A stretch of DNA of 64,000 nucleotides from Methanosarcina sp. MTP4 (GTDB taxonomy: Archaea > Halobacteriota > Methanosarcinia > Methanosarcinales > Methanosarcinaceae), in the NCBI RefSeq assembly GCF_000970045.1, contig NZ_CP009505.1:248001-312000 (forward strand), given 5' to 3'. The stretch's first letter is position 1, and every line of letters starts with the position of its first letter. A model generated the notes under the pieces. It worked only from the letters and a program-made list of their open reading frames with translations, was not told where the DNA came from and did no database searches. Positions 1 to 64,000 of this stretch are shown one piece after another. A program made the position numbers and the translations under genes.

Positions 1-167
1 CTTCCGGAACCGTATGTGCCGTCCGGATAGAAGACCAGGTCGTTGACATACTCGGTAGCCTCAAGTTCCAGGGACAGGGCAGCGGCCTGAGGGCTGAGGA
101 GCAGGAGTGCGGAAATTAGGCACAGGATAGAAACGAAGCGCATGATAAATACCGATCCGGTTCTCAT
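1..167 (-). CDS. Secreted protein, N-terminal fragment (runs off the window)
   Basis: Only the first 55 or so codons are in the window. The reading frame opens with an ATG that overlaps the stop of the upstream 1,180-aa protein in an ATGA arrangement, 7 nt after a GGGGGTGG ribosome-binding site, so translation is probably coupled; a second in-frame ATG lies at 143. The visible protein has a hydrophobic signal-peptide core (ISALLLLSPQAAA) followed by a mature start rich in Glu, Tyr and Asp. No family can be named from so little. Its position in one operon with a large exported protein suggests that both act at the cell surface. Confidence 0.7.
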   Translation of the reverse strand, partial: MRTGSVFIMRFVSILCLISALLLLSPQAAALSLELEATEYVNDLVFYPDGTYGSG

Positions 168-3100
168 TGCGGGTCCACCCCCACAACGAAAGCATCCTCC
201 AGGGAATATCTTCCCGTTCCCGCAAGAGTGTAAGTCACGGTCCTGCTCTCCCCGGCAGCAAGGTCCAGGTTCCAGCAGTAGATGTTACCCTGGGAACTGC
301 TGCAGGCAGGGGCAGGGTCTGCAAGTGTAAAGTTGTCCGGAAGGAGGTCATAGACCCTCAGGCCGCTTCCGTTGAAGTCCACGTGGCTTGTAAGGTTCAG
401 GACTACCGAATAACTGTCAGGGGTAGCGCCCTTTTCAATCCTCTTGCTGACACTGAAATTAACGTAAGATTCGTTGACAGTGATGGTCACAGCTTCAGAA
501 TCGTTCATTTCCCCATCAGAGGCCGTGAACTCTACATGATACACCCCACTGTCCGTAAATCCGGGCATCCAGGTGAAAGTGTCCCCTGCCAGAGTCCCGA
601 AACTTGCGTTGCTGCCGTATATTATCGGGTCCCCGTTAGGGTCTGTTGCTGACAGTTTTATTGTAAGCAGCTCGGACTCGTTTACCGTTCCGGGACCTAT
701 CGGAGAGAGGAAAGGGGGTGAGTTGATTACAGTGAAGTTTTCGGTTCGAGGATCTGCAGCGTTTCCGGAACTGTCGTTTGCATAGACGGTATAAGCCCGG
801 GTCCCGGGAAGCAAACCTGAGCTGTCAAAGGAGTATTCATACATATCCGGGACGTTTCCTGTCCCGTTTACCTCCACATTATCCACGTAACAGTACTCTC
901 CCTCCCCAATATCACACAGGAACCTTATTTTGAGATCCGAATTGTTTCCGGCTCCCGCAGGCAGCTCATAATTGAAACCGGTGGACTCGGTAACAACCGT
1001 TTGAAGCAGATTGGTCCACTGTGTCCCGTTATACCAGTCAACGGTAAGGTTTCCCCCTGTATCAAGTTCTTTGGTCCTTGCCTCAAACGAAAAAGTGACA
1101 TCCTCATAGCCTGCCGTGTCTATGTTTTTTTCGATGGCGCTTACCCCGCCAGTATTCGTAGCAACTGCTTTGTTTGTCAGCCCGTCCGTCCCGACGGTCC
1201 AGGGGTTTCCCGATCCGGAACATGTCCAGTTCTGCGTTTCCAGACTTCCGGACTCAAAATCGTCAGCGAATAACCGTGCTTCAACACGCAGCCTGGACAT
1301 TGTGTAATTTGTCCCTTCAATCTCCACCAGGACAGTCCCTACACCGACGTTTTCCGTGACGTTTGCAGTGAAGCTAATGTTTTCCCCCTGTTCGGCAGGG
1401 TCAGGGGAGGCAGAAATTAAGTTGATTATCGGGCTCAAGGCATCCGGGGTCTCAAAGCCCCCTCCACCTCCGGGCTCTTCGTCCCCGGGAGTTGTTTCTC
1501 CTCCCGAGGTGGGCTCCTGAACCGTGAAGTTTCCTTCTACAGGGACCGCTTCTCGCCCGAGGGTGTCGTTTGCATAGACCGTGTACATATATACTCCGGG
1601 GGACAGGGCAGAGGTGTTATATAAGTACTCAAAAGGCCTGGGAACTATTCTTTTTCCCTTTACTTCCACGTTATCGACACGAACAGAATCAGCGGAATTC
1701 GTGGAATAGCAGTTAAACCTCAGTTTGAACTCGGGATTGTCCCCGGCAGCGGCAGGCAGAGCGGAATTATAAAATAGGTCCGCATTCTCGATGAAGCTTG
1801 TGTTTAAAAGGCAGTTCCACTCTTCCCCATCATACCAGTCAACTGAAAAGTACTCAAGTTTGTCTGCGGAAAGGTCGCAATTGTAATAGAACGAGAGATT
1901 GATTTCACTATAGCCTGTGGTATCTATATCTGTCTCCACTGAACTTGCTCCTCCTCCGTCATTGTCAGTATTTGTGACCAGGAGGCTGTAATCCCCGGCA
2001 TGAGCCTTATTTGGTTTGTAGTGTATGAACCAGGGATTACCAGAGCCGGAACATGTCCAGTTATTTGTTTCCAGGCTGCCGGATTCAAACCCGTCGAAAA
2101 AAAGTTCGCTTTCCGTGTTTACCCCTTCAGCAACGGTATTATTTATCCCCTCTATATTAACCAGGACACCGTTGACCTCAAAATCATCGATTACATCCAC
2201 AGAAATTGTTATGTTTTCCCCCTGATCTACAGGGTCCGGAGAGGCAGAAATCGAGGAAATCCCGGGGATGCCGTCCACAACCGTGAAGCTGCCTGTCAGG
2301 GGGACGGCTTCATTTTCGGAACTGTCGCTGGCATGGACTGTGTAGCTGTAAACTCCCGGGGCCAGGCCGGAGGTGTCATAGAGATATCCGTAAGGTTCGG
2401 AAGGAATCCCCATGCCCGTTAACTCCAGGTTATCAATGCGGGCAGTATCCCCGGGACCCAGACTGCACCTGAACCTCAGTTTGAAATCAGGGTTGTCGCA
2501 TGCCCCGTCCGGCAGGGAACTGTTAAAGTATGTATACTGGACGGTATGGTCGGTAAAATTAAAGATACTGTTCCACTGCTCTCCGTCATACCAGTCGATC
2601 GCAAAATACCCTGAGCCGCTCAGCCCGGAAACCCCGTAACAGAGGGAAAGGTTGAGGTTTTCATAACCTGCCGTGCCTATGTCTGTCTCTAATATTTTTT
2701 CTCCGGGCCCCGATGCCAGAGCATTAAATAACCCCTCATAGGCTTTGGATGTCCCTTCTTCGACCTGCCAGGGGTCTCCCGTTCCGGAGACCGTCCAGTT
2801 GTTTGTTGTCAGGTTTCCGGATTCGAACCCGTCAAAGAAGAGCAGGGTCCTGTTCATCCAGAGCTCCGGCAGGGACATCGGGTACCCTGTCCCGTTGATC
2901 TCGACCAGGACAGTTCCGACCTCAACGTTGTCCGTGACATCTGCTGTGATGGTAACGTTCCCCCCGCTTTCTACCGGGTCAGGAGTGTCCGAAACAGAGT
3001 TTATCACCGGTTTTGTAGTGTCGCCGGAAAGAGCGTAGACTTCAAAGCTGGCTGTGGCCGTCCCTGTTATGTTTTCATCATCATTTGCCGTTATGCTTAA

Positions 3101-3706
3101 GTTCTTCTGACCCGTGGAAACCGCCTGGTAATCTGTTGAGAAAAACCCTTCAGTTGCAGAGGTGCTGAGTGTAATGCCATCGATTATGATTTCGACCGAG
3201 GCGTTTGCAGGGTTTCCGCTAGCCGTGTCCGTGATGTCTCCTGAAATGGAAATGTTTCCGGGTAGGTATGACTCTTCAAGGTCAGGGTACACTGACAGCG
3301 TCCTTATGTCAAATTCCGCGGTTTCGGTGACATTTTCCCCTGAGACAAACACCGTATATGTCCCGAGGACCACTCCATGCTGTGGGGAATACTCTGCCGT
3401 ATACCCGGTTTCTGAAGGGATGAGAGTCAGGCCCGTAACTGCCAGGGTCGGGAAGATTACATAAGCCGTAAGATTTGACCCGTTGAAAAATGTCTCGTTG
3501 ACTGACACAAGTACGGTTTCTCCGGGGGAATAAGCCGTCCTGTCCACCCATACCGCCTGCTGGCTGCCTGAATCGGAGGCTGCGCACTGGAGCACGGTAC
3601 ATTGAAACATGAGTACCGTTAGTAACGCGAATATCAATGATATAGGAATCAATGATGCAGGAATCAATGATACGGGCTTCACCTGCTTGAAAAAACTGAA
3701 AACCAT
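164..3706 (-). CDS. Large secreted surface protein with repeated Ig-like/jellyroll modules
   Basis: A 1,180-aa exported protein. Residues about 1-44 form a long hydrophobic signal sequence that contains a small internal duplication (SLIP). Two Ig-like domains follow, then three tandem units of about 240 residues, each made of an Ig-like segment with an SPDPV/TPDPV-type opening and a jellyroll-like segment beginning FFDGFESG or DDFESG and containing VDWY/IDWY. A cadherin-like Ig domain (about 1005-1085) and a final module (about 1090-1180) end the protein. The last module resembles the end of the protein encoded at 5009-6754 (VYD..P..F, ...TYT..GTGRY.L...GVDP), but here it stops before any membrane anchor. 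Many NxS/T sequons suggest N-glycosylation. Likely an adhesin or envelope protein; substrate unknown. Confidence 0.85.
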   Translation of the reverse strand: MVFSFFKQVKPVSLIPASLIPISLIFALLTVLMFQCTVLQCAASDSGSQQAVWVDRTAYSPGETVLVSVNETFFNGSNLTAYVIFPTLAVTGLTLIPSETGYTAEYSPQHGVVLGTYTVFVSGENVTETAEFDIRTLSVYPDLEESYLPGNISISGDITDTASGNPANASVEIIIDGITLSTSATEGFFSTDYQAVSTGQKNLSITANDDENITGTATASFEVYALSGDTTKPVINSVSDTPDPVESGGNVTITADVTDNVEVGTVLVEINGTGYPMSLPELWMNRTLLFFDGFESGNLTTNNWTVSGTGDPWQVEEGTSKAYEGLFNALASGPGEKILETDIGTAGYENLNLSLCYGVSGLSGSGYFAIDWYDGEQWNSIFNFTDHTVQYTYFNSSLPDGACDNPDFKLRFRCSLGPGDTARIDNLELTGMGIPSEPYGYLYDTSGLAPGVYSYTVHASDSSENEAVPLTGSFTVVDGIPGISSISASPDPVDQGENITISVDVIDDFEVNGVLVNIEGINNTVAEGVNTESELFFDGFESGSLETNNWTCSGSGNPWFIHYKPNKAHAGDYSLLVTNTDNDGGGASSVETDIDTTGYSEINLSFYYNCDLSADKLEYFSVDWYDGEEWNCLLNTSFIENADLFYNSALPAAAGDNPEFKLRFNCYSTNSADSVRVDNVEVKGKRIVPRPFEYLYNTSALSPGVYMYTVYANDTLGREAVPVEGNFTVQEPTSGGETTPGDEEPGGGGGFETPDALSPIINLISASPDPAEQGENISFTANVTENVGVGTVLVEIEGTNYTMSRLRVEARLFADDFESGSLETQNWTCSGSGNPWTVGTDGLTNKAVATNTGGVSAIEKNIDTAGYEDVTFSFEARTKELDTGGNLTVDWYNGTQWTNLLQTVVTESTGFNYELPAGAGNNSDLKIRFLCDIGEGEYCYVDNVEVNGTGNVPDMYEYSFDSSGLLPGTRAYTVYANDSSGNAADPRTENFTVINSPPFLSPIGPGTVNESELLTIKLSATDPNGDPIIYGSNASFGTLAGDTFTWMPGFTDSGVYHVEFTASDGEMNDSEAVTITVNESYVNFSVSKRIEKGATPDSYSVVLNLTSHVDFNGSGLRVYDLLPDNFTLADPAPACSSSQGNIYCWNLDLAAGESRTVTYTLAGTGRYSLEDAFVVGVDPQ

Positions 3707-3783
3707 AAACTACAACCCCCCGACATTCCCCGATATTCAACAAGTACTGATTTAATTTACACTGTAATTATTCCCCACTGTCA

Positions 3784-4560
3784 TCACTTTACTTTCCACT
3801 GCCTGTATGACCAGATACATATAATTCCGAACACCAGCCCCAGGCTTATGTTTGCCCACTTCACTGGGGAACGGGGAAGAGGCAGGCTGCTGTATTCAAA
3901 GTCCAGCTGCCAGGTTCCGTCTTCAAGGCCGCTTTGCATCCAGGTTACAGGATTTCCTGCGGAAACGGGTGGATTGTTGGAATATGAAACATGCCTATTT
4001 CCGCCGAGATCGGCCCTTATCAGGGCATTTTTTATGGGAATGCTTGAAGGCTGCACAGTATATGTTATGTGGTCAAAAAGCAGCCCTTTCTCGACGATTT
4101 CATCCGTGGTGTATTCTATTATTATTGTCCTGCACTCCCCTGGCATGACAGGGGTCCAGAACCCGTACCTGACAGTGGTAGCTTCTTCTTCCTCCGTTAC
4201 CAGGATGTCCGTAACCCGGGTCCCGTCATCCAGTCTTGCTGAAACATCCCGGATTCTCAGGCCTCTGAGGCCTCCTTCAATGGGCAGGGGCAGGCCAAAG
4301 ACCGTGGAACTCTGCTCCTTGCTCAGGGATATATATCCGTAACCCGGAACAACCGGTTTGTCTATGACATTCTTGATCGTGAGTTCTTCTGTTACGCGGG
4401 TTGTTGCGGAATCTACCTTGATGGTCACATCGTAATGGTCCCATACCTCCACAGCGTCCCCTGCGCTTGCAACTGCTCCCAGCTGGCAGCCCATAAGTAT
4501 GCCCAGAAAGAGCATACTTATGGATATTTTTGCCCTTGTTCTTATTTGCAACACACCCAA
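3784..4560 (-). CDS. Exported protein with C-terminal membrane anchor, function unknown
   Basis: A 258-aa protein with a signal peptide (about 1-32, ending in an ASA-type site) and one C-terminal membrane span (about 236-253) followed by a basic tail, so a beta-rich domain of about 200 residues should sit outside the cell. The domain starts with a W-D-H-Y-D-V-T strand and alternates hydrophobic residues; the overall plan loosely recalls ribophorin-like ectodomains, but I do not recognise the family. The frame opens with TTG at 4560; GTG at 4554 and an internal ATG are alternatives and no strong ribosome-binding site decides. It lies 77 bp upstream of the large surface protein on the same strand, so it may share its transcript. 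Confidence 0.7.
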   Translation of the reverse strand: MGVLQIRTRAKISISMLFLGILMGCQLGAVASAGDAVEVWDHYDVTIKVDSATTRVTEELTIKNVIDKPVVPGYGYISLSKEQSSTVFGLPLPIEGGLRGLRIRDVSARLDDGTRVTDILVTEEEEATTVRYGFWTPVMPGECRTIIIEYTTDEIVEKGLLFDHITYTVQPSSIPIKNALIRADLGGNRHVSYSNNPPVSAGNPVTWMQSGLEDGTWQLDFEYSSLPLPRSPVKWANISLGLVFGIICIWSYRQWKVK

Positions 4561-5008
4561 TTATTTAGTATTTATTTAAGCAAGGGAAAAGCATCTTCAT
4601 AAAAAATCTTGCATAACTTCTATATAATTTTTACTCAATTGGGAAACATAAATGGAAATTTCCGGGGGGAAATGAATTCTTCAAAAAATAATTGCATAAT
4701 TAGCTTCCCGGGTATTCGAGATAAAAATAATGTAAAAACATAGGCTTCCGGCTTTGAAGGCAAGAAACTTAATTATCTTGCCTACAGAATAAATAAATTA
4801 GTCCATATTCATGCCAAATAAGTTTATATAGTTACAATGCTCAACTCTTAGTACTAATCGCCAAAGTACAAAATTTAATATTCGGATCCGAACTTCAACT
4901 CGGGTCAAATCGGTATACTTAGCCATGTTTGCATGCACAACCATCATTCAGTCCTGAAATCATATGGTTTGGGGGGCATTCAGTCATGGACAATAGTGGG
5001 GGAGACAT
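4561..5008. promoter_or_regulatory. Divergent intergenic region with two candidate TATA boxes
   Basis: This 448-bp region separates two divergently transcribed surface-protein genes. A TATA-like element on the minus strand (around 4619-4630) lies about 60 nt before the leftward gene. On the plus strand AGTTTATATA at 4821-4830 would give the rightward gene a leader of about 150 nt. A GGGGGAG ribosome-binding site sits just before the ATG at 5009. No RNA gene or conserved motif was recognised in the rest. Confidence 0.4.
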
Positions 5009-6754
5009 ATGGGAAATAGTCCTACTGTAAAGAATAGACTTACTGTAAAGAATAGATATTCTGTAAAGTACAGTTTTTTCTGTGCTTTCACCGTACTGAT
5101 AATGCTAGTTCTCCTTTCTTTTCCGGCTTCTGCAACCGCAGTCCTGAATATCCGGGTCACGGAATCAATAAACCTGACGGACGAATTCGACGGGACCACA
5201 CTCACGCAGGGAGCGCCGACAGGGGAAGGGGAAATCAACATAACAAACATGCTGACAACGGAACTTTATGACATTTCCCTGAACTTCAGTGAAGGGGGCA
5301 GTTCCGGGTGGGCCGTGTCCACAGGAAACAGTGTCGACCTTGACACTACCGGGGACGGCTATGTCATAATCCATATCAATTCCCTTGCCGCAGAGGAACC
5401 GGCTAGATCGGCAATCATAACTTACAGCTGCACAGGTTCAAGGCCTGTGAATTTCAGTGAAAGCTATAACACAAGCAAGATCCTTGCGGGTGGAAGCATT
5501 AACGTTTCTCTGACACTGGAAAATAACGCAAGTTCAGCTATCACCGGCATCCAGCTTATCAAGACTGCTGCGGATAATGATACCGACTCAACCGCAGATT
5601 TCAACTTTTCAGAAGCTTTAGCGGATGTCGGGAATCCTTCGATAACAGGTGGAAACGTGCTTACCTGGGACCTCGCAACGCTTGGCATAGGGTCAACTGC
5701 CACACTCAACTTCACAGCATCCGATAACGACCCGGATGTTCATAACAACGGGGGCTTCCAGAGTTCAATTCCATATTATCTCGGGAATTCCACCCTTCAA
5801 TTCACAATTAATGATGGAAATGAATCCGGCAGTGGAGTAGGGTTGAACGAGGAGCCGACAGCTACCACCTCGAATATCGAAATTTCCCTCCAGAAAGAAC
5901 AGCTGAGTCCGGACGATGGGGGGGATGGAAATGATTGGGGATTCACCCCAACAATCGAAAACACCGATACTGATGAAATAAGTTTCAGCATATCCTCCGT
6001 AAACCTGTACGTCACCAACAGCACAGCCCTTCAGGACACTTCGGCTGTCAATTCTACGTCATATACCTCCGAGACAATCTCAAACGGGGAGACATGGACT
6101 AAGGATGAGTGGAAGATATATGACTTCCCCGACCCTGTCCCTGTGGGCTGGATTGATGTGGACCTTTCAGTGGACCTGTCGGATGGAGGCGGACAGCTTT
6201 CCGAAAGCTACTCGACTACCAATGGAGCATATGAACTTATTGAGAAAATATACATCATCAATGGGTATCTTGTCGAAGCGAAGAAGTCCATAGCCAGGAA
6301 CATGACCTATGATGACCAGTATGACATAACCCTCCGGGTTCACAACCTGGGTAATCTAGAAACGCCTCCGAACGTATATGTGTACGATATCATCCCGAAT
6401 GGGTTCGAAATGGTATACAATGAAACGGATCCTGATGGGCATACGGGCGTCATGTCTCCAATCCAGGGAGATGCTTACTGGTGGAATGTGGGTCCCCTGG
6501 AACCTGAAGGCACACCCGGAAACCAGACCTATATCAACTATACAGTACAGGGTACCGGCACCTACAGGCTAACCGAGCTTTTCATCCTGGGTATTGACCC
6601 GAGCTATTCCCTGAACATGCAGAGCACACCTGAACTGAAAACAGGGGCAAGGGTAGTTTCGGGTTCCGGAGTGAAATCCGTCGTGAGCGTATTAATGATG
6701 AGCTCTCTTCTCCTGGGTATGGTGGGGCTCAGAAGAAAAAAGAGAGAAAATTAA
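5009..6754 (+). CDS. Membrane-anchored surface glycoprotein
   Basis: A 581-aa exported protein. The first 20 residues hold a threefold repeat of a VKNR/VKYS-like unit, encoded by a 15-bp DNA repeat, in front of a hydrophobic signal core ending FPASATA. The body is Ser/Thr/Asn/Asp-rich with many glycosylation sequons and beta-sandwich character; a C-terminal module (about 460-540) is shared with the large secreted protein at 164-3706. The end has a membrane span (SVVSVLMMSSLLLGMVGL) and a basic RRKKREN tail, so it is anchored with the bulk outside. The start ATG is supported by a GGGGGAG site. Probably a structural or adhesive envelope protein. It reads away from the related secreted genes. 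Confidence 0.8.
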   Translation: MGNSPTVKNRLTVKNRYSVKYSFFCAFTVLIMLVLLSFPASATAVLNIRVTESINLTDEFDGTTLTQGAPTGEGEINITNMLTTELYDISLNFSEGGSSGWAVSTGNSVDLDTTGDGYVIIHINSLAAEEPARSAIITYSCTGSRPVNFSESYNTSKILAGGSINVSLTLENNASSAITGIQLIKTAADNDTDSTADFNFSEALADVGNPSITGGNVLTWDLATLGIGSTATLNFTASDNDPDVHNNGGFQSSIPYYLGNSTLQFTINDGNESGSGVGLNEEPTATTSNIEISLQKEQLSPDDGGDGNDWGFTPTIENTDTDEISFSISSVNLYVTNSTALQDTSAVNSTSYTSETISNGETWTKDEWKIYDFPDPVPVGWIDVDLSVDLSDGGGQLSESYSTTNGAYELIEKIYIINGYLVEAKKSIARNMTYDDQYDITLRVHNLGNLETPPNVYVYDIIPNGFEMVYNETDPDGHTGVMSPIQGDAYWWNVGPLEPEGTPGNQTYINYTVQGTGTYRLTELFILGIDPSYSLNMQSTPELKTGARVVSGSGVKSVVSVLMMSSLLLGMVGLRRKKREN

Positions 6755-6949
6755 CCCGAAAAAGGGTTTGAAGGAGGTTTAACAGGAGAGTAACAGGGTA
6801 GTTACCATACAAGCTCAGTCTGTGCCATCAGGGTGCAGGCGGAGGGAAATGCAGGGGGATAAAAGGAATACTACCCTGAAAAACTCCTCCTACCTCCCCC
6901 ATTTTAAAAACATTTTTTTATTTTTAGTCCTCGTTCCTTAGCCTTTTAT

Positions 6950-7522
6950 TCATTCCGATATTCCAAACCTTTTTTTCAGGTAATATCCCGAATAGATAGC
7001 TCCCGCAGGGTTATGAGTGAGCACCCGGTCTTTGACAATGAACGTTGTCACCGGCGCTTCGGAGTTCTGGGTAAAAAGGATATCATGCCCGATGCAGAGT
7101 CCGACTATGATATTCAGGTCAGTTTCACTTTCATTCAGGACTTTTGCCTGGCCTATGGGATTGCAGGTTGCTTCAAACCCTTTCCCGTATAACTTCTCGA
7201 GACCGAAAGCTTCCTTGTCAAGGCCGCAGACCTTGCAGCAGACCGAAAATACCTCGAAATCCCGAGCAAGAATTTTGTGGATGGTTTTTGCTTCCCTTTC
7301 AAGCCCTATGCAAAAAGCAATCCCGAGCTTTTTGTAGCCCATCTTCTGTGCGTAAAGGATGAGTTCTTCAAGCCTGGTCTTTTCCATATAGTAGTGGGCC
7401 TCGATCTCAGCTGAGACCTGCATAGAATCCAGGTCCCCGCCTTCGTAGGAAATCTCGTCTTTGATGCTCGTGCAGTCTTTTCCTTTATAGCATTTTTTTT
7501 CATCACAGAGTGCGCACTTCAT
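6950..7522 (-). CDS. DUF1847 metal-binding-type protein
   Basis: A 190-aa cytoplasmic protein with a cysteine-rich N terminus (CALCDEKKCYKGKDC) and further cysteines at SVCCKVCG, TCNP and GLCIGHD. This pattern matches my recollection of the DUF1847 family, small Cys-rich proteins thought to bind metal or an Fe-S centre; the reaction is not known. I start it at ATG 7522, which follows an AAGGAG site, although the frame stays open upstream through a tandem repeat (7651-7795) that would add a repetitive YRIMFFGVFS-type tail. That extension is read here as non-coding. The gene sits downstream of the cotransporter-like permease on the same strand. Confidence 0.75.
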   Translation of the reverse strand: MKCALCDEKKCYKGKDCTSIKDEISYEGGDLDSMQVSAEIEAHYYMEKTRLEELILYAQKMGYKKLGIAFCIGLEREAKTIHKILARDFEVFSVCCKVCGLDKEAFGLEKLYGKGFEATCNPIGQAKVLNESETDLNIIVGLCIGHDILFTQNSEAPVTTFIVKDRVLTHNPAGAIYSGYYLKKRFGISE

Positions 7523-7650
7523 ATTTTTGCTCCTTGTTAGAATGATCTGACATGCTGGTCTGCAAGGAACATGATAAAAGTATTCCTGGATTTTTTGTAG
7601 CAGGTAAAGGTTCAGAAACAAAACACAAACATCTAAGAAAATGATGCAAG

Positions 7651-7795
7651 AAAATACTCCGAAAAACATAATCCTGTAAGAAAATACTCCGAAAAACATA
7701 ATCCTGTAAGAAAATACTCCGAAAAACATAATCCTGTAAGAAAATACTCCGAAAAACATAATCCTGTAAGAGAATACTCTGTAAAAAATATTCAG
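7651..7795. repeat. 30-bp tandem repeat, four perfect copies plus one decayed copy
   Basis: The unit AAAATACTCCGAAAAACATA plus ten further bases recurs exactly at 7651, 7681, 7711 and 7741; a degraded copy from 7771 runs into the stop codon of the permease at 7792. As 30 is a multiple of three, the array keeps the frame of the DUF1847 gene open on the minus strand, which explains a misleadingly long ORF. Confidence 0.95.
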
Positions 7796-10041
7796 GCTAG
7801 AGCGTTTTCTTCTCCGGAATCCAGGGCAAAAAGGCACGAAGAGCCTGTTTTTTCCGTTAAAGCCCGGGCAAGGTCAAGGTCAGGGTCTGGAGATAGGCAG
7901 AAAATGTGCAGGGAAGCTGAGGGAACTCCAGAGCTTTTTTCCAGGCCTTCGTGCAGCACCCGCACAGCTACGTTCGGGATCCGGGCCAGGTCGGCAAGGG
8001 AATACAGGAAGTCTCTGGCTGCCCGGATCCGGGAAGGGGAGTCTATCAGGGCCGTAAAACTCAGAGACGCTTTCCAGTTGCGTTTAAGCTTGTATGCGGT
8101 AAGCAGAGCCAGGTCCAGGTTTCCAAGGTCCATACTGATTTCCCAGGCGGGCCCCCTGTCTTCGACCCAGAGGTTGATGGAATTTCTCCTCCCAAACCCG
8201 GATTTAGGGTGTTTTGAGAGGAGGAGCACCCCCATCCTGTGCAGGGCCGCATTCCTTATGATCTCCCGGATTTCTTCATCTCGGTCCCGGGATTCGGGAA
8301 GCCTTAAAAAAAGAATCCCCGGGCGGAAAAACGAACCTGTCAAAGCTTCCATGCCTGCGATCAGGTTCTTTCCGAATTCTGCACTCTCTATAAGAGTCCA
8401 GGAAGCGAAAATCCCTTCTTCCTGAAAACCCTGGCTCATTTCAGGAAGCCGGGAGAGGAGAATATCTTCTTTCACTTTCCCTGTCAGGCCCATAAGTTTG
8501 ATCGAACCCTTGGGATACGCAATATTCCTGAGGAAATTAAAGGTTCCCCGGAGGTCCCGGGGGTCTTCTACTGGCACCAGGAGGTTTGCTTTCCAGACCC
8601 TTTCGCCGGGAGGGGCAAGAGAATTTGCCTTTTTTGCCGCCCATTCGGCCAGGGCCACGAAAAGTCCGCTTCGAACGTCTCCGAAGGGGGCTTTCAGTTG
8701 CTTGCGGATAAGGTAGCTGTGGATCAAAAGAACAAGGGTCACTGCAAGGAAGCTGATGCCGGGGTTTACGATGAACATTGTAAAAAGGCAGCCTGCAGCC
8801 CCCAGGAAGGATACTGCCCTGGGGATTTTGAAAAGGGGCCTGAAACTCACCAGGCCCAGGCTCTGTTCGATAAAGACGACCAGGTTGATCATGGCATAGC
8901 TGATAAGGAAAAACATAGCTATCAGGGGAGCCACCGTGTTCAGGGTCCTTAGCATCAGGGCCCCGAGGACTATGGCACCTGTAAATACCATGGCGTTTCT
9001 GGGTTCACCCCGGTCGGTTTTTTTGGAAAACCATTCACTTTTTGGCAAGATTCCATGCGCTCCAAGGGCCTGTAAGATTCTCGGCGCGCCCACGATGGAG
9101 GAGAGGGCTGAAGAGAAAGTTGCTCCGAGGAGCCCTGCAAGTACAAGGGGGCCGGATACCGCTCTTTCGATCAGCAGAGTATAGTCGCTTACAAGCTCAT
9201 CTGGACTGGCTGAGCGGGCAAACCAGTAAGCCAGGAGAAGATAGATGCAGAGACTTATGCCTATGGCACTCAGGGTACCTACAGGAATGCTTTTCCTGGG
9301 ATTCTTGAGTTCCCCTGACATATTGGCACCAGCCATTATCCCGGTGGCAGCAGGGAAAAATACAGCAAACACCCCCCAGAACCCAATCCCGGAAAACCCG
9401 GATTCTGGCGTGCCGGGGAAGTTGCCCCACCACTGTATGGGTTCAGGAGGGGAACCGAACCCTGCCCAGAAAATGGATATCAAGGAAGCTGCAATCACGG
9501 CAAGGATGATGTACTGGATCCGAAAAGCGAGGCTGGCACTGATATAGGCGATTACGAAAAGCAGGGCAAAGGCTGCCAGGTCAACTAAAAGGGCAGGATG
9601 CTCCGGAAAGACCCACCTCCAGCCCGCCCGGAACCCGAAAATGTACATGGCAACGGCCAGGGCCTGGGAAAGGTAGAGGGGAATTCCGATACTTCCCCCA
9701 ACCTCAAGTCCCAGGGACTGGGAAATTATGGAATAAGCTCCTCCGGCTCCTATACGGATATTTGTGGTAACCGAAGCAAGAGAAAGCCCTGTAAAGGCAG
9801 TAATACTAAAAGCAATCAGGATGATCAGCCAGGCTCCGAGAAGCCCTGCATTTCCTACAACCCAGCCTTCTCGCAGGTACATGATAACCCCAAGGATGGT
9901 AAGCAGGGTGGGGACAAAGACGCCATCGAATGTCCCAAAGCGCCTGACCTTTGTCTTTTGCTCCTTCATCTGTTCCTGGAGGCTCTTTGCACCCTCCCCG
10001 GCTTCCAGCGTTTCATCCTCCAAACGTCCAACCTCTCTCAA
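7792..10041 (-). CDS. Cation-chloride cotransporter-family (APC/SLC12-like) permease
   Basis: A 749-aa membrane protein. After a short charged N terminus, about twelve hydrophobic spans (roughly residues 35-470) show the APC fold signature: FGTFDGVFVPTLLTILGVIM in span 1 and the IGAGGAYS and FFPAATGIMAGANMSGELKN segments typical of SLC12 cation-chloride cotransporters. A C-terminal cytosolic domain of about 260 residues with USP-like alternating strands and helices follows. A Methanosarcina acetivorans protein of this architecture (MaCCC) is known, and this is likely its homologue; its ions cannot be read from sequence. The frame opens at TTG 10041 without a good ribosome-binding site, and ATG at about residue 25 is an alternative. 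Two micro-ORFs lie upstream on the same strand. Confidence 0.85.
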   Translation of the reverse strand: MREVGRLEDETLEAGEGAKSLQEQMKEQKTKVRRFGTFDGVFVPTLLTILGVIMYLREGWVVGNAGLLGAWLIILIAFSITAFTGLSLASVTTNIRIGAGGAYSIISQSLGLEVGGSIGIPLYLSQALAVAMYIFGFRAGWRWVFPEHPALLVDLAAFALLFVIAYISASLAFRIQYIILAVIAASLISIFWAGFGSPPEPIQWWGNFPGTPESGFSGIGFWGVFAVFFPAATGIMAGANMSGELKNPRKSIPVGTLSAIGISLCIYLLLAYWFARSASPDELVSDYTLLIERAVSGPLVLAGLLGATFSSALSSIVGAPRILQALGAHGILPKSEWFSKKTDRGEPRNAMVFTGAIVLGALMLRTLNTVAPLIAMFFLISYAMINLVVFIEQSLGLVSFRPLFKIPRAVSFLGAAGCLFTMFIVNPGISFLAVTLVLLIHSYLIRKQLKAPFGDVRSGLFVALAEWAAKKANSLAPPGERVWKANLLVPVEDPRDLRGTFNFLRNIAYPKGSIKLMGLTGKVKEDILLSRLPEMSQGFQEEGIFASWTLIESAEFGKNLIAGMEALTGSFFRPGILFLRLPESRDRDEEIREIIRNAALHRMGVLLLSKHPKSGFGRRNSINLWVEDRGPAWEISMDLGNLDLALLTAYKLKRNWKASLSFTALIDSPSRIRAARDFLYSLADLARIPNVAVRVLHEGLEKSSGVPSASLHIFCLSPDPDLDLARALTEKTGSSCLFALDSGEENALA

Positions 10042-10191
10042 AATCCACAGGGCCTTTACAACCTTCCCTAAGGGTCACCTCAAGTCTTCGGACCTGACTA
10101 ATCGTTCTGTAAAACCGGTCTGTATAAGCTTCTCGTTAGCCAGAAACCCGCACATCCCCACATAAAAGTATGGTGGTGCTACTAAAAAGCA

Positions 10192-10207
10192 ATATCTTAT
10201 AAAAAAG
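10192..10207 (-). promoter_or_regulatory. Candidate TATA box for the cotransporter-like gene
   Basis: On the minus strand this reads as an AT-rich TTTTTTATAAGATATT element about 150 nt before the permease start and downstream of the second micro-ORF. It could give the permease its own transcript with a long leader. Confidence 0.35.
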
Positions 10208-10272
10208 TAAAAAGCAGTATCTTAAAGGCTTATCCAGGTTCTGGGTATTTCAGATATTCAGTAAGTATTCGT

Positions 10273-10359
10273 TCACGTCATGATAAGCACAAAGACGAGC
10301 AAGAGCCCCAGTGGCAAAAACTCAAGGACTGTGAGTAAGGACTTCAATTTAACAGACAT
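10273..10359 (-). CDS. 28-aa single-span membrane peptide (micro-ORF)
   Basis: ATG at 10359 lies 7 nt after a strong GGGGAGG ribosome-binding site and opens a 28-codon frame ending in TGA. The peptide has a short basic N terminus (MSVKLKSLL) and then one hydrophobic helix (EFLPLGLLLVFVLIM), the layout of a small membrane subunit. It is too short for usual gene calling. It follows another micro-ORF (10454-10558) of the same character and precedes the cotransporter-like permease on the same strand, so a regulatory or stabilising role for that transporter is possible. No homologue is recognised; the size resembles KdpF-type peptides, but sequence similarity to KdpF is not apparent. Confidence 0.5.
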   Translation of the reverse strand: MSVKLKSLLTVLEFLPLGLLLVFVLIMT

Positions 10360-10453
10360 GTCCGAAACCTCCCCTTTTCTACTTCAAACCCTGCGAAAAT
10401 AAACCTGCTAACTCTAAAAACTAAGTTTTCGAGAACCTCAATCTTCCATAGAT

Positions 10454-10558
10454 TTAACCATGGGAAAGGATGAAAACAAAAACCAGGGCCATACCACAAA
10501 GTAGCAACGCCACTAAAGCCATCCATAAATTCAGCCATTTCGAAGAATCCTCCGCCAT
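10454..10558 (-). CDS. 34-aa single-span membrane peptide (micro-ORF)
   Basis: ATG at 10558 follows an AGGGGG site and opens a 34-codon frame ending in TAA. The peptide begins with a short charged stretch (MAEDSSKW) and continues with one long hydrophobic helix (LWMALVALLLCGMALVFVFI) and a tiny polar tail. A TATA-like element lies roughly 40 nt upstream on the minus strand. Together with the 28-aa peptide at 10273-10359 it forms a pair of small membrane proteins upstream of the permease gene. Start signal, hydrophobic profile and pairing support a real gene; no family is recognised. Confidence 0.5.
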   Translation of the reverse strand: MAEDSSKWLNLWMALVALLLCGMALVFVFILSHG

Positions 10559-11418
10559 TCCCAAAATCCCCCTATCTTAATTTGGAGGGTATGAATTTAA
10601 AAATGTAAGAACTAATTTTCAGAAACAGGGTTAATTTTGAAAATCCCCTACATCCACTGCAACTTTGTAATGGCGCTGGGTATGATCGGAAGATGGAGAT
10701 GAGGCAGAGGGGAGTATTAATCCCTTCATATGTGAAAACCAGAAAAAATATCACGAAAGGAATCCGGGCTTTGAACACTAATTTTTCCTGAATAAAAAGA
10801 GGTTTTGACGGGAAAACTGATTTAATTTTTCCAGAGGAAATAAGGGGGTTCATATTGAATTTTTGGGAGAAATCCTTTTTTATATTTATTCTCTTTTGCT
10901 TCATCTCAATAACAAATTTCTCCCTCTATCGGAAGTAAGGCTTGGGTCCCGACTACAAGACCTTCTGACATTTAAGCGTTCGAGATCTTCTGACATTTAA
11001 GCGGTTTAAAACAGCAACCATACAACAGTGAACCATCAAAATCTTTTAATAAACCTTTATCTTCCTATTAATATCTTGTATGTCTCCGGAATTCTACTGC
11101 AGGATTTCCATGCCTGGTGTTCTTGCCTTATGTCCATTCCTTATGTCCATCCCTTATGCCCATGCCTGGTTTCATTATTCGGTGCTTTACTTGATGCTCA
11201 TGCTTCTGTTCCCTTACCTTGTGCTCTTTGATTTCCATGTCCGGTATCCTTGCTTGACGCCTTTGCCGTCCCAAAAGTTATTCCCTTGTTAGGCGTCTAT
11301 ATAGGAGAGGGTAAAGAATAAAGGAAAAACTTAAAAATGTCTTGCATTGAAAGTACTTTAGTAAGGAATTTTAATTAGCCTCAAAAATACCCTTCCACAA
11401 AACTTTCTCTTATTCGGA
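10559..11418. other. Intergenic region, no convincing gene
   Basis: AT-rich sequence between the micro-ORFs and galU. A 110-codon minus-strand frame at 10572-10904 has an odd Phe/Ser/Lys-rich composition and no family resemblance, and I do not call it. A short direct repeat (CTTCTGACATTTAAGCG) occurs twice near 10963-11004, and 11120-11215 contains loosely repeated CTTATGTCCAT/CCATGCC words. Confidence 0.5.
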
Positions 11419-12309
11419 GTGTCAGTCTTGAATGTCAAAAAAGCAATAATCCCCGCAGCCGGCCTTGGAACCCGTTTCCTGCCTGCAACGAAGTCCATGC
11501 CAAAGGAAATGCTTCCTATCATCGATACGCCTGTTTTCCAGTACGTGGTAGAAGAAGCCATCGAATCCGGAATCGAAGACATAATCATTATTACGGGCCG
11601 CGGTAAGAGGGCGATTGAAGATTACTTTGACGACTCTCCCGAACTCGAGATGCACCTTGCAAAAAAACACAATACCGACCTTCTCAAACTTGTTCGGGAC
11701 ATCTCCTCCCTTGTGGACATCCACTACATCCGCCAGAAAGAGCCCCTGGGGCTTGGGGACGCCATCCTGAGAGCGGAAAAGCATATAGGAAATGAGCCTT
11801 TTGCAGTGCTTCTGGGCGATGACATTATTGTCAACGACAAGCCCTGCACCGCCCAGCTAATTGAAAACTTTGATAAGTACGGGCGCTCCACGATAGCCGT
11901 GGAAGAGGTGCCCTATGAAAAGTTGAGCAGTTATGGGATAATCAAAGGCAAGCTTTTCGATGACTCTCTCTACGTTCTGGAAGACATTGTGGAAAAACCT
12001 GCCCCAGAAGACGCCCCCTCAAACATCGGGGCAATCGGGCGCTACGTCTTCACCCCCGAGATCTTCGACTGCATCAAAGCAGCAGGAAAAGGCGTAGGAA
12101 ATGAGATCCAGCTAACGGACGGGATCAGGCTCCTTAACGAGTCCCAGACCATCTATGCATACGAGTTCAAAGGGACGCGCTATGATACCGGGGACAAACT
12201 CGGCTACGTAAAGGCAATCGTGGACTTCGCCCTGCGGAACGATTCCCTTCGTGACGACGTGCTCGAATACCTCAAATTAGTTACTGCTTCGGAAACCTCT
12301 CTGGAATGA
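11419..12309 (+). CDS. galU: UTP-glucose-1-phosphate uridylyltransferase
   Basis: A 296-aa sugar nucleotidyltransferase that makes UDP-glucose from glucose-1-phosphate and UTP. The N-terminal nucleotide-binding motif AAGLGTRFLPATKSMPKEM is complete; LLGDDIIV carries the metal/nucleotide-binding Asp pair, and the VEKP and GTRYDTGDK motifs are typical of GalU. Length is normal for the family. The start is GTG at 11419 behind CGGAG. The product feeds the divergent ugd gene just downstream (UDP-glucose to UDP-glucuronate), so this is the entry point of the nucleotide-sugar cluster, probably for glycan decoration of the envelope. Confidence 0.95.
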   Translation: MSVLNVKKAIIPAAGLGTRFLPATKSMPKEMLPIIDTPVFQYVVEEAIESGIEDIIIITGRGKRAIEDYFDDSPELEMHLAKKHNTDLLKLVRDISSLVDIHYIRQKEPLGLGDAILRAEKHIGNEPFAVLLGDDIIVNDKPCTAQLIENFDKYGRSTIAVEEVPYEKLSSYGIIKGKLFDDSLYVLEDIVEKPAPEDAPSNIGAIGRYVFTPEIFDCIKAAGKGVGNEIQLTDGIRLLNESQTIYAYEFKGTRYDTGDKLGYVKAIVDFALRNDSLRDDVLEYLKLVTASETSLE

Positions 12310-12328
12310 ATAAACAGGGATTGAGGAA

Positions 12329-12412
12329 GAATTACGAGAGTGGAAGAATCAAGATAGTCAGAATTACGAGAGTGGAAGAATCAAGATAGTCAGAATTACG
12401 AGAGTGGAAGAG
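12329..12412. repeat. 32-bp tandem repeat, 2.6 copies
   Basis: The unit starting GAATTACGAGAGTGGAAGAA recurs at 12329, 12361 and (partly) 12393 in the short space between the converging galU and ugd genes. Confidence 0.95.
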
Positions 12413-12490
12413 GGTTCTATAATAAGACTCTGAATAACTACTCATAAGGAACATTTACGAAAAGTTTAAGAAGGGTTATATGCCGGGATT

Positions 12491-13774
12491 TCACCAGCAG
12501 AGCCCTTCGTAATCAAGCCCTTTTGCCCTGATTATCCTTCTTCCGTCAATCACTATTTTTTCTTTCATATCTTCGAACTCGGCGTCCAGCTCTTTGAACT
12601 CTTCCCATTCCGTCATCACCAGGCAGGCGTCGGCATCCTTCAGGGCTTCAGCTGCGCTTTTGCAGTACTCTATTGTCGGGAAGACCCTTTTCATGCTCCC
12701 GGCAGCCATGGGGTCGTAGGCAAAAATCCTTGCTCCGAGCCTCAGGAGCTCGGCGATGATCGGGATAGCTCTTGATTCCCGGATGTCGTCGGTGTCGTTT
12801 TTAAAGGCCAGGCCCAGGACTGCGACCTTTTTGCCTTTCAGGTCCCCTGCTTTCCTTTCCAGGATTTCGGTCATCAGGAGGGGCTGCTTTTCGTTTACCG
12901 CGATCACGGATTCCAGGAGCAAGGGCTCGTACCCTATATCCTTTGCTTTCCCTATCAGGGCTTTTACGTCCTTGGGGAAGCAGGACCCTCCGAAACCGGC
13001 TCCGGAGTTCAGGAAATTCGGGGAAATCCGAAAGTCCTTCCCGACTGCCTGCATGACCTCATAGGTGTCGATCCCGAGCTTCTTGCAGATGTTCCCGATT
13101 TCGTTGGCAAAGGAGATCTTGGTTGCCAGGAAGGAGTTGTTTGCGTACTTGATCATTTCCGCAGTCCGGGGAATGGTGTGGGTGACCTCGCAGTCGAAGC
13201 CCCGGTAAAGTTCGGAAACCAGGTCCCCTGCCCTCCGGTCATTTGCCCCGACAACGATCTTGTCCGGGTGCATGAAATCGTAAACCGCCTTTCCTTCCCG
13301 CAGGAACTCGGGGTTCATTGCAACTCCGAAGTCCTTTCCTGCCTTTTTCCCGGATTTTTCTTCCAGGATAGGCAGGACGACTTTTTCCGTAGTTTCGGGC
13401 ACCACCGTGCTCTTTACCACAACCACATGGTAGCCTTCCTTCTTTGCCAGGGCTTCCCCGATACTCCCTGCGGCTGCCCGGACTATTGAAAGGTCGATGC
13501 TCCCGTCTTCCCCTGACGGGGTCCCGACGCAGATAAACGAAATTTCCGTATCCTGGACAGCAAACACCGAGTCCGTGGTAGCTATGAGCCTTTTTCCTGC
13601 GTATTTCCCTAAAAGTTCTTCGAGCCCCTCTTCGTAGATCGGGGGGACCCCCTTATTTATCTGCTCCACCTTTTTCTCGTCGATATCCACGCAGACCACT
13701 TCGTGCCCCACGTCGGCAAAACATGCAGCTGTGACCGAGCCCACGTACCCTGAACCTATGACCGAAACTTTCAT
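12491..13774 (-). CDS. UDP-glucose 6-dehydrogenase
   Basis: A 427-aa NAD-dependent enzyme that oxidises UDP-glucose to UDP-glucuronate. The N-terminal Rossmann motif GSGYVGSVTAACFADVGHE, the middle domain with the catalytic-cysteine motif GGSCFPKD at about residue 250, and the C-terminal UDP-binding Rossmann domain with AFKNDTDDIRESRA are all in place; length is normal for the UDPGDH family. The ATG at 13774 follows GAGGC. It converges with galU, whose product it should use. The family also includes UDP-ManNAc dehydrogenases, but the sequence looks like the UDP-glucose branch, unlike the 14310-15749 paralogue. Confidence 0.93.
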   Translation of the reverse strand: MKVSVIGSGYVGSVTAACFADVGHEVVCVDIDEKKVEQINKGVPPIYEEGLEELLGKYAGKRLIATTDSVFAVQDTEISFICVGTPSGEDGSIDLSIVRAAAGSIGEALAKKEGYHVVVVKSTVVPETTEKVVLPILEEKSGKKAGKDFGVAMNPEFLREGKAVYDFMHPDKIVVGANDRRAGDLVSELYRGFDCEVTHTIPRTAEMIKYANNSFLATKISFANEIGNICKKLGIDTYEVMQAVGKDFRISPNFLNSGAGFGGSCFPKDVKALIGKAKDIGYEPLLLESVIAVNEKQPLLMTEILERKAGDLKGKKVAVLGLAFKNDTDDIRESRAIPIIAELLRLGARIFAYDPMAAGSMKRVFPTIEYCKSAAEALKDADACLVMTEWEEFKELDAEFEDMKEKIVIDGRRIIRAKGLDYEGLCW

Positions 13775-14309
13775 TGATTGTGCCTCTTTTTGTCCGAAAG
13801 TAGTGATGTATTTGAAAACCTTTTTCCACGTTTTTGTTGCGTTCTTTGTTACTTATCCTGTTACGTGTTTTGCTTTTACCTGCATTTAGGCTTCTTTTCA
13901 TATGAATGTTTTATCGGGTATCCCTGTTTCCCGAAATTCGAAAATAGCTTATTAGTCGCATGGTTACGTTAATCGTATTGCTATAATAATCGCATAGTTA
14001 CATTGATCACCTTTAAATTCTTTACTCTCTCAAATCTCAGGATTTTCTTTATTTCAGCTGGGTCAGAGGTTCCCATGTATACTGCAGAATGCTCTTTTTT
14101 ACCGGGTTTTCAACGGAATAATACATCTAAACGTGTAAATACTGGCTTGAAAACGGAAAAAAAGAACGTTCCGGGCTCTTTTCAAAGGAGCATTTCAAAG
14201 GAACATTTCAAAGGAACATTTTTTTAAAAAAGAGGTTAGCTGCTATTGCAGCTGAGTTCGGGTTGATAAGACTGCTGGACTTTTTTTGTGTGCAGTTCAC
14301 TCTTGCATT
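13775..14309. other. Intergenic region with a 14-bp repeat, no gene seen
   Basis: AT-rich spacer between two minus-strand dehydrogenase genes. At 14180-14221 the word TTTCAAAGGAACAT is repeated three times. Around 13950-14010 two similar CGCATGGTTAC/CGCATAGTTAC words occur. No RNA or ORF could be supported; the region should contain the promoter for ugd. Confidence 0.5.
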
Positions 14310-15749
14310 TCACTTTATATTGTGTCTGTTTTTGTCCCCTCTTCCAATTCCTCTGTACACGAAGCCGGCTTCAATAAAACTGTCAGGGTCCGCCACGTTT
14401 CTCCCGTCCACAAGTACGGGGTGCTCCTTTCCCATAAGCTCTCCAAGCTCGCCGGGTCCGAGACTGAAATATGCACTGTGCCCTGTCAGGATTACGGCTG
14501 CATCGGCATTTCTCAGGACTTCTTTCCGTTCCTCCGAAATCTCAAGTCCCGGATAGTCCCGGACATAGGGATCATGCACCGCCACTTTTGCTCCTGCCTT
14601 CCGGCAGAGTTCCCTGAAGGGTTCGGAAGGCGTGTTCCTGGCATCGTCCGAGTCCCTGATAAAAGCCCAGCCTAGCATTGCAATCTTTGACCCTTCCACC
14701 TTTTTCCCCACCCTCTCAAGGGCAGAGGCGGTCAGGTTGTACATGTGCACCGGCATAAAGTCGTTAACTTTCCGCGCAAGCACGTAGATCGAGTCGGAAG
14801 CTTCGGGATAGTCCAGGGGGTTTCCTGCAAGTTTGACCCCCCTTTCCAGGTGGTAGGTATCTTTGGTGAGGCAGTGCCCTCCGACTCCTGCTCCCGGCCA
14901 GAGGACTGCCCTTGTGATCCCTTCTCCTTTAAGGCTGTCCACTCCTGCCCGGACATCGTAGACATTGATGCCCATGGCCTCGCAGTAGAGGGCAAGCTGG
15001 TTGACAGCCGCAATCTGCAGGTCCCTGAAGGTGTTTTCCGTAGTTTTCGTAACCTCGGCTGCAGTCGCGGACATCGGGATTACTTTTCCTTCCGTAAGTA
15101 CAGGGGTGTAGAGTTCCATTGCCCGCTCTTTGCTGGCTTCGTCGATGCCCCCGACAATCCGGTCGTGCTCACGGATGTTTTTCAGGAGCCTGCCTACCAT
15201 CACCCTCTCCGGGGCATGGGCAAGGGCGAAGTCTTCCCCGGCTTTTAAACCTGATTCCTCTTCAAGGACCTGCTTTGCCATGCCTTCGGTTGTGCCCGGG
15301 GTGATGGTGGATTCCAGGACCACGAGCATGCCTGGCTTTAAGTATCTCCCAACGTTCCGGATGCCTTCGGAAAGGGCGGAAAAGTCCGGTTCGAGGTCTT
15401 TGGAGTTTGCAAAAGGCGTCTGGATTGCCAGGGTTACGGCATCGAGTTCGGATATTCTGGAAAAGTCCGGGGTGCATTCGAACTTCCCGGTGGAAACTAC
15501 CTTCCTTATGAGAGCTTCGAGCCCCGGCTCCTCGCCTTTTAGTGGGCTTTCTCCCCGGTTTAACATCTCTATCTTGTGTCCCGAGGTCCTTGAGTTGCGC
15601 TGGAACCCGAGTACCCTGTCAAAACAGGGGGCATCCGCAAACAGTACTGCTGCAGGAATTCCCACGTATCCCATTCCTATTACCCCGATCTTTTTGATGG
15701 GGCCCCTTTTTTCCAGAAGAGTCCGGAGTTTGCTGAAGGACGAATTCAT
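14310..15749 (-). CDS. Nucleotide-sugar dehydrogenase, UDP-ManNAcA (WecC) type
   Basis: A 479-aa enzyme of the UDP-glucose/GDP-mannose dehydrogenase family, expected to oxidise C6 of a UDP-N-acetylhexosamine (UDP-ManNAc or a 3-acetamido derivative) with NAD. Seen: Rossmann motif GVIGMGYVGIPAAVLFAD near residue 20, catalytic-cysteine motif GVGGHCLTKD in the middle, and C-terminal domain motif GWAFIRDSDDARNTPS. The N-terminal segment is longer than in ugd and the HAPERVM motif fits the WecC/WbpA branch. I start at ATG 15749; the frame opens upstream at 15806. It is the last gene of a minus-strand run with the oxidoreductase, aminotransferase and an acetyltransferase relic, the classic diacetamido-uronic-acid set. 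Confidence 0.88.
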   Translation of the reverse strand: MNSSFSKLRTLLEKRGPIKKIGVIGMGYVGIPAAVLFADAPCFDRVLGFQRNSRTSGHKIEMLNRGESPLKGEEPGLEALIRKVVSTGKFECTPDFSRISELDAVTLAIQTPFANSKDLEPDFSALSEGIRNVGRYLKPGMLVVLESTITPGTTEGMAKQVLEEESGLKAGEDFALAHAPERVMVGRLLKNIREHDRIVGGIDEASKERAMELYTPVLTEGKVIPMSATAAEVTKTTENTFRDLQIAAVNQLALYCEAMGINVYDVRAGVDSLKGEGITRAVLWPGAGVGGHCLTKDTYHLERGVKLAGNPLDYPEASDSIYVLARKVNDFMPVHMYNLTASALERVGKKVEGSKIAMLGWAFIRDSDDARNTPSEPFRELCRKAGAKVAVHDPYVRDYPGLEISEERKEVLRNADAAVILTGHSAYFSLGPGELGELMGKEHPVLVDGRNVADPDSFIEAGFVYRGIGRGDKNRHNIK

Positions 15750-15882
15750 GTGATCACTTTCGTTTATTGCGGGTTTTTCAGGATTTCGGTTTTTTTCAGG
15801 TCTCACCCTTTCTTTTTGTTTTTCAGGCCTGCACCATTCTTTTTGGGTTTTCAGATCCCCATCTTTTCAGATCCCTATCTTT

Positions 15883-16818
15883 TCAAATTTCTATCATTTT
15901 TTCTTCTCTGTATGAGCGGATTGCGGCCATTGCCACTTCAAGGGCGTGTTTCCCTTCCTCTCCCGAAGGTTTCGGGCAGGTCCCCTCCCTGGCACAGTGG
16001 ACGAAGTGGGAAAGTTCATTTTTCAGGGGTTCGGCTTTTTCAACCCTGGCTTTCCGGATCCAGCCGTTGTCGTGCATTTCCACGCTCTGCTCCAGGTAAT
16101 CGAGATAAGCCACCCCTTTCAGCCCAACTGCCGTGAGTTTTCGTATCTTGTGCGGGGTGAGCCAGTTTGTTTCTACGAGCCCCGAGTACTCATGATTCAG
16201 GCGCAGGTGGATGGAAGCGTGGTCCTCAAATGAATGGATATCCGAACCTGCCACGGCATAGACCTGGTTTACCTTCATCCCGTATAGGTAGGAGATGATG
16301 TCAATATCATGAACCCCTATATCCAGGATCACTCCTACGTCCCGGATCCTGGGGTTGTACGGCCCGACCCTGCGGGTTGAGACGGAAACAACTTTCCCGA
16401 GGGTCCCGGAGTCTATGAGCTCCTTTAATTTCTGGACCGCAGGGTTGAACCTCTCGATATGCCCCACCATCAGGTGCCTGTCATATTCCTCTGCCGATTC
16501 GATCATGGAACTTGCGTTTTCAATGCTGTCGGCAATGGGTTTTTCCACAAGCACGTCCACCCCTGCCTGCAGTGCATCGAGGACTATAGGGTAGTGCAGG
16601 GTGGTAGGGGCTGCAATGCTTACCGCATCAAGCCCCAGCTTTTCAAACATTTTAGTATGGTTTGTAAAAGGTTTTGTTTCGTATCTGACTGCCAGTTCCC
16701 TTGCTCTGGAAGCGTTCGGGTCGGAAATCCCGAGCAGCTTTACGTCCTCCATCTCACTGTAGATCCGGACATGGTTTTCCCCCATGTACCCTGTTCCGAT
16801 GACTCCTACGCGTATCAA
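15883..16818 (-). CDS. UDP-GlcNAc(A) 3-dehydrogenase-type Gfo/Idh/MocA oxidoreductase
   Basis: A 311-aa NAD-dependent oxidoreductase. The N-terminal Rossmann motif GVIGTGYMGENHVRIYSE, the AAPTTLH segment and the essential EKPIA motif (about residue 95) identify the Gfo/Idh/MocA family; the context (aminotransferase just upstream, WecC-type dehydrogenase downstream) points to the WlbA/WbpB-like enzyme that makes a 3-keto sugar for transamination. Start is TTG at 16818, well placed behind a GGGGGGTAA site. Likely role: step 2 of UDP-2,3-diacetamido-sugar synthesis for surface or N-linked glycans. Confidence 0.85.
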   Translation of the reverse strand: MIRVGVIGTGYMGENHVRIYSEMEDVKLLGISDPNASRARELAVRYETKPFTNHTKMFEKLGLDAVSIAAPTTLHYPIVLDALQAGVDVLVEKPIADSIENASSMIESAEEYDRHLMVGHIERFNPAVQKLKELIDSGTLGKVVSVSTRRVGPYNPRIRDVGVILDIGVHDIDIISYLYGMKVNQVYAVAGSDIHSFEDHASIHLRLNHEYSGLVETNWLTPHKIRKLTAVGLKGVAYLDYLEQSVEMHDNGWIRKARVEKAEPLKNELSHFVHCAREGTCPKPSGEEGKHALEVAMAAIRSYREEKMIEI

Positions 16819-16918
16819 CGCTTTTTACCCCCCTAATTATTTTTCTATTATGTGGGTTTCCCGCATATTTTAGCGGGCTTCCCTTAATATGAAAATCCGA
16901 ATTCCCTAAATCCGGTTT

Positions 16919-18001
16919 TTAGTTATCGCTAAAGAAATTCCTGACTGCCTCTGAAATTTGTTTCAGGTCCTCTCCCGAAAGTCCCGGGTGTACGGGCAGG
17001 GAAAGCACTTCTTTTGCAGCTTTCTCAGCCTCGGGGATCATGTCCCTGTATCCCAGGTTTTCGTACAGGGGCTGGTCTGGAATCGTTCTTGGGTAATGGA
17101 CTCCCGCCCCGATCCCTTCTTTTCCGAGGAAGTCTGCCAGCAGGTCCCTTTCTTTGACCGTGACCGTATACTGGTGGAATACGTGGGTGCACCCCTCCTT
17201 CACGGACGGGGTCCTGACCCCCGCAAGCCCGGCAAGTTTCCCGGACAGGAATTCTGCGTTTTTCCGGCGGCGGGAGTTGAAGTTTTCCAGTTTCCCCAGC
17301 TGCACGATCCCGATTGCCGCGGCAATGTCTGTCATGCGCAGGTTATACCCTAACGTTTCGTGCAGGTACCTGATCTTTGAACCGTGCGCCCTTATCAGCT
17401 TTGCTTTTTCCGCAACTTCCCTCTCGCTGGTAGTGAGCATTCCTCCCTCTCCGGTGGTCATGTTTTTCGTGGGATAGAAGCTGAATGTCCCTGTCCCGAA
17501 ACTCCCTACTTTCTTTCCCCGGTACTTCGCACCGTGCGCCTGGCAGGCATCTTCTATTACGGCAAGACCGTGGTCTTCCGCAAGTTCCAGGATTACCTTC
17601 ATCCCTGCAGGGTGACCGTAAAGGTGGACAGGCATAATTGCTTTTGTTTTCGGGCTTATTTTCTCCTGGATTTTTTCAGGATCAAGAGTGTATGTTTCGG
17701 TTTCGATGTCTGCGAATACCGGCCTTGCGCCCGTATACAGGATGGAGTTCCCACTTGCAACAAAGCTGAATGGTGTCGTGATGACTTCATCCCCCTGTCC
17801 TATTCCGTGGGCGAGCAGGGCGCAGTGCAGGGCAGCTGTTCCGGAATTCACGGCAACGGCATGTTCACATCCGAGATAACCGGCAAAAGCCTCTTCAAAT
17901 TCCTCAACTTTCGGGCCCTGGGCCAGCATTCCTGAATACAGGACCGCCGACACTGCCTCTAACTCTTCCCCCCCGAGTTGAGGTTCTGCAATTCCTATCA
18001 T
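16919..18001 (-). CDS. DegT/DnrJ/EryC1/StrS-family sugar aminotransferase
   Basis: A 360-aa PLP-dependent enzyme that aminates keto-sugar nucleotides. Seen: [13 protein letters not shown] near residue 58 (cofactor phosphate binding), EDACQAHGA (about 150), and the Schiff-base Lys in [14 protein letters not shown] (about 185). Length is typical. ATG at 18001 follows GGGGGAAAC. By context it should transfer an amino group to the 3-keto-GlcNAc(A) made by the neighbouring 3-dehydrogenase (WlbC/WbpE-like). The next enzyme in the pathway, an N-acetyltransferase, is found only as a relic immediately upstream. Confidence 0.88.
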
Positions 18002-18245
18002 TTTAAAATGTTTCCCCCTAATTGAATAAATATTCTTAGAATATAAGTTTTAGCCTTCCATGAATATTCTTTATATGTATTCTCTCTGTGTATCCCCGTA
18101 TATTCTCAATATTCTCTCTACGTATCTCTCTTATATGTTCTAAATATCTTTTTTAAATTGAAACTGGTTTATCCACATCATAATTTAAATGTATAATCTT
18201 AAAGTTTCATTATAGGTACTCAATTATTGTACTTTATCCTGTATG

Positions 18246-18600
18246 CATTCGGTTCTTATATGCTTCATTTATGTGACTCTGGCTCCGATCGGGGCACCTC
18301 CGGAATACCGGGTCTTCAAGTTAGTATTCCCTGCGGATAGGATGTTTATTATTTGCAAGCATGGCACAGGGCTCGATATACACGTTGCCTTCAGTCAGGA
18401 CGTTTCCCCTGATGGATGTTTCCCCGCACGTTGATGTTATTTCCTATTTTCACTTTCCAATCTATGATCAAGGTGCTCCCCACCAGCAAATTTTCCCCCA
18501 TTTCAGTATTTTTTTCCCTGACCATTGATTTTCGTGTCCGGGTTTTAAGTTCCTTACCTGTACCCTTTCCTGAAAATCGGTCTTGCCCATGAAGCACGGT
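18246..18600 (-). pseudogene. Relic of a left-handed beta-helix (hexapeptide) N-acetyltransferase
   Basis: Three minus-strand frames in order give pieces of one hexapeptide-repeat acetyltransferase. First frame: GENLLVGSTLIIDWKVKIG then NNINVRGNIHQG, ending at a stop at 18391. A one-base shift in the GGGG run near 18405-18408 restores GNVLTEGNVYIEPCAMLANN and KHPIRREY, ending at a stop near 18320. A third frame gives RYSGGAPIGARVT. The family hallmarks are an IEPCAM.AN.KHP-type turn and a GAP segment, as in WlbB/WbpD-like enzymes. It lies upstream of, and on the same strand as, the aminotransferase, exactly where the acetyltransferase of the pathway belongs. The 5' limit is uncertain. A homopolymer sequencing error could explain one shift, but not all. 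Confidence 0.7.
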
Positions 18601-18844
18601 ATATTATGATGGCGAACACGTCTTTTATTTGCCCTGCTTTTCAATGTATCGGGGTTGCCATAATCGTTTTCCGACGTTCTGGGTGCTGAATTCTCTCTTC
18701 TAAAAAACTTCGACCTGTATCTCCCCAACATTATAATATATTATATTTTATTTATATTTTATATGATAGCCTTTAATATTTTTGCATTTATACCTTAAAA
18801 GGGGGTTTAGTTTAGATGTACATTTATAAGGGGGTGAGCAGGGC

Positions 18845-20431
18845 TTGTCTGTAGCCCTTGCACTTGGTCTTTATTCTTTGATTTCCGAGCCTGTAAGCAT
18901 AGTGTCTTCTCCGTCTCCGTTTTCCGAGAAGGCGCTCAGGCACGAACTTACGGTAGTGATCCCGGCCTGTAACGAAGAATCTTCCATCGGAAGCAAGGTT
19001 TTGCTTGCGGCACATTATGCTGACCGGGTACTTGTGCTTGATAGGGGCTCTACTGACCGGACCATGGAAGTGGCGGCTCTGGGTGGGGCAAGCGTCCTTC
19101 CGCAGGCAGGGGGAGAAGAAGCGCTGCTGAAGGTCCTTTTCAAGGCATCTTTTGATTCGGAACTCGTGGTGCTTATTTATCCGGAATGTATGCAGGATAT
19201 CGACCTGCTTTCTCATGTGCTCGATCCTTTGAGGAACGGAGGCTTTGAACTTTCGGTAGGTTCCTGGCCGTGCAGGTTTTCGCACGAGATGGAAAACGTC
19301 AGGCTTCTGAACGGGAAAAAAGCCTGCAGGGAAAAAGTAGGTTTCTTTGCCGTAACAGCCGCTTCGCTTCAAAAGCTCAACTCAGGCCCTGCACATCTGT
19401 CTTTGGGGTCCCTTATCTCCGCCGCTGAAGCGGAAAATATCAAAATAAATTACATGAGCTTTAATGCGGATCCGGTGTTCAGAAAGCTGGAAAGCTGCAG
19501 CATAGGGGTTGTTGTCCCTGCCTATAATGAAGAAAAGCTTATTGGGGAGACCCTGAGCGGAATTCCGGAATATGTGGACAGGATCTACTTGATTGATGAC
19601 GGCAGCACGGACCGGACAGGGGAGATTGTGAAAAGCTTCAGGGACCCGAGGGTCCTGTACCTGCGCCACGATGAAAATAAAGGGGTAGGTGCAGGGATTA
19701 TCGACGGGTATAAGCTGGCTTTGAAGGATGAAATGGATGTTGTGGCCGTTATGGCCGGGGACAACCAGATGGACCCCGCCGAACTGCCCCGACTGCTCTT
19801 TCCGATCCTCGAAGGGGAGACTGACTACACCAAGGGCAACAGGCTTCTTTCCGATAGTTTCAGGACCGGCATGAGCCCCTGGAGGTCTTTCGGGAACACG
19901 CTTCTCAGCTTGCTTACGAAGATCGGAAGCGGATACTGGCAGGTCACGGACCCTCAGAACGGGTACACGGCTATTTCCAGGCAGGCTCTTGAGGCCCTGG
20001 ACCTTGACGCAGTATATCCTTATTACGGCTACTGCAATGACCTGTTGATCAAATTGAACGCTTTCGGGATGAGAGTCATGGACGTGGTGATTCCCGCCCG
20101 TTATGGCAGGGAGAAATCCTCTATAAAATACAGCAGGTACGTCCTCAAGGTTTCACCAATGCTCTTTAAGGGTTTTCTCTGGAGGCTAAGGGTCAAGTAC
20201 ACGGTCCTGGACTTCCATCCACTGGTCCTCTTCTACCTTGCCGGGATGATTGCCCTACCTTTTGGTGTGCTCTTCGGATTCTGGGTCTTTCTGCAGGCGC
20301 TGCTGCAAACTCCGCTTCCTTCCTACTATGTCCTGCTGGACCTTTTCGTGCTGGGTATGGGTGTCCAGATGCTTCTCTTCGGAATGCTTTTTGACATGCA
20401 GGCTGAAAAAAAGAGGGCAGTAAATGTCTGA
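18845..20431 (+). CDS. Two-domain family 2 glycosyltransferase with C-terminal membrane spans
   Basis: A 528-aa protein with two GT-A modules. The C-terminal module (about 215-440) is a complete GT2 enzyme of the dolichyl-phosphate-sugar synthase type: GVVVPAYNEEKLIGETL, LIDDGSTDRT, the DNQMDP metal-binding region and the NGYTA motif. The N-terminal module (about 30-210) has the same opening (TVVIPACNEE) but reads DRGSTDRT and lacks a DxD-like site, so it looks catalytically dead. Two hydrophobic spans near the C terminus (about 460-515) anchor it to the membrane. It starts at TTG 18845 behind AAGGGGGTGA. Likely moves a sugar from a nucleotide donor to a polyprenyl phosphate in the adjacent glycan pathway. 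Confidence 0.85.
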   Translation: MSVALALGLYSLISEPVSIVSSPSPFSEKALRHELTVVIPACNEESSIGSKVLLAAHYADRVLVLDRGSTDRTMEVAALGGASVLPQAGGEEALLKVLFKASFDSELVVLIYPECMQDIDLLSHVLDPLRNGGFELSVGSWPCRFSHEMENVRLLNGKKACREKVGFFAVTAASLQKLNSGPAHLSLGSLISAAEAENIKINYMSFNADPVFRKLESCSIGVVVPAYNEEKLIGETLSGIPEYVDRIYLIDDGSTDRTGEIVKSFRDPRVLYLRHDENKGVGAGIIDGYKLALKDEMDVVAVMAGDNQMDPAELPRLLFPILEGETDYTKGNRLLSDSFRTGMSPWRSFGNTLLSLLTKIGSGYWQVTDPQNGYTAISRQALEALDLDAVYPYYGYCNDLLIKLNAFGMRVMDVVIPARYGREKSSIKYSRYVLKVSPMLFKGFLWRLRVKYTVLDFHPLVLFYLAGMIALPFGVLFGFWVFLQALLQTPLPSYYVLLDLFVLGMGVQMLLFGMLFDMQAEKKRAVNV

Positions 20432-20489
20432 TTCAATAATTGTCGTATAGGCCGACAGTTATAGATATGTTCTTCTGACCCTTATCTTT

Positions 20490-21014
20490 TTACCGCTTTT
20501 CAATTCTTTTTTTAATAGAGCTTACAATAAAGAAACTAATTATGATCATGCCCAGGAGTTCACTGATGAAACACGGGGATAATTCGGGCTCGAAGGATCT
20601 TTTGAACATTTCTATAAAGTATTCAAGGCCCGTATGGTCCGGGCAACCTCTCGGAAAGCTCCACCCAAAAAGCGGCCAAAAAAACGTTACAGGATTTGCC
20701 CACATCCTGTCTTCGAGCAGGTGGAAAAACGAACCTGCGGCACAGGTGAGAAGCCATGGGTTTCTTTTCTTTTCATAAATGTAAAACCCTAAAAGGGCAA
20801 GAGACAGGCTAAATAATAAGGTATGGCCTATAATCCGGCCGTTTGCAAGGGTCTGGGCAAAGATTAATTTCCCCAGGGGTTTGTCGACGATGTCGGGAAG
20901 CATGGAGCCAAGGGCAAGGTACCTGAAATCAATAAATTTCCTGAGATGTGGAATTATGAATCCCAGTGAGAAAAAGATCCCCAAAGTAACCCCCAGATGA
21001 CCGAAAAGAAGCAT
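20490..21014 (-). CDS. Membrane protein, YdjM-like (DUF457-type) predicted hydrolase, copy 1
   Basis: A 174-aa protein with about four hydrophobic spans and conserved polar residues between them: GHLGVTLG near the start, LGSMLPDIVDKPLG, GHTLLF, FFHLLEDRMW. The His/Asp pattern (H...D...H...HLxED) recalls the YdjM-like membrane-bound metal-dependent hydrolase family; activity is not established. A closely similar gene (21202-21738) lies 187 bp upstream on the same strand, so this is a tandem duplication. No Shine-Dalgarno is obvious and a TATA-like ATATATAG lies 30-40 nt upstream, so a short leader or a leaderless message is possible. Confidence 0.7.
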   Translation of the reverse strand: MLLFGHLGVTLGIFFSLGFIIPHLRKFIDFRYLALGSMLPDIVDKPLGKLIFAQTLANGRIIGHTLLFSLSLALLGFYIYEKKRNPWLLTCAAGSFFHLLEDRMWANPVTFFWPLFGWSFPRGCPDHTGLEYFIEMFKRSFEPELSPCFISELLGMIIISFFIVSSIKKRIEKR

Positions 21015-21201
21015 CCAAAAATTATAGGGTTTTTCATTTATATCTATATATTCTGTCTCTTTTTATCTTGTATGTGTCATTTCTTTATTCTTTTTATTCT
21101 GTAGATCCATTCTGTTTTTCCTGTATGTTTCTATTCTGTATTCTGCCTGCATTTTTTTTCAATAGGCTCTTAAAACAAAAGGCTAACCTTTTAGCCCGTC
21201 C

Positions 21202-21738
21202 TTAATTCCCGGAAATTTTTGTCTTGGCATAACTGCCCGCAAACAGTGCGGTGATGCAAAATCCGATTATCTCGGAGGTGAACACGCCTGTATAAGCCGG
21301 ATCGTATGCATGGCTGAAGACCACTGTCAAATACTCAAAAAAATTGCCGTAAATCTGGTCTCTGGGAAAACTCCAGCCTGAAAACGGCCAGAAAAGGACT
21401 GCGGGGCTTTTCCAGAGCTGGTCTTCGAAAAGGTGGCAAAAGGATGCCCCTGCAAGGACAAGGAGTTTTGAGTCATCTGTCCTGCGGTAGAGGGTGTACC
21501 CTGCAAAGGCAAGCAGAAATCCGAAAAGCAGGGTGTGGGCAAAGATTCTTCCGCTCCCGATTGTTTCGGCAAGGACTATTCTGCCCAGGGGCTTGTCGAT
21601 CATGTCCGAGAGAAGGGCTCCGAAGGCAACCCAGTGGTAATCTATCCGAAAGCTTTTTTCCGGACGCAAATGGTCCAGCAAATAAGTTACCGAATAAACT
21701 ATCCCCAGGGTAATTCCTATGTGCCCGAAAATGAACAT
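21202..21738 (-). CDS. Membrane protein, YdjM-like (DUF457-type) predicted hydrolase, copy 2
   Basis: A 178-aa paralogue of the preceding protein. It keeps the same ordered motifs (GHIGITLG, LSDMIDKPLGR, AHTLLFGF, CHLFEDQLW, FWPFSGWSFPRD) and the same number of hydrophobic spans. Conservation of the His and Asp residues in both copies argues that both are functional. The SFPR segment and the spacing of the last span agree with copy 1. Substrate unknown; phospholipid or another membrane substrate is a guess from the family. Confidence 0.7.
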   Translation of the reverse strand: MFIFGHIGITLGIVYSVTYLLDHLRPEKSFRIDYHWVAFGALLSDMIDKPLGRIVLAETIGSGRIFAHTLLFGFLLAFAGYTLYRRTDDSKLLVLAGASFCHLFEDQLWKSPAVLFWPFSGWSFPRDQIYGNFFEYLTVVFSHAYDPAYTGVFTSEIIGFCITALFAGSYAKTKISGN

Positions 21739-21836
21739 ACTGTCTAAAAGAAATTAATGTTTAAAAGGCTGTTGTGCCGACCTGCCAGGTGACCTGCCGG
21801 CGCAAAACTTTTTGTTGTATGTAAAATTCGAATTTT

Positions 21837-22541
21837 TCAGGCCTGGCACTCGCTTACCAGTTTCTCGACAAGGTCCTGCTTGATGGCATTGCTCCTGTCT
21901 CCACCGCAGACCATTCCCCTGACTCCGATGATGTCGGGACCGATAGCTTCAAGCAAGGACAGGTCTTCGAATTTCAGGGAGCCGGCGATTGCAACCTGAA
22001 GGCCGTTTTCATGGCCCAGTCCTACGAACTCTGTCAGCTTTTCTTCATCCATGAACTCAAAAGTGGATTTCCCGTCTTTTACTCCGGTGTCCACCATAAC
22101 TACATCTGCTCCTGCTTCAGCGGCAACTGCCGGAAGGAGCATGGGGGAGATTGAGTTGATACGTTCATAGTCCGAGTATCCGGAAGCTACAACTCTTTTC
22201 CTGGGGTCGTAATCCTTTACCGCCTTTACCACTCCAGTGAGTAGTTCAAGGGCCTGTTCTTCGGTCTGGATGTCATAGAGGCCGATTTTAATGTAATCTG
22301 CCCCGGCAACTGCTGCCCCGAGGGCTGTGAGGGCTGCAGTTCCGGGCTTGAAGTTGAAATCCCCTATGGCTGCGCTGATCGGTTGTTCGCCGTTCACGGC
22401 TTCTTTTACATCCCGAACTACCCAGGGGAAGTTGGCTCCAAGGGAGCCTTCTTTCGGATTTTTGATGTCTATGATATCTGCGCCACTTTTTGAGGTGATA
22501 ATTGCCTCTTCCCTGTTGATAGGACTTACAAGTAGTTTCAT
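21837..22541 (-). CDS. mfnB: (5-formylfuran-3-yl)methyl phosphate synthase
   Basis: A 234-aa TIM-barrel enzyme that makes the furan precursor of methanofuran from two molecules of glyceraldehyde-3-phosphate. The N terminus KLLVSPINREEAI, DIIDIKNPKEGSLGANFPWV with the catalytic-type Lys, GDFNFKPGTAALTALGA, and IKIGLYD identify MfnB (formerly DUF556). Length is normal. ATG at 22541 follows GAGGC. It is divergent from a HisA-like gene across a repeat-filled intergenic region. Methanofuran is the first C1 carrier of methanogenesis from CO2. Confidence 0.93.
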   Translation of the reverse strand: MKLLVSPINREEAIITSKSGADIIDIKNPKEGSLGANFPWVVRDVKEAVNGEQPISAAIGDFNFKPGTAALTALGAAVAGADYIKIGLYDIQTEEQALELLTGVVKAVKDYDPRKRVVASGYSDYERINSISPMLLPAVAAEAGADVVMVDTGVKDGKSTFEFMDEEKLTEFVGLGHENGLQVAIAGSLKFEDLSLLEAIGPDIIGVRGMVCGGDRSNAIKQDLVEKLVSECQA

Positions 22542-22585
22542 AAATAAGCCTCTTTTTTATTGTGATATTTGAATCTCGGATAGTG

Positions 22586-22734
22586 AATATTATCCGTTTT
22601 ATTTAATTTATTGGTTTTATCCAATATTATCCGTTTTATTTAATTTATTGGTTTTATCCAATATTATTCGTTTTATTTAATTTATTGGTTTTATCCAATA
22701 TTATCCGTTTTATACAATATTATCCGTTTTATAC
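22586..22734. repeat. 37-bp tandem repeat (3 copies) plus two 19-bp derivatives
   Basis: The unit beginning AATATTATCCGTTTTATTTA recurs at 22586, 22623 and 22660, then a shortened AATATTATCCGTTTTATAC form occurs at 22697 and 22716. The array fills the space between the divergent mfnB and HisA-like genes and so lies in both upstream regions. Confidence 0.95.
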
Positions 22735-22787
22735 AATATATCCTATTTTTATATTTTTTTATAGGATGATGCAATTATGGGATAAGT

Positions 22788-23510
22788 ATGTTCCGCGTAA
22801 TTTTCGTAATGGATATATTTAATCGTAACGTGGTCCTCGCAAAAGGTGGAGTTCGGGAAAATTACCGCCCGGTTTCGGATAGTAGCGGAGTATGCAGCAG
22901 TCCGGACCCCGTAGAGATTGTCGAGGTTTTGCAGCCACTGGAAGTGTACATTGCCGATCTCAATGTCCTGCAGGGCGGCAATAGGGATACCAATTCGGAA
23001 ATTATCCGGGCCGTGAGTTCAAAGGCCGAAACGATGCTGGATTTTGGAGTTTCCTCTCAGAATGACGTGGAAAAAGCCCTCTCTATTGCAAACACGGCGG
23101 TCATAGGCACGGAAACAGGGACATTTGCCGCAATCCGGGAAACCGCTTCCCTATATCCGGGCAGGATAAGTGTCAGTATTGATATCAAACATGGTAAAGT
23201 CCTTAAACAGGACCCTGAGATCCCTTCCGACCCCTTTGAAATCGTGGAAGCCCTGGACGAGTTGCCCCTGAAAGACCTGATTCTCCTTGACATGGACCGG
23301 GTAGGGACAGCTTCCGGGTTTGACCCCGTTTTCCTCAAGGAACTTGCGCTTCGTTCAAAGCACGATGTCTTGCTCGGAGGCGGAGTTCGGAGCATGGAGG
23401 ACCTTTACATCCTTGGAAAAATAGGAGTTAAGGGTGCCCTGGTGGCGACTGCCGTCCACAACGGCTCGATCCCCCTGGAATGGTTGAAGAGCGGGCCGGA
23501 AATTGAGTAA
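22788..23510 (+). CDS. HisA-like TIM-barrel protein (COG1411 type)
   Basis: A 240-aa (beta-alpha)8 protein related to phosphoribosyl-isomerase HisA. HisA-like features are the N-terminal VIFVMDIFNRNVVLAKGG strand, YIADLNVLQGG, LDFGVSS, and the phosphate-binding LLGGGVRSMEDLY near the C terminus. It is not a normal HisA: the first-strand catalytic Asp region differs and the protein matches the separate archaeal HisA-related group. In methanogens and H4MPT-using methylotrophs such genes tend to occur with methanofuran/methanopterin genes, and here it is divergent from mfnB, so a role in C1-cofactor synthesis is inferred. Function not established. Confidence 0.7.
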   Translation: MFRVIFVMDIFNRNVVLAKGGVRENYRPVSDSSGVCSSPDPVEIVEVLQPLEVYIADLNVLQGGNRDTNSEIIRAVSSKAETMLDFGVSSQNDVEKALSIANTAVIGTETGTFAAIRETASLYPGRISVSIDIKHGKVLKQDPEIPSDPFEIVEALDELPLKDLILLDMDRVGTASGFDPVFLKELALRSKHDVLLGGGVRSMEDLYILGKIGVKGALVATAVHNGSIPLEWLKSGPEIE

Positions 23511-23709
23511 ACATTGAGCAGGGGCATTGAATAAAGATATTGGATAAGGACTTTGAGTGGGGATATTGTACATACTTTGAGAAATAATCTCAGGTAAAGA
23601 CATTTTGTAAAGACATTGTACAGACATTTTCAGGGATATTGAGTAACTTTATATGCGATTATCGGGTTTCAAATTTAAGTAAAAATTTGTAGTTTATGAG
23701 GTTTGCAAA

Positions 23710-23946
23710 ATGTCAGAAGAAAACATTCCTGAGGAAAGTGGTGGAGAAGGTTACACGGAAATCAAGGTGGGGGGTGGATGGTACCTTACCATTTCCCTGG
23801 CCCACAGCGAACGCTTCGGGAAAGAATATGTCGAACTTGCAAAGGAACGCAGCGGTACGAAAAAGTCCAGGTTCAACCTGAACCCCAACCATGTCCGGAT
23901 GCTTGGGGAAGCCCTGATTAAATTTGCGGACGAGAACAAGCTGTAA
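23710..23946 (+). CDS. Small conserved protein, possibly PC4-like nucleic-acid binder
   Basis: A 78-aa soluble protein with a GAGGT site 8 nt before the ATG and a TATA-like CTTTATATG about 60 nt upstream. After an acidic N terminus it shows strand-like segments (YTEIKVGGGWYLTISL, GKEYVELAKE) followed by RFNLNPNHVRMLGEALIKF, a beta-beta-beta-alpha plan. That plan resembles PC4/p15-type single-stranded DNA-binding coactivators, where a final helix follows 'L.P.....L', but similarity is weak and the family call is tentative. Confidence 0.6.
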   Translation: MSEENIPEESGGEGYTEIKVGGGWYLTISLAHSERFGKEYVELAKERSGTKKSRFNLNPNHVRMLGEALIKFADENKL

Positions 23947-24027
23947 CTTCGGGTCCGAGTTATTTTATTCTCAATCCGGAGCTTTTCTTCCAAACATTTT
24001 TTTTCTTTTCCCGGAATTCAGGGCTTT

Positions 24028-24651
24028 TTATTTTTGCTCATTTCCCAGGAATTCAAGGATTTTTTCCACAACATCTTTTTCCACAACGTCCGGGTGGCGG
24101 TTGGCATCGATCACAAGAAACCTTTCCGGTTCTTCTGCTGCAAGCCTGAAAAAGTTCTCCTGCACGCCTCGCAAAAATTCGATTTTTTCGAATTTGGTCT
24201 GTTCTCCCCGTTTTCCACAGCGTTCAACTGCTGTATCGGGTTTGATATCGAAGAGGAAGGTCAGGTCCGGGACGACAGTCCAGCCCCTGTGGAGGCCCCG
24301 AACCCATTCCATGGGCTCTTTGATTCGGTTTTTCAGGGTCATGCCCTGATAGGCGTAGCGGCTATCGGAGTAGCGGTCTGAAATTACGGTTTTCCCACTT
24401 CCCAGAGCGGGTTTTACCAGCTTTGCCAGGTGCTCGGCATGGTCGGCGGTAAAGAGAAATAGTTCTGCAAGCTGGTCGGTTTCCGAGAGGATCGCCTGCT
24501 CCACGGCAGTCCCGGTAAGGGTCCCTCTTGTGGGCTCCCGGGTAAAGACAGGGCCAAGAGCCTGGATCTCCGGGTTTTCCTGAAGTCTTTTTACAACCGT
24601 GCTTTTTCCTGAACCGTCAATGCCTTCAAGAGTGATCAGTTTGCCTCTCAT
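24028..24651 (-). CDS. tmk: Thymidylate kinase
   Basis: A 207-aa P-loop kinase that converts dTMP to dTDP. The Walker A GIDGSGKSTVVKRL at residues 10-23, the TREPTRGTLTG DRX-type region, the SDRYSDSRYAYQG motif and a lid segment near 150 are present; length is normal. It lies opposite to the downstream small gene and to DUF166, with a 14-bp minisatellite upstream. No Shine-Dalgarno stands out before ATG 24651. Confidence 0.93.
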   Translation of the reverse strand: MRGKLITLEGIDGSGKSTVVKRLQENPEIQALGPVFTREPTRGTLTGTAVEQAILSETDQLAELFLFTADHAEHLAKLVKPALGSGKTVISDRYSDSRYAYQGMTLKNRIKEPMEWVRGLHRGWTVVPDLTFLFDIKPDTAVERCGKRGEQTKFEKIEFLRGVQENFFRLAAEEPERFLVIDANRHPDVVEKDVVEKILEFLGNEQK

Positions 24652-24787
24652 ACGGACCGCCGTTTTCTTATTTCCTTCTCTTTTGCAGAATTTTTATTAA
24701 TACGGTTTTTACTGAAACGTATTTCCCCTATATAACCTATATGTCAGGGATTTTTCCGGAAGGACATATTTCTGTTTGCCGATTAAT

Positions 24788-24972
24788 ATTTTTAGGTTTT
24801 CGTTTTTAGGTTTTTGTTTTTAGGTTTTTGTTTTTAGGTTTTTATTTTTAGGTTTTTGTTTTTAGGTTTTTGTTTTTAGGTTTTTGTTTTTAGGTTTTTG
24901 TTTTTAGGTTTTTGTTTTTAGGTTTTTGTTTTTAGGTTTTTGTTTTTAGGTTTTCGTTTTTAGGTTTTTGTT
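24788..24972. repeat. 14-bp tandem repeat, about 13 copies
   Basis: TTTTTAGGTTTTTG is repeated about 13 times with rare single-base variants (C or A for G). The array occupies the divergent space between tmk and the DUF166 gene. On the minus strand it reads as a purine-rich CAAAAACCTAAAAA tract. Confidence 0.95.
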
Positions 24973-25005
24973 TCCCAATTCCTGTCGCCCTAACTAAAAT
25001 AAGTA

Positions 25006-25016
25006 CCTATATATAC
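25006..25016 (+). promoter_or_regulatory. TATA box of the DUF166 gene (leaderless-type promoter)
   Basis: CCTATATATAC is centred about 29 nt before the ATG at 25040. Transcription would start at or very near the start codon, and no ribosome-binding site is present, so the message is probably leaderless. Confidence 0.55.
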
Positions 25017-25039
25017 AATATCAAAAATAATCTACAGTA

Positions 25040-25717
25040 ATGACAGTAATCGGAGTTATCACGCGGGGCAAGTATGGAAACCGACTGATCGAGACTATCC
25101 TGAAGCACAGTGGCTTTTCGGTAGTATCTACTGATCTGCCGGAGTTCCTGCCTGTTTTTATCGAGGAGCCTGATGAATTTCTAGAAAATCTTAATTTTGA
25201 CCTGAGTGTCTTTTCCGCAGAGATAGTTGTTACCTATTCCCTGCATCCTGACCTTACCTCTGGGATCGCCCGACTTGCGGCAGAGAATGGGGTGCGTGCC
25301 CTTATCGTACCGGGTGGGCCTTCAAGGGCTTCTGTTCCCGAGCTTGAACAGATCTCCGAGAAATCCGGCATGAGTATCGAGGTTGACGAGATCTGCTGTA
25401 CCCTCGAAGCAAATCCTGCTAACCGGGTCTTTGCGGAAGTTTTCGGGGTTCCGGTTCTCAAGGTCAAAACTAAGGACGGAAAAATCGCAAATGTGGAGGT
25501 AATAAAAGGGGCCCCCTGCGGAAGCACCTGGCAGATGGCAAAGGATCTTGTAGGTGTGCCTGTGAAAGATGCCCCTCCGAAAGCAGGCCTCCTTGTCCAG
25601 CAATACCCTTGTAGGGCTATCCGGGGCGAAATGGGCGGAATTCACGAGTCAGCAGAGCTTCATAAGCAGGCGCTCATAAAAGCACTCGAAGCCGAAGCGC
25701 TGGAAAATGAGGAGTGA
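25040..25717 (+). CDS. DUF166 family protein
   Basis: A 225-aa soluble protein. It opens with VIGVITRGKYGNRLIETI, has a PVFIEEP segment, a TYSLHPDL motif and conserved cysteines at EICCTLE, GAPCGSTW and QQYPCRA, which could bind metal or an Fe-S cluster. I recognise this as DUF166, an archaeal family that some databases label thymidylate synthase without clear support; it is divergent from tmk here, which fits but does not prove a link to dTMP metabolism. The GAPCGSTWQMA motif is the strongest candidate for an active site. Confidence 0.7.
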   Translation: MTVIGVITRGKYGNRLIETILKHSGFSVVSTDLPEFLPVFIEEPDEFLENLNFDLSVFSAEIVVTYSLHPDLTSGIARLAAENGVRALIVPGGPSRASVPELEQISEKSGMSIEVDEICCTLEANPANRVFAEVFGVPVLKVKTKDGKIANVEVIKGAPCGSTWQMAKDLVGVPVKDAPPKAGLLVQQYPCRAIRGEMGGIHESAELHKQALIKALEAEALENEE

Positions 25718-25818
25718 CTATATATTCTTTGAAAAAATATCTTATATACAGGGTTGGGCATCGGGGTTCAGCTTTTTATTTTTCTTGCTGAAATATCTCC
25801 GGCCTTTTAATTCAGGTC

Positions 25819-25871
25819 TGTTAAATTCAGAACTGTTAAATTCAGAACTGTTAAATTCAGAATTGTTAAAC
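25819..25871. repeat. 15-bp tandem repeat, 3.5 copies
   Basis: TGTTAAATTCAGAAC recurs at 25819, 25834, 25849 and partly 25864, directly upstream of the ribosome-binding site of the DUF2111 gene. Confidence 0.9.
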
Positions 25872-25890
25872 TACTTTCGGAGGTGAGAAT

Positions 25891-26283
25891 ATTACTTCCT
25901 TATCGATATCTGAAGATTCGGGGCCTGATGACCTCGTGACTATCGCATGTGCGGTACATTCCCTGTTGGGTCTCCCCACCACTATCCGAAGCCTCAAGCG
26001 AAAGGGGTTGCGAATTGAAAAGGGAAAAGTCCTTGACAGGGAATACACCGGGCCCATACTTGAAGAGGTACTCAGGACCAACAAAGTTATGCACGAGGTC
26101 CCGAGGGATGGCATGTACAGGGGTAAGCATGTGGTTGTGGCACCTATTCGTTCGAAGGACGGAAAGGCGATTGCGGCGATCGGAATTGTGGACTTGCTGG
26201 CTACCCTTGATCTTTCCGATGTTTTCAAGGGATACCCTGATGTGCTAGAAGAAGTCGAAGAAGCAAGAAAGCTGATGAAGTAA
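25891..26283 (+). CDS. DUF2111 family protein, apparently started at ATT
   Basis: The conserved part begins AVHSLLGLPTTIRSLKRKG and includes DREYTGPILEEVL, HEVPRDGMYRGK and APIRSKDGKAIAAIGIVD, the pattern of DUF2111, a small methanogen family of unknown role. The first standard start in frame is GTG at 25936, which lacks a ribosome-binding site. Fifteen codons upstream, in frame, an ATT at 25891 sits 7 nt after a perfect GGAGGTGA (25879-25886), and the extra residues (ITSLSISEDSGPDDL) look like a normal N terminus. I therefore propose ATT as the start, giving 130 aa; 115 aa from GTG is the fallback. Confidence 0.75.
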   Translation: MTSLSISEDSGPDDLVTIACAVHSLLGLPTTIRSLKRKGLRIEKGKVLDREYTGPILEEVLRTNKVMHEVPRDGMYRGKHVVVAPIRSKDGKAIAAIGIVDLLATLDLSDVFKGYPDVLEEVEEARKLMK

Positions 26284-26428
26284 ACAGGGCTCGGGAGATT
26301 TCCTGATAGAGAAGCAAAAAAGATATGTATTATTGGAGGGATATGTCCCCTGCTTTTTTTCAGGGGCAGTTCCTATGGTTCCTCCAACTTATAGTCTGGT
26401 CTCAGGACCGGAAACGCTGTTTTCCGGT

Positions 26429-27259
26429 TTACTGGGGTTTTTCGTATAACTTTGTTTTTGTCAGCAGGGTGCCGTTCTTTGCGTGAGGCTGCCTGAGGAC
26501 TGTATCGTTGGATTTTTCAATTTCTCTTGCCTGAGTTGCCAGGACTGCAGCGGCTCCCATGATTTCGTGGCCTGTTGCGGTTGCAAGGCACACCTGTTCA
26601 ATGTCCTTTAACATGAAGCAGGCAGGGAAGTTGACCTGTGCGACTTTTTCAGCCATGTGCAGGGCAGCAAGGGCCTTTGCTTTTGCATAGGGGTTTGCAA
26701 AGCCTCCGTGTTCCACACATTTCTCGGGTTTTGCGAAGATGTGGGGGAGTTCAAGTTCCTTTCCGGAATTGCCGGCGTTCACCTGGTCGGCTACCTTGTC
26801 AAATTCTTCCTGGATGAGTCTCACAACGCCACAAAGGGAAAGCACTTTCATTGCATCGGCATTGAAGGATGCCATCTCCACGGGGTCGAGGAATTCCCTC
26901 TTTGCTCCGATAAGGGGGTCGACCGGGAGGATGATGTATCCGAAGCCTTCGTCTTCGAGGGCCTGGCGGGCGTCCTTCTTTGTCGGACCGTCAGAAACCA
27001 CGATGCAGGGCTTGTCTTTCCAGAGTTCGCGAGCTGCAGTCGGGCCGGGGGCGGCAGCATTTGGGCTGATGATGATAACAAAGTCTGCATCCCACTGCTT
27101 GAAGCTCTCGGTGTATGCGGCATCGTCGGGGCCCATCTTAGCGCCTGTCCCGCAAACGCGGACGGTGATTCCCTCTCGAGCGGCAATTTCATCCTGAATA
27201 AGGTTGATAACCTGGCTCATTCCCAGGTTTCCCATTTTTATGAATCCTATGTTGACCAT
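26429..27259 (-). CDS. mtd: F420-dependent methylenetetrahydromethanopterin dehydrogenase
   Basis: A 276-aa enzyme that interconverts methenyl- and methylene-H4MPT with F420, a core step of methanogenesis. Recognised from the whole sequence: VNIGFIKMGNLGMSQV at the start, VCGTGAKMGPDDA, IISPNAAAPGPTAARE, CIVVSDGPTKK and the FANPYAKAKALAALHMAEKV region. The length is that of the family. ATG at 27259 is preceded by GGACTC. It is a single-gene unit with a 410-bp upstream region holding TATA-like elements, as expected for a highly expressed gene. Confidence 0.97.
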   Translation of the reverse strand: MVNIGFIKMGNLGMSQVINLIQDEIAAREGITVRVCGTGAKMGPDDAAYTESFKQWDADFVIIISPNAAAPGPTAARELWKDKPCIVVSDGPTKKDARQALEDEGFGYIILPVDPLIGAKREFLDPVEMASFNADAMKVLSLCGVVRLIQEEFDKVADQVNAGNSGKELELPHIFAKPEKCVEHGGFANPYAKAKALAALHMAEKVAQVNFPACFMLKDIEQVCLATATGHEIMGAAAVLATQAREIEKSNDTVLRQPHAKNGTLLTKTKLYEKPQ

Positions 27260-27681
27260 TTTTACAGAGTCCTGTGTTGACCTTTTTTATTCAAATATTG
27301 GAATTCCCAAAGGGTTTATAATCCTTTTGGCAATAGTATCTACTCATTGAACATATTTTATAATTATCCCTTATATTTATAATGATTATTCAACACATTC
27401 CCCCCATCCTCCGAAAAGCTTAAAAGGGATGTGATTTATTTCAGTCAAAAACGTTGACATCAATGCTGTTGTTTTGTGGTTTTGTTTTTCTACGAAACCC
27501 ACATTATAATTTGAAATAACTTTTCCATTGGTGGGCTTAAATGTCAGGGCAAGCATATTACATGAATCTGCGGGGGTACCTTTAATTTTGGTGCACCGGG
27601 CAGGATGCCCTTTTTCGGGAAATTATCCCGGTACAATATCTATAACATTCGGGTCCAGGTTTTGATTGAGTGAACTGTCCT
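27260..27681. promoter_or_regulatory. Divergent upstream region of mtd and serB
   Basis: This 420-bp space should hold both promoters. On the minus strand AT-rich TATA candidates occur near 27310-27320 and 27350-27385. A stretch of mixed composition at 27400-27650 shows no ORF and no RNA family that I recognise. Confidence 0.35.
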
Positions 27682-28374
27682 ATGTATAATTCCACTGAAA
27701 ATAAACTAATTGTTTTTGATATGGATAGCACCCTTATCGACGCTGAGACCATCGATGAGCTCGCCAGGGCTGCAGGTGTTGTAAGCAAGGTGGAGGAGAT
27801 TACGAAGAGAGCGATGAGCGGAGACCTTGATTTTGGACAGGCGCTTTTCGAGAGGGTTAGCCTCCTCAAAGGCCTATCTCTGGAAACTGCACAGGCTGCT
27901 GTGGATCAGATCCCCTTTATGCCGGGTGCAGTGGAAATGATCAGGTATGTCAAGGAACTGGGTTACAAAACCGCAATGGTTTCCGGCGGATTTACAATCT
28001 CTGCTGATAAAATTGGCAAAGCGCTTGATATTGATTTCGTGGTTTCCAACGAATTGCTCGTGAAAGACGGCTATTTCACCGGAGAGGTTATTGGCCCCCT
28101 GACTGAAGGTAATTCCAAGGCGAAAGTGCTAGAGGAATTGGCCCGCAGAAATGGGGTCTGGCCCGAACAGTGTGTAGTCGTCGGGGACGGCGCGAATGAT
28201 GCCTGCATCTTTGAACGGGCAGGTTTTTCAATAGCTTTTAATCCCAAACCAATCCTGAGGGAATATGCGGATGTGGTCATTACAAAAAAAGACCTCACAG
28301 CATTGATCCCTGTCCTTGGATCTCTTTCTCATTTATTTCATAATCAGGCACAGCATGTCGACATCGAACAGTAG
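27682..28374 (+). CDS. serB: Phosphoserine phosphatase
   Basis: A 230-aa HAD-family phosphatase that makes L-serine from phosphoserine. HAD motif I is FDMDSTLIDAETID near the N terminus; VSGGF (motif II), the Lys in KAKVLEEL and the DGANDACIFERAG segment (motifs III-IV) complete the active site. I prefer ATG 27682, about 8 nt after a weak GAGTGA; GTG 27670 is an alternative. A coiled-coil gene follows 49 bp downstream, an arrangement that I recall from other archaea. Confidence 0.92.
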   Translation: MYNSTENKLIVFDMDSTLIDAETIDELARAAGVVSKVEEITKRAMSGDLDFGQALFERVSLLKGLSLETAQAAVDQIPFMPGAVEMIRYVKELGYKTAMVSGGFTISADKIGKALDIDFVVSNELLVKDGYFTGEVIGPLTEGNSKAKVLEELARRNGVWPEQCVVVGDGANDACIFERAGFSIAFNPKPILREYADVVITKKDLTALIPVLGSLSHLFHNQAQHVDIEQ

Positions 28375-28423
28375 AACTATTAAAATGCCAGCTTTTTTGC
28401 TGGATCGGGAGGCACAATAAGAG

Positions 28424-29278
28424 ATGCTTAAAGAATTACAGAAAAAAAGAACCGATTTAAAGGCTATTTCTGAAGAATCCAAAGAAAAGAGAAATACCTT
28501 AAATGCGGAAGCCAGCGCTCTTGCAGCTAAGAGGAATGAGCTGAACAAGAAGACCAAGGATCTCATTAATGAAGCCCAGGAACTCAAAGATTCCAGGGAT
28601 GAGATCAACGAAAAAGTTAGCGAATACAAGAATAAGCGTGACGATACCAATGCTAAGGCAAACGAACTGTTTGCAAAGGCAGACTCTATCCGAAAGCAGA
28701 ATAATATGGGCGGTCCCTCTATCAAAATGCTCCGAAAGGACATCGACCGGCTTGAGTTTGCCCAGCAGACCGAAGTGCTGAGCACAAGCAAAGAGAGGGA
28801 ACTCGTTGGCAAGATCACTCAGCTCCAGAAGCAGTACCATGTTAAGAAGGTTCAGCTTGAGAACAACGTTGAACTGAAGGACATCCTTGATGAAGCTCAG
28901 CAAATCCGGGACGAAGCTTCGGAGTACCACAAGGAACTGGCAGAGTATGCAAAGCAGGCTCAGGAATTCCATGAGAAGATGATTGCCGCCTTCAAGGAAG
29001 CTGACAGGACCAGGGCAGAGTCGGATATCGCTCACAAGGATTTCGTTAAAGCCCAGGAAGCAGCTGACGAGCAGCACAAGATTTTCATCAATGCCCAGAA
29101 AGAAATTCGGGAAATTGATAAGGAAGTTTTCAAGCTTAAGAAGAAGGACAAGGACGGCAAAGGTCGCCCGGCAAAGGCTGAACTTCAGAAAGATGCTAAG
29201 GACATCTTTGAAAAATTCAAGGGTGGAGCCAAGCTTACCACTGAAGACCTCATGACTCTCCAGAGATCTGGTCTTTAA
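28424..29278 (+). CDS. Archaeal coiled-coil protein (COG1340 type)
   Basis: A 284-aa, very charged, almost entirely helical protein; nearly every heptad of residues 1-250 fits a coiled coil rich in Lys, Glu, Ala and Leu, without signal peptide or membrane span. A short Gly-containing break around NNMGGPSIKML (about 90-100) interrupts the coil, as in the archaeal family grouped with phosphoserine phosphatase genes. GAGG-type signal precedes ATG 28424. Probably a structural or nucleoprotein scaffold of the cytoplasm; why it accompanies serB is unknown. Confidence 0.75.
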   Translation: MLKELQKKRTDLKAISEESKEKRNTLNAEASALAAKRNELNKKTKDLINEAQELKDSRDEINEKVSEYKNKRDDTNAKANELFAKADSIRKQNNMGGPSIKMLRKDIDRLEFAQQTEVLSTSKERELVGKITQLQKQYHVKKVQLENNVELKDILDEAQQIRDEASEYHKELAEYAKQAQEFHEKMIAAFKEADRTRAESDIAHKDFVKAQEAADEQHKIFINAQKEIREIDKEVFKLKKKDKDGKGRPAKAELQKDAKDIFEKFKGGAKLTTEDLMTLQRSGL

Positions 29279-29409
29279 TTACAGATTACGGAAAAGATTC
29301 ACATCGCCTAAAGATCTTTAATTTCCGTTGTGTGCAGGTTATTCTTTTAACCTGCACTTCCTTTTTCCTGTTGCATTCGCAGGGTTTAGCTCTGGTTTTT
29401 GGCTTTTTT

Positions 29410-29630
29410 CTCGGTTTTTCTCCGTGTTTTTCCCTCTTCTTTCTCTCTGTTCTCCGTGTTTTCCCTCTTCTTTCTCTCTGTTCTCCGTGTTTTCCCTCTT
29501 CTTTCTCTCTGTTCTCCGTGTTTTTCCCTCTTCTTTCTCTCTGTTCTCCGTGTTTTTCCCTCTTCTTTCTCGGTTTTTCTCCGTGTTTTCCCTTTTCTTT
29601 CTCTCTGTTCTCCGTGTTTTTCCCCGGTTC
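29410..29630. repeat. CT-rich imperfect tandem repeat, unit about 31 bp
   Basis: Blocks built from TTCTTTCTCTCTGTTCTCCG and GTGTTTTCCCTC recur about seven times with small length changes. All three plus-strand frames stay open through it, giving spurious Phe/Ser/Leu-rich ORFs that I do not accept as genes. The rest of 29279-29781 is AT-rich, with a TATA-like TATAAATTTATA at about 29711-29722 for the next operon. Confidence 0.85.
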
Positions 29631-29781
29631 GGTCTCTTTCTCCTCTCAGACTTTATTACTTGTTTTTAAGAATATTGTCAATATCACTGATATTTATACT
29701 TACTATGTGATATAAATTTATAATTGATTAAACTAATCATCTATAAATATCTTAATTGGTATTACTTCTATTTGATTAATT

Positions 29782-30459
29782 ATGAATTCAACGGTGTTAA
29801 CAGTTATCGGCATCTTAATCGCGATTTTTATGTTTGGGATTAAAACCGGACTTGGATGCGGCTTTTCAAATGCAGGACCTCGAAAAATAATTGCGGTTGC
29901 AGGCAGTTATTTCCTGCTCTCTGTGCTTGTGGGAAGCGTTGTGGGAAATTTCAGCATGGAAAGTTTTGAGAACATTTCCGGTCTCGGGCTGGGGGTTCAT
30001 GTCCTGCTTTCTCTGCTCCTCATCGGAACCGGGATATATACCCAGAAGAAGTGGAACGCCGGGAGGGATGTTTCAGGGCACACTTTCCTTGTCCTTTCCA
30101 TGCCCTGCCCGGTCTGCCTTGCAGCCCTGACTTTTTGCTGTATGCTCCTTGCAGCTAGCCTTGAGCTCAGCGGGCTGAAAATCGGGCTACTTGTGGGGAC
30201 TGCTTTTTGCATTTCGGTCCTGGTTTCTTCTTTCGGCTTCAAGAGACTCGGAAAAACCCCTGAAAGCCTGGGAAGCGTAATGCTGCTTCTTGGCATCTAC
30301 TATCTGCTAGGAGCCATGATCATACCGGCTTACATGAAAACAAAGCAGCTGAACCTGGTAGCTCTCTCGGGAGACGGGGCGGGGATCGTTCCCCTTTCTT
30401 TTTCTGCAATGGTGATTCTGGGCGGGTTCTTGCTGGGAAATGTGAGGTCAAATCAATGA
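29782..30459 (+). CDS. DUF2162 membrane protein, first gene of ExbB-linked module
   Basis: A 225-aa protein with about six membrane spans. Span 1 ends with GIKTGLGCGFSN (Cys26), and a second conserved Cys group lies at the start of another span, MPCPVCLAALTFCC (Cys109, 112, 119, 120). The layout, with Cys/Pro at span ends, recalls LysE/CcdA-type transporters, in line with my memory of DUF2162 as a putative transporter. Its stop overlaps the ATG of the ExbB-like gene (ATGA), so the two are translationally coupled. It may be the channel or substrate-binding membrane part of a proton-driven complex; substrate unknown. Confidence 0.75.
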   Translation: MNSTVLTVIGILIAIFMFGIKTGLGCGFSNAGPRKIIAVAGSYFLLSVLVGSVVGNFSMESFENISGLGLGVHVLLSLLLIGTGIYTQKKWNAGRDVSGHTFLVLSMPCPVCLAALTFCCMLLAASLELSGLKIGLLVGTAFCISVLVSSFGFKRLGKTPESLGSVMLLLGIYYLLGAMIIPAYMKTKQLNLVALSGDGAGIVPLSFSAMVILGGFLLGNVRSNQ

Positions 30460-31232
30460 GTATAGCAGGTCCCCTTTTTAGCATAATGTATACTTTTTCA
30501 TCAGCTTTGCTCTATCCGGTGATAATAGTCCTGCTCCTGCTGGTCCTTTCTTCTCTGGGCCTTATAGGGGAATTTTTGTCGGAGTATTCAAAAAGGCACA
30601 GGGATTCTCGGAAACTGGAAGAAGACTGCATGCAGCTCCGAAGCACGGTGAAAAATTCGAGGTTTCTGGACGCCTCAAATACCCTCCGGGAAAGCAGGCA
30701 GAACCGGATGGTTACTTCCTTTTCCAGGGATGCTGCACCCTATCTTGAGCAAAAGCGGTTTTATGCGATCGAAAAACTTGCAGCCGAATATGAGATAAGG
30801 ATGTCCGGGCAGCTCGAAAAGACAAAAATCCTGGCTACCATTTCTCCCATGCTGGGGCTAATGGGTACCCTTATCCCCCTCGGCCCTGCCCTTATCGGCC
30901 TCTCACAGGGAGACATTGCCACCCTTGCAAACAACCTGATGATTGCCTTTGCTACTACCGTTGTCGGGCTGTTTGCCGGGAGCGTCGGGTATGTCCTGAC
31001 CCAGGTCAGGAGGCGCTGGTACTGGGAGGACATGTCAGACATTGATTACATTCTGGATGCTCTGGAAGAGGGCTTCAAGGAACCCTCAGAGGACGGAAGA
31101 AGAATCGAGCAAAACGAGCTAACCCCGTCCCTGACTGCGGAGGAAGAAATACATGAGAAAAAGCAGACGTTACCGGCGAACCGGGCTCCGGCAGGGTCCG
31201 GAAGACCAGAACCCGTTGACAGGAGTTGCTAA
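30456..31232 (+). CDS. MotA/TolQ/ExbB-family proton channel subunit
   Basis: A 258-aa protein with one N-terminal span (about 17-40), a cytoplasmic helical region, and two spans at about 124-150 and 162-185. The diagnostic ILATISPMLGLMGTLIPLGPAL stretch is present in two parts (ILATISPMLGLMGTL at 125-139) together with IATLANNLMIAFATTVVGL, as in ExbB/TolQ/MotA proton channels. The C-terminal 70 residues are charged and polar and overlap the next gene by 80 nt in another frame. Archaea have no outer membrane or TonB, so what this energiser drives is open. Coupled to DUF2162 upstream by an ATGA overlap. Confidence 0.85.
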   Translation: MSIAGPLFSIMYTFSSALLYPVIIVLLLLVLSSLGLIGEFLSEYSKRHRDSRKLEEDCMQLRSTVKNSRFLDASNTLRESRQNRMVTSFSRDAAPYLEQKRFYAIEKLAAEYEIRMSGQLEKTKILATISPMLGLMGTLIPLGPALIGLSQGDIATLANNLMIAFATTVVGLFAGSVGYVLTQVRRRWYWEDMSDIDYILDALEEGFKEPSEDGRRIEQNELTPSLTAEEEIHEKKQTLPANRAPAGSGRPEPVDRSC

Positions 31233-31527
31233 CCTCTTCGATGTGGCAATGGTTTTTTCAGTCGCGCTGCTCGTTGCCCTGGTCATGTCTTACCAGCTGC
31301 CCGAACTCTTGAATCCTGAAGAGGATATCACAATCGTAAAAAACCCGGGAGCTCAGGACATGAAAATCATTATCAAGGAGAAAGGGCAGCCGATTGAAGT
31401 CCTGAACATGACCGACAATATAGGTGGAGGCACAGGAGAAGCCCTTGGGACAGCCTACAGGCTGGCCGATGGCAGGGTGATCTATGTCCCGGAAAGCGAA
31501 GAAGAGGGGAATGAAACCTCCGGGTGA
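31153..31527 (+). CDS. DUF2149 protein, probable ExbD/TolR/MotB-like partner
   Basis: A 124-aa protein with a basic N terminus (residues 1-20), one membrane span (about 28-48) and an exported tail. The span begins NLFDVAMVFSVALLVAL, with Asp30 placed like the single proton-carrying Asp in the ExbD/TolR transmembrane helix. The tail has a strand-rich IIIKEKGQPIEVL segment and ends near GTAYRLADGRVIYVPE. The DUF2149 name is from family memory; the ExbD assignment is my inference from topology, the Asp and the neighbouring ExbB-like gene. ATG 31153 lies inside the ExbB-like gene, 80 nt before its stop. Confidence 0.75.
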   Translation: MRKSRRYRRTGLRQGPEDQNPLTGVANLFDVAMVFSVALLVALVMSYQLPELLNPEEDITIVKNPGAQDMKIIIKEKGQPIEVLNMTDNIGGGTGEALGTAYRLADGRVIYVPESEEEGNETSG

Positions 31528-31618
31528 CAATTTTTTATGACCACTTTTCCTGCAAAAGCGGTCAGGGTTTCATTCTGGCCGGTTTTTTGCCCACTTTCTT
31601 TCCTCCCCTTACTTTTCT

Positions 31619-32758
31619 TCATTCCGGTATCTTCAGGTACTTCTCCCTGAATTCCGGGTTCCTCATGAGGCAGGAGTCTGCGTTGTAAACCGGGTCTTCC
31701 CGGATCTTTTTCCAGACGTCTTTTATTTTATCTGCATGGACGTTCCCGTAAGGAACCGGGATGCAGGCGCAGGGCAGGATGTTTCCTTCGGGGGTTATGT
31801 GAAGCCATTTCCGACCGGCCATGCAGCCCGTGGTCCGCATCACCTGGGGTATGGGGAAAATTCTGGGTCCTTCTTTTTCCTTTGCCCTGGCTACGAAAGC
31901 GTCAAATTTTTTAAGGTCTGCCGGGGTCAGGATTTCGGATTCGTGTTCCATCCAGCGGCCCGTGGGGACAATTTCGTAAAAAGAGAGTTCATGGGCGCCG
32001 AGTTCGGCGGCAAGGGCGTAGAGTTCGTCAAGTTCGTCCACGTTTTCCCTGGAAAGGACCAGGTAGATGTTGACCAGCAGCCCGGCTTCTAGCCCGTTTT
32101 TGACCGCGTCGACGGCACTTTTGAAGACTCCTTTCCTGCCCCTTATGTAATCGTGCTTTTCCTCGAAGGGGCTGTCAAAGCTGACGGTCAGGGAATAAAG
32201 TCCCGCTTCTTTCAGGCTCCTTGCCTTTTCCGGGGTCATCCCAACTCCGGAAGTGAACATGCCGGTGATTGCTTTTTCCGGGTCTACATAGCTGATCAGG
32301 TCTTCGAGACCCTGGTAGGTCAGGGGTTCTCCCCCGTCGAAGATTATGAAGGTGCTGCCTATCTCAAGCATCTGGTCGATGGCATCCTTCACGGTTTCGG
32401 GAGACAGCTTTGCCCGGTTTTTCGTATCCGGGAGGGCACAGTGGATGCAGTTGTTGGGGCAGTCCTCGGTAATGGAGATCGTGACCTGGTCGGGGACCAT
32501 CTTCCCCAGCATGGCGGAGAGCTGGCTTTTTACCAGCCTGTCAAAACCGGGGCCCGGGATCGGTGGCATCCAGGTGGAATAGATCAGCCGTTTTTCCCCG
32601 ACTGTTGCGGGCTTTTCCCCATCAAAGATGGCGAAGTTTCCTGCCATCACTCTTTTCATAATCGGGGAGGCGACTCCGCTGGTTTTCATCCGGACTCTGC
32701 CGTGCTCGACTTCGGCGTAGACCCTGAAGAGGGGGTTTTTGTAAAAATCATACTGCAT
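31619..32758 (-). CDS. Radical SAM/SPASM protein
   Basis: A 379-aa (from ATG 32758) radical SAM enzyme. The cluster motif is CPNNCIHC near residue 100; FDGGEPLTY is the second strand motif, and FTSGVGM and TVSFDSP follow. The C-terminal SPASM-like region has cysteines at GCMAGRKW, PCACIPVPYG and SCLMRNPEF for auxiliary Fe-S clusters. AAGGGAT precedes ATG 32758; the frame also opens at ATG 32806, overlapping the stop of the upstream gene (ATGA). It forms an operon with a geranylgeranyl-reductase-like flavoprotein and a UbiA enzyme, so modification of a prenylated lipid or aromatic cofactor is inferred. Confidence 0.85.
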   Translation of the reverse strand: MQYDFYKNPLFRVYAEVEHGRVRMKTSGVASPIMKRVMAGNFAIFDGEKPATVGEKRLIYSTWMPPIPGPGFDRLVKSQLSAMLGKMVPDQVTISITEDCPNNCIHCALPDTKNRAKLSPETVKDAIDQMLEIGSTFIIFDGGEPLTYQGLEDLISYVDPEKAITGMFTSGVGMTPEKARSLKEAGLYSLTVSFDSPFEEKHDYIRGRKGVFKSAVDAVKNGLEAGLLVNIYLVLSRENVDELDELYALAAELGAHELSFYEIVPTGRWMEHESEILTPADLKKFDAFVARAKEKEGPRIFPIPQVMRTTGCMAGRKWLHITPEGNILPCACIPVPYGNVHADKIKDVWKKIREDPVYNADSCLMRNPEFREKYLKIPE

Positions 32759-32802
32759 GTTTTTTCGATCCCTTATTTTAAGCCCGTAAATTCTTCGTAA
32801 AT

Positions 32803-33960
32803 TCATTTGTTCCTGAGAAATGCCCTGTACTTGAGCATTGCCGTGGGTTTCTTTTTAAGCATGAACATGAAGACCTGCATGGCCTGCTCAAAGGCGCTTC
32901 CGTGGATGAAGGAGAGGTCTTCTTTTTCAAAGACTTTGACCATCTCGTCGATTTCCCTGTCCGTCATCTTCCGCAGGGTCTCAAGGGCAATCCTGCCCAG
33001 GTAGTGTTCGGCCCTGTACTCGTTTTCCCAGGCCTTCCGGTATTCCGAGAGGGCGTTTTTTGAAACGTCGCCTTTTTTAACGGCATCTGCAGCCACGTCT
33101 CCGCAGATCTGGCCTGAACGCATTGCATAGCCTATCCCTGACTGTCCGGCGGCGCCTCCCACGACCATGACCCCGTCTGTGATATACTCGTTCGGGATGG
33201 TTACGATAGGGTCTCCGCCGGAGAGTTTTCTCACGACTTCAAGCTCCTCGATTCCTTTGAGCTTTTTGAAGCGCTCTACCCAGGCGTCCAGGTAGGGGGT
33301 GGCGTCTTTCCCGCACCTGCGCACATAAGCTCCGATTGCGGCATTGTCCCCCCCGCGGGGAGAGTAAGTGGTCTTCCAGCCGGGAGCGTGGTTTCCCACG
33401 TAGTACTCGAACATGTCCGGTTTCCCCAGGCCCGGGGCCATTACGTCCAGTTCAATGCCCCAGGCGATGTCTTCGGGGTGTTTCATGGTTTTCAGGCCGA
33501 GGAGAGAAGCCATTTTCGAGTTGATCCCGTCGGAGATGATCACAAGCTTTGACCTGAAGACTCCCTCAGATGTACTTATTGCAAATTCTTCACGGTCTTT
33601 CAGGATGTTGTAGGCTTCGATACCTGTGCGCAGGTCTACCCCGGTACCCGTAACCTTCTTTGCGTAAAAACGGTCGAATTTCGTCTTGTCAATGGCATAT
33701 CCGGGGGTTTCAACAACCACCCTGCGTCCCGAGGGGGCAATGATCTGCATGCCTTTCAGGTAATGGTCCACGTAGGACGGGTCTACCTTCTCGCCGCACC
33801 TGTCCAACATCCCCTTGAAAAAAGAGTTTGCAGGATGAGGGGGATGCCCGAGCTCTTCCTTTTTTTCCAGCAAAAGGACATCTGCACCCTTCTCGCAGGC
33901 GTTTCGGGCAGCCATCAGCCCTGCAGGGGATGCCCCGATTATTATGATATCAGCGTCCAT
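32803..33960 (-). CDS. Geranylgeranyl-reductase-family flavoprotein
   Basis: A 385-aa FAD protein that should reduce isoprenoid double bonds. N-terminal dinucleotide motif IIIIGASPAGLMAARNAC with the following Glu in LLLEKKEE; conserved family elements PHPAN..KGML, the KFDRFYA segment, GWKTTYSPRGGDNAAIG (substrate cavity) and VMVVGGAAGQSGIGYAMRSG (FAD phosphate binding). Length is normal. ATG 33960 follows GAGAGGATAA. A paralogue of the archaeal-lipid reductase, but its place between a UbiA prenyltransferase and a radical SAM gene suggests a special isoprenoid, for example a side chain with only one saturated unit. Confidence 0.87.
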   Translation of the reverse strand: MDADIIIIGASPAGLMAARNACEKGADVLLLEKKEELGHPPHPANSFFKGMLDRCGEKVDPSYVDHYLKGMQIIAPSGRRVVVETPGYAIDKTKFDRFYAKKVTGTGVDLRTGIEAYNILKDREEFAISTSEGVFRSKLVIISDGINSKMASLLGLKTMKHPEDIAWGIELDVMAPGLGKPDMFEYYVGNHAPGWKTTYSPRGGDNAAIGAYVRRCGKDATPYLDAWVERFKKLKGIEELEVVRKLSGGDPIVTIPNEYITDGVMVVGGAAGQSGIGYAMRSGQICGDVAADAVKKGDVSKNALSEYRKAWENEYRAEHYLGRIALETLRKMTDREIDEMVKVFEKEDLSFIHGSAFEQAMQVFMFMLKKKPTAMLKYRAFLRNK

Positions 33961-34057
33961 TTTTTTATCCTCTCTTCTCCTCTATTTTTGCCTATTTACC
34001 TCTCCCTGCCTACTTGTTACTCTCCTTGCTCTACTTTGCCTTTCCTGCTCTGCCTTC

Positions 34058-34999
34058 TTACCAAAGAATAGATGTGTAAGCTTCAAGGTAGATGCACAGC
34101 ACCACGTCCAGGATCATGGACCCGAACATGACGGCCCTGTAGTTTGACCCGTTTAAAAAGAGGCTTCCTCCTCTTTCCGGGGTCGGATGCCTGATAAAGT
34201 CAACGCACTGGGCAAGCATCCAGAGCCCTGAGGCAAGAGCGCCTGCAAAGTACACGGGGCCGAGTCCGGCAGACCAGCCGATGATCACCGATGCGATAAC
34301 TCCCACGATCCACCAGAATGTAACAAACCTGGCGGTAAAGGGGATGCCGTAAGTCACGGGCATGGTGGGTGCGCCTTTGAGCCTGTCGCCTTCCACGTCC
34401 CGGGCAACTCCGCCAAGGGTAAAGGCCCAGTCCGTAACGCACATCATTAGCCCGAAGCAGATTCCGGCAAGGGGCAGGATCACCCCGTCGCTTCCTTTCA
34501 GGATTCCTGCAGGGTCAAAAGCCAGCCAGACGCCCACAGGCACAAGCCCGTAAGAGATGCCCACAGGCACGAAACTGAGGAAAGTGCTCCGTTTTGCGAA
34601 AATTGAGTAGACGGTGATTGTGCCGGCTGCGATCAGAAGGACCAGGAGGGATTCCGGGTTCAGGTATGTGGCCGCAGATCCTGCAATTGCTAAAAGAAAG
34701 ATGGCGTACGTAAGCGCCGTTTTCTTCGAGACCGTCGAAGAGGGCAGGGGCCGGTCGGGAAGGTTAATGGTATCGATGTCAACGTCGCAGCAGTCGTTGA
34801 AAACGTATGAACTGGTGATGGCTGCAAAGCCTCCGATAACCGCAATAATGAAAGGGCTGAGTTCCGGAAGCCCTCCGCTTGCCAGGTAGGATGCCAGGAT
34901 GGCGCTTGAGGCAGGGAGGGTCAGGTCCATGTAGTAGAGTTCGGGTCTCAGCAGCTGGAGATAGGGGCTGAGTTCTCCGATTCTTGCTGTGAGGGACAA
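34058..34999 (-). CDS. UbiA-family prenyltransferase
   Basis: An integral membrane enzyme of about 313 aa with eight or nine spans. Both Asp-rich motifs are intact: NDCCDVDIDTINLPDRPLP (about residue 70-90) and DWAFTLGGVARDVEGDRLKG (about 190-210), which bind prenyl diphosphate through Mg2+. I start at TTG 34999 because AGGTGA lies 5 nt upstream; GTG 35008 is the alternative, but it overlaps that site. It heads a run with a reductase-like flavoprotein and a radical SAM protein. Acceptor cannot be read; an aromatic or polar cofactor head group is likely, and methanophenazine is a strong candidate in a Methanosarcina-type organism. Confidence 0.87.
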   Translation of the reverse strand: MSLTARIGELSPYLQLLRPELYYMDLTLPASSAILASYLASGGLPELSPFIIAVIGGFAAITSSYVFNDCCDVDIDTINLPDRPLPSSTVSKKTALTYAIFLLAIAGSAATYLNPESLLVLLIAAGTITVYSIFAKRSTFLSFVPVGISYGLVPVGVWLAFDPAGILKGSDGVILPLAGICFGLMMCVTDWAFTLGGVARDVEGDRLKGAPTMPVTYGIPFTARFVTFWWIVGVIASVIIGWSAGLGPVYFAGALASGLWMLAQCVDFIRHPTPERGGSLFLNGSNYRAVMFGSMILDVVLCIYLEAYTSILW

Positions 35000-35173
35000 T
35001 GTTTTCACCTGTGTTTTTTTTATTTTGGGGGTTTCGTGGTCATTTTCCAGGGCTGTTTAAGTGTTTTTTAGGGTTTTTAAGTGTTTTAAGATTTTTTTAG
35101 AGTTTTTTTGAGTTAGTTAAGAGTGTTTGATTTTAGTCCTATAAACATGCGCATGTCAAAAAAGTTTTCTTTT

Positions 35174-36646
35174 TCATCCTTTTTTCCATTCGTCTCTGTA
35201 CACAAGTTCCGCCCTTTCCCGGATTTTTTCGAGGAGTGGGTGGTCGAACTCCGGTTCGCAGATGAAGGTAAATTCTGCCTCAGGGTTCAGGTCTATTAGT
35301 TTGAGGGTATTTGAGAGGGCTGTGCTCAGGGCTTCGTAATCCGGGATTTTCGGGACCTCGGCGCTGAAGGGGTATACCTCTTCCATTTCCACGGGGTATG
35401 CTCCAAAGGGGGGTTTGAAAATGAGGACCTGGCTGTATTCCTTTTCGCCTTTCACGGGCCTTGTGCGGATAAGCGCCGGGCCTTCGATGCTGAAGCGTTC
35501 CAGCCTCTTTCCGAAACGCAGGACTTCGGGACGGGACGCGGATTCGGGTCCGCAGTAGAAAAAGGTGCCTTTGCTTGCAGGGTCGAACTTCTCGAGCAAG
35601 GCGGAATGAGTATAGAGCCTTTTCAGCCCGTCAAGCAGTTTCGGATGGGCGCGGCAGCGCTTTTCCACAAGTTCCAGGAGTTTTCCTTCCTTTATGGACT
35701 GCTTGATCAGCCTGATTTCCTCGAAGGTTGCGTAGAGGTTGTGCCTTCCCAGGAGTTCCTGGCTGTTCTGTGCTTTTTTCAGCTCTTCTGCCGTGTATTT
35801 CGAGCAGATTGGGCAGGAACAGGGCAGGTAGTTAAGTTTGTCCAGGTGGTAGGTCCCGTTTGCAGTGATATAGCGCCCGTCCTTTGCGTAGAGGGCATAG
35901 GCTGCCGAGTCAAAGAGGTCGCATCCGAGGGCCACGGCGAGAGCGAACATCATAGGGTGCCCTGCCCCGAAGAGGTGGACCGGGGCAACCGGAGAGAGAC
36001 CCTTTTTCGAGGCTGCAATCACGTCCACGAGTTCTGCATAGCGGTAGGTTTCCATAAGTGGAACCACGGCTCCCAGGGGGTAGACTCCGAAATCGAGTTC
36101 TTTCAGGTGGGAAGCGGCTTTTTCCCTCAGGTCGGGGTAGGTCGAACCCTGGACCGGGCCTGCCAGGAGCTGTTCTCCCTGTATGAGTTTCCGGGCGGCT
36201 TCCAGGCGTTCGGCAGTAATTGCAAGTTCTTCTTCGGCCCGCTTTCTGGGGACGTCAGGAGGAGTCGGGATGTCCAGGGGGACGATGATGTCACTTCCGA
36301 TTTTTTGCTGGAATCCCAGGATCTCCTCGTTCGTGACTTCCACCGAGCCATAGATGGAAAGCTGGAATGACCCCGAATCAGTCATGATGGGCCCGTCAAA
36401 GCCCAAAAGCTCGTGCAGCCCTTTTTCAAGGGCCACGTTTCGCAGTTCTTCTTTCCGGTAGATAATATAGGAATTGGTGATAAGGATCTCTGCCCCGAAG
36501 CTTCTCATCTCTTCCGGGGGGATAAGCTGGATGTTCGGATTTATCACAGGCATGACGGTAGGAGTCTCAACTATCCCGTGCGGGGTCTTGAGTTTTCCTA
36601 TCCTGCCGCCTGCGTCCTTGTCGAGTATTTCAAATATCGCTGACAT
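35174..36646 (-). CDS. tgtA: Archaeosine tRNA-guanine transglycosylase
   Basis: A 490-aa enzyme that exchanges G15 of tRNA for preQ0 on the way to archaeosine. The catalytic domain begins FEILDKDAGGRIGKLKTPHG; MTDSGSFQLS carries the active-site Asp, VPLDIPTPPDVPR and LFGAGHP follow, and the zinc site is CSCPICSKY with a later His. After about residue 330 there is a C-terminal extension but no full PUA domain, as in split TgtA proteins of Methanosarcinales, where a second gene supplies the rest. A TATA element 30 nt upstream and the lack of a ribosome-binding site suggest a leaderless message. Confidence 0.95.
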   Translation of the reverse strand: MSAIFEILDKDAGGRIGKLKTPHGIVETPTVMPVINPNIQLIPPEEMRSFGAEILITNSYIIYRKEELRNVALEKGLHELLGFDGPIMTDSGSFQLSIYGSVEVTNEEILGFQQKIGSDIIVPLDIPTPPDVPRKRAEEELAITAERLEAARKLIQGEQLLAGPVQGSTYPDLREKAASHLKELDFGVYPLGAVVPLMETYRYAELVDVIAASKKGLSPVAPVHLFGAGHPMMFALAVALGCDLFDSAAYALYAKDGRYITANGTYHLDKLNYLPCSCPICSKYTAEELKKAQNSQELLGRHNLYATFEEIRLIKQSIKEGKLLELVEKRCRAHPKLLDGLKRLYTHSALLEKFDPASKGTFFYCGPESASRPEVLRFGKRLERFSIEGPALIRTRPVKGEKEYSQVLIFKPPFGAYPVEMEEVYPFSAEVPKIPDYEALSTALSNTLKLIDLNPEAEFTFICEPEFDHPLLEKIRERAELVYRDEWKKG

Positions 36647-36670
36647 GCCGGGGGAATAAATATCTCTCAG

Positions 36671-36680
36671 CTATATTTAA
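36671..36680 (-). promoter_or_regulatory. tgtA: TATA box of tgtA (leaderless-type promoter)
   Basis: Read on the minus strand as TTAAATATAG, centred about 29 nt before the ATG at 36646. The spacing would place the transcription start at the start codon. Confidence 0.5.
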
Positions 36681-36856
36681 CTTTGGGGATAGATCTAAAC
36701 CGGGATAAGCAGGGTGGAATTATCGGGTGTTTGGATATAAGTTCAGGCCGGATCAAAGAGTATCCGGAGGTTCCTGTCATTCCGGTTTTGTTTTTCCGGT
36801 CCTCGCTTTGAAAAAAGAGAAGTTTGCAGTCTTTTCAGGCCGCAAGCATTTTCCTT

Positions 36857-37444
36857 TCAATCTTCCTTTGCCCGCGGCATGGCAATGATTTCCCGGACCT
36901 GCATGGAGAAGAAGTCGTTGCTGTGGGCAGGCCTGAGCACAAGGGCAACGTCCGCACCCCAGCGAGTACCGCCAATTGCAATGATTTCCGTGTCTTCAGA
37001 GATGGGAATATGCCCTGAGTCTGCCGCCATGATTGCGACTTCGACCGCTACCTTGAAGCCTTTTCCGAAAAGGGATCGCAGGGTGTCGGAAATCACTTCT
37101 ATCCGGGAATAGCCTCCGAACTTCCTGGTTATTGAGCGTTCGATCCCTGAAAACATGTGGGACTGGGTGGTGATAACGGCTCCGAGCTCCTCAAGTTTCT
37201 GTTTGTATTCCTCTTCCACTTCCCATTCGCCTTTCTCTTTTTGCCCGTACTGGTGGCTTATGCCGATGACCTTGACGCCGGTGCTTTTCACGGCTTCTGC
37301 CATCTTGAGGGCGGTTTTTCCACTGGTGCTTGCAACAACGATGTGTGTGATCCCAAGTTCTGCGGCTCTTTTTGCCGCAGCCCCAACCACGGCATCAGTG
37401 TTTGTTTCCCCTACGCTGTCCAGATAAAGAATCGGTTTTTCCAT
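36857..37444 (-). CDS. Pyruvate kinase alpha/beta-domain-like protein
   Basis: A 195-aa stand-alone protein related to the C-terminal alpha/beta (regulatory) domain of pyruvate kinase. Seen: HIVVASTSGKTALKMAEAV near residue 35 and VKVIGISHQYGQ, matching the phosphate-binding loop region of that domain, then EVAIMAADSGHIP and IAIGGTRWGADVALVLRP near the end. There is no catalytic barrel, so no kinase activity is expected; it may sense a phosphorylated metabolite. ATG 37444 follows AAGGAGAACC. Confidence 0.8.
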   Translation of the reverse strand: MEKPILYLDSVGETNTDAVVGAAAKRAAELGITHIVVASTSGKTALKMAEAVKSTGVKVIGISHQYGQKEKGEWEVEEEYKQKLEELGAVITTQSHMFSGIERSITRKFGGYSRIEVISDTLRSLFGKGFKVAVEVAIMAADSGHIPISEDTEIIAIGGTRWGADVALVLRPAHSNDFFSMQVREIIAMPRAKED

Positions 37445-37924
37445 GTGCGGTTCTCCTTTGAATTTTTAAGGTTTGTTTATTTCCATTCAGAGGTTAATTC
37501 ATTTCTATTTAGAGGGTTTTTATGAACTCTTTTCCTCTTTTTTTTCTTTTCTACGGATTATTTTCCTTCCGTATGAATAACCTGAATTATTGCAGGTTTT
37601 ATTGCAGGTTTTGCCCTCGTTTTCTCCTGAACCTGCTGGAGTCTGGCTATCAATTATTCACTTGATACTAATTATAAACTGAATATCGATTTTATCTAAG
37701 TATCTGATGAAATATTTTAAGTTATCTCAATAAAACATATATATCAGGAGATTCTCTTTAAATACTATGGAGGGTTTTTGGTTTTCAGGGGGCCCGGAAA
37801 CTACCCTTAATTTTTAATTTTGTGAAGGGTTTAGGATTCCCCGGGTTCGGGCCTTTGAGAACCTGTTTAAGTATGATTAGGTAAGATATAGGTGTAGGGG
37901 TTATATTTTCAGTGAGGTGGTACT
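37445..37924. promoter_or_regulatory. Divergent upstream region, AT-rich
   Basis: Space between the divergent pyruvate-kinase-like gene and the PAC2 gene. ACATATATATC near 37736-37746 is a TATA candidate on the plus strand, but it is far (about 180 nt) from the TTG at 37925. GTGAGGTGG precedes that TTG. No RNA gene or repeat recognised. Confidence 0.35.
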
Positions 37925-38671
37925 TTGTCAGATACGGATTATGATAACAATGACGTGAAGATTATTACGAAACCTGTGCAGTCAAAAAACCCTGTTTTGA
38001 TTGAAGGTTTCCCCGGAATCGGGCTTGTTGGGAACATTGCAAGTCAGCACCTGATCGAAGAGATGGATATGGAGTACATCGGTTCTATCGAGTCCAGGTA
38101 TTTCCCCTCCATTGCCGTACTCTACGAGGGGCTTATCAACATGCCTGTCCGGATCTATGAAAGTGTGGAGCACAACCTGATTATCGTGATTTCGGATATC
38201 CCTATCAGCCATTCGGTTTCCTACGATGTAAGCAATGCCCTGGTTGACTGGGCAGAGTCCATCAATGTAAAGGAAATTGCCTCTATTGCTGGAATTGCTA
38301 TCATGGATGGGGGACACAAGGTCTTCGGGGCAGCCACTACCCAGGAGATGCTGGACAAGATCAAGGACGAAGTGGAGGTCTTCCAGATGGGAACCATTTC
38401 AGGTATTTCTGGCAGTGTGATGGCCGAATGCCTGCTCAGGGGAATCCCGGCGCTGAGCCTGCTCGGAGCTACCCGGACCCAGAACCCAGATCCCAGGGCT
38501 GCTTCTGCTGTTGTTGAGGTTTTAAACAAACTCTACGGGCTGTCGATCGATACCGAACGGCTCATAAAGCAAGCCGAGCGCATAGAAGTTGAGTTGCAAA
38601 AACTTGCTGAAGATGTCCAGACCTCCGAACAGAAAGGAGAAGTTAAAAAGGAATTCCCAATGTACGGGTGA
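37925..38671 (+). CDS. PAC2 family protein (proteasome assembly chaperone-like)
   Basis: A 248-aa soluble protein of the PAC2/COG2047 group. Typical elements are LIEGFPGIGLVGNIASQHLI near residue 25, SRYFPSIAVLYEG, the ISDIPISHSVSYDV strand and GTISGISGSVMAECLLRGIP; the last 40 residues form a charged helix. In eukaryotes PAC2 helps to assemble proteasomes; the archaeal role is inferred only. The start is TTG 37925 behind GTGAGGTGG. A DUF473 gene begins 4 nt after its stop, so both are one operon. Confidence 0.85.
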   Translation: MSDTDYDNNDVKIITKPVQSKNPVLIEGFPGIGLVGNIASQHLIEEMDMEYIGSIESRYFPSIAVLYEGLINMPVRIYESVEHNLIIVISDIPISHSVSYDVSNALVDWAESINVKEIASIAGIAIMDGGHKVFGAATTQEMLDKIKDEVEVFQMGTISGISGSVMAECLLRGIPALSLLGATRTQNPDPRAASAVVEVLNKLYGLSIDTERLIKQAERIEVELQKLAEDVQTSEQKGEVKKEFPMYG

Positions 38672-38675
38672 TCCT

Positions 38676-39065
38676 ATGGAGTACATTGCACTAACCGGAA
38701 TTGCCGATTCAGTGATTGAAGCCCTTAAAACACATTCACTCAGGACTCTTGAAATTCGGAACCCACAAAATTTTTTCGGTGTACTTGGGCTTAATGCAGG
38801 GGATCAGGTTCTCTTAACATCCACCCGGCGTGACGATTTAACGGACGGGACCACAGGGCTCATTGCCAGGGTCGTGCAAAGGCAGATCTCCACACATTCC
38901 ATTATCAGTGCAAATGATTTGTATATCGAGGAATGTGAAACCATGGCTGCTCGCGTTCAACTTGAATGCAGGTGCATGGCAAGGGTACGCAGCGTCATCT
39001 CAAATGAACTTGGCAAACCGGTAGTAGTGGACGCCAGGGAAATTCCCTGCTATGAAGCCCGGTAA
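38676..39065 (+). CDS. DUF473 family protein
   Basis: A 129-aa protein starting at ATG 38676, which follows GGGTGATC; a longer frame from 38589 overlaps the PAC2 gene and is less likely. It opens MEYIALTGIADSVIEALKTH, with LRTLEIRNPQNFFGVLGL and a GDQVLLTSTRRDDL loop, then cysteines at EECE and ECRCMARV. This is the pattern of DUF473, a small family found in methanogens. The strand-rich N-terminal half resembles ASCH-like RNA-binding barrels, a guess only. Coupled to the PAC2 gene. Confidence 0.8.
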   Translation: MEYIALTGIADSVIEALKTHSLRTLEIRNPQNFFGVLGLNAGDQVLLTSTRRDDLTDGTTGLIARVVQRQISTHSIISANDLYIEECETMAARVQLECRCMARVRSVISNELGKPVVVDAREIPCYEAR

Positions 39066-39195
39066 AAAGTTTCCAGGCTGGTGAAACAGCTTCTTCAAAA
39101 CTTTTTCCCCTTTTTGCCAAACGGATTTCCCTTTTGACGAGGTTGACTCATGATCCGAATAACTTTTTTTTAGAGAAGAGCTTTGTCAGAAGATT

Positions 39196-39304
39196 TTTGA
39201 ATAACTTATTTTCTACTGGAAAGGTCTGTTCCATAGACGTAGTGAAACGGATAACCTACGACATCTGTTTGAATAACTTATTTTCTACTGGAACGGTCTG
39301 TTCC
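39196..39304. repeat. Two 37-bp direct repeats spaced by 35 bp
   Basis: TTTGAATAACTTATTTTCTA plus 17 further bases occurs at 39196-39232 and again at 39268-39304 with one mismatch (AAAGG/AACGG). The 35-bp spacer is unrelated. A shorter GAATAACTT word occurs at about 39157. It lies in the tail-to-tail space between DUF473 and the thermosome gene. Unit and spacer lengths mimic CRISPR, but only two copies exist. Confidence 0.9.
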
Positions 39305-39449
39305 GAAGGTTTTTGATAAACGTATTTATTTTAAGGCATGTGAAAAATGTCGGGCTAAATGAGTCCGGGGTAAAAAAAGAAGTGGGTTGCGGAATCTGAA
39401 ATTTTCCGACAACCGTATATTTCAATTTTGTTCAATAGTTTCAACAGGT

Positions 39450-41063
39450 TTATAATTCCATGTCCGGCATTTCTCCGCCGGGGCCTGCTTTCATGCCTGC
39501 GGAAGCAATCACATCGTCGATCCTGAGGATCATGATTGCTGCCTCAGTGGCGGCGTTGATTGCCTGGGTCTTGATCCTGAGGGGCTCGATGACATTGTTT
39601 TCGTACATGTCTTCGATCTTCCCGGTGTAGACGTTGAGGCCTGCCTTCTTGTTGCCCTTCTCGTGCTGGGAGCGCATTTCCACGAGCATGTCGATGGGGT
39701 CCAGCCCTGCGTTTTCTGCGAGGGTCTGGGGAATGACTTCCAGGGACTCGGCAAACTTCGTAACTGCAAGCTGTTCCCTGCCTTTCAGGGTTGCCGCATA
39801 TTCCTTGAGCCTGAGAGCAAGTTCGATCTCAGGGGAGCCGCCGCCCACAACGACCATCTGGTCTTCGAGGGCTACACCCACGACTCTGAGAGCGTCTTCG
39901 AGAGCTCTTGAGATGCCGTCTACCACGTGCTCGGTTCCGCCGCGGAGGAGGATAGAGGTGGTCTTGCTGTCCTTGCAGCCTGTGACAAAGGTCATTCTGG
40001 AGCCAGTGACGTCCTTTTCTTCCACAAGGCCCGCATACCCGAGGTCGGACTCCTCAATCTCGTCGATGCTGGTGATTACCTTTGCCCCGGTTGCACGGGA
40101 TAGTTTGTCCATGTCGCTCTTCTTAACCCTGCGCATGCCGAAAATTCCTGCCTTTGTCAGGTAGTACTGGGCAAGGTCGTCCATTCCCTTCTGGCAGAAG
40201 ACAACGTTGGCGCCGGTGGCGATTACTTTGTCCACAATTTCCCTGAGCATTGCTTCTTCCTGGTCAAGGAAAAGCTGCATCTGGTCAGGGGTTGTGATCT
40301 TGATCTCTGCCTTGGTGTCGGTCTTCTTGAGTTCGATGGGTACGCTTAAGAGGAGGATCTTTGCGTCTTCTATGACTTCGGGCATGGCGGCGTGGACGCG
40401 TTCCTTGTCAACGAGGACACCTTCAATTATCTCAGAGTCACTGATGCTTCCCCCAGGTCTCTTTTCGGTCTTGATGTCTTCGATGTCGACCGTGATCTTC
40501 CCTTCTCTTTCTTCAACGATGGACCTGACTGCCTTTACCGTAAGTGCGGAGAGGTGTTCCTTGTAAGATTCTGCCCCTTTCCCGGTGATTGCGGTTGCTG
40601 CCAGCTTCTCCAGGGTTTCGGTGTCTTCCGGGGAGACGCTGATTGTGATAGTCTCCAGGGTCTTTGTAGCCTGGTTTGCTGCGAGCCTGTATCCGCTTGC
40701 GATCAGGGTGGGGTGGACACCGCTTTCCAGCAGTTCTTCTGCCTTTTCCAGGAGTTCTCCTGCAAGAACAGCTGCGGTGGTGGTCCCGTCTCCTACCTCT
40801 GCGTCCTGGGTCTTGGAAACTTCCACGATCATTTTTGCGCCGGGGTGTTCGATGTCCATTTCCTTGAGGATGGTTGCCCCGTCATTCGTGATCACTACAT
40901 CGCCCATGGAGTCCACGAGCATCTTGTCCATACCCTTCGGCCCAAGAGTGGTCCTAACTGACTCAGCTACGGCCTTTGCGGCCATGATGTTGTTGTGCTG
41001 TGCGTCGGAACCGTGGGTCCTCTGGCTTCCTTCTCTTAAAATAAAGATTGGTTGTGCTGCCAA
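39450..41063 (-). CDS. Thermosome (group II chaperonin) subunit
   Basis: A 537-aa ATP-dependent folding chaperonin. Seen: [28 protein letters not shown] near the N terminus in the usual order (nucleotide loop), [15 protein letters not shown] at about 95, the apical helical protrusion region around 240-280, and [16 protein letters not shown] (about 410) with the catalytic-type Asp of the second equatorial half. The C-terminal tail GGEMPDMEL is short. The start is TTG 41063 behind CAGGAGATTG. Four 14-bp repeats (41132-41187) lie in the predicted 5' leader. Methanosarcinas usually have several thermosome genes. Confidence 0.96.
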
Positions 41064-41131
41064 ACTTCAATCTCCTGTATAATGATTTTGAATTTATATG
41101 ATTTTTTATTAGTTGATTAGTTGAACTCTTA

Positions 41132-41187
41132 AGTACGCAATTTTCAGTACGCAATTTTCAGTACGTAATTTTCAGTACGTAATTTTC
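41132..41187. repeat. 14-bp tandem repeat, four copies, in the thermosome leader
   Basis: AGTACGCAATTTTC occurs twice and AGTACGTAATTTTC twice without gaps. With the TATA candidate at 41209-41217, transcription should start near the upstream edge of this array, so the repeats would be transcribed in a leader of about 120 nt. Confidence 0.92.
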
Positions 41188-41208
41188 ATATTCTTAATGC
41201 AAGCACTT

Positions 41209-41217
41209 CTATATAAC
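41209..41217 (-). promoter_or_regulatory. Candidate TATA box of the thermosome gene
   Basis: Minus-strand GTTATATAG about 150 nt before the TTG start and just upstream of the four-copy repeat array. Confidence 0.45.
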
Positions 41218-41761
41218 ATTTCCTCTGAGCCGGAAATAAATCTCTTTTAAAAAAAGGGCTTCTGCTCCTTTTAATCTTTTAATCTTCCTGAATTTTGCTT
41301 TCACTCGCAGGGACTTTTCAGGGCGCAAAATTTAGAAGGATTCCCATTAAAAAGAGCATAAAAACAATGTTTGCCAGAAGTACGGAACTTTCTCTTTACC
41401 CCAGGACCTTTGGCAGCATGAAAAACAAGGTCAGGCATATAGCTGTTGAACTGATTGAGAACACAGGGGCCGGTTTCCATGTCCCCGGTTCTGTCCGAGC
41501 CGTCGGTTTTGCAATCTCATGGAGTGCCCTGTTAAAAGAAGATACAGAAAGTTTGCTCATCTGTTTAATCTCTACTCCATAATTATTTTGAAGTTTCTTG
41601 CTTTGTATTTAAACCACAATACATTAAACCACAAAAAGTTGAGCTCGGAGGAATTTCCTAAAATTTCTTCCGTTTTTCTCTTCACTTATTTTTTCTCTTC
41701 ACTTATTTTTTCTCTTCACTTATTTTTTCTCTGAACCTATTTTTTTCTCTGCGTCTCTGTT
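41218..41761. other. Intergenic region, no convincing gene
   Basis: A 95-codon plus-strand frame at 41295-41582 has no ribosome-binding site and no family resemblance, so I do not call it. At 41681-41735 a TTCACTTATTTTTTCTC unit of 17 bp is repeated three times just after the end of the FAD/Fe-S gene. Confidence 0.5.
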
Positions 41762-42554
41762 TCAATGTTTCTTGATGTACTCGATCATCCGTGGGGTAAG
41801 GAGCGGGATGATCTGGGGCAGCATGTTCGGCATCAGGTTTTCCATGGCTTTTGGCATGAGGTCCGGGAGCTGCTCTCTCATGTAATCGGGCATAGGAACC
41901 CGCTTTTCTACGGCTTTGAGCATGTCAGGCATGACTTCGGGCATGACCGAGGGCATGAGTCTGGGCATCATAACCGGCATCATGGGCTTCATCAGGGCGT
42001 CCATGCCGGGCACGTATTTGACCATTTTCATCATGGACTGCAGGGGCGCTGGCATGGCTGCCATTATCTCGGGCAGGAGTTCTACCATAAGGCCGGCCAT
42101 GTTTTCGGGCTGCATGAGGTCGATCATTTTCTCAAAGGGCACCCATGACTGCAGGGCGTAGTTTGTCGTGTCCGGGATGTCATAGCCGAGGCTTCTGGCC
42201 ACAAGGGCACCGAGGTCCTGGGACTCTATTTTCATGTTGTTTTTCTCGGCTGCGACACGGAACTGGACCGTACAGCAGGGGCATAGAGCCGCAATGATAT
42301 CCGCGTTCACATCTGCAGCTTCCTGAAGCCTCATACCTCCAAGTTTATATGCAACCGGAGGCTCGGCAATCAGGCTGACCACCGAACCGCAGCAGTGAGC
42401 CTGTTCCCTGTTATGTTCAAGTTCCCTGAACTGGATGCCCGGGATGGCTTTCAACAGCTCTCTCGGAGGTTCGTAGACTTTGCCTCCGGCTCTTCCCAGG
42501 TGGCAGGAGTCATGCCAGGCAACCACTTTATTGAGCGGTTTTTTTAATTTGGGC

Positions 42555-42562
42555 TTCAGCAC
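42555..42562. repeat. Target site duplication, left copy
   Basis: TTCAGCAC next to the left end of the IS; identical to 44184-44191. Confidence 0.93.
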
Positions 42563-44183
42563 GACACAATTCCATAATCCAGTGATTTTCATTATTTCTT
42601 TCACTGAATCACGACTTTCCTCAAAACTAAATGCATCAGTATGTTAACTTCATCTTTTAGTTCCACCTTGAGTTCAATTTTTTTAAATTTTCAAATAATT
42701 ATCATATATAGATTAAATTTATCCGAGAGATAAATCGATACGCTCCGCTATTTTGATAAGAAATTTTTATCTTAGAATCGTTCACTATACCTTGAAAGGT
42801 GTAAATGTTCTAAATAACTCCAAAAGTGATTTGTCTGGTTTTGTTATCATTCCCGCTCTTTTCATCTTAGCGAGTTTAATCTGGTTTTCAATTCCAGTAT
42901 CAGTTCTAAACTGCTTTTTGCTATCTGTTTTAAGACTTTTTGAAAAATAGCTTTCTATTGGATTGTTCGTTGCTGGAGATCCAGGAAGATAATGAAACAC
43001 AGTAAGATTTAACCAATGACTATTGATCATCCACAGTCGTTTTTGGATACCTTCATCGTATGTTCTTATATTTCTCATCAAATCTTCAAAATTTGTTCTT
43101 GCCTTTTCAAGGCAATGATGTGTGAGATTTTCTTTTTTTCTTCGCCTTTCAAGTTTTAATCCATGTCTATACTTATTAAATTGCTTTTTTGCCGTTTTAA
43201 TCCATTCTACGTACTGTTTTTCGTCACCGCTTAAATTAAGTTCCTCAGGTAGAAGTTTTTCCAGAAAATCGATCTCCTTTTCTCGATTATAAAATATGTT
43301 CAACATTTTATATTTCAATAATTCCTGCTCAATAGACGTTTTCCGTGGAAAATCATGAACTATAAGCTTGTTTAAGTGCATCAAACAATACTGATGTACT
43401 AACTTATCTCCAAAAACTTCCTTTAAAACTCCAGGATAAGTATTGTCAAAATCCGTAACTATGAACACAGGTTTAGAAGTATCCAGATGCTTTTTAAGGA
43501 AATTTTTGATTGTTTCTGAATTTTTATCATCAAAAAGCTCATCAGCTAATGGTCTTTGAGTTTTTGCATCAAGTAAGGTTAAACGATATTTTTGACAACG
43601 TCCTTCCTTTGGATGCTGTTCGTCATAGTGTACCATGTATACATATTCTACATTTGGAACCTTCTCTTGATCCATATTTTTGTTGAATTCTCTGAGAATA
43701 GTGCTTTTTGATCTTGGATATATGAAATCCATAATGGAAGAAATTCCTTTATGTGAGACATTATGATATCTGAGTAGTTGAAAAAAATCGTTAAATGAAT
43801 CAAAAAGAACAGACTTAATCTCTTCCCAGAAACTACGATTTTCTTCAAGTGTGCAGTTACAATTTGAACACTTATATTTGCCGATTTTGACGTCTCCAAG
43901 CCCTTTTTTGGTGTATGTGTTGTAACCATTATGAACCATAGGAATGTTGCATTTAGGACATGATGGAGAAGTCTTTTTACGAAAAATTCCTTCTGCAGTA
44001 TATTCATAATCGTTGTCATAATTGCCAAAAATGTCCAAAAGAGTAGGAAGCTCAGAAAAGTTATTAAGGTTAAGGTATATTGTCACCATGTTTTTGCCGT
44101 AACATCATTACATAATCAACTAATTATAAATTTTATGTAATGGTGTTACACTTACTTTTATCACTGGATTTTGGAACTGAGTC
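42563..44183 (-). mobile_element. Insertion sequence, 1,621 bp, 24-bp inverted ends, 8-bp target duplication
   Basis: The ends are GACACAATTCCATAATCCAG (left) and, read inward on the minus strand, GACTCAGTTCCAAAATCCAG (right), both followed by TGAT: 21 of 24 positions match. The element is flanked by an exact 8-bp repeat, TTCAGCAC. It carries one transposase gene in the same direction as the disrupted host gene. The 8-bp duplication and MULE-like transposase with zinc ribbon suggest the IS256-like/ISNCY groups; I cannot name the family. The intact ends, exact duplication and still-restorable host frame indicate a recent insertion. A short element with the same ends lies at 63319-63517. Confidence 0.95.
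42785..44089 (-). CDS. DDE transposase with N-terminal zinc ribbon
   Basis: A 434-aa transposase occupying most of the IS. Residues about 38-85 hold a zinc ribbon (CPKCNIPMVHNG ... YKCSNCNC). The catalytic core follows: MVHYDEQHP (first Asp, about 155), FIVTDFDNTYPGVLKEVFGD with HQYCLMHLNK (second Asp, about 210-240), and SPATNNPIESYFSK (Glu, about 385). This is the layout of MULE-like transposases. The gene is AT-rich compared with its neighbours, in keeping with a foreign origin. No frameshift or stop is visible, so it is probably active. Confidence 0.92.
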   Translation of the reverse strand: MVTIYLNLNNFSELPTLLDIFGNYDNDYEYTAEGIFRKKTSPSCPKCNIPMVHNGYNTYTKKGLGDVKIGKYKCSNCNCTLEENRSFWEEIKSVLFDSFNDFFQLLRYHNVSHKGISSIMDFIYPRSKSTILREFNKNMDQEKVPNVEYVYMVHYDEQHPKEGRCQKYRLTLLDAKTQRPLADELFDDKNSETIKNFLKKHLDTSKPVFIVTDFDNTYPGVLKEVFGDKLVHQYCLMHLNKLIVHDFPRKTSIEQELLKYKMLNIFYNREKEIDFLEKLLPEELNLSGDEKQYVEWIKTAKKQFNKYRHGLKLERRRKKENLTHHCLEKARTNFEDLMRNIRTYDEGIQKRLWMINSHWLNLTVFHYLPGSPATNNPIESYFSKSLKTDSKKQFRTDTGIENQIKLAKMKRAGMITKPDKSLLELFRTFTPFKV

Positions 44184-44191
44184 TTCAGCAC
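44184..44191. repeat. Target site duplication, right copy
   Basis: TTCAGCAC next to the right end of the IS; identical to 42555-42562. Confidence 0.93.
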
Positions 44192-46438
44192 GTCCAGGCG
44201 CTCCACCAGGACTTCGGAATAGTGCTTTGTCTCAAGCACGTATTCGATTCCTAGTTTCTCCGCCCACTGGGGATAGACGGTGTGCCACATGAGCCAGCAG
44301 GCAGGGCAGGAAGTGATAACGGTTTTTACGCCTCGCTTTTTCATGTTGTAGACGTTCATCCGCATGATCTTTTCAAAGACGTCCCACTTCCCGGCAACGA
44401 GCATGGGTATCCCACAGCACGCTTCCCTGTCAAAAAGCCCCGTGAATTCAACACCTGCATCGTCGAGCATACGCACAGCCCCTACAGCCACGTCTTTCTC
44501 CACAAAAGAGGCGGTGCAGCCCGCAAAGTAGGCGTACTCAGCTTCGTCCTTCATCTTTGCCCGGATATCATCCGGAATCCATTTGTCCCTGTCCTTGCGG
44601 TAGTTTGCCCAGATGTTCCGTTCTTTCAGGAGGCTGGCTGCCATGATCTCGAAGGGGGGGAAGGTCATTTTCTCTTCTTCATCAACCAGTTTCCCGCGCA
44701 TGGTCATCCAGGCGTGTTCGATTGGCATGTCAAGCTCACAACGGGCGTCGCACATCTGGCAGGTGGTGCAGGCAAGGAAGGTGTTTGTCTGCCGCTGGTC
44801 AAGCTTTTCCCGGCCTGCCAGGTATTCCTTGATAAAGAACCATTTTCCCCGGGGCGATTGGGACTCCCAGCCCCGGCCGTAGTACTGGTCGCATTCACTC
44901 ACACAGTAGCCGCACTGGGAACAGGAGTAGGCAAGTTCCGCAACCTCTGCAGGGATTTCCTTTTCTTCTTTGAAGGTGGTCTTCCCTATCCCGGACATGT
45001 TCCCAACTATCCGGCCCAGAGGCTCGAACGAAGCTCCCATGGAAACGGCAGTGTTAAGGAGACCCTTTCCTTCCAGAGTTTCGGGGTTCATTATCCCGTT
45101 AGGGTCGAATTCTTTCCTGAGGGCTTCGATTTCGGCAAGCCTGTCCCCGAAGACGTCCTTTTTCTTTGAGGCAAAAAAAAGCCCCGAGGAATAAACCCTG
45201 CCCCCGTTTTCTTCCGCGATCTTTAGGATACTCAGGGAAAGGGCAAAAGCCGTGTTAAAGAGGACCGAGCGTTCCGAATGGGGTATAAAGCAGAGGAGCA
45301 CCACATTTCCGTCCCCTATGACCATACCTTCGGTAAGCACCTGGAGTTTGATTCTCTTTTTGATTTCTTCAAAGACCCTGTCCATCTTATCGAGCGGCAC
45401 CAGAATCTCTGCCGGGATGAATGAAGGGCCAAGCCTCTTCACCTTCATGGACTTGAACCACTCTTCGGTCTCGTGTTTTGAGATTTCTTCCGGAAGGGCC
45501 GTGCCTCCCGCATTTTCGATTGCTTCTGTGAGGCCTGAGACATCCCTTGATGCAGGGTACATGAAAGTGCAGACGTAAGCCTTTGGGAGCACGGGCCTGT
45601 CTTTGTCCACGACTTCCCCGTAATGGAGTTTTCTGGGCGCTTTGTTCTTCATGTCTGCCCATTCCGGGTTCAGGAAGGAAATTGACCAGAGCGGAACTTT
45701 CTTCTCCCTTATGGTCTCGACGGCTTTCCTGAGGGCTGCAGCGTTCGGAAAACTGGCTGAAACTGCGTTTCTTTCTTCCTGTTTCTGGACTTTCAGGGTG
45801 ACTTCCGTAATTATACCTGTCGTCCCCATGGTCCCTATGAGTTTGCTTAGTTCGGGGCCTGAAAATTCCTTCATTTTTCCGTTCGGGAGGACTATCCGGA
45901 CGTTTTCCATGCTCTCGTGTCCCCATCCAAACTCATAACTTCCGTAGCCTGCTCCGCTCTGCATGAGCCAGCCCCCGACGGTTGAAGAAGGGGCGCTTGA
46001 CGGTATGGCTCTGAGGGAAAGCCCTTTTTCGTTTAGCTTTCTCTCAAGTTTTTCCCAGATGATCCCGCTCTGCACAACGGCTGTCTCTGTTTCCGGGTCA
46101 ATGCTAAGAACCCCGTTTAACAGGGTCACATCAGCAACGATCCCACCTTTTGTCGGGATGACTCCCCCGTATCCCGAGGATGCCCCTGCTCTAGGGACCA
46201 CCGGTATCCTGTGCCGGTTTGCAAATTCCAGGAGTTTGACAGAATCTCCTTCACTCCTGACTTTTACGACCGCAGCAGGATCGGTATTTCCTATCACCTT
46301 CTTTACAAGAGGTGGCAGGGCTCCTATGTCGTGGTTGTAGTAGTGGCGTTCGCGTTTGTCAAGATTGACATGCTTTCCGAAGATTTCCGAAAGTTCCGTT
46401 TTCTGTGCGGCTGAAAGTTCCGGGACGCGATCTGTCAT

Positions 46439-46803
46439 GTTCTTTTCCCCCTGGATTTGTTTCGGATTCCCGTAAACCGTAGCAATGTACATGAACTGTT
46501 GAATAACCCCTTACCGGCTGGAATAACTCCTGATCAAATGGAATTAAGTCAGACTCACCTGGAATTTATCCGGATCCGCTGGAGTAAAAATCCATTTTCA
46601 CTGATATCCAATTGGCAAAAAGTCATACCCAATTGAAAAATTCATGCCCAGCTGGCATAAAGTCAGGCCTGATTAAAAGTGTTTCCGGCTCCCCATATTA
46701 TATATTGTATGCTTATTAATTTAAAACATTGTTTACAGGGCGTTAACTAATGTAAAATTAAAATAATAAAAATTAAAATTGTAATAATTGGAAGTTCAAT
46801 CGC
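46439..46803 (-). promoter_or_regulatory. Upstream region of the FAD/Fe-S gene with TATA box and imperfect repeats
   Basis: On the minus strand an ATACAATATATAATATG element at about 46693-46709 is a good TATA candidate. The sequence between it and the start at 46438 would be a leader of more than 200 nt. It contains loosely repeated CTGGAAT/CTGGAGT words (46518-46590) and a three-fold, about 20-bp CCAATTGG/CCAATTG/CCAGCTGG series (46608-46670). Function unknown. Confidence 0.4.
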
Positions 46804-47445
46804 TCAGAAACACAGGGCGTCTTTAGGACAGGCTTCCACGCAGCGTCCGCACTTGATACAGTCGGACATTGCTTCGCTGTTGCAGACGTCGAGCTGCATT
46901 GGGCAGACTTTTTCGCATTTTTTGCAGCTGATGCAGTTTTCCTGTTTGACCTGCAATTGGTACTTTTTGCCTCCTAGCAGGTTCTGGGCTGTGCCCATCG
47001 GACAGAAAGTACACCAGGCCCGCGGGCTCAGGAAAGTGCCAAAGATAACTGCAATCACTGTGGTTACAATGCACATGGTCACGAGGATCATGCCTATTTT
47101 TTCAAACATATTCAGGGTTCCGATGACGCTCATGACCCTGTAGCCCATGAAGCCCATGAGCAGGAAAAAGACCGGAATCCTCAGCCAGAAACTTCTGAAT
47201 ACGGCGGGAATCTTTTCTTTTCTAGAGATTTTTGAAATCCAGAAATCTACAAGACTGCCTCTGGGACAGAGGTTTCCGCAGAACCAGCGGCCTCTGAAGG
47301 GGCTTATAAGGAATATGGCGGCAAAGACTAACAGCATGAAATATCCGAGTGCAGGGTACCAGAGCCCTCCTATGGACACGATGAGGACAAGAATCCCCAG
47401 GTAAGGTGTTATTTTAAGCAAGTTTATCAACCTCTGTTTTCCCAT
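46804..47445 (-). CDS. NapH-like membrane ferredoxin
   Basis: A 213-aa integral membrane Fe-S protein. Four spans (about 12-30, 33-50, 85-103, 113-137) alternate with Cys motifs at the membrane edge: WFCGNLCPRGSLVDFW (about 55-70) and WCTFCPMGTAQNL (about 143-155), as in NapH/RdxA-type proteins. The C terminus carries two 4Fe-4S ferredoxin motifs, CISCKKCEKVCPMQLDVC and CIKCGRCVEACP. It should pass electrons between a membrane quinone-like carrier (methanophenazine here) and soluble partners. It overlaps the HTH gene upstream by 19 nt and precedes the FAD/Fe-S gene on the same strand, suggesting one redox unit. Confidence 0.85.
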   Translation of the reverse strand: MGKQRLINLLKITPYLGILVLIVSIGGLWYPALGYFMLLVFAAIFLISPFRGRWFCGNLCPRGSLVDFWISKISRKEKIPAVFRSFWLRIPVFFLLMGFMGYRVMSVIGTLNMFEKIGMILVTMCIVTTVIAVIFGTFLSPRAWCTFCPMGTAQNLLGGKKYQLQVKQENCISCKKCEKVCPMQLDVCNSEAMSDCIKCGRCVEACPKDALCF

Positions 47446-47786
47446 TGTTCCAGTTCCTGTCCGAGCCTTTCGGCCCAGGTCTGGACAACGCTCATGATGA
47501 TGTTTTTTATTTTGGTTCTGGAGTGAATTTTGTAGATGAATACGTAGCCTCCGCCGTCCAGGTTCTGCTGAGATCTCTGAAGAATCTCTTTTTCGTACAG
47601 CTTTTTCACGGAACGCTGGACAGTGGAGATGTCAAGTTTAAGGGCTTTTGAAAGAGTGTCAGTGTCAAACCAGTGTTCGGTATCGTTTAAGAAATGCTTC
47701 AATACCTTCAGGTCAGCCCTGGTAAGGCTCAGGGCGCATTTGATTACGTCTTCTACTTTGAATTCCTTGCATGCAAAGTCTATCAT
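47427..47786 (-). CDS. Winged helix-turn-helix transcriptional regulator
   Basis: A 119-aa DNA-binding protein. Residues about 20-85 form a winged helix: SLTRADLKVLKHFLN, then TDTLSKALKLDISTVQRSVKKL as helix-turn-helix and EKEILQRSQQ leading to a wing with a GGGYVFIYKI strand. The remaining C-terminal helix may dimerise. This is a TrmB/MarR-like fold without effector domain. It overlaps the NapH-like gene and is first in the operon; three AGTACT palindromes around its TATA box could be its own operator. Confidence 0.8.
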   Translation of the reverse strand: MIDFACKEFKVEDVIKCALSLTRADLKVLKHFLNDTEHWFDTDTLSKALKLDISTVQRSVKKLYEKEILQRSQQNLDGGGYVFIYKIHSRTKIKNIIMSVVQTWAERLGQELEQWENRG

Positions 47787-47807
47787 ACCATGGCCTCCAA
47801 TCTCTCG

Positions 47808-47883
47808 CAGTACTGTATTATATCGGCAGTCTTATATAAACACTGACAAGTACTGAATTCTGCTTCTGTAAAACCGCAGTACT
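47808..47883 (-). promoter_or_regulatory. Promoter with three AGTACT palindromes around a TATA box
   Basis: CTTATATAAA (47831-47840; minus strand TTTATATAAG) is a good TATA box about 50 nt before the HTH gene start. AGTACT, mostly as CAGTACTG or AGTACTG, occurs at 47809-47814, 47849-47854 and 47878-47883, i.e. one downstream and two upstream of the box. This spacing suits repression or activation by the encoded regulator. Confidence 0.5.
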
Positions 47884-48516
47884 TAACTTCTTCAATTATG
47901 GTTCTGGTTGCAAAGGGGGCTGAGAAAAGCTTCAGTTTCAAAAAGGAATTATGTTAAATTGATTAACCTGAAATTAAGTCACTTAAGGTTGAGTCATCTC
48001 ATGATCCCATTTCATGATCTTAACCCGTAATCTAAAATTTGAGCAATTTTCAGTTAATTTGGAGCCGATTATTTTCAGATAAATCAAATCTATTTGAATA
48101 TGCAAAATTTTACTTCGAGGGGTGTAAGTCTTCTATGGAAAACTTCGCGTTCTATTTTGTCCAGACGCCGTCTCTTTTGTGACATTTCATCTCTTGTTAA
48201 CAGTGATTTTTCTACTTTTGTCTGAATAACTGCCCACGATCTGTCCGGCATAGATAAGTTTTTATATCCCCTCTCTAATCTGCAAATTGCGGTTAAATGA
48301 GCGGTGCATTCTCTCAGGTTTCTCCTCCACAAGGAAACCTTACTTTAGAGTCACATTTTCGGCTCATTTTAATCCACAATACTCCACAAAACTCCACAAA
48401 AGAAAGTCCGGCAGGTTTATCCTTTTTCCTGTCGGCTTCCACACTTTTTTCAAAAAAATGTAAGTAAAAGTTAGTAAGTCTGTTTTCTCAAATAAGGTAG
48501 ATAGATACCGGGAGTT
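47884..48516. other. Intergenic region with one doubtful ORF
   Basis: An 80-codon minus-strand frame at 48090-48332 (Arg/Lys/Glu-rich, with a TATA-like element at its 5' side) has no recognisable family and no clear ribosome-binding site; it may be a small gene or the eroded end of one, and I leave it uncalled. Near 48375-48402 an ACTCCACAAA word is repeated. No RNA recognised. Confidence 0.4.
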
Positions 48517-49740
48517 TTACATCCCGAGAGCCGTCTGGGTAATCGTATCTTCTATTTCACCTCTAAGTTCCTCAGGGATGCCTTTTATACCTACGTCCAG
48601 GAAACCACGAACTATCATGCCCACGGCCTCGTCTTCGGTAAGCCCCCGGGACATAAGGTATTCCACCTGGTCCTGGGCGATCTTTCCTACAGCTGCTTCG
48701 TGGGTCAGTTCTATATCATCCACGTTTGCTTCCAGGATGGGGATTGCCCTCTGGCTTCCTTTACTGCTCAGGACTAGCCCCCTGCATTCCAGGTGCCCTT
48801 TTGCGCCGACGGCGTTGCCTATCATTTCCCCTCTTGCAATCACTTTCCCGCCTGTGGTGATTGTCCTCGAGATTAGTTCGGCCCTTGTGCCCGGGGCATT
48901 GAAGACTGCCCTGCTCCCCAGGTCAAGTTCCGAGCCCGGGTGGGCGATTGCGATGGTGTTAAGCCTCGTTACGGCTCCTTTCCCTTCAAGCCTGACAGTT
49001 GGGAAAGACTGGATCGAACGCACAGGTTTGAGGCAGATATAGTTGCTGACAAAGGTGCCTCCTTCTTCCACGTGGACAACAGTCCTGGGGCGGACCCCTA
49101 TGTTCTCGGCCCAGTTGTGAATCATGGTGAAGTTCAGGGTGGCACCTTTTTTTACGTACATTTCGGAAATTCCCAGGTGCAGCCCTTCCTCAACTCCTTT
49201 CTGCGTTGTGCAGCCGGTGATAATGTCGAGCCGGGCTTCTTCTTCCACGACCACTATGTTGTGCACGGTCTGAGAGACTTTTTTGCTCCCCAGCAGGAGA
49301 CAGGTCTGGATCGGAAATACGGTTTTTTTGCCTGCAGGCGCCCTGATGAAGTACCCGTCCGCATCTTCCAGGTAGCTTTTTGCCGTGTATTTGTCCGCGT
49401 CCACGGCCACGAGGTTCCAGGCGTAGTCCTTGAGCCATTCGTGCTTCTGCAGAGCTGCCTGGGTGGACATGAGCTCTATGTTCTTATCCTTCAGGGAGGT
49501 ATGGGAAATTGCATTGTCCTTCATCAGCAGGGTGCCTGCACGGCCTTCCTCGCTTGGGAGCACTCCTACCTTAAGAAGGGTCCTCTGGCTTTCCTCATCC
49601 AGTTCCTTCATGTTTTCGATGGGCTCGGAAATCTTTGAAGCCTCCTCGAATTTCTCAAGCTCGAAATCTTCCCCGAAAGCCGCTTTTTTCCCAATCGCAC
49701 TTTCGGCTTTCTTTTTCAGGTTTATCTCATCAGCTTGCAT
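48517..49740 (-). CDS. SufB/SufD-type Fe-S cluster scaffold protein
   Basis: A 407-aa beta-helix protein of the SUF system. Seen: a helical N-terminal region with FPIQTCLLLGSKKVSQTVHNIV, the long right-handed beta-helix (about 150-330) including the GISEMYVKKGATLNFTMIHNWAE segment, and the C-terminal motif LTHEAAVGKIAQDQVEYLMSRGL in the usual two pieces, LTHEAAVG and YLMSRGLTEDEA. In archaea one such protein partners SufC. I start at ATG 49740, 8 nt after GAGGAG; GTG 49749 is possible. It overlaps sufC by 19 nt. Confidence 0.93.
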   Translation of the reverse strand: MQADEINLKKKAESAIGKKAAFGEDFELEKFEEASKISEPIENMKELDEESQRTLLKVGVLPSEEGRAGTLLMKDNAISHTSLKDKNIELMSTQAALQKHEWLKDYAWNLVAVDADKYTAKSYLEDADGYFIRAPAGKKTVFPIQTCLLLGSKKVSQTVHNIVVVEEEARLDIITGCTTQKGVEEGLHLGISEMYVKKGATLNFTMIHNWAENIGVRPRTVVHVEEGGTFVSNYICLKPVRSIQSFPTVRLEGKGAVTRLNTIAIAHPGSELDLGSRAVFNAPGTRAELISRTITTGGKVIARGEMIGNAVGAKGHLECRGLVLSSKGSQRAIPILEANVDDIELTHEAAVGKIAQDQVEYLMSRGLTEDEAVGMIVRGFLDVGIKGIPEELRGEIEDTITQTALGM

Positions 49741-50465
49741 TTGACACACTCCTCATACCCTTTTTTCTTGATTTCTTCTAGCATTTCCAGGGGGTTGCCC
49801 GAACACATGATCGTCCCGTTGCAGAGGATGTAGCCCCTGTCCGCCTGCACGTAGTCCAGGATCTGGCCGGTGTGGGTGATAATCAGGGCGGATTTTCCTT
49901 TCTTGCAGCGTTCTCCGGGACATTCGATCCCCTGGTTCAGCAGTTCCCTGATCTTCGTTCCTACATGTCCTATGCTCACAAGGTCAACTCCGGACTCGGG
50001 CTCGTCCAGAAGGTAGAGGCCCGGGTTCTGGGCTGCAAGCTGCAGGAGCTCGGAACGTTTTATTTCTCCCCCCGAAAAGCCGACGTTCACGTCTCTGTCC
50101 ATGAAGCGCTGCATGTCAAGGTTTTCGGCAAGGACTTCCGGGTCCTTTTCTCCTTTCGCTACCGTATACACAAGATCCCGGAGCTTTATCCCCGACATGT
50201 TGGGCGGGCGCTGCGTCATGATCCCGAGTCCCTTCCGGGCCCTTTCGTCTACTGGAAGGTGGGTTATGTCTTCCCCTTTATACAGGATACTGCCCTCCAC
50301 GACTTTGTATTCGCTAAAGCCCATTATAGCCCGCATCAGGGCGGATTTTCCTGCTCCGTTCGGCCCGAAGAGCACGTTAGTATACCCCTTCCCCACTTCA
50401 AGGTTTACGTCATGGAGAAGTGTTTTTCCGTTGACCTCTACTCTCAGGTTTTCTATTTTAAGCAT
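49722..50465 (-). CDS. sufC: Fe-S cluster assembly ATPase SufC
   Basis: A 247-aa ABC ATPase. Walker A is GPNGAGKSALM (about 35-45), the Q-loop is in IMTQRPPN, the signature is FSGGEIKRSELLQ (about 130) and Walker B is LYLLDEPESGVD, followed by IITHTG (switch His). SufC-specific features are the PESGVD ending and the GYEECVKCK tail. Unlike bacterial SufC there is a Cys-bearing insert (GIECPGERCKKG) before the last strand. Start ATG 50465 is behind GGGAG; the frame extends to 50537. It precedes the SufB/D gene and overlaps it; together they form a SUF ATPase-scaffold complex. Confidence 0.94.
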   Translation of the reverse strand: MLKIENLRVEVNGKTLLHDVNLEVGKGYTNVLFGPNGAGKSALMRAIMGFSEYKVVEGSILYKGEDITHLPVDERARKGLGIMTQRPPNMSGIKLRDLVYTVAKGEKDPEVLAENLDMQRFMDRDVNVGFSGGEIKRSELLQLAAQNPGLYLLDEPESGVDLVSIGHVGTKIRELLNQGIECPGERCKKGKSALIITHTGQILDYVQADRGYILCNGTIMCSGNPLEMLEEIKKKGYEECVKCKLMR

Positions 50466-50959
50466 CGGCAATTCTCCCTCATTTTCATCCGGCACGGTTT
50501 CCAATTTCTTCCGCATCCCGGGATAATAATTTTTCAAAACACGTCATTCAAAACGCATCATTAAACCACACAATCGCGTGTCATTCAAAGCGCATCATTC
50601 AATGGAAATTTAACTCTGCAGGCAAGATCATAAGAAATCCCAACATAAAAATTACTTTGTCCGACTCTCCTATCTCCCCGCAAGAATCCTGTATCATTTT
50701 AAGAGGGCATCGTATTTCTATTATACGTTTTCTGCATCTCCCGTTTTCCCCTGTATCCCCTCTGCAAAATCAAGGGATTGATTTGTTGAGAAAAATGTAT
50801 TAGATACTCAAAAGTAAGAGGTTAAAGAAGGTTTGTAAAATTTAGAACAGGGAATTATAAGGAGCAGGGGAATTATTGAGGATATAATGTATAGAATTTG
50901 GAGCAGGGGAAGTACTGAAGGAACAGGAGGAGTTTTGGTGTCCGGGATCGAAGAACTAT
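50466..50959. promoter_or_regulatory. Upstream region of sufC
   Basis: Contains a 19-bp direct repeat, TCATTCAAA(A/G)CGCATCATT, at 50544 and 50581 close to the sufC start, then AT-rich sequence with several GGGGAA/GAATTAT words near 50850-50900. No gene called. Confidence 0.4.
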
Positions 50960-51622
50960 TCACTCCAATTCAAGGCGCAGTCCGGCTCCGATTTCCACAT
51001 ATTCTGCCTGGAACAGCTTTTTTATTTCTTCTTTATGGGTTGTGCAGTGCCCGGCTGCAACAAGTTCCAGCCCTTCAAGCCTTTCGAACTCCTTGCTGTC
51101 GTGCAGGCCTCCGATGATCCCTTTTACCTTTCCGAAGCTAAGGGCGGAGTCCATGATAGCTGAAAGGCCGGGGTGGGCACAACCTGTCAGCACATAAAGT
51201 CCCTTGCCGGAATCGAGGATAAGGGACTGTTCTTTGATTTTATCCCCCAGTTCTCCGGTACTCCTGACTCCGGGAATTATCTCCTGGCTTTCACTAATTT
51301 CTATAAGGCTGGCCCTTTTTGCGATTTCAGCCTTGATGTTTTTTGAAAAGGATGTGGGGGCATAGACCGTAAGCCCGGGACTTGCCCGGAGGACTTCGGG
51401 CACCCCGCCGATGTGGTCCCAGTGCTGGTGGGATAGGACAAGTTTACGGATGTTTGTGGGGTCGATTTCCAATTTTTTAAGGTTTTCAAGAAGGAGCCCG
51501 CCGTCCCATCCGGTGTCAAAAAGGAGCGTTTCTTCTTCTGTTTCAAGAAGGGCTGCAAAGCCCCAGCTTCCGGTGAATCCGGTTTTTGCCTCGTTGTCGT
51601 ATACTATGGTCAGCCTGAGCAT
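50960..51622 (-). CDS. MBL-fold metallo-hydrolase (COG1237 type)
   Basis: A 220-aa metallo-beta-lactamase-fold protein. The metal site is LSHQHWDHIGG (about 64-74), LTGCAHPGL (about 145), and GGLHDS with AAGHCTTH toward the end. The N-terminal FDTGWDGGLLLENL strand-turn is typical of the COG1237 subgroup, which includes enzymes labelled 7,8-dihydropterin-6-methyl-4-(beta-D-ribofuranosyl)aminobenzene 5'-phosphate synthase; a role in methanopterin synthesis is therefore possible but not shown. ATG 51622 follows GGGGAGAG. The NrpR gene lies 31 bp upstream on the same strand. Confidence 0.83.
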   Translation of the reverse strand: MLRLTIVYDNEAKTGFTGSWGFAALLETEEETLLFDTGWDGGLLLENLKKLEIDPTNIRKLVLSHQHWDHIGGVPEVLRASPGLTVYAPTSFSKNIKAEIAKRASLIEISESQEIIPGVRSTGELGDKIKEQSLILDSGKGLYVLTGCAHPGLSAIMDSALSFGKVKGIIGGLHDSKEFERLEGLELVAAGHCTTHKEEIKKLFQAEYVEIGAGLRLELE

Positions 51623-51653
51623 CTCTCTCCCCTTCTTCTTTCCTTCTTTTGCC

Positions 51654-52628
51654 TCAGAGTTCGGACATGCTGCTGTATTCCAGCACTGTTGAGATGGGGT
51701 CGGTGACGATTTCTATCCCGGTTTCTTCCAGGGCGCAGATCCCGTTGATCCCGCCTACCACCGCAATTCCAAACTTTCCTATCTCGACGGGAGCCCCGTA
51801 TAGAAACTCGTCGACGTCTCCCGGAGGAAGGCAGCCTTTTAATCCGGCTTTTTCTGCCTTTTCAATGATTTCCTTTACCCTGTCATATGCCGAAGAATTT
51901 ACCTGGCGCATGTTGGCAAGGATTTTCCCATTCCCGTGTTCAAGGACTTCGAGTACCGAGGTCGGTTTCCTTGTCATGAAGACCTTTATCGGGTCGATGG
52001 ATGTCCCACTGTAGGATATAAGGTCCAGAAAGCGGTCAGGTGCGTTGTTTTCGATCTGCATGACTCCTCCGTAAGCAGGTTCCACAGGTATTCCCGCTTT
52101 TAGCATGAGCCCGTCGAAGGTGACACTGCAGACGGTAGCAATCCCTATTTTCCCTGGGGGAAGGGAAATTTCCGTATCTGTCTCCTCTTCAAAGATCTTG
52201 ACCCTCGAGCTTATCGTGTACCCGGAATTTGCCGTGTAAGAAAGCACGTCAATGACGGTTTCGAAATCGTCCTTGTCAAAATACGAAACGTTTACTACCA
52301 CATCCCCTTTGTTAGTCTCGGGGTTGTACGTGGTCCTGAACGCCATCTCCTCAATTCGGGATATCACAAAACCGAAACGGTCCCCTATAAGGGCGTCGTG
52401 CATCTCGCTTTCCCCGAGTTCAGTAAGTGTGCGCCCGGCATACCCGTGCTTGCGTGTAAAACCCCTCTCATCCAGGATCCTAAGGTGGTAGCGGACTGCC
52501 CGCTCCCCTATGTCATAGCCCCTGTTGTTCAGTTCGTCGGCTATGGCCCGGGCACCTATGGGCTTGTCACTTTCGTGAATTACCCTCATTATCTCTATGA
52601 GTTTTCGCTCTATTTGCGGATCCATCAT
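51654..52628 (-). CDS. nrpR: NrpR-type nitrogen regulator (winged helix + NrpR domain)
   Basis: A 324-aa transcriptional regulator. Residues about 1-70 form a winged helix (IMRVIHESDKPIGARAIADE, RAVRYHLRILDERGFTRK); the remainder is one NrpR (DUF128) effector domain with LPPGKIGIATVCSVTFDG, PVEPAYGGVMQIEN and CLPPGDVDEFLYG. In Methanosarcina mazei the DNA-binding protein NrpRI has one HTH and one such domain and works with a second, HTH-less protein; this gene fits NrpRI. It represses nitrogen-assimilation genes until 2-oxoglutarate rises. Start ATG 52628 or 52625; GTG 52637 is less likely. Confidence 0.9.
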   Translation of the reverse strand: MMDPQIERKLIEIMRVIHESDKPIGARAIADELNNRGYDIGERAVRYHLRILDERGFTRKHGYAGRTLTELGESEMHDALIGDRFGFVISRIEEMAFRTTYNPETNKGDVVVNVSYFDKDDFETVIDVLSYTANSGYTISSRVKIFEEETDTEISLPPGKIGIATVCSVTFDGLMLKAGIPVEPAYGGVMQIENNAPDRFLDLISYSGTSIDPIKVFMTRKPTSVLEVLEHGNGKILANMRQVNSSAYDRVKEIIEKAEKAGLKGCLPPGDVDEFLYGAPVEIGKFGIAVVGGINGICALEETGIEIVTDPISTVLEYSSMSEL

Positions 52629-52949
52629 GTTAAACACCGTTGTACCCTGTATGTAAAATCATGATCTTCGCGGGTTTCCGCGAGAAAAACTGTGAAATAT
52701 ATGGAAATGTTCTTGAAAAGGCAAATGCAAACATGTTGTTGATTTTGATTCAACGCTGGTCTTAAATATTCAATTATAGTAAATCTTTTAGTACTTAAAT
52801 AAGTTTGTCTCCTGTGCCGCCGGAGACAGATTTTTTCCTAACCGGCGCGAAACAATTTTACTGGTTTGTAAGGGTTTTTTTCAGGAGTTCCCCTTTCCTG
52901 CGGAAATGAACACCTGACTAATTTTTACATTTCTCTGAGGGATAAGAAC
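52629..52949. promoter_or_regulatory. Upstream region of nrpR
   Basis: AT-rich spacer with possible TATA elements near 52765-52800 (for leftward transcription). The palindromic CGCGGGTTTCCGCG at 52669-52682 could form a small hairpin in the nrpR leader. No gene seen. Confidence 0.35.
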
Positions 52950-53480
52950 TTATACAATTTTTATCTCCCCTCTGGCAGGGGAATAAACTTCTCCTGTTTC
53001 CTGAAGCTTTTTGAGGGTTTCTTCTAATTTTTCCGGGGTCAGGCCTTTTTCAAGGATATTTTCCCGGAGTTTTCCTATTTCCATCTCCCCTCCGGCTGTT
53101 TCAAGGGTTTCGAGAATTACTTTTCGCGGATCTTTTTTCCCGGTCAGGGGGTTTGAAGGCCTTCCGGAAGGTTTCCCGGAGGATTTTCTTTTGGTTCCCG
53201 TCCCGAAATCCGAATTTCCGCTTTCCTGAAAAAGGTCCCCTGTAAATAGTTTTTCTCCTTCCCTCGAGATTTCTGCCTGCAGGCGGGTCCTGGCAGCAAC
53301 GGCTTTTTCAAGCTCGTCGGAAGAATAAAAGACCCGGAGCTTCCTGGCCCGCAGGCGGGCTCCGCAGTGTTGGCAGCTTACGGTTTTTTTCCCGGTCTCA
53401 ATGATCTGGGCATGTTCCCTGCACCTGGGACAGACTACAACAGAGTACTGAAGTTCTTCCGGGCTTATGCCGAATTCCAG
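52950..53480 (-). CDS. Zinc-ribbon + MCM-type winged-helix protein, apparently started at CTG
   Basis: An open frame of 177 codons with no ATG, GTG or TTG near its 5' end. The protein begins YSVVVCPRCREHAQ and continues VSCQHCGARLRARKLRVF, a four-Cys zinc ribbon (residues 17-39), then FYSSDELEKAVAARTRLQAE, a Ser/Gly/Pro-rich linker (about 80-118), and a C-terminal winged helix (about 119-176) ending GEVYSPARGEIKIV, like the C-terminal domain of MCM helicases. The ribbon resembles haloarchaeal DUF5817 proteins. GGGAGGTGA of the upstream gene's end lies just before a CTG at 53480, proposed as start (176 aa). Probably a DNA-binding protein linked to replication or transcription. Confidence 0.8.
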   Translation of the reverse strand: MEFGISPEELQYSVVVCPRCREHAQIIETGKKTVSCQHCGARLRARKLRVFYSSDELEKAVAARTRLQAEISREGEKLFTGDLFQESGNSDFGTGTKRKSSGKPSGRPSNPLTGKKDPRKVILETLETAGGEMEIGKLRENILEKGLTPEKLEETLKKLQETGEVYSPARGEIKIV

Positions 53481-53486
53481 GCTTTC

Positions 53487-54161
53487 TCACCTCCCATACC
53501 TTCTCTGCCGCTTCTGGTAATCCCTTATAACCCTCTGAAGGTCTATTTTTCGGACCTCCTTCCAGTTGACGTCCGTGAAATAGAGTTCCGAGTACACGGA
53601 CTGCCAGACCAGGAAATCCGAGAGTTTCTGGCCTCCCGAACGGATCATTATGTCAGGTTCTTGTTTGACAAGCAGGCGGGATTCCAGGTGTTTTTCATCA
53701 ATTTCTTCGGGCCTGACGCTGCCCTGTTTCACGTCCTTCAGGACTTCCAGTACTGCTCTGGTTATTTCTTCTCTCCCTCCTAAGCCGAGAGAGACGTATA
53801 CAAAGAAGTTTTTTCCTTCACGCCGGGTTGTGACTTCTCCTTCATGTCCGTATATTTCATATCCTGTTCCCTGTGGGAGCATCGAAAAGCTTTCTTCCAG
53901 CCTGGACGCGATTCCGGATATTAACTCCGTTTTTAATGCCAGGTCATCCTTGAGGATGTCCACGTAGATGCTCACAAGGTCTACCTTGAATTTCCTGAAT
54001 TCGAGGAGGGCTAACTGGAGTTTCTCCATACTTTTCAAGTCCAGAAGGTCGGTTTCCTTAAGAATTACTGCTACATGTTTCGGGGCCTTTGAGGGGTATT
54101 TGGATATCTGCCAGGTCAGGTAGCTCTCGTAGATAGGATAGCCGAATGAAAGCAGGTTCAT
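53487..54161 (-). CDS. cis-Prenyltransferase homologue lacking the catalytic Asp (NgBR-like)
   Basis: A 224-aa protein of the UPP-synthase fold. The C-terminal half is well conserved: EPDIMIRSGGQKLSDFLVWQ with the diphosphate-binding Arg region, SELYFTDVNW and IRDYQKRQRRYG. At the N terminus, where active enzymes have HIAIIMDGNRRWA, it reads HVAVILKETDLLD: the catalytic Asp and the Asn-Arg-Arg are gone. Such subunits occur in heteromeric cis-prenyltransferases (yeast Nus1/human NgBR, and a reported Methanosarcina mazei pair), so this is probably the accessory subunit for glycosyl-carrier lipid synthesis. Start ATG 54161 follows GGGAGGAG; the frame opens at 54191. Its TGA lies 6 nt before the CTG of the zinc-ribbon gene. 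Confidence 0.85.
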   Translation of the reverse strand: MNLLSFGYPIYESYLTWQISKYPSKAPKHVAVILKETDLLDLKSMEKLQLALLEFRKFKVDLVSIYVDILKDDLALKTELISGIASRLEESFSMLPQGTGYEIYGHEGEVTTRREGKNFFVYVSLGLGGREEITRAVLEVLKDVKQGSVRPEEIDEKHLESRLLVKQEPDIMIRSGGQKLSDFLVWQSVYSELYFTDVNWKEVRKIDLQRVIRDYQKRQRRYGR

Positions 54162-54236
54162 CTGGAAAAGCTCCTCCCTTGGATAATGCAAGAAGTTTCA
54201 GGGTTCTGTTTAAGTTTCAGTTTTTATTCCGGGCTT

Positions 54237-55421
54237 TTACTTTGCGGTGGATACGATCTTGATTACATCCCCGTTTTTAAGCTCGTGCTTTTCCCCTAAC
54301 CTGAGTCTGGTCCTCGCGTCTACGGCGTAGAGGAAACGGTCTCCTATGTCGGTGTGGATCTGGTAGGCAAGGTCGTGGCAGGTCGAACCCTTTTTCATTA
54401 GGTAGGCGTCGGGAAGCATGTTATCGTTCTTGTCGGTCCATTTCCCTTCGTCTTCTACGGGATAGACCACTATCAGGTCAAGCAGCTCGAAAACTGCCCT
54501 GTTGATGCATTCCTGAACCCCGCTTCCGCCCAGGTGCTCAAGCACTTTTTTGATAGCTTCAAGCCCTTTTTTCTGAGCTGTCGTAAGCTCCTGGGCAACT
54601 ATCTCGAAGCTTCCGTTTCCGGGGGTGTATTTGATTGCCCCGCTTTTGGCGGCGGATTTAAGGGCAAGTTCCGCGGCAGCACTCGTGGGCACGACAATCC
54701 TGTCGAGTTCTTCCAGCTTATCCAGGTTATCCCTTGGAGCTACGTCTGCCTTATTTGCGGCAATTAGCAGAGGTTTGCTTATTTCCCGCATGGTATCACA
54801 GAGCCTTACCATGTCCTCTTCGCTCCATTTCACGTGATCCACCCGGGCAAGCCCTGTTTCAATCAGCGCGGCATTCACATGTGACTCATTGATCCCGGCT
54901 CCTGCCAGTTGCTCGGCGATCACGAGTTCTATCTTGAGCCCTTCGGCCTGGATCTTTCTGGAAAGCTTGAACCAGCTCCGTTCCAGAATCCCGTAGAGCC
55001 ACATGGTGATCTCCCGGTTCAGGAACGTAACATCTTCGAGGGGGTCGTGCTCTCCGATTTCCACGGGGTTGCCTTCGGAGTCCGTTCCTCCCGAGGCATC
55101 AACAACGTGGATGATTGCCTGGGCTTGCCTGAGTTCGTCCAGGAAGGTATTTCCAAGCCCTCTCCCTTTGCAGGCGTCAGGCACAAGCCCTGCCACGTCA
55201 ATAATGTCAATCGGGACGAGCCTGACCCCATCCACGCATTTCCCGCAGGGTTTTTCCTTCTCCCCGCAGGGGCATTCTGCCCGGACATAGGTGATGCCGT
55301 GGTTTGCATTGATGGTTGTGAATGGATAATTTGCAATTTCAACATCTGCAAGGGTAGCCGCTTTGAAAAAAGTGGATTTCCCGGCATTGGGTTTTCCTGC
55401 AAGTCCTATAGTCATCGACAT
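54237..55421 (-). CDS. YchF/Obg-like GTPase-family ATPase with TGS domain
   Basis: A 394-aa translation-linked P-loop protein. Walker A is GLAGKPNAGKSTFF (about 6-19), switch region NYPFTT, DVAGLVPDACKGRGLGN (G3), and AANKAD (G4-like, about 222). A Cys-rich loop CPCGEKEKPCGKC (about 51-63) is inserted after the first strands, typical of the archaeal/eukaryotic DRG-OLA-like branch. A TGS domain occupies the last 90 residues. Starts at ATG 55421 or 55415 without a clear ribosome-binding site. Likely monitors ribosomes or stress in the cytoplasm. Confidence 0.9.
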   Translation of the reverse strand: MSMTIGLAGKPNAGKSTFFKAATLADVEIANYPFTTINANHGITYVRAECPCGEKEKPCGKCVDGVRLVPIDIIDVAGLVPDACKGRGLGNTFLDELRQAQAIIHVVDASGGTDSEGNPVEIGEHDPLEDVTFLNREITMWLYGILERSWFKLSRKIQAEGLKIELVIAEQLAGAGINESHVNAALIETGLARVDHVKWSEEDMVRLCDTMREISKPLLIAANKADVAPRDNLDKLEELDRIVVPTSAAAELALKSAAKSGAIKYTPGNGSFEIVAQELTTAQKKGLEAIKKVLEHLGGSGVQECINRAVFELLDLIVVYPVEDEGKWTDKNDNMLPDAYLMKKGSTCHDLAYQIHTDIGDRFLYAVDARTRLRLGEKHELKNGDVIKIVSTAK

Positions 55422-55552
55422 AAATTATAAAAACGAGCTAGTTGCATTTAATCTTTATTGGTAGAGATGTCAGGGAAACAGGTTTTTTCCGATAACCACT
55501 CTGAAATCCCTGGAAAGGTCAGGAGTCCATTCCCGGCGTTCCGGCGATAAAC

Positions 55553-55560
55553 TTTATATC
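55553..55560 (+). promoter_or_regulatory. Candidate TATA box of the tRNA-Arg gene
   Basis: TTTATATC lies about 45 nt before the tRNA, which would allow a 5' leader of about 20 nt to be removed by RNase P. Confidence 0.5.
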
Positions 55561-55601
55561 GTTGAATGTTCTTATGGAGGAGTGCTCGCTGTATACTATG
55601 T

Positions 55602-55673
55602 GTCCCGATAGGGTAGCGGATATCCTTGAGGCCTGCGGAGCCTTAGACCTGAGTTCAAGTCTCAGTCGGGACG
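55602..55673 (+). tRNA. tRNA-Arg (anticodon GCG)
   Basis: A 72-nt cloverleaf. Acceptor stem GTCCCGA (55602-55608) pairs with TCGGGAC (55666-55672), followed by discriminator G. The D arm contains AGCGGAT; anticodon stem GAGGC/GCCTT (one G-T pair) encloses loop CTGCGGA, anticodon GCG at 55635-55637 (reads CGC and CGU). T arm CTGAG/CTCAG has loop TTCAAGT. CCA is not encoded. A T-rich run follows within 15 nt and could end transcription. Confidence 0.93.
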
Positions 55674-56100
55674 TTAACTTCTTTTTTGTTTTTGATCTTG
55701 TTTGATTTTCTGCTTTTTGTTTGATTTTCTGCTTTTTGCTTGATTTTTCTGATTTTTTATTTTTTATTCCGCAACCAGGGATTCTCTTTTCTTTTTGTTC
55801 AAGTGGATTTTGTGTTAAAGTTCCCAGTTACAAATCGGTGGTAATCTGGCCCTTTCAACCGTCATACCTCATGTTCTGGATCGAAAAAAAGGATAATTGA
55901 ATATAAGGAGTGAGGACATATAGAATCCATAAAAACTTGAATCTATACGAATCAATAAATTCAGGGAATACAAAATCTTTCAAAAACAAGCTTAGCAAAA
56001 TCTTTCAAAAACAAGCTTAGCAAAATCTTTCAAAAACAAGCTTAGCAAAAGCTCTCAAAAAGCAAGTATAGCAAAAGTCCATGGAATTCAGGGGATACTT
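55674..56100. repeat. Intergenic region with 25-bp tandem repeat (55971-56071)
   Basis: CAAAATCTTTCAAAAACAAG plus CTTAG recurs exactly at 55971, 55996 and 56021, then in a diverged 26-bp form at 56046, stopping about 30 nt before the lipoprotein ATG. Around 55690-55760 the words TTGATTTTCTGCTTTTT are repeated twice. No gene in the region. Confidence 0.9.
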
Positions 56101-56511
56101 ATGAATACAAAAATTTTGGTTTTGTTTTTGGTACTTGCGTCTCTCTTTATCTCCGGCTGTGCGGAGGAGGATGCAGGGCCGGTTGAGACTGATGAAGCCG
56201 GGGTTTCGGAATCCGGTGTTGAGGAGCAGGATGAAAGCTTGCCTGTCGGGCCTACCGAAGATCATATTGTCCGTCTTGAGTATTATGAGGTGATGAAACC
56301 TTCGGAACTGGATATCTCGAGGGGAGATTCCGTTTCCTGGTGGAGTTACAAGAGGCAGGGCACTTATGTGCTGGTCAGTGAAGATAGCCTGTTCCCGAGT
56401 ACGGAACTTAAGTACAGCGTTCCTTTCAGTTATACTTTTGATGAAGCCGGAATTTACAGCTTTACCGTGGAAGATGTCCCGGCTATGAACATGACAGTCA
56501 CGGTGAACTGA
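56101..56511 (+). CDS. Lipoprotein with cupredoxin-like domain
   Basis: A 136-aa exported protein. Signal peptide MNTKILVLFLVLASLFISGC ends in a lipobox with Cys20 for lipid attachment. An acidic linker (about 21-50, many Glu/Asp) is followed by an 85-residue beta-rich domain: IVRLEYYEVMKPSELDI, GDSVSWWSYKRQG and a final AGIYSFTVEDVPAMNMTVTV, similar in outline to cupredoxin domains. The usual Cys and His copper ligands are absent, so it is probably not a blue-copper protein. It likely sits on the outer face of the membrane; partner unknown. Confidence 0.75.
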   Translation: MNTKILVLFLVLASLFISGCAEEDAGPVETDEAGVSESGVEEQDESLPVGPTEDHIVRLEYYEVMKPSELDISRGDSVSWWSYKRQGTYVLVSEDSLFPSTELKYSVPFSYTFDEAGIYSFTVEDVPAMNMTVTVN

Positions 56512-56551
56512 ACCTCTTTTTAGAGGTTCTTTATTTTTATCGGCGCCTGAT

Positions 56552-57340
56552 TCAAACCTTGGTTATAGGCCTTGCCACGTTCTTGTAGTGGTCGAAAAGG
56601 TCTCTGCCCCATTTGAGTGCACTGTCGTCAAAACTCACCAGGTTGTGGTTATAGTAGATGCCGCTGTTACAAAAGAGGGAGATTGCCATGAACTTTTCAG
56701 TAACGATGCTTGAGGCAATTTTCATGTTATTGTTGTTGCAGACGTAGAGTTTTGTATATTTCAGGTTCAGAAAGTGTTCGAGTTCCCGCCTGTAGTCGTT
56801 AAGCATCCTGTCATAGACGTATTCCGTAAACACCAGGGAAATTTCCGTCCCCTTGGCGGCAAGTTCTATGCAAAGAGACGGGTAGATTGGCAGGAAAAAC
56901 GAGGAAGATATCATCACTTTCCCTGATTCTGCCAGGTGGTTCACAACTTCTTTCGGGTATTCGAAAACGTGGTTTCGATCAGGGTTTACCTCCATGTAGT
57001 CCCCGAGTTTTCCAATTTCGTCCAGAAACTCCGGTGGGATAGAGTTCATGTCCTGGTTTACCCAGTACTCATGGTTTTTATCAAAAACATTGAACGTTTC
57101 GAGGATGGTTTTCATTTTGGGGACAAGGATTTCTCCTATACTGGACAGTTTGTAGAGCCTGTTATTTTCAACTATAAGGTCATGCTTCATCAGAATTTTT
57201 ATCTGGGTCATTATCGGACTCGAGCGGACATTGAGCGTGCTCTTTATTTCTTCAATGTTCTTGGGCCCGTCAAGTAGCAATAGAAGGAGGCTTTTTCTTT
57301 TTTCCGAAAGAAAGAGTACGTCCAGTAATGATGACTCCAT
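56552..57340 (-). CDS. Msr-like regulator (HTH + DUF1724), copy 1
   Basis: A 262-aa regulator. Residues 1-80 are an ArsR-like winged helix (KRKSLLLLLLDGPKNIEEI, SSPIMTQIKILMKHDLIVEN); the rest is a DUF1724-type domain ending SFDDSALKWGRDLFDHYK. This is the architecture of the Msr proteins of Methanosarcina acetivorans, which control methyltransferase genes for methanol and methylamine use. I start at ATG 57340 (MESSLLD) behind GAGAGGGA; the frame opens at 57367. A paralogue follows upstream at 57820-58605, and both lie next to two hydantoinase-family genes. Its target genes are unknown. Confidence 0.85.
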   Translation of the reverse strand: MESSLLDVLFLSEKRKSLLLLLLDGPKNIEEIKSTLNVRSSPIMTQIKILMKHDLIVENNRLYKLSSIGEILVPKMKTILETFNVFDKNHEYWVNQDMNSIPPEFLDEIGKLGDYMEVNPDRNHVFEYPKEVVNHLAESGKVMISSSFFLPIYPSLCIELAAKGTEISLVFTEYVYDRMLNDYRRELEHFLNLKYTKLYVCNNNNMKIASSIVTEKFMAISLFCNSGIYYNHNLVSFDDSALKWGRDLFDHYKNVARPITKV

Positions 57341-57440
57341 TAAGATTCCCTCTCTCTTATAAATCACCTTATTTATATTTAAGGCTGTTTATATATCTGT
57401 GCTTGCGAGTTCTGCAGTCCCTGCCTGCCATTTCCGGTAT

Positions 57441-57533
57441 TTTTGCTTCCGGTGGGATAGAAGCTTTGGGGTTCTCTCGTGACTTCTGCTTCCTGTGGGA
57501 CGGAAGCTTTGGGGTCCTCTCGTGACTTCTGCT
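57441..57533. repeat. Imperfect 43-bp direct repeat, two copies and a remnant
   Basis: GCTTCCGGTGGGATAGAAGC and its continuation recur 43 bp later as GCTTCCTGTGGGACGGAAGC; a remnant with GAGGTAGAAGCTTC follows. Each copy contains TTCC...GGAAGC, a short inverted repeat. It lies between the two Msr-like genes, upstream of copy 1. The rest of 57368-57819 is AT-rich with no gene called. Confidence 0.85.
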
Positions 57534-57819
57534 GAGGTAGAAGCTTCAGAGGGGGGTTTGGGACTGAAGACATGCTTGAAGTTTTAATTTACGTCAATAC
57601 TTACTACTATAAATTATATAATTATTTTTCATTACTTTTTTATTTATGTTCTCTGGAAAGGCCATTTTATGTAACGTTTCTGATATTTTTTCCGAATGCT
57701 GGCAGTAGAGTATCAATTGTGAAGGCACTATTTGATTTTAATGCCATTATGGGGGTTAATATAATCTTTTCTGGCTCTATGTTCGGTCTTTTTATTTAGT
57801 AAGTCAATTGAGTCCTACT

Positions 57820-58605
57820 TTATATCTTGTTAACCTGCTTGGACAGGGTCTTGAAATAGTCATACAATTCCTGGCCCCAGCGCAGGGCTCTGGGCTTACC
57901 GCTCATTACGAACTGCTGGTCGAATTTCCCGTTTTTATCAAAGAGCCCGAGTAGCATGATTTTATCGGTAATTGTTATTTCGGTTGGTTTTGTCCCTTCC
58001 CTGGAAACGTATAGGCTCACATTTTCCATTTCCATAACTTCTTTTATCATGTCGTAATGTTCGCTTGAGAGGTGGTCCCAGACCGACTGAGTAAAGTTAA
58101 GGGAAAGTTCGACTTCTTTTCTTCCGAGTTCCACGTACAGGGGCAGGTAAGAAGGGTTGAAATAAGATGCAAAGGTTGCCACACGCTTTGAGTTTCCCAT
58201 ATTGTCAATGATTTCCTGGGCCGGCTCGTAAATATGGTTCAGGTCCGGCTCTATCAGGATGCAGCCCTCTAGTTCGGAGATCCTTTCCAGGAGGTTACGG
58301 GGAATTGCGTTCAGGTCATGTCCTGTCCAGTACGTGCTGTTCTGTTCCACAACGTCAAGGGCGCTGATCAGCGGCTTGACTTTCTTGACAATGAACTCCC
58401 CCAGCAAGGTAAGGCTGTACATCTTATCTTCCTGGACAATCAGGTCACTATCTATCAGTTTCTTGATCTGGGGGAGGATTGACGTGGCTGTGACATCCAG
58501 TTCGTTCTTGATGTCGTCAATATTTTTTGACCCGTTTTCCAGTAACAAGAGAAGGTTTTTTCTTTTATCGGAGCGGAAAACCAAATCAACAAGTGAAGAT
58601 TCCAT
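57820..58605 (-). CDS. Msr-like regulator (HTH + DUF1724), copy 2
   Basis: A 261-aa paralogue of copy 1, clearly similar over the whole length: MESSLVDLVFRSDKRKNLL at the start, NIDDIKNELDVTATSILPQI (helix-turn-helix), YWTGHDLNAIP in the linker and a last segment ALRWGQELYDYFK. ATG 58605 follows AAGGAGAT. Fold, order and length agree with Msr-type methyltransferase regulators. The genes downstream on the same strand do not encode methyltransferases, so the regulon must be elsewhere or new. Upstream is the hydantoinase/oxoprolinase-family gene at 58792. Confidence 0.85.
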   Translation of the reverse strand: MESSLVDLVFRSDKRKNLLLLLENGSKNIDDIKNELDVTATSILPQIKKLIDSDLIVQEDKMYSLTLLGEFIVKKVKPLISALDVVEQNSTYWTGHDLNAIPRNLLERISELEGCILIEPDLNHIYEPAQEIIDNMGNSKRVATFASYFNPSYLPLYVELGRKEVELSLNFTQSVWDHLSSEHYDMIKEVMEMENVSLYVSREGTKPTEITITDKIMLLGLFDKNGKFDQQFVMSGKPRALRWGQELYDYFKTLSKQVNKI

Positions 58606-58791
58606 ATCTCCTTACTTCCTGTGCTGTAATTTCTAATATCTACATCCGATTTTTCGGCTTTTTGGTGATACCAGACCGGCCTTTTTGCGCAGCAGGCCGA
58701 TTCTTCGCCTTCCTTTCAAATTCCAGTGTTTTCCCTGAGCCTGTCAGGTGAATTTTTCGAGTATGGTGTTCCGTTCTTCATAATCTGCAGC

Positions 58792-60723
58792 TTACATGTT
58801 TTCCGAATATCCCGGTGCACAGATTCCTACAAAGGTCATTTTTGTCTCCATAGGCGTGTGTCTCCATTCAGGAGGAGTTAGATACTCTATGTTGGTATCT
58901 ATCTTTATCGAACCTTCAGGGAGGCCGAAACTTTTCATCGAATTCTGGATCAGTTCCTCTCCCTTTTTCTGGGCATATTCCACCGCTACTCGATATTGTT
59001 TGAATTTTTTCCTTCCCGCAGGGGAAAATACCAGGAAATTCTGATCCGGATTCTCCATGGCTTCGGGTCTGATCATGATTTCCACTCTTTTGATTCCTTT
59101 TCCAACAAGAGCGCCCACTGCGTTGCCTACCTGGGCATATTCGGGGACTATGATATCCGCATCAATAAGCTGCTTAAGTTCCCCGTAGTAGGTCTTTACG
59201 GGGCCTCCGAGCAAGACTACGGGAATGCTCACCTTGTACCGGGCTGGAATATCCCCTTCAAGCATCTTTTTTATCCCGTCTCTCCCTCTCCCTCCCATGA
59301 TAAAGGACATCAGGCTGTAAGCCATGTTCCTGGCGATCTGCTGCTTTATTTTCTTGCAGAAACTGTAAGGGTCCATGTGTGTAAAGCGGGCGAGTTTCTT
59401 TGCTCCTATCTGGGCGGCTTCTACGTCCCATTCCGTATAGTCCCCGAGAACGTGGAGGGCATCGGTAGGAGTAAAGCCTATGGGCTGGATCACTCTCTGG
59501 TTGATCAGGGAATCAAGGACACAGGGGGAAGGGATCCTTTTCATTTTGTTCAGGATCTCATTAATTGAGAGGGGTTCGTCACCCATAACTTCAAGCAACT
59601 TTCCCTCACTTTCCGTGGGGTTGATGGGTATCTGCCCGGTCCGTACAAAAAACTTGGTGGGCTGGATGTGTTCATTGAGCATGGTCCTCAGGGGAACCGG
59701 GTTTTTTTCCAGTTTCTCCCTGAAATTCGGGTAATGTTCCGCAGCCACGCAGAGGGGGATTACTCTCTTTGGCCCTATCCTCGTATATTTCATGAACCAT
59801 ACGTGGCTGTCTCCTCCGTTCGCGGAGGTCTCCATCTTTATGGCCTTCACTCTGGTCTGCCAGTCTCCTACGACTGCTCCTTTTTCACAGAGTTCAGGGA
59901 GCCCATTCTTTATAATAGATACATCGGTACTGGTCCCACCCACATCTATCACGGCGCAGGTGTCCAGTCCGGAGAGATGGGATGCCCCGATAATGCTTGC
60001 GGCGGGGCCTGAAAATATGGTCTCTATTGGGTGCTGTTTCGCTCCTTTGATGTCTATGACCGAGCCGTCGCATTTCAGCATGAGTACTTTTGCGTCAAGT
60101 TTCCTTCCCTTTACTTCGGCAATTATGGAATGGATGAACTGGTAGGTGATAGGTATCAACTGGGCATTCAGGACCGCGGTTGCTGCCCTTTCGTAAGCTC
60201 CCAGTTCCTGGGAGAGCTCATGTCCGCAGACCACGGGGTGTCCTGTTAGTTTAAGGATTACTTCTTTTATCTTGAGTTCATGGTCCGGGTTGCGGGTGCT
60301 GAAATAGGAAGAAACGGCAAACGCTGATACTTTCTTTTTCAGGCCCAGGGCAAAGTGTTCCACTTCATTGATTTCAAGGGGGTGGAGTTCTTCTCCGTTG
60401 CTATTATGCCCCCCTTTCACTGCAATGCAGTGTTCGGCGGGAAGTTCTTTCGGGATTGTGTAATCTCCCACAAGGATCAGGCCAACAGGATACCCTGATT
60501 TTTCCAGGATCGTATTGGTTGAAAGGGTTGTGGAGACTGACACCAGCTTTACTTTCTTCAGGTATTCCGGATTCAACTTGTCGATAGCATTTCGAATCCC
60601 TATCATCAGGTCCGGATAGGTGGTAAGCGCTTTGCCGGAATCAAGGATCTTACTGTCGGAGTCCCTTAAGATCACTGCATCGGTGTAGGTTCCACCTGCG
60701 TCAATACCCAGACTATATTGCAT
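58792..60723 (-). CDS. Hydantoinase/oxoprolinase family (HyuA-type) protein, copy 1
   Basis: A 643-aa ASKHA-fold protein. N-terminal phosphate-1 motif LGIDAGGTYTDAVILRDSD, VSVSTTLSTNTILEK, the SSYFSTRNPDHE segment and VVCGHELSQELGAYERAATAVLNA are HyuA features; the second ATP-binding segment is CAVIDVGGTSTDVSII (about 255-270), then SANGGDSHVW. Bacterial relatives hydrolyse hydantoins or 5-oxoproline with a HyuB partner, but none is seen here, and about 250 C-terminal residues differ. Methanogen members are of unknown function. A closely related gene (60992-62998) lies just upstream, so this is a tandem duplicate. Confidence 0.82.
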   Translation of the reverse strand: MQYSLGIDAGGTYTDAVILRDSDSKILDSGKALTTYPDLMIGIRNAIDKLNPEYLKKVKLVSVSTTLSTNTILEKSGYPVGLILVGDYTIPKELPAEHCIAVKGGHNSNGEELHPLEINEVEHFALGLKKKVSAFAVSSYFSTRNPDHELKIKEVILKLTGHPVVCGHELSQELGAYERAATAVLNAQLIPITYQFIHSIIAEVKGRKLDAKVLMLKCDGSVIDIKGAKQHPIETIFSGPAASIIGASHLSGLDTCAVIDVGGTSTDVSIIKNGLPELCEKGAVVGDWQTRVKAIKMETSANGGDSHVWFMKYTRIGPKRVIPLCVAAEHYPNFREKLEKNPVPLRTMLNEHIQPTKFFVRTGQIPINPTESEGKLLEVMGDEPLSINEILNKMKRIPSPCVLDSLINQRVIQPIGFTPTDALHVLGDYTEWDVEAAQIGAKKLARFTHMDPYSFCKKIKQQIARNMAYSLMSFIMGGRGRDGIKKMLEGDIPARYKVSIPVVLLGGPVKTYYGELKQLIDADIIVPEYAQVGNAVGALVGKGIKRVEIMIRPEAMENPDQNFLVFSPAGRKKFKQYRVAVEYAQKKGEELIQNSMKSFGLPEGSIKIDTNIEYLTPPEWRHTPMETKMTFVGICAPGYSENM

Positions 60724-60991
60724 GTTAAAACAGCCCCATTTTTACATTTCTTTCTCAGGCGATCCAAGTTGTTCTTTGGCTGGATTTATGGAATTCTTAT
60801 TCAAATGATATATATTTATCCTTTTATTTTAACTTCTTATTTAACTTCTTATTTAGCTTCTTATTTTTATTTTTTTATTTTTTTATTTTTTTATTTTTAA
60901 CTTATTTTTTAACTTCTTATTTTAACTTCTTATTTTAACTTTTTATTTTGCCATCTTATTTGGCTTTTTGTTTACATCTTATCCCTTTTTT
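60724..60991. repeat. AT-rich low-complexity spacer
   Basis: Between the two HyuA-type genes. TTAACTTCTTATTT-like words recur many times from 60826 to 60960, with a TTTTTTATT run in the middle. TATA elements for the downstream gene cannot be singled out. Confidence 0.8.
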
Positions 60992-62998
60992 TCAACCTGC
61001 TATGGAATTTTTCGGAATCCCTACACCTACGTAAACAAGCTTCGTTTCCATGGGGGGGCCGGTCCATCCTTTGGGCGCAAGGTTTTTTTTGCTGACTTCT
61101 ATCCTTACATCTTCTTTTCCAAGTCCCGCATTTTGCATATAATCCATAACAAGCTGCTTTCCGATTTTTTCGGCATATTCCTGGGCTTCGGGATGTCTTT
61201 CGAATTTTTTCCTGCCCAGGGGGGAAAAGACGATGTACACGTTTTTCTTTTCCTGGTTCAGTGTGTCCCTTATAATCTCACTTTCGGCGCCTCCCTCTGA
61301 ACTGCCAGCTGCCAGCTCTTCTGATTTTGGGACAACTTTTGTTTTTATGAGAATCTCAACCCTCTTGATACCCTTCCCTACGAGGGCTCCTACGGCATTT
61401 CCGACGTCGGCATGTTCCGGAACCCTGAAATCGGCATCAATGAGCTTTTTCATGTATTCGGCGTAAGCCCCTACGGGTCCTCCCAGGAGGATGACCGGGA
61501 TCTCTATCCTGAAGCGGGTAAAGTGGCTGTTCGAAAGCACCCTGTCAATTTCGTTTCTGGGCATTCCTTCCACGAGATAGGCAATAAGGTCCTGGGCAAT
61601 GTTAAGTGCAACTTTCTGCTTCACTTCCATACTGAACTTTTCAGGGTCCTGCTTCAGCAGTCTTCCGAGCATGGATGCCCCAACCTTTGCAGCTTCGACA
61701 TCCCAGTCCGTATATTCTCCCAGGACGTGCAGGGCGTCTGTGGGGGTGAAGCCTATTGCCTGGATCAACCTTTTCTGGATAAGGGAGTCCAGGACAAGAA
61801 CTGACGGTCTCTTTTGCAGTTTCACGATGAGGTCGCCGTAGGATACGGGTTCTTTTTCTATATGCCTGTAGACCTCTCTTTCCCTCTTCGTCAATTCGAT
61901 GGGTTTGAAATCAGTCCTTATGAAAAATTTGGTTGCCTGGACGTTTTCGCCCAGATGGCTCTTGGAAACCCTGTTCTTTTTCAGTTTTTCCAGGAAATCC
62001 GGGTACATTGCGGATGCCCTGCAGAGGGGGATAACCCGACGGGGGCCCACGCGGACCCTCTCGTGCTTTACCCAGACGTGGCTGTCTCCTCCGGTCGCCG
62101 AGGTTTCCATACGGATGGCTTTCACGCGGGTCTGCCACCCCCCGACGACGGCTCCCGCACTGCTGAGTTCCGGGAGCCCGTCTTGCATCATTGCAACATC
62201 CGTACTCGTGCCTCCAACGTCGATTACTGCGCATGTGGCAAGCCCGCTGAGGTGGGATGCCCCGACCAGGCTTGCGGCGGGTCCGGAAAAGATTGTCTCG
62301 ATTGGCTTTTCCAGGGCTTCTTCGATTCCCACTACCGAGCCGTCACATTTCAGCATCAGCATATTTGCTTCGATTCCCCGGATTTCGCACTCCTCGATGA
62401 TGGACCTTGTGAATTTGTGGGTGATAGGGATTAGCTGGGCGTTTAGAAAAGCGGTAACTGCCCTTTCATAGGCGCCGAGGTCCTGGGACAGTTCGTGGCC
62501 GCAGACAACAGGGTGCCCCGTGAGTTCCTTCACTGCCCTCTTGACAGCGAGCTCGTGTTCCGGGTTGCGGGTGCTGAAATAAGACGAAACAGCAAAAGCC
62601 GAGACCTTATCTTTTACCTTCAGGGCAAACTCTTCAACGGCTTCCAGTTCCAGGGTTTTCAATTCTTCCCCATCGCTGTTATGTCCTCCCTCCACGGATA
62701 TCCAATAGTTGCTGGGAAGGTCTTCGGGAATTACGTAGTCCCCTACCATGATCAGCCCAACGGGAAAGCCGGTTTTTTCCAGGATGGTGTTGGTGGAAAG
62801 GGTGGTTGAAACGGATACCAGTTTTATATCCTTGAGATACCCCGGGTCCAGGTTGTCAATTGCGTTCTTCATTCCCGGGAGGGGATCGGGGTAGGTGGTG
62901 AGTGCTTTGCTGGAGGCGACTACCATTCCATCAGAATCCCTCACGATGGCCGCATCTGTATAGGTCCCTCCTGCGTCGATTCCCAGACTGAATTGCAT
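60992..62998 (-). CDS. Hydantoinase/oxoprolinase family (HyuA-type) protein, copy 2
   Basis: A 668-aa paralogue of the downstream protein, similar throughout: LGIDAGGTYTDAAIVRDSDG, CGHELSQDLGAYERAVTAFL, CAVIDVGGTSTDVAMM, TSATGGDSHVWVKHERVR and the GFTPTDALHVLGEYTDWDVE segment common to both. It is 25 residues longer, mainly in a charged insert around residues 575-600. Both ATP-binding segments are intact, so it is probably an active ATP-dependent enzyme. ATG 62998 follows GAGGTTTATAAG. No HyuB-like gene is present. Confidence 0.82.
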   Translation of the reverse strand: MQFSLGIDAGGTYTDAAIVRDSDGMVVASSKALTTYPDPLPGMKNAIDNLDPGYLKDIKLVSVSTTLSTNTILEKTGFPVGLIMVGDYVIPEDLPSNYWISVEGGHNSDGEELKTLELEAVEEFALKVKDKVSAFAVSSYFSTRNPEHELAVKRAVKELTGHPVVCGHELSQDLGAYERAVTAFLNAQLIPITHKFTRSIIEECEIRGIEANMLMLKCDGSVVGIEEALEKPIETIFSGPAASLVGASHLSGLATCAVIDVGGTSTDVAMMQDGLPELSSAGAVVGGWQTRVKAIRMETSATGGDSHVWVKHERVRVGPRRVIPLCRASAMYPDFLEKLKKNRVSKSHLGENVQATKFFIRTDFKPIELTKREREVYRHIEKEPVSYGDLIVKLQKRPSVLVLDSLIQKRLIQAIGFTPTDALHVLGEYTDWDVEAAKVGASMLGRLLKQDPEKFSMEVKQKVALNIAQDLIAYLVEGMPRNEIDRVLSNSHFTRFRIEIPVILLGGPVGAYAEYMKKLIDADFRVPEHADVGNAVGALVGKGIKRVEILIKTKVVPKSEELAAGSSEGGAESEIIRDTLNQEKKNVYIVFSPLGRKKFERHPEAQEYAEKIGKQLVMDYMQNAGLGKEDVRIEVSKKNLAPKGWTGPPMETKLVYVGVGIPKNSIAG

Positions 62999-63318
62999 TT
63001 CTTATAAACCTCTTTTATGAGTTGGATTGTTAATTTTATTTATTGCCCTTTCTCCGGATTGCTAATTTCCGGATTGCTTGTTTGCAGATTATTGGTTTGC
63101 AGATTACCGACGTTTTCTCTTCTAACAGGCTGGTTTTCAGGCCGGAAGTCAGCTTACTCTTATGCTTCTTTTTATTTTTCGATTGATTATTAAGCTTTGT
63201 TCCGTTCCGGAAACATGTACGTATTTATGGAGCTCAATATGCTGTTTTTCCCCTTATGGCTCCAGTTTTTTCTTAATTCCTTCCTATAATTATCGTGGTT
63301 TTTCCCCACGATTATATC

Positions 63319-63517
63319 GACTCAGTTCCAAAATCCAGTGATTGATGTAAACTAAAAAATCACTGGATTTTGAAATTTGTTGTGGTCCTTTGAACACGGC
63401 CTCTTGATTGAAGTCTTTAGATTCCGAATATTGAGTTTGATTGAAGAACGAATTCTTCCTGCAAATTCATTGTTCCAATCAAAAAATGCAAAAATCACTA
63501 GATTTTGGACCAGAGTC
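63319..63517. mobile_element. MITE-like element, 199 bp, same ends as the IS at 42.6 kb
   Basis: The left end GACTCAGTTCCAAAATCCAG plus TGAT is identical over 24 bases to the right end of the IS at 42563-44183; the right end (ATCACTAGATTTTGGACCAG then AGTC, 63494-63517) differs from it at three bases. The element is flanked by an 8-bp duplication, ATTATATC (63311-63318 and 63518-63525), the same length as for the IS. An extra inverted copy of the end (ATCACTGGATTTTGAAAT, 63359-63376) lies inside. There is no coding capacity, so it would need the transposase of the IS to move. Confidence 0.88.
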
Positions 63518-63560
63518 ATTATATCTATTTTATTATTTTAATCAATGAATATAATTATTA

Positions 63561-64000
63561 TTAATTTTTGGATATTAAGTTTTTCCCTATACTCTTTTCG
63601 GGGAATCTGCTTGTTTTTCTGAAGGGGCAGTTCCTTCTCTGGTCAGGTTCCGCTTTTATCAGGGTATAGGTTTCTTCCCCATAAGCGGCTTTTAGTCGCT
63701 CTTCCACCCTGCTTGAGATTCCGGCTGCTTCCCTGATGTTCAGGGAGTCTTTAACGTTGATGGAAACATTAATTGCAATGTTTTTCCCGATTCTCCGGGT
63801 CTTGAGTCCGCGGCAGGATATGACTCCTTCCGTTTCGTTTATTAATTTCCTAATGTTCAGGTTGCTTTCCTCGTCAAGGGACGCTTCTATCAACTCATCG
63901 GCAGTTCCGTAAAGGACCCTGGCCGAAGCTTTTAGCACGAAGAGACTCAGGAAGACTGCTGCAAGGGAATCGGCGGCTGCCCATCCCCTCCCCGGAAGAA
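63561..64000 (-). CDS. Cation diffusion facilitator transporter, C-terminal part
   Basis: The gene continues past the window end; the last 146 codons are visible. The first visible residues, GWAAADSLAAVFLSLFVLKA, are the end of the membrane domain with the Asp of the CDF metal site, and the following ASARVLYGTADELIEASLDE leads into the cytosolic domain with ISCRGLKTRRIGKNIAINVS and ISSRVEERLKAAYGE. This is the plan of metal/proton antiporters of the CDF family (Zn, Fe or Mn; not decidable here). A tail of about 25 basic residues follows. The MITE lies just upstream of the 3' end in map terms, downstream of the stop codon in gene terms? No: it lies at lower coordinates, beyond the stop at 63561. 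Confidence 0.85.
   Translation of the reverse strand, partial: LPGRGWAAADSLAAVFLSLFVLKASARVLYGTADELIEASLDEESNLNIRKLINETEGVISCRGLKTRRIGKNIAINVSINVKDSLNIREAAGISSRVEERLKAAYGEETYTLIKAEPDQRRNCPFRKTSRFPEKSIGKNLISKN

Follow-up and report, generated by a model that had tools for sequence, protein, structure and literature searches.

Three overlapping genes, T (DUF2162), U (MotA/TolQ/ExbB) and V (DUF2149), may form the membrane half of a four-part, proton-powered metal-scavenging machine, a model that we hold at roughly even confidence. They lie in the 64,000-nucleotide stretch analysed here (the window, positions 248001-312000 of the 4.2-Mb Methanosarcina-like genome G000). The constant fourth component is an exported CobN/ChlH-type chelatase, S, with the class I chelatase fold (CobN/ChlH/HmuS superfamily), which had gone unseen in the original prediction. 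Its relatives are enzymes that load vitamin B12, chlorophyll and heme with metal or strip the metal from them. That prediction described the unit as an ExbB/ExbD-like energiser locked to DUF2162; this was incomplete, as the constant partner is the exported CobN-like S and DUF2162 can be exchanged.

The model is built on gene content, linkage, co-occurrence, predicted topology, residue conservation and an exchange of motors. From these we infer a physical complex with energy transfer and with removal, rather than insertion, of metal, and we put forward a role for T and a class of substrate. Outside the membrane, the central cleft of S would catch a tetrapyrrole that carries a metal, or a comparable metal chelate. 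U, probably as a pentamer, and V, probably as a dimer, would form an ExbB/ExbD-type stator in which protons passing over the position-30 carboxylate of V set V in motion, and this movement would reach S through the short outside domain of V and power the chelatase cycle of binding, ring distortion and metal release. The role of U-V would parallel that of the ATP-fuelled AAA+ ring CobST/ChlID of cytosolic chelatases, to which an exported protein is inaccessible. T would bring the freed metal or tetrapyrrole inward, its cytoplasmic-side cysteine cluster serving as the exit or hand-over site.

The T-U-V locus and the U and V proteins

The features of the locus are as follows.

29782..30459, + strand: T (DUF2162), 225 aa; PF09930, E=7e-64
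30456..31232, + strand: U (MotA/TolQ/ExbB), 258 aa; PF01618, E=1.3e-10
31153..31527, + strand: V (DUF2149), 124 aa; PF09919, E=4e-35
30456..30459, + strand: T/U overlap, ATGA start/stop, 4 nt
31153..31232, + strand: U/V overlap, 80 nt, out of frame, kept in orthologues L011, L049 and L050

The reading of these as three tightly overlapping genes was confirmed for the ORFs and for both overlaps, all on the + strand. The ATGA at the T/U junction couples translation of the two genes. At the second junction a C-terminal extension of U of about 50 aa runs into V, and the same extension is present in the three orthologues. Because the T-U-V order is repeated in tens of other archaeal genomes, the arrangement is far beyond chance. 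The 80-nt overlap was seen only in the window-type lineage (the window, L011, L049 and L050); at the paralogous T-U-V locus U stops upstream of the V start.

The genes upstream of T-U-V in Methanosarcina and Methanolobus are, by eye, of housekeeping type (fibrillarin/Nop5-like, eIF2-gamma-like), and neighbouring genes were dropped as a substrate clue because these are uninformative. A riboswitch search near the window locus found none. An ArsR-type HTH gene adjoins many T-U-V loci; the single copy that was inspected is free of cysteine. Between T and the coiled-coil gene before it (DUF7121, 28424-29278), the window holds about 6.5 tandem copies of a 32-bp C/T-rich unit (29418-29625), an array that has no equivalent at the same place in the sister genome G002 (L049).

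The middle gene had been called a MotA/TolQ/ExbB channel, and this identification held. U scores 41.6 bits against PF01618 (cut-off 22.9), matches TolQ/ExbB chains in the PDB with E=2e-7 to 1e-5, and has predicted spans at 19-37, 125-143 and 163-181, with pore-lining Thr138 (span 2) and Thr168 (span 3) invariant in 32/32 sequences. Judged by sequence, U is a genuine MotA/TolQ/ExbB homologue and shares its family with the ExbB-ExbD, TolQ-TolR and MotA-MotB stators; G000 encodes no MotA/ExbB homologue besides its two U copies.

V is predicted to have an Arg-rich cytoplasmic N-terminus, a single span at 28-46 and an outside tail of about 75 aa. The LFDVAMVF motif that the original prediction compared with the proton-binding site of ExbD/TolR is present, and its Asp30 is among the very first residues of the predicted span. 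This position, whose lack of conservation would have spoken against the comparison, carries a carboxylate in 114/114 homologues (Asp in 113, Glu in 1). Like ExbD, V is an N-in single-span protein, its span-start Asp being in register with ExbD Asp25; unlike ExbD it gives no match to the ExbD/TolR HMM (PF02472; hhalign probability 1.3%), has a shorter outside domain and has no TonB/TolA partner. The proposal of V as an ExbD counterpart is thus upheld for its single span and invariant carboxylate and fails as to family: we rejected V as a plain ExbD on the lack of a PF02472 match and the hhalign result, and kept the comparison as an analogy, by which V is proposed to be an ExbD-like rotor or transducer. 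An AF2 model of V from 22 sequences gave a small all-beta outside domain at pLDDT 57, too poor for use.

The exported chelatase S

In most other archaea S, a protein of 1,400-2,500 aa, is encoded directly before or after T-U-V. The order T-U-V-S is the commonest layout, found at 41 of 80 named loci and at 33 of the 50 with full flanks, in a set that covers methanogens, ANME-1, -2 and -3, Ethanoperedens and a few Planctomycetota and Hydrogenedentota; S is missing from the vicinity of 11 T-U-V loci. The survey of neighbouring genes, for which the original prediction had named chelatases as an example, turned up a chelatase-like partner, and the guess of metal or corrinoid uptake is likewise supported. 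S proteins beside T-U-V contain the full CobN/Mg-chelatase domain PF02514 (E=0 and 6e-301) with the HxGTHG motif. At the N-terminus they are predicted to have a signal peptide or anchor, and at the C-terminus a span followed by a short basic tail; on these grounds S would be located outside the membrane.

The window itself has its S elsewhere. Of the six CobN-family genes in G000, five stand in tandem and the sixth is solitary, at 844762, 566 kb from the window T-U-V. The lone protein (G000:C1:844762-848220) is 80% identical to the S that adjoins the orthologous T-U-V in the sister genome G001, against 32-35% for those other G000 S proteins with which it was compared. Judged by this match, it is the cognate S of the window T-U-V, which has become separated from it, out of reach of any search limited to the window. 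The five tandem exported CobN-like genes (G000:C1:3855572-3884179; L031, L032) lie downstream of the second T-U-V, at about 3.88 Mb, and two of them flank a truncated DUF2162 copy (L032:7472-7846); up to 16 CobN candidates occur in some Methanosarcina relatives (G107).

The strongest rival to the chelatase machine, though an unlikely one in our judgement, sees in T-U-V an importer that uses protons to bring in whole tetrapyrroles (corrinoid, heme or F430 breakdown products), with S as its outside binding protein. In the literature HmuTUV, encoded by the related bacterial operon, has been published as a putative inner-membrane heme permease and is depicted as a putative transporter of heme, and btuS mutants of B. 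fragilis continue to release protoporphyrin (PMC6460266). Some exported S proteins that have lost the catalytic His are also still kept beside T-U-V: it is missing from eight, and at the Methanoculleus and Methanofollis loci examined the sole S seen is one of these. Against an importer, the catalytic His of HFGTHG is kept in 87/95 exported S proteins, with variation in the flanking letters, and the corresponding His538 of HmuS is required for de-chelation. In addition, the T slot can be replaced or empty while S-U-V stay linked, which places T outside the core of the machine.

The His-less proteins form a clade in which HFGTHG has become an xFTIFTS-like sequence (L031:5060-9652, L058, L103, L110, L113, L125, L164 and L177). 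These paralogues are possibly non-catalytic subunits.

Co-occurrence and exchange of motors

S, T and V have been gained and lost together across relatives. Among 40 related genomes T is present in 27, V in 29 and CobN in 28, and 11 have neither V nor CobN. Counting 156 genomes of the same class that are at least 90% complete, we found DUF2149 together with CobN in 102, DUF2149 only in 3, CobN only in 11 and neither gene in 40; a Fisher test without correction for common descent gives p=1.6e-23. In the 11 CobN-only genomes the listed CobN ORFs reach at most about 1,310 aa, the size class of the cytosolic proteins.

Cytosolic CobN (L040, L139-L150) has no signal peptide or anchor and no spans and measures 1,209-1,321 aa. 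It was verified in 8 of the 40 genomes, and every one of these eight encodes an AAA+ ChlID/CobST, within about 6 kb on the same contig in six; the ChlID/CobST of G027 is broken and lies 30 kb away, and that of G033 is on another contig. By contrast, in the 16 genomes where exported S is the only verified form, a fused ChlID/CobST was found in 0/16, and 12/16 gave no match at all, the remaining four having a split ChlI/ChlD pair. G000 has no TIGR02442 (ChlID/CobST) match, and T. lovleyi, a bacterium with an exported S, is reported to lack CobS/CobT (PMC3403914). Split ChlI/ChlD-like AAA+ pairs were seen in G005, G006, G007, G014, G015, G018, G020, G025, G028 and G036; as they also occur in CobN-less methanogens (e.g. 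G006, G014, G025, G028 and G036), the split pair must serve another partner. Compared with CobNST cobaltochelatase and ChlHID magnesium chelatase, with which it has the PF02514 domain and HxGTHG in common, S is exported, the AAA+ CobST/ChlID is absent and ExbB/DUF2149 is present instead. A tree of 106 S proteins places all exported S apart from the cytosolic ones with support of 0.98.

We tentatively suggest, at somewhat below even confidence, that an ExbB-DUF2149 stator has replaced the AAA+ ATPase as the motor of those class I tetrapyrrole chelatases that work on the outside of archaeal as well as bacterial cells, and that HmuU/HmuV are the motor of HmuS and not a TonB energiser. The published proposal for Bacteroidota is the converse, that HmuU/HmuV energise an outer-membrane TonB receptor (PMC10100974, PMC12583661). 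Transferred to U-V, this proposal is extremely improbable and, for archaea, already excluded barring an unrecognised TonB-like client. The premise of the original prediction that archaea have no TonB stood up, with TonB receptors, the HmuR type among them, in 0/40 related archaeal genomes and ExbD (PF02472) above the cut-off in 0/40. In T. lovleyi, moreover, a separate canonical ExbB-ExbD-TonB set lies directly downstream of T-U-V-S. Both observations argue that U-V is not a TonB energiser.

The main counter-evidence to the motor model comes from three sides. Purified B. theta HmuS removes heme iron in vitro with NADH and without U/V (PMC12583661), and so the motor is not strictly needed for de-chelation. 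The second is the existence of His-less S proteins, and the third that of U-V pairs beside S-layer and CARDB proteins. These last pairs, which lack T and S (L039, L040, L043, L068, L078, L089 and L093), adjoin surface proteins, namely S-layer (PF07752), CARDB or PQQ-propeller proteins with C-terminal anchors; L068, L078, L089 and L093 are from Methanosarcinaceae, mostly Methanolobus. They suggest that the U-V proton motor has been recruited to other clients outside the cell. Taken further, U-V could be a general envelope motor for anchored exported clients (S-layer, CARDB, beta-propeller), of which the chelatase is merely the commonest, and its work may be mechanical remodelling. The U-V-only loci (L040 aside) and the three genomes with DUF2149 and no CobN fit such a motor, which we nonetheless regard as highly improbable, since in archaea and bacteria the majority of U-V copies are linked with S and the presence of S predicts V. 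Further points against the chelatase-motor model are the 11 T-U-V loci without a neighbouring S, the lack of a recognisable transporter fold in T and, from a poor model, the lack of a discernible ExbD fold in the outside domain of V.

Bacterial relatives, the T protein and the substrate

A described relative exists in the hmuSTUV operon of Bacteroidota (PMC10434189, PMC10100974, PMC12583661), and the claim of an undescribed system was half right in this respect. HmuU and HmuV match the archaeal U and V profiles with E of about 1e-62 and 1e-41, the DUF2149 proteins of the window and of Prevotella/Bacteroides (HmuV) being 47% identical. In hmuYRSTUV, too, these clear homologues share an operon with an exported, doubly anchored, CobN-like HmuS. 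The archaea differ in having no HmuY/HmuR and no outer membrane; HmuT is not detectably related to DUF2162, and archaeal S has (L/I)DNDD(F/Y)xQYLGG in place of the LSLDHxxEFMGG of HmuS.

What is already known comprises the individual parts, the bacterial operon and the comparison of HmuU/V with ExbB/D. Archaeal CobN/HmuS homologues have been called unclear in function and complete hmu operons absent (PMC12583661), and M. barkeri has been stated to have none of the other operon genes (PMC10846266). In fact the partner genes occur widely among methanogens and ANME archaea, where they are annotated as DUFs. In the searchable literature (subscription papers and preprints lay outside the search) we found no description of the complete archaeal cassette, of the split between exported and cytosolic CobN with its motor exchange, or of the idea that HmuUV need not serve TonB, and in the literature searched no archaeal function for DUF2149 or DUF2162. 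Because archaea have no outer membrane, their S-U-V offers a natural way to test the function of HmuU/HmuV, and it favours proton-powered work, done on the chelatase or its cargo, over a role confined to TonB. The proposed motor would offer a testable answer to how an outside enzyme without ATP drives a reaction that costs its cytosolic cousins many ATP, and the cassette is a possible route of Co/Ni/Fe salvage, unrecognised so far, in methane-cycling archaea.

In plasmid records S adjoins U-V in Prevotella, Bacteroides and Aureibacter (hmu operons) and in Runella, Trichlorobacter, Azospirillum, a Pseudoalteromonas, a Diaphorobacter and a Comamonadaceae bacterium. The T slot is filled by DUF2162 in Trichlorobacter, by the unrelated HmuT in Bacteroidota and by a UreH-like protein in Runella, and is empty elsewhere. 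Given this variability of the T slot in bacterial operons, S-U-V is the conserved core and DUF2162 the exchangeable part. The order TonB receptor-DUF2162-ExbB-DUF2149-CobN on Trichlorobacter (Geobacter) lovleyi pGLOV01/pSZ77 has the archaeal gene order and the same DNDD motif; it differs from the archaeal cassette in its outer-membrane receptor, its two B12 riboswitches and a T without the first Cys.

T is predicted to span the membrane seven times. The PCPxC motif (Pro-Cys109-Pro-x-Cys112) is present in 85/85 sequences, His73 in 84 and Cys26 in 81, and Lys21 and Asp96 are invariant in the homologue alignment. The original prediction of Cys pairs at span ends was right about their position and needs correcting as to side: the positive-inside rule puts Cys26, Cys109 and Cys112 where spans 1 and 4 meet the cytoplasm, and not outside. 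In an AF2 model (pLDDT 72) helix 4 is broken at 107-109; against PDB folds the model gave no significant match, the best being a ZIP zinc transporter at E=0.37, which we do not count as evidence. We propose that T is a metal or tetrapyrrole permease. T was also compared with HmuT, to which no sequence relation emerged (DUF2162 HMM E=0.2-6; hhalign 4.6%), and with UreH/NicO, again with no sequence relation found.

The invariant PCPxC in a broken helix, together with the almost fully conserved Cys that ends helix 1, could instead point to a CcdA/DsbD-like thiol or electron carrier that serves S, for example by reducing bound metal before extraction, with U-V in a separate structural role; HmuS does require reduced heme (PMC12583661). 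We consider such a carrier improbable. For T, neither Pfam nor PDB sequences gave a match to CcdA/DsbD, nor was there a significant one by fold (the fold comparison using a model of moderate quality), the first Cys is lacking in T. lovleyi T and PCPxC in HmuT, and the T slot of Runella is occupied by a UreH-like, nickel-type transporter.

For the four-part machine, the substrate is probably a corrinoid or Co/Ni tetrapyrrole rather than heme, given that archaeal S lacks the heme motif and that the nearest bacterial cassette lies under B12 riboswitches. HmuS strips heme of its iron through His538 of HFG(T/A)HG and His1209 of LSLDHxxEFMGG (PMC12583661). At the second site, the sequence found in most archaeal S is the same as in the B12-linked S of Trichlorobacter and nearly that of the Ni-linked S of Runella. 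The S tree groups the archaeal majority with S from Trichlorobacter, Runella, Azospirillum and other proteobacteria (0.99), apart from the Bacteroidota heme HmuS. Two cobalamin (B12) riboswitches lie just upstream of the T. lovleyi operon, a cobalamin riboswitch and nikR lie near S/U-V in Azospirillum, and Ni-hydrogenase maturation genes surround the Runella locus. A role in iron supply is also possible, as CobN-like proteins of M. barkeri vary with the iron and sulfur source (PMC10846266).

By annotation, and as a lead only, the cassette can also be likened to Pseudomonas aeruginosa PA1922-PA1925, which encode a TonB receptor, a CobN-like protein, a protein annotated as ExbD and a small hypothetical protein, and which are Zur-regulated with 45-147 fold induction under zinc starvation (PMC4542158).
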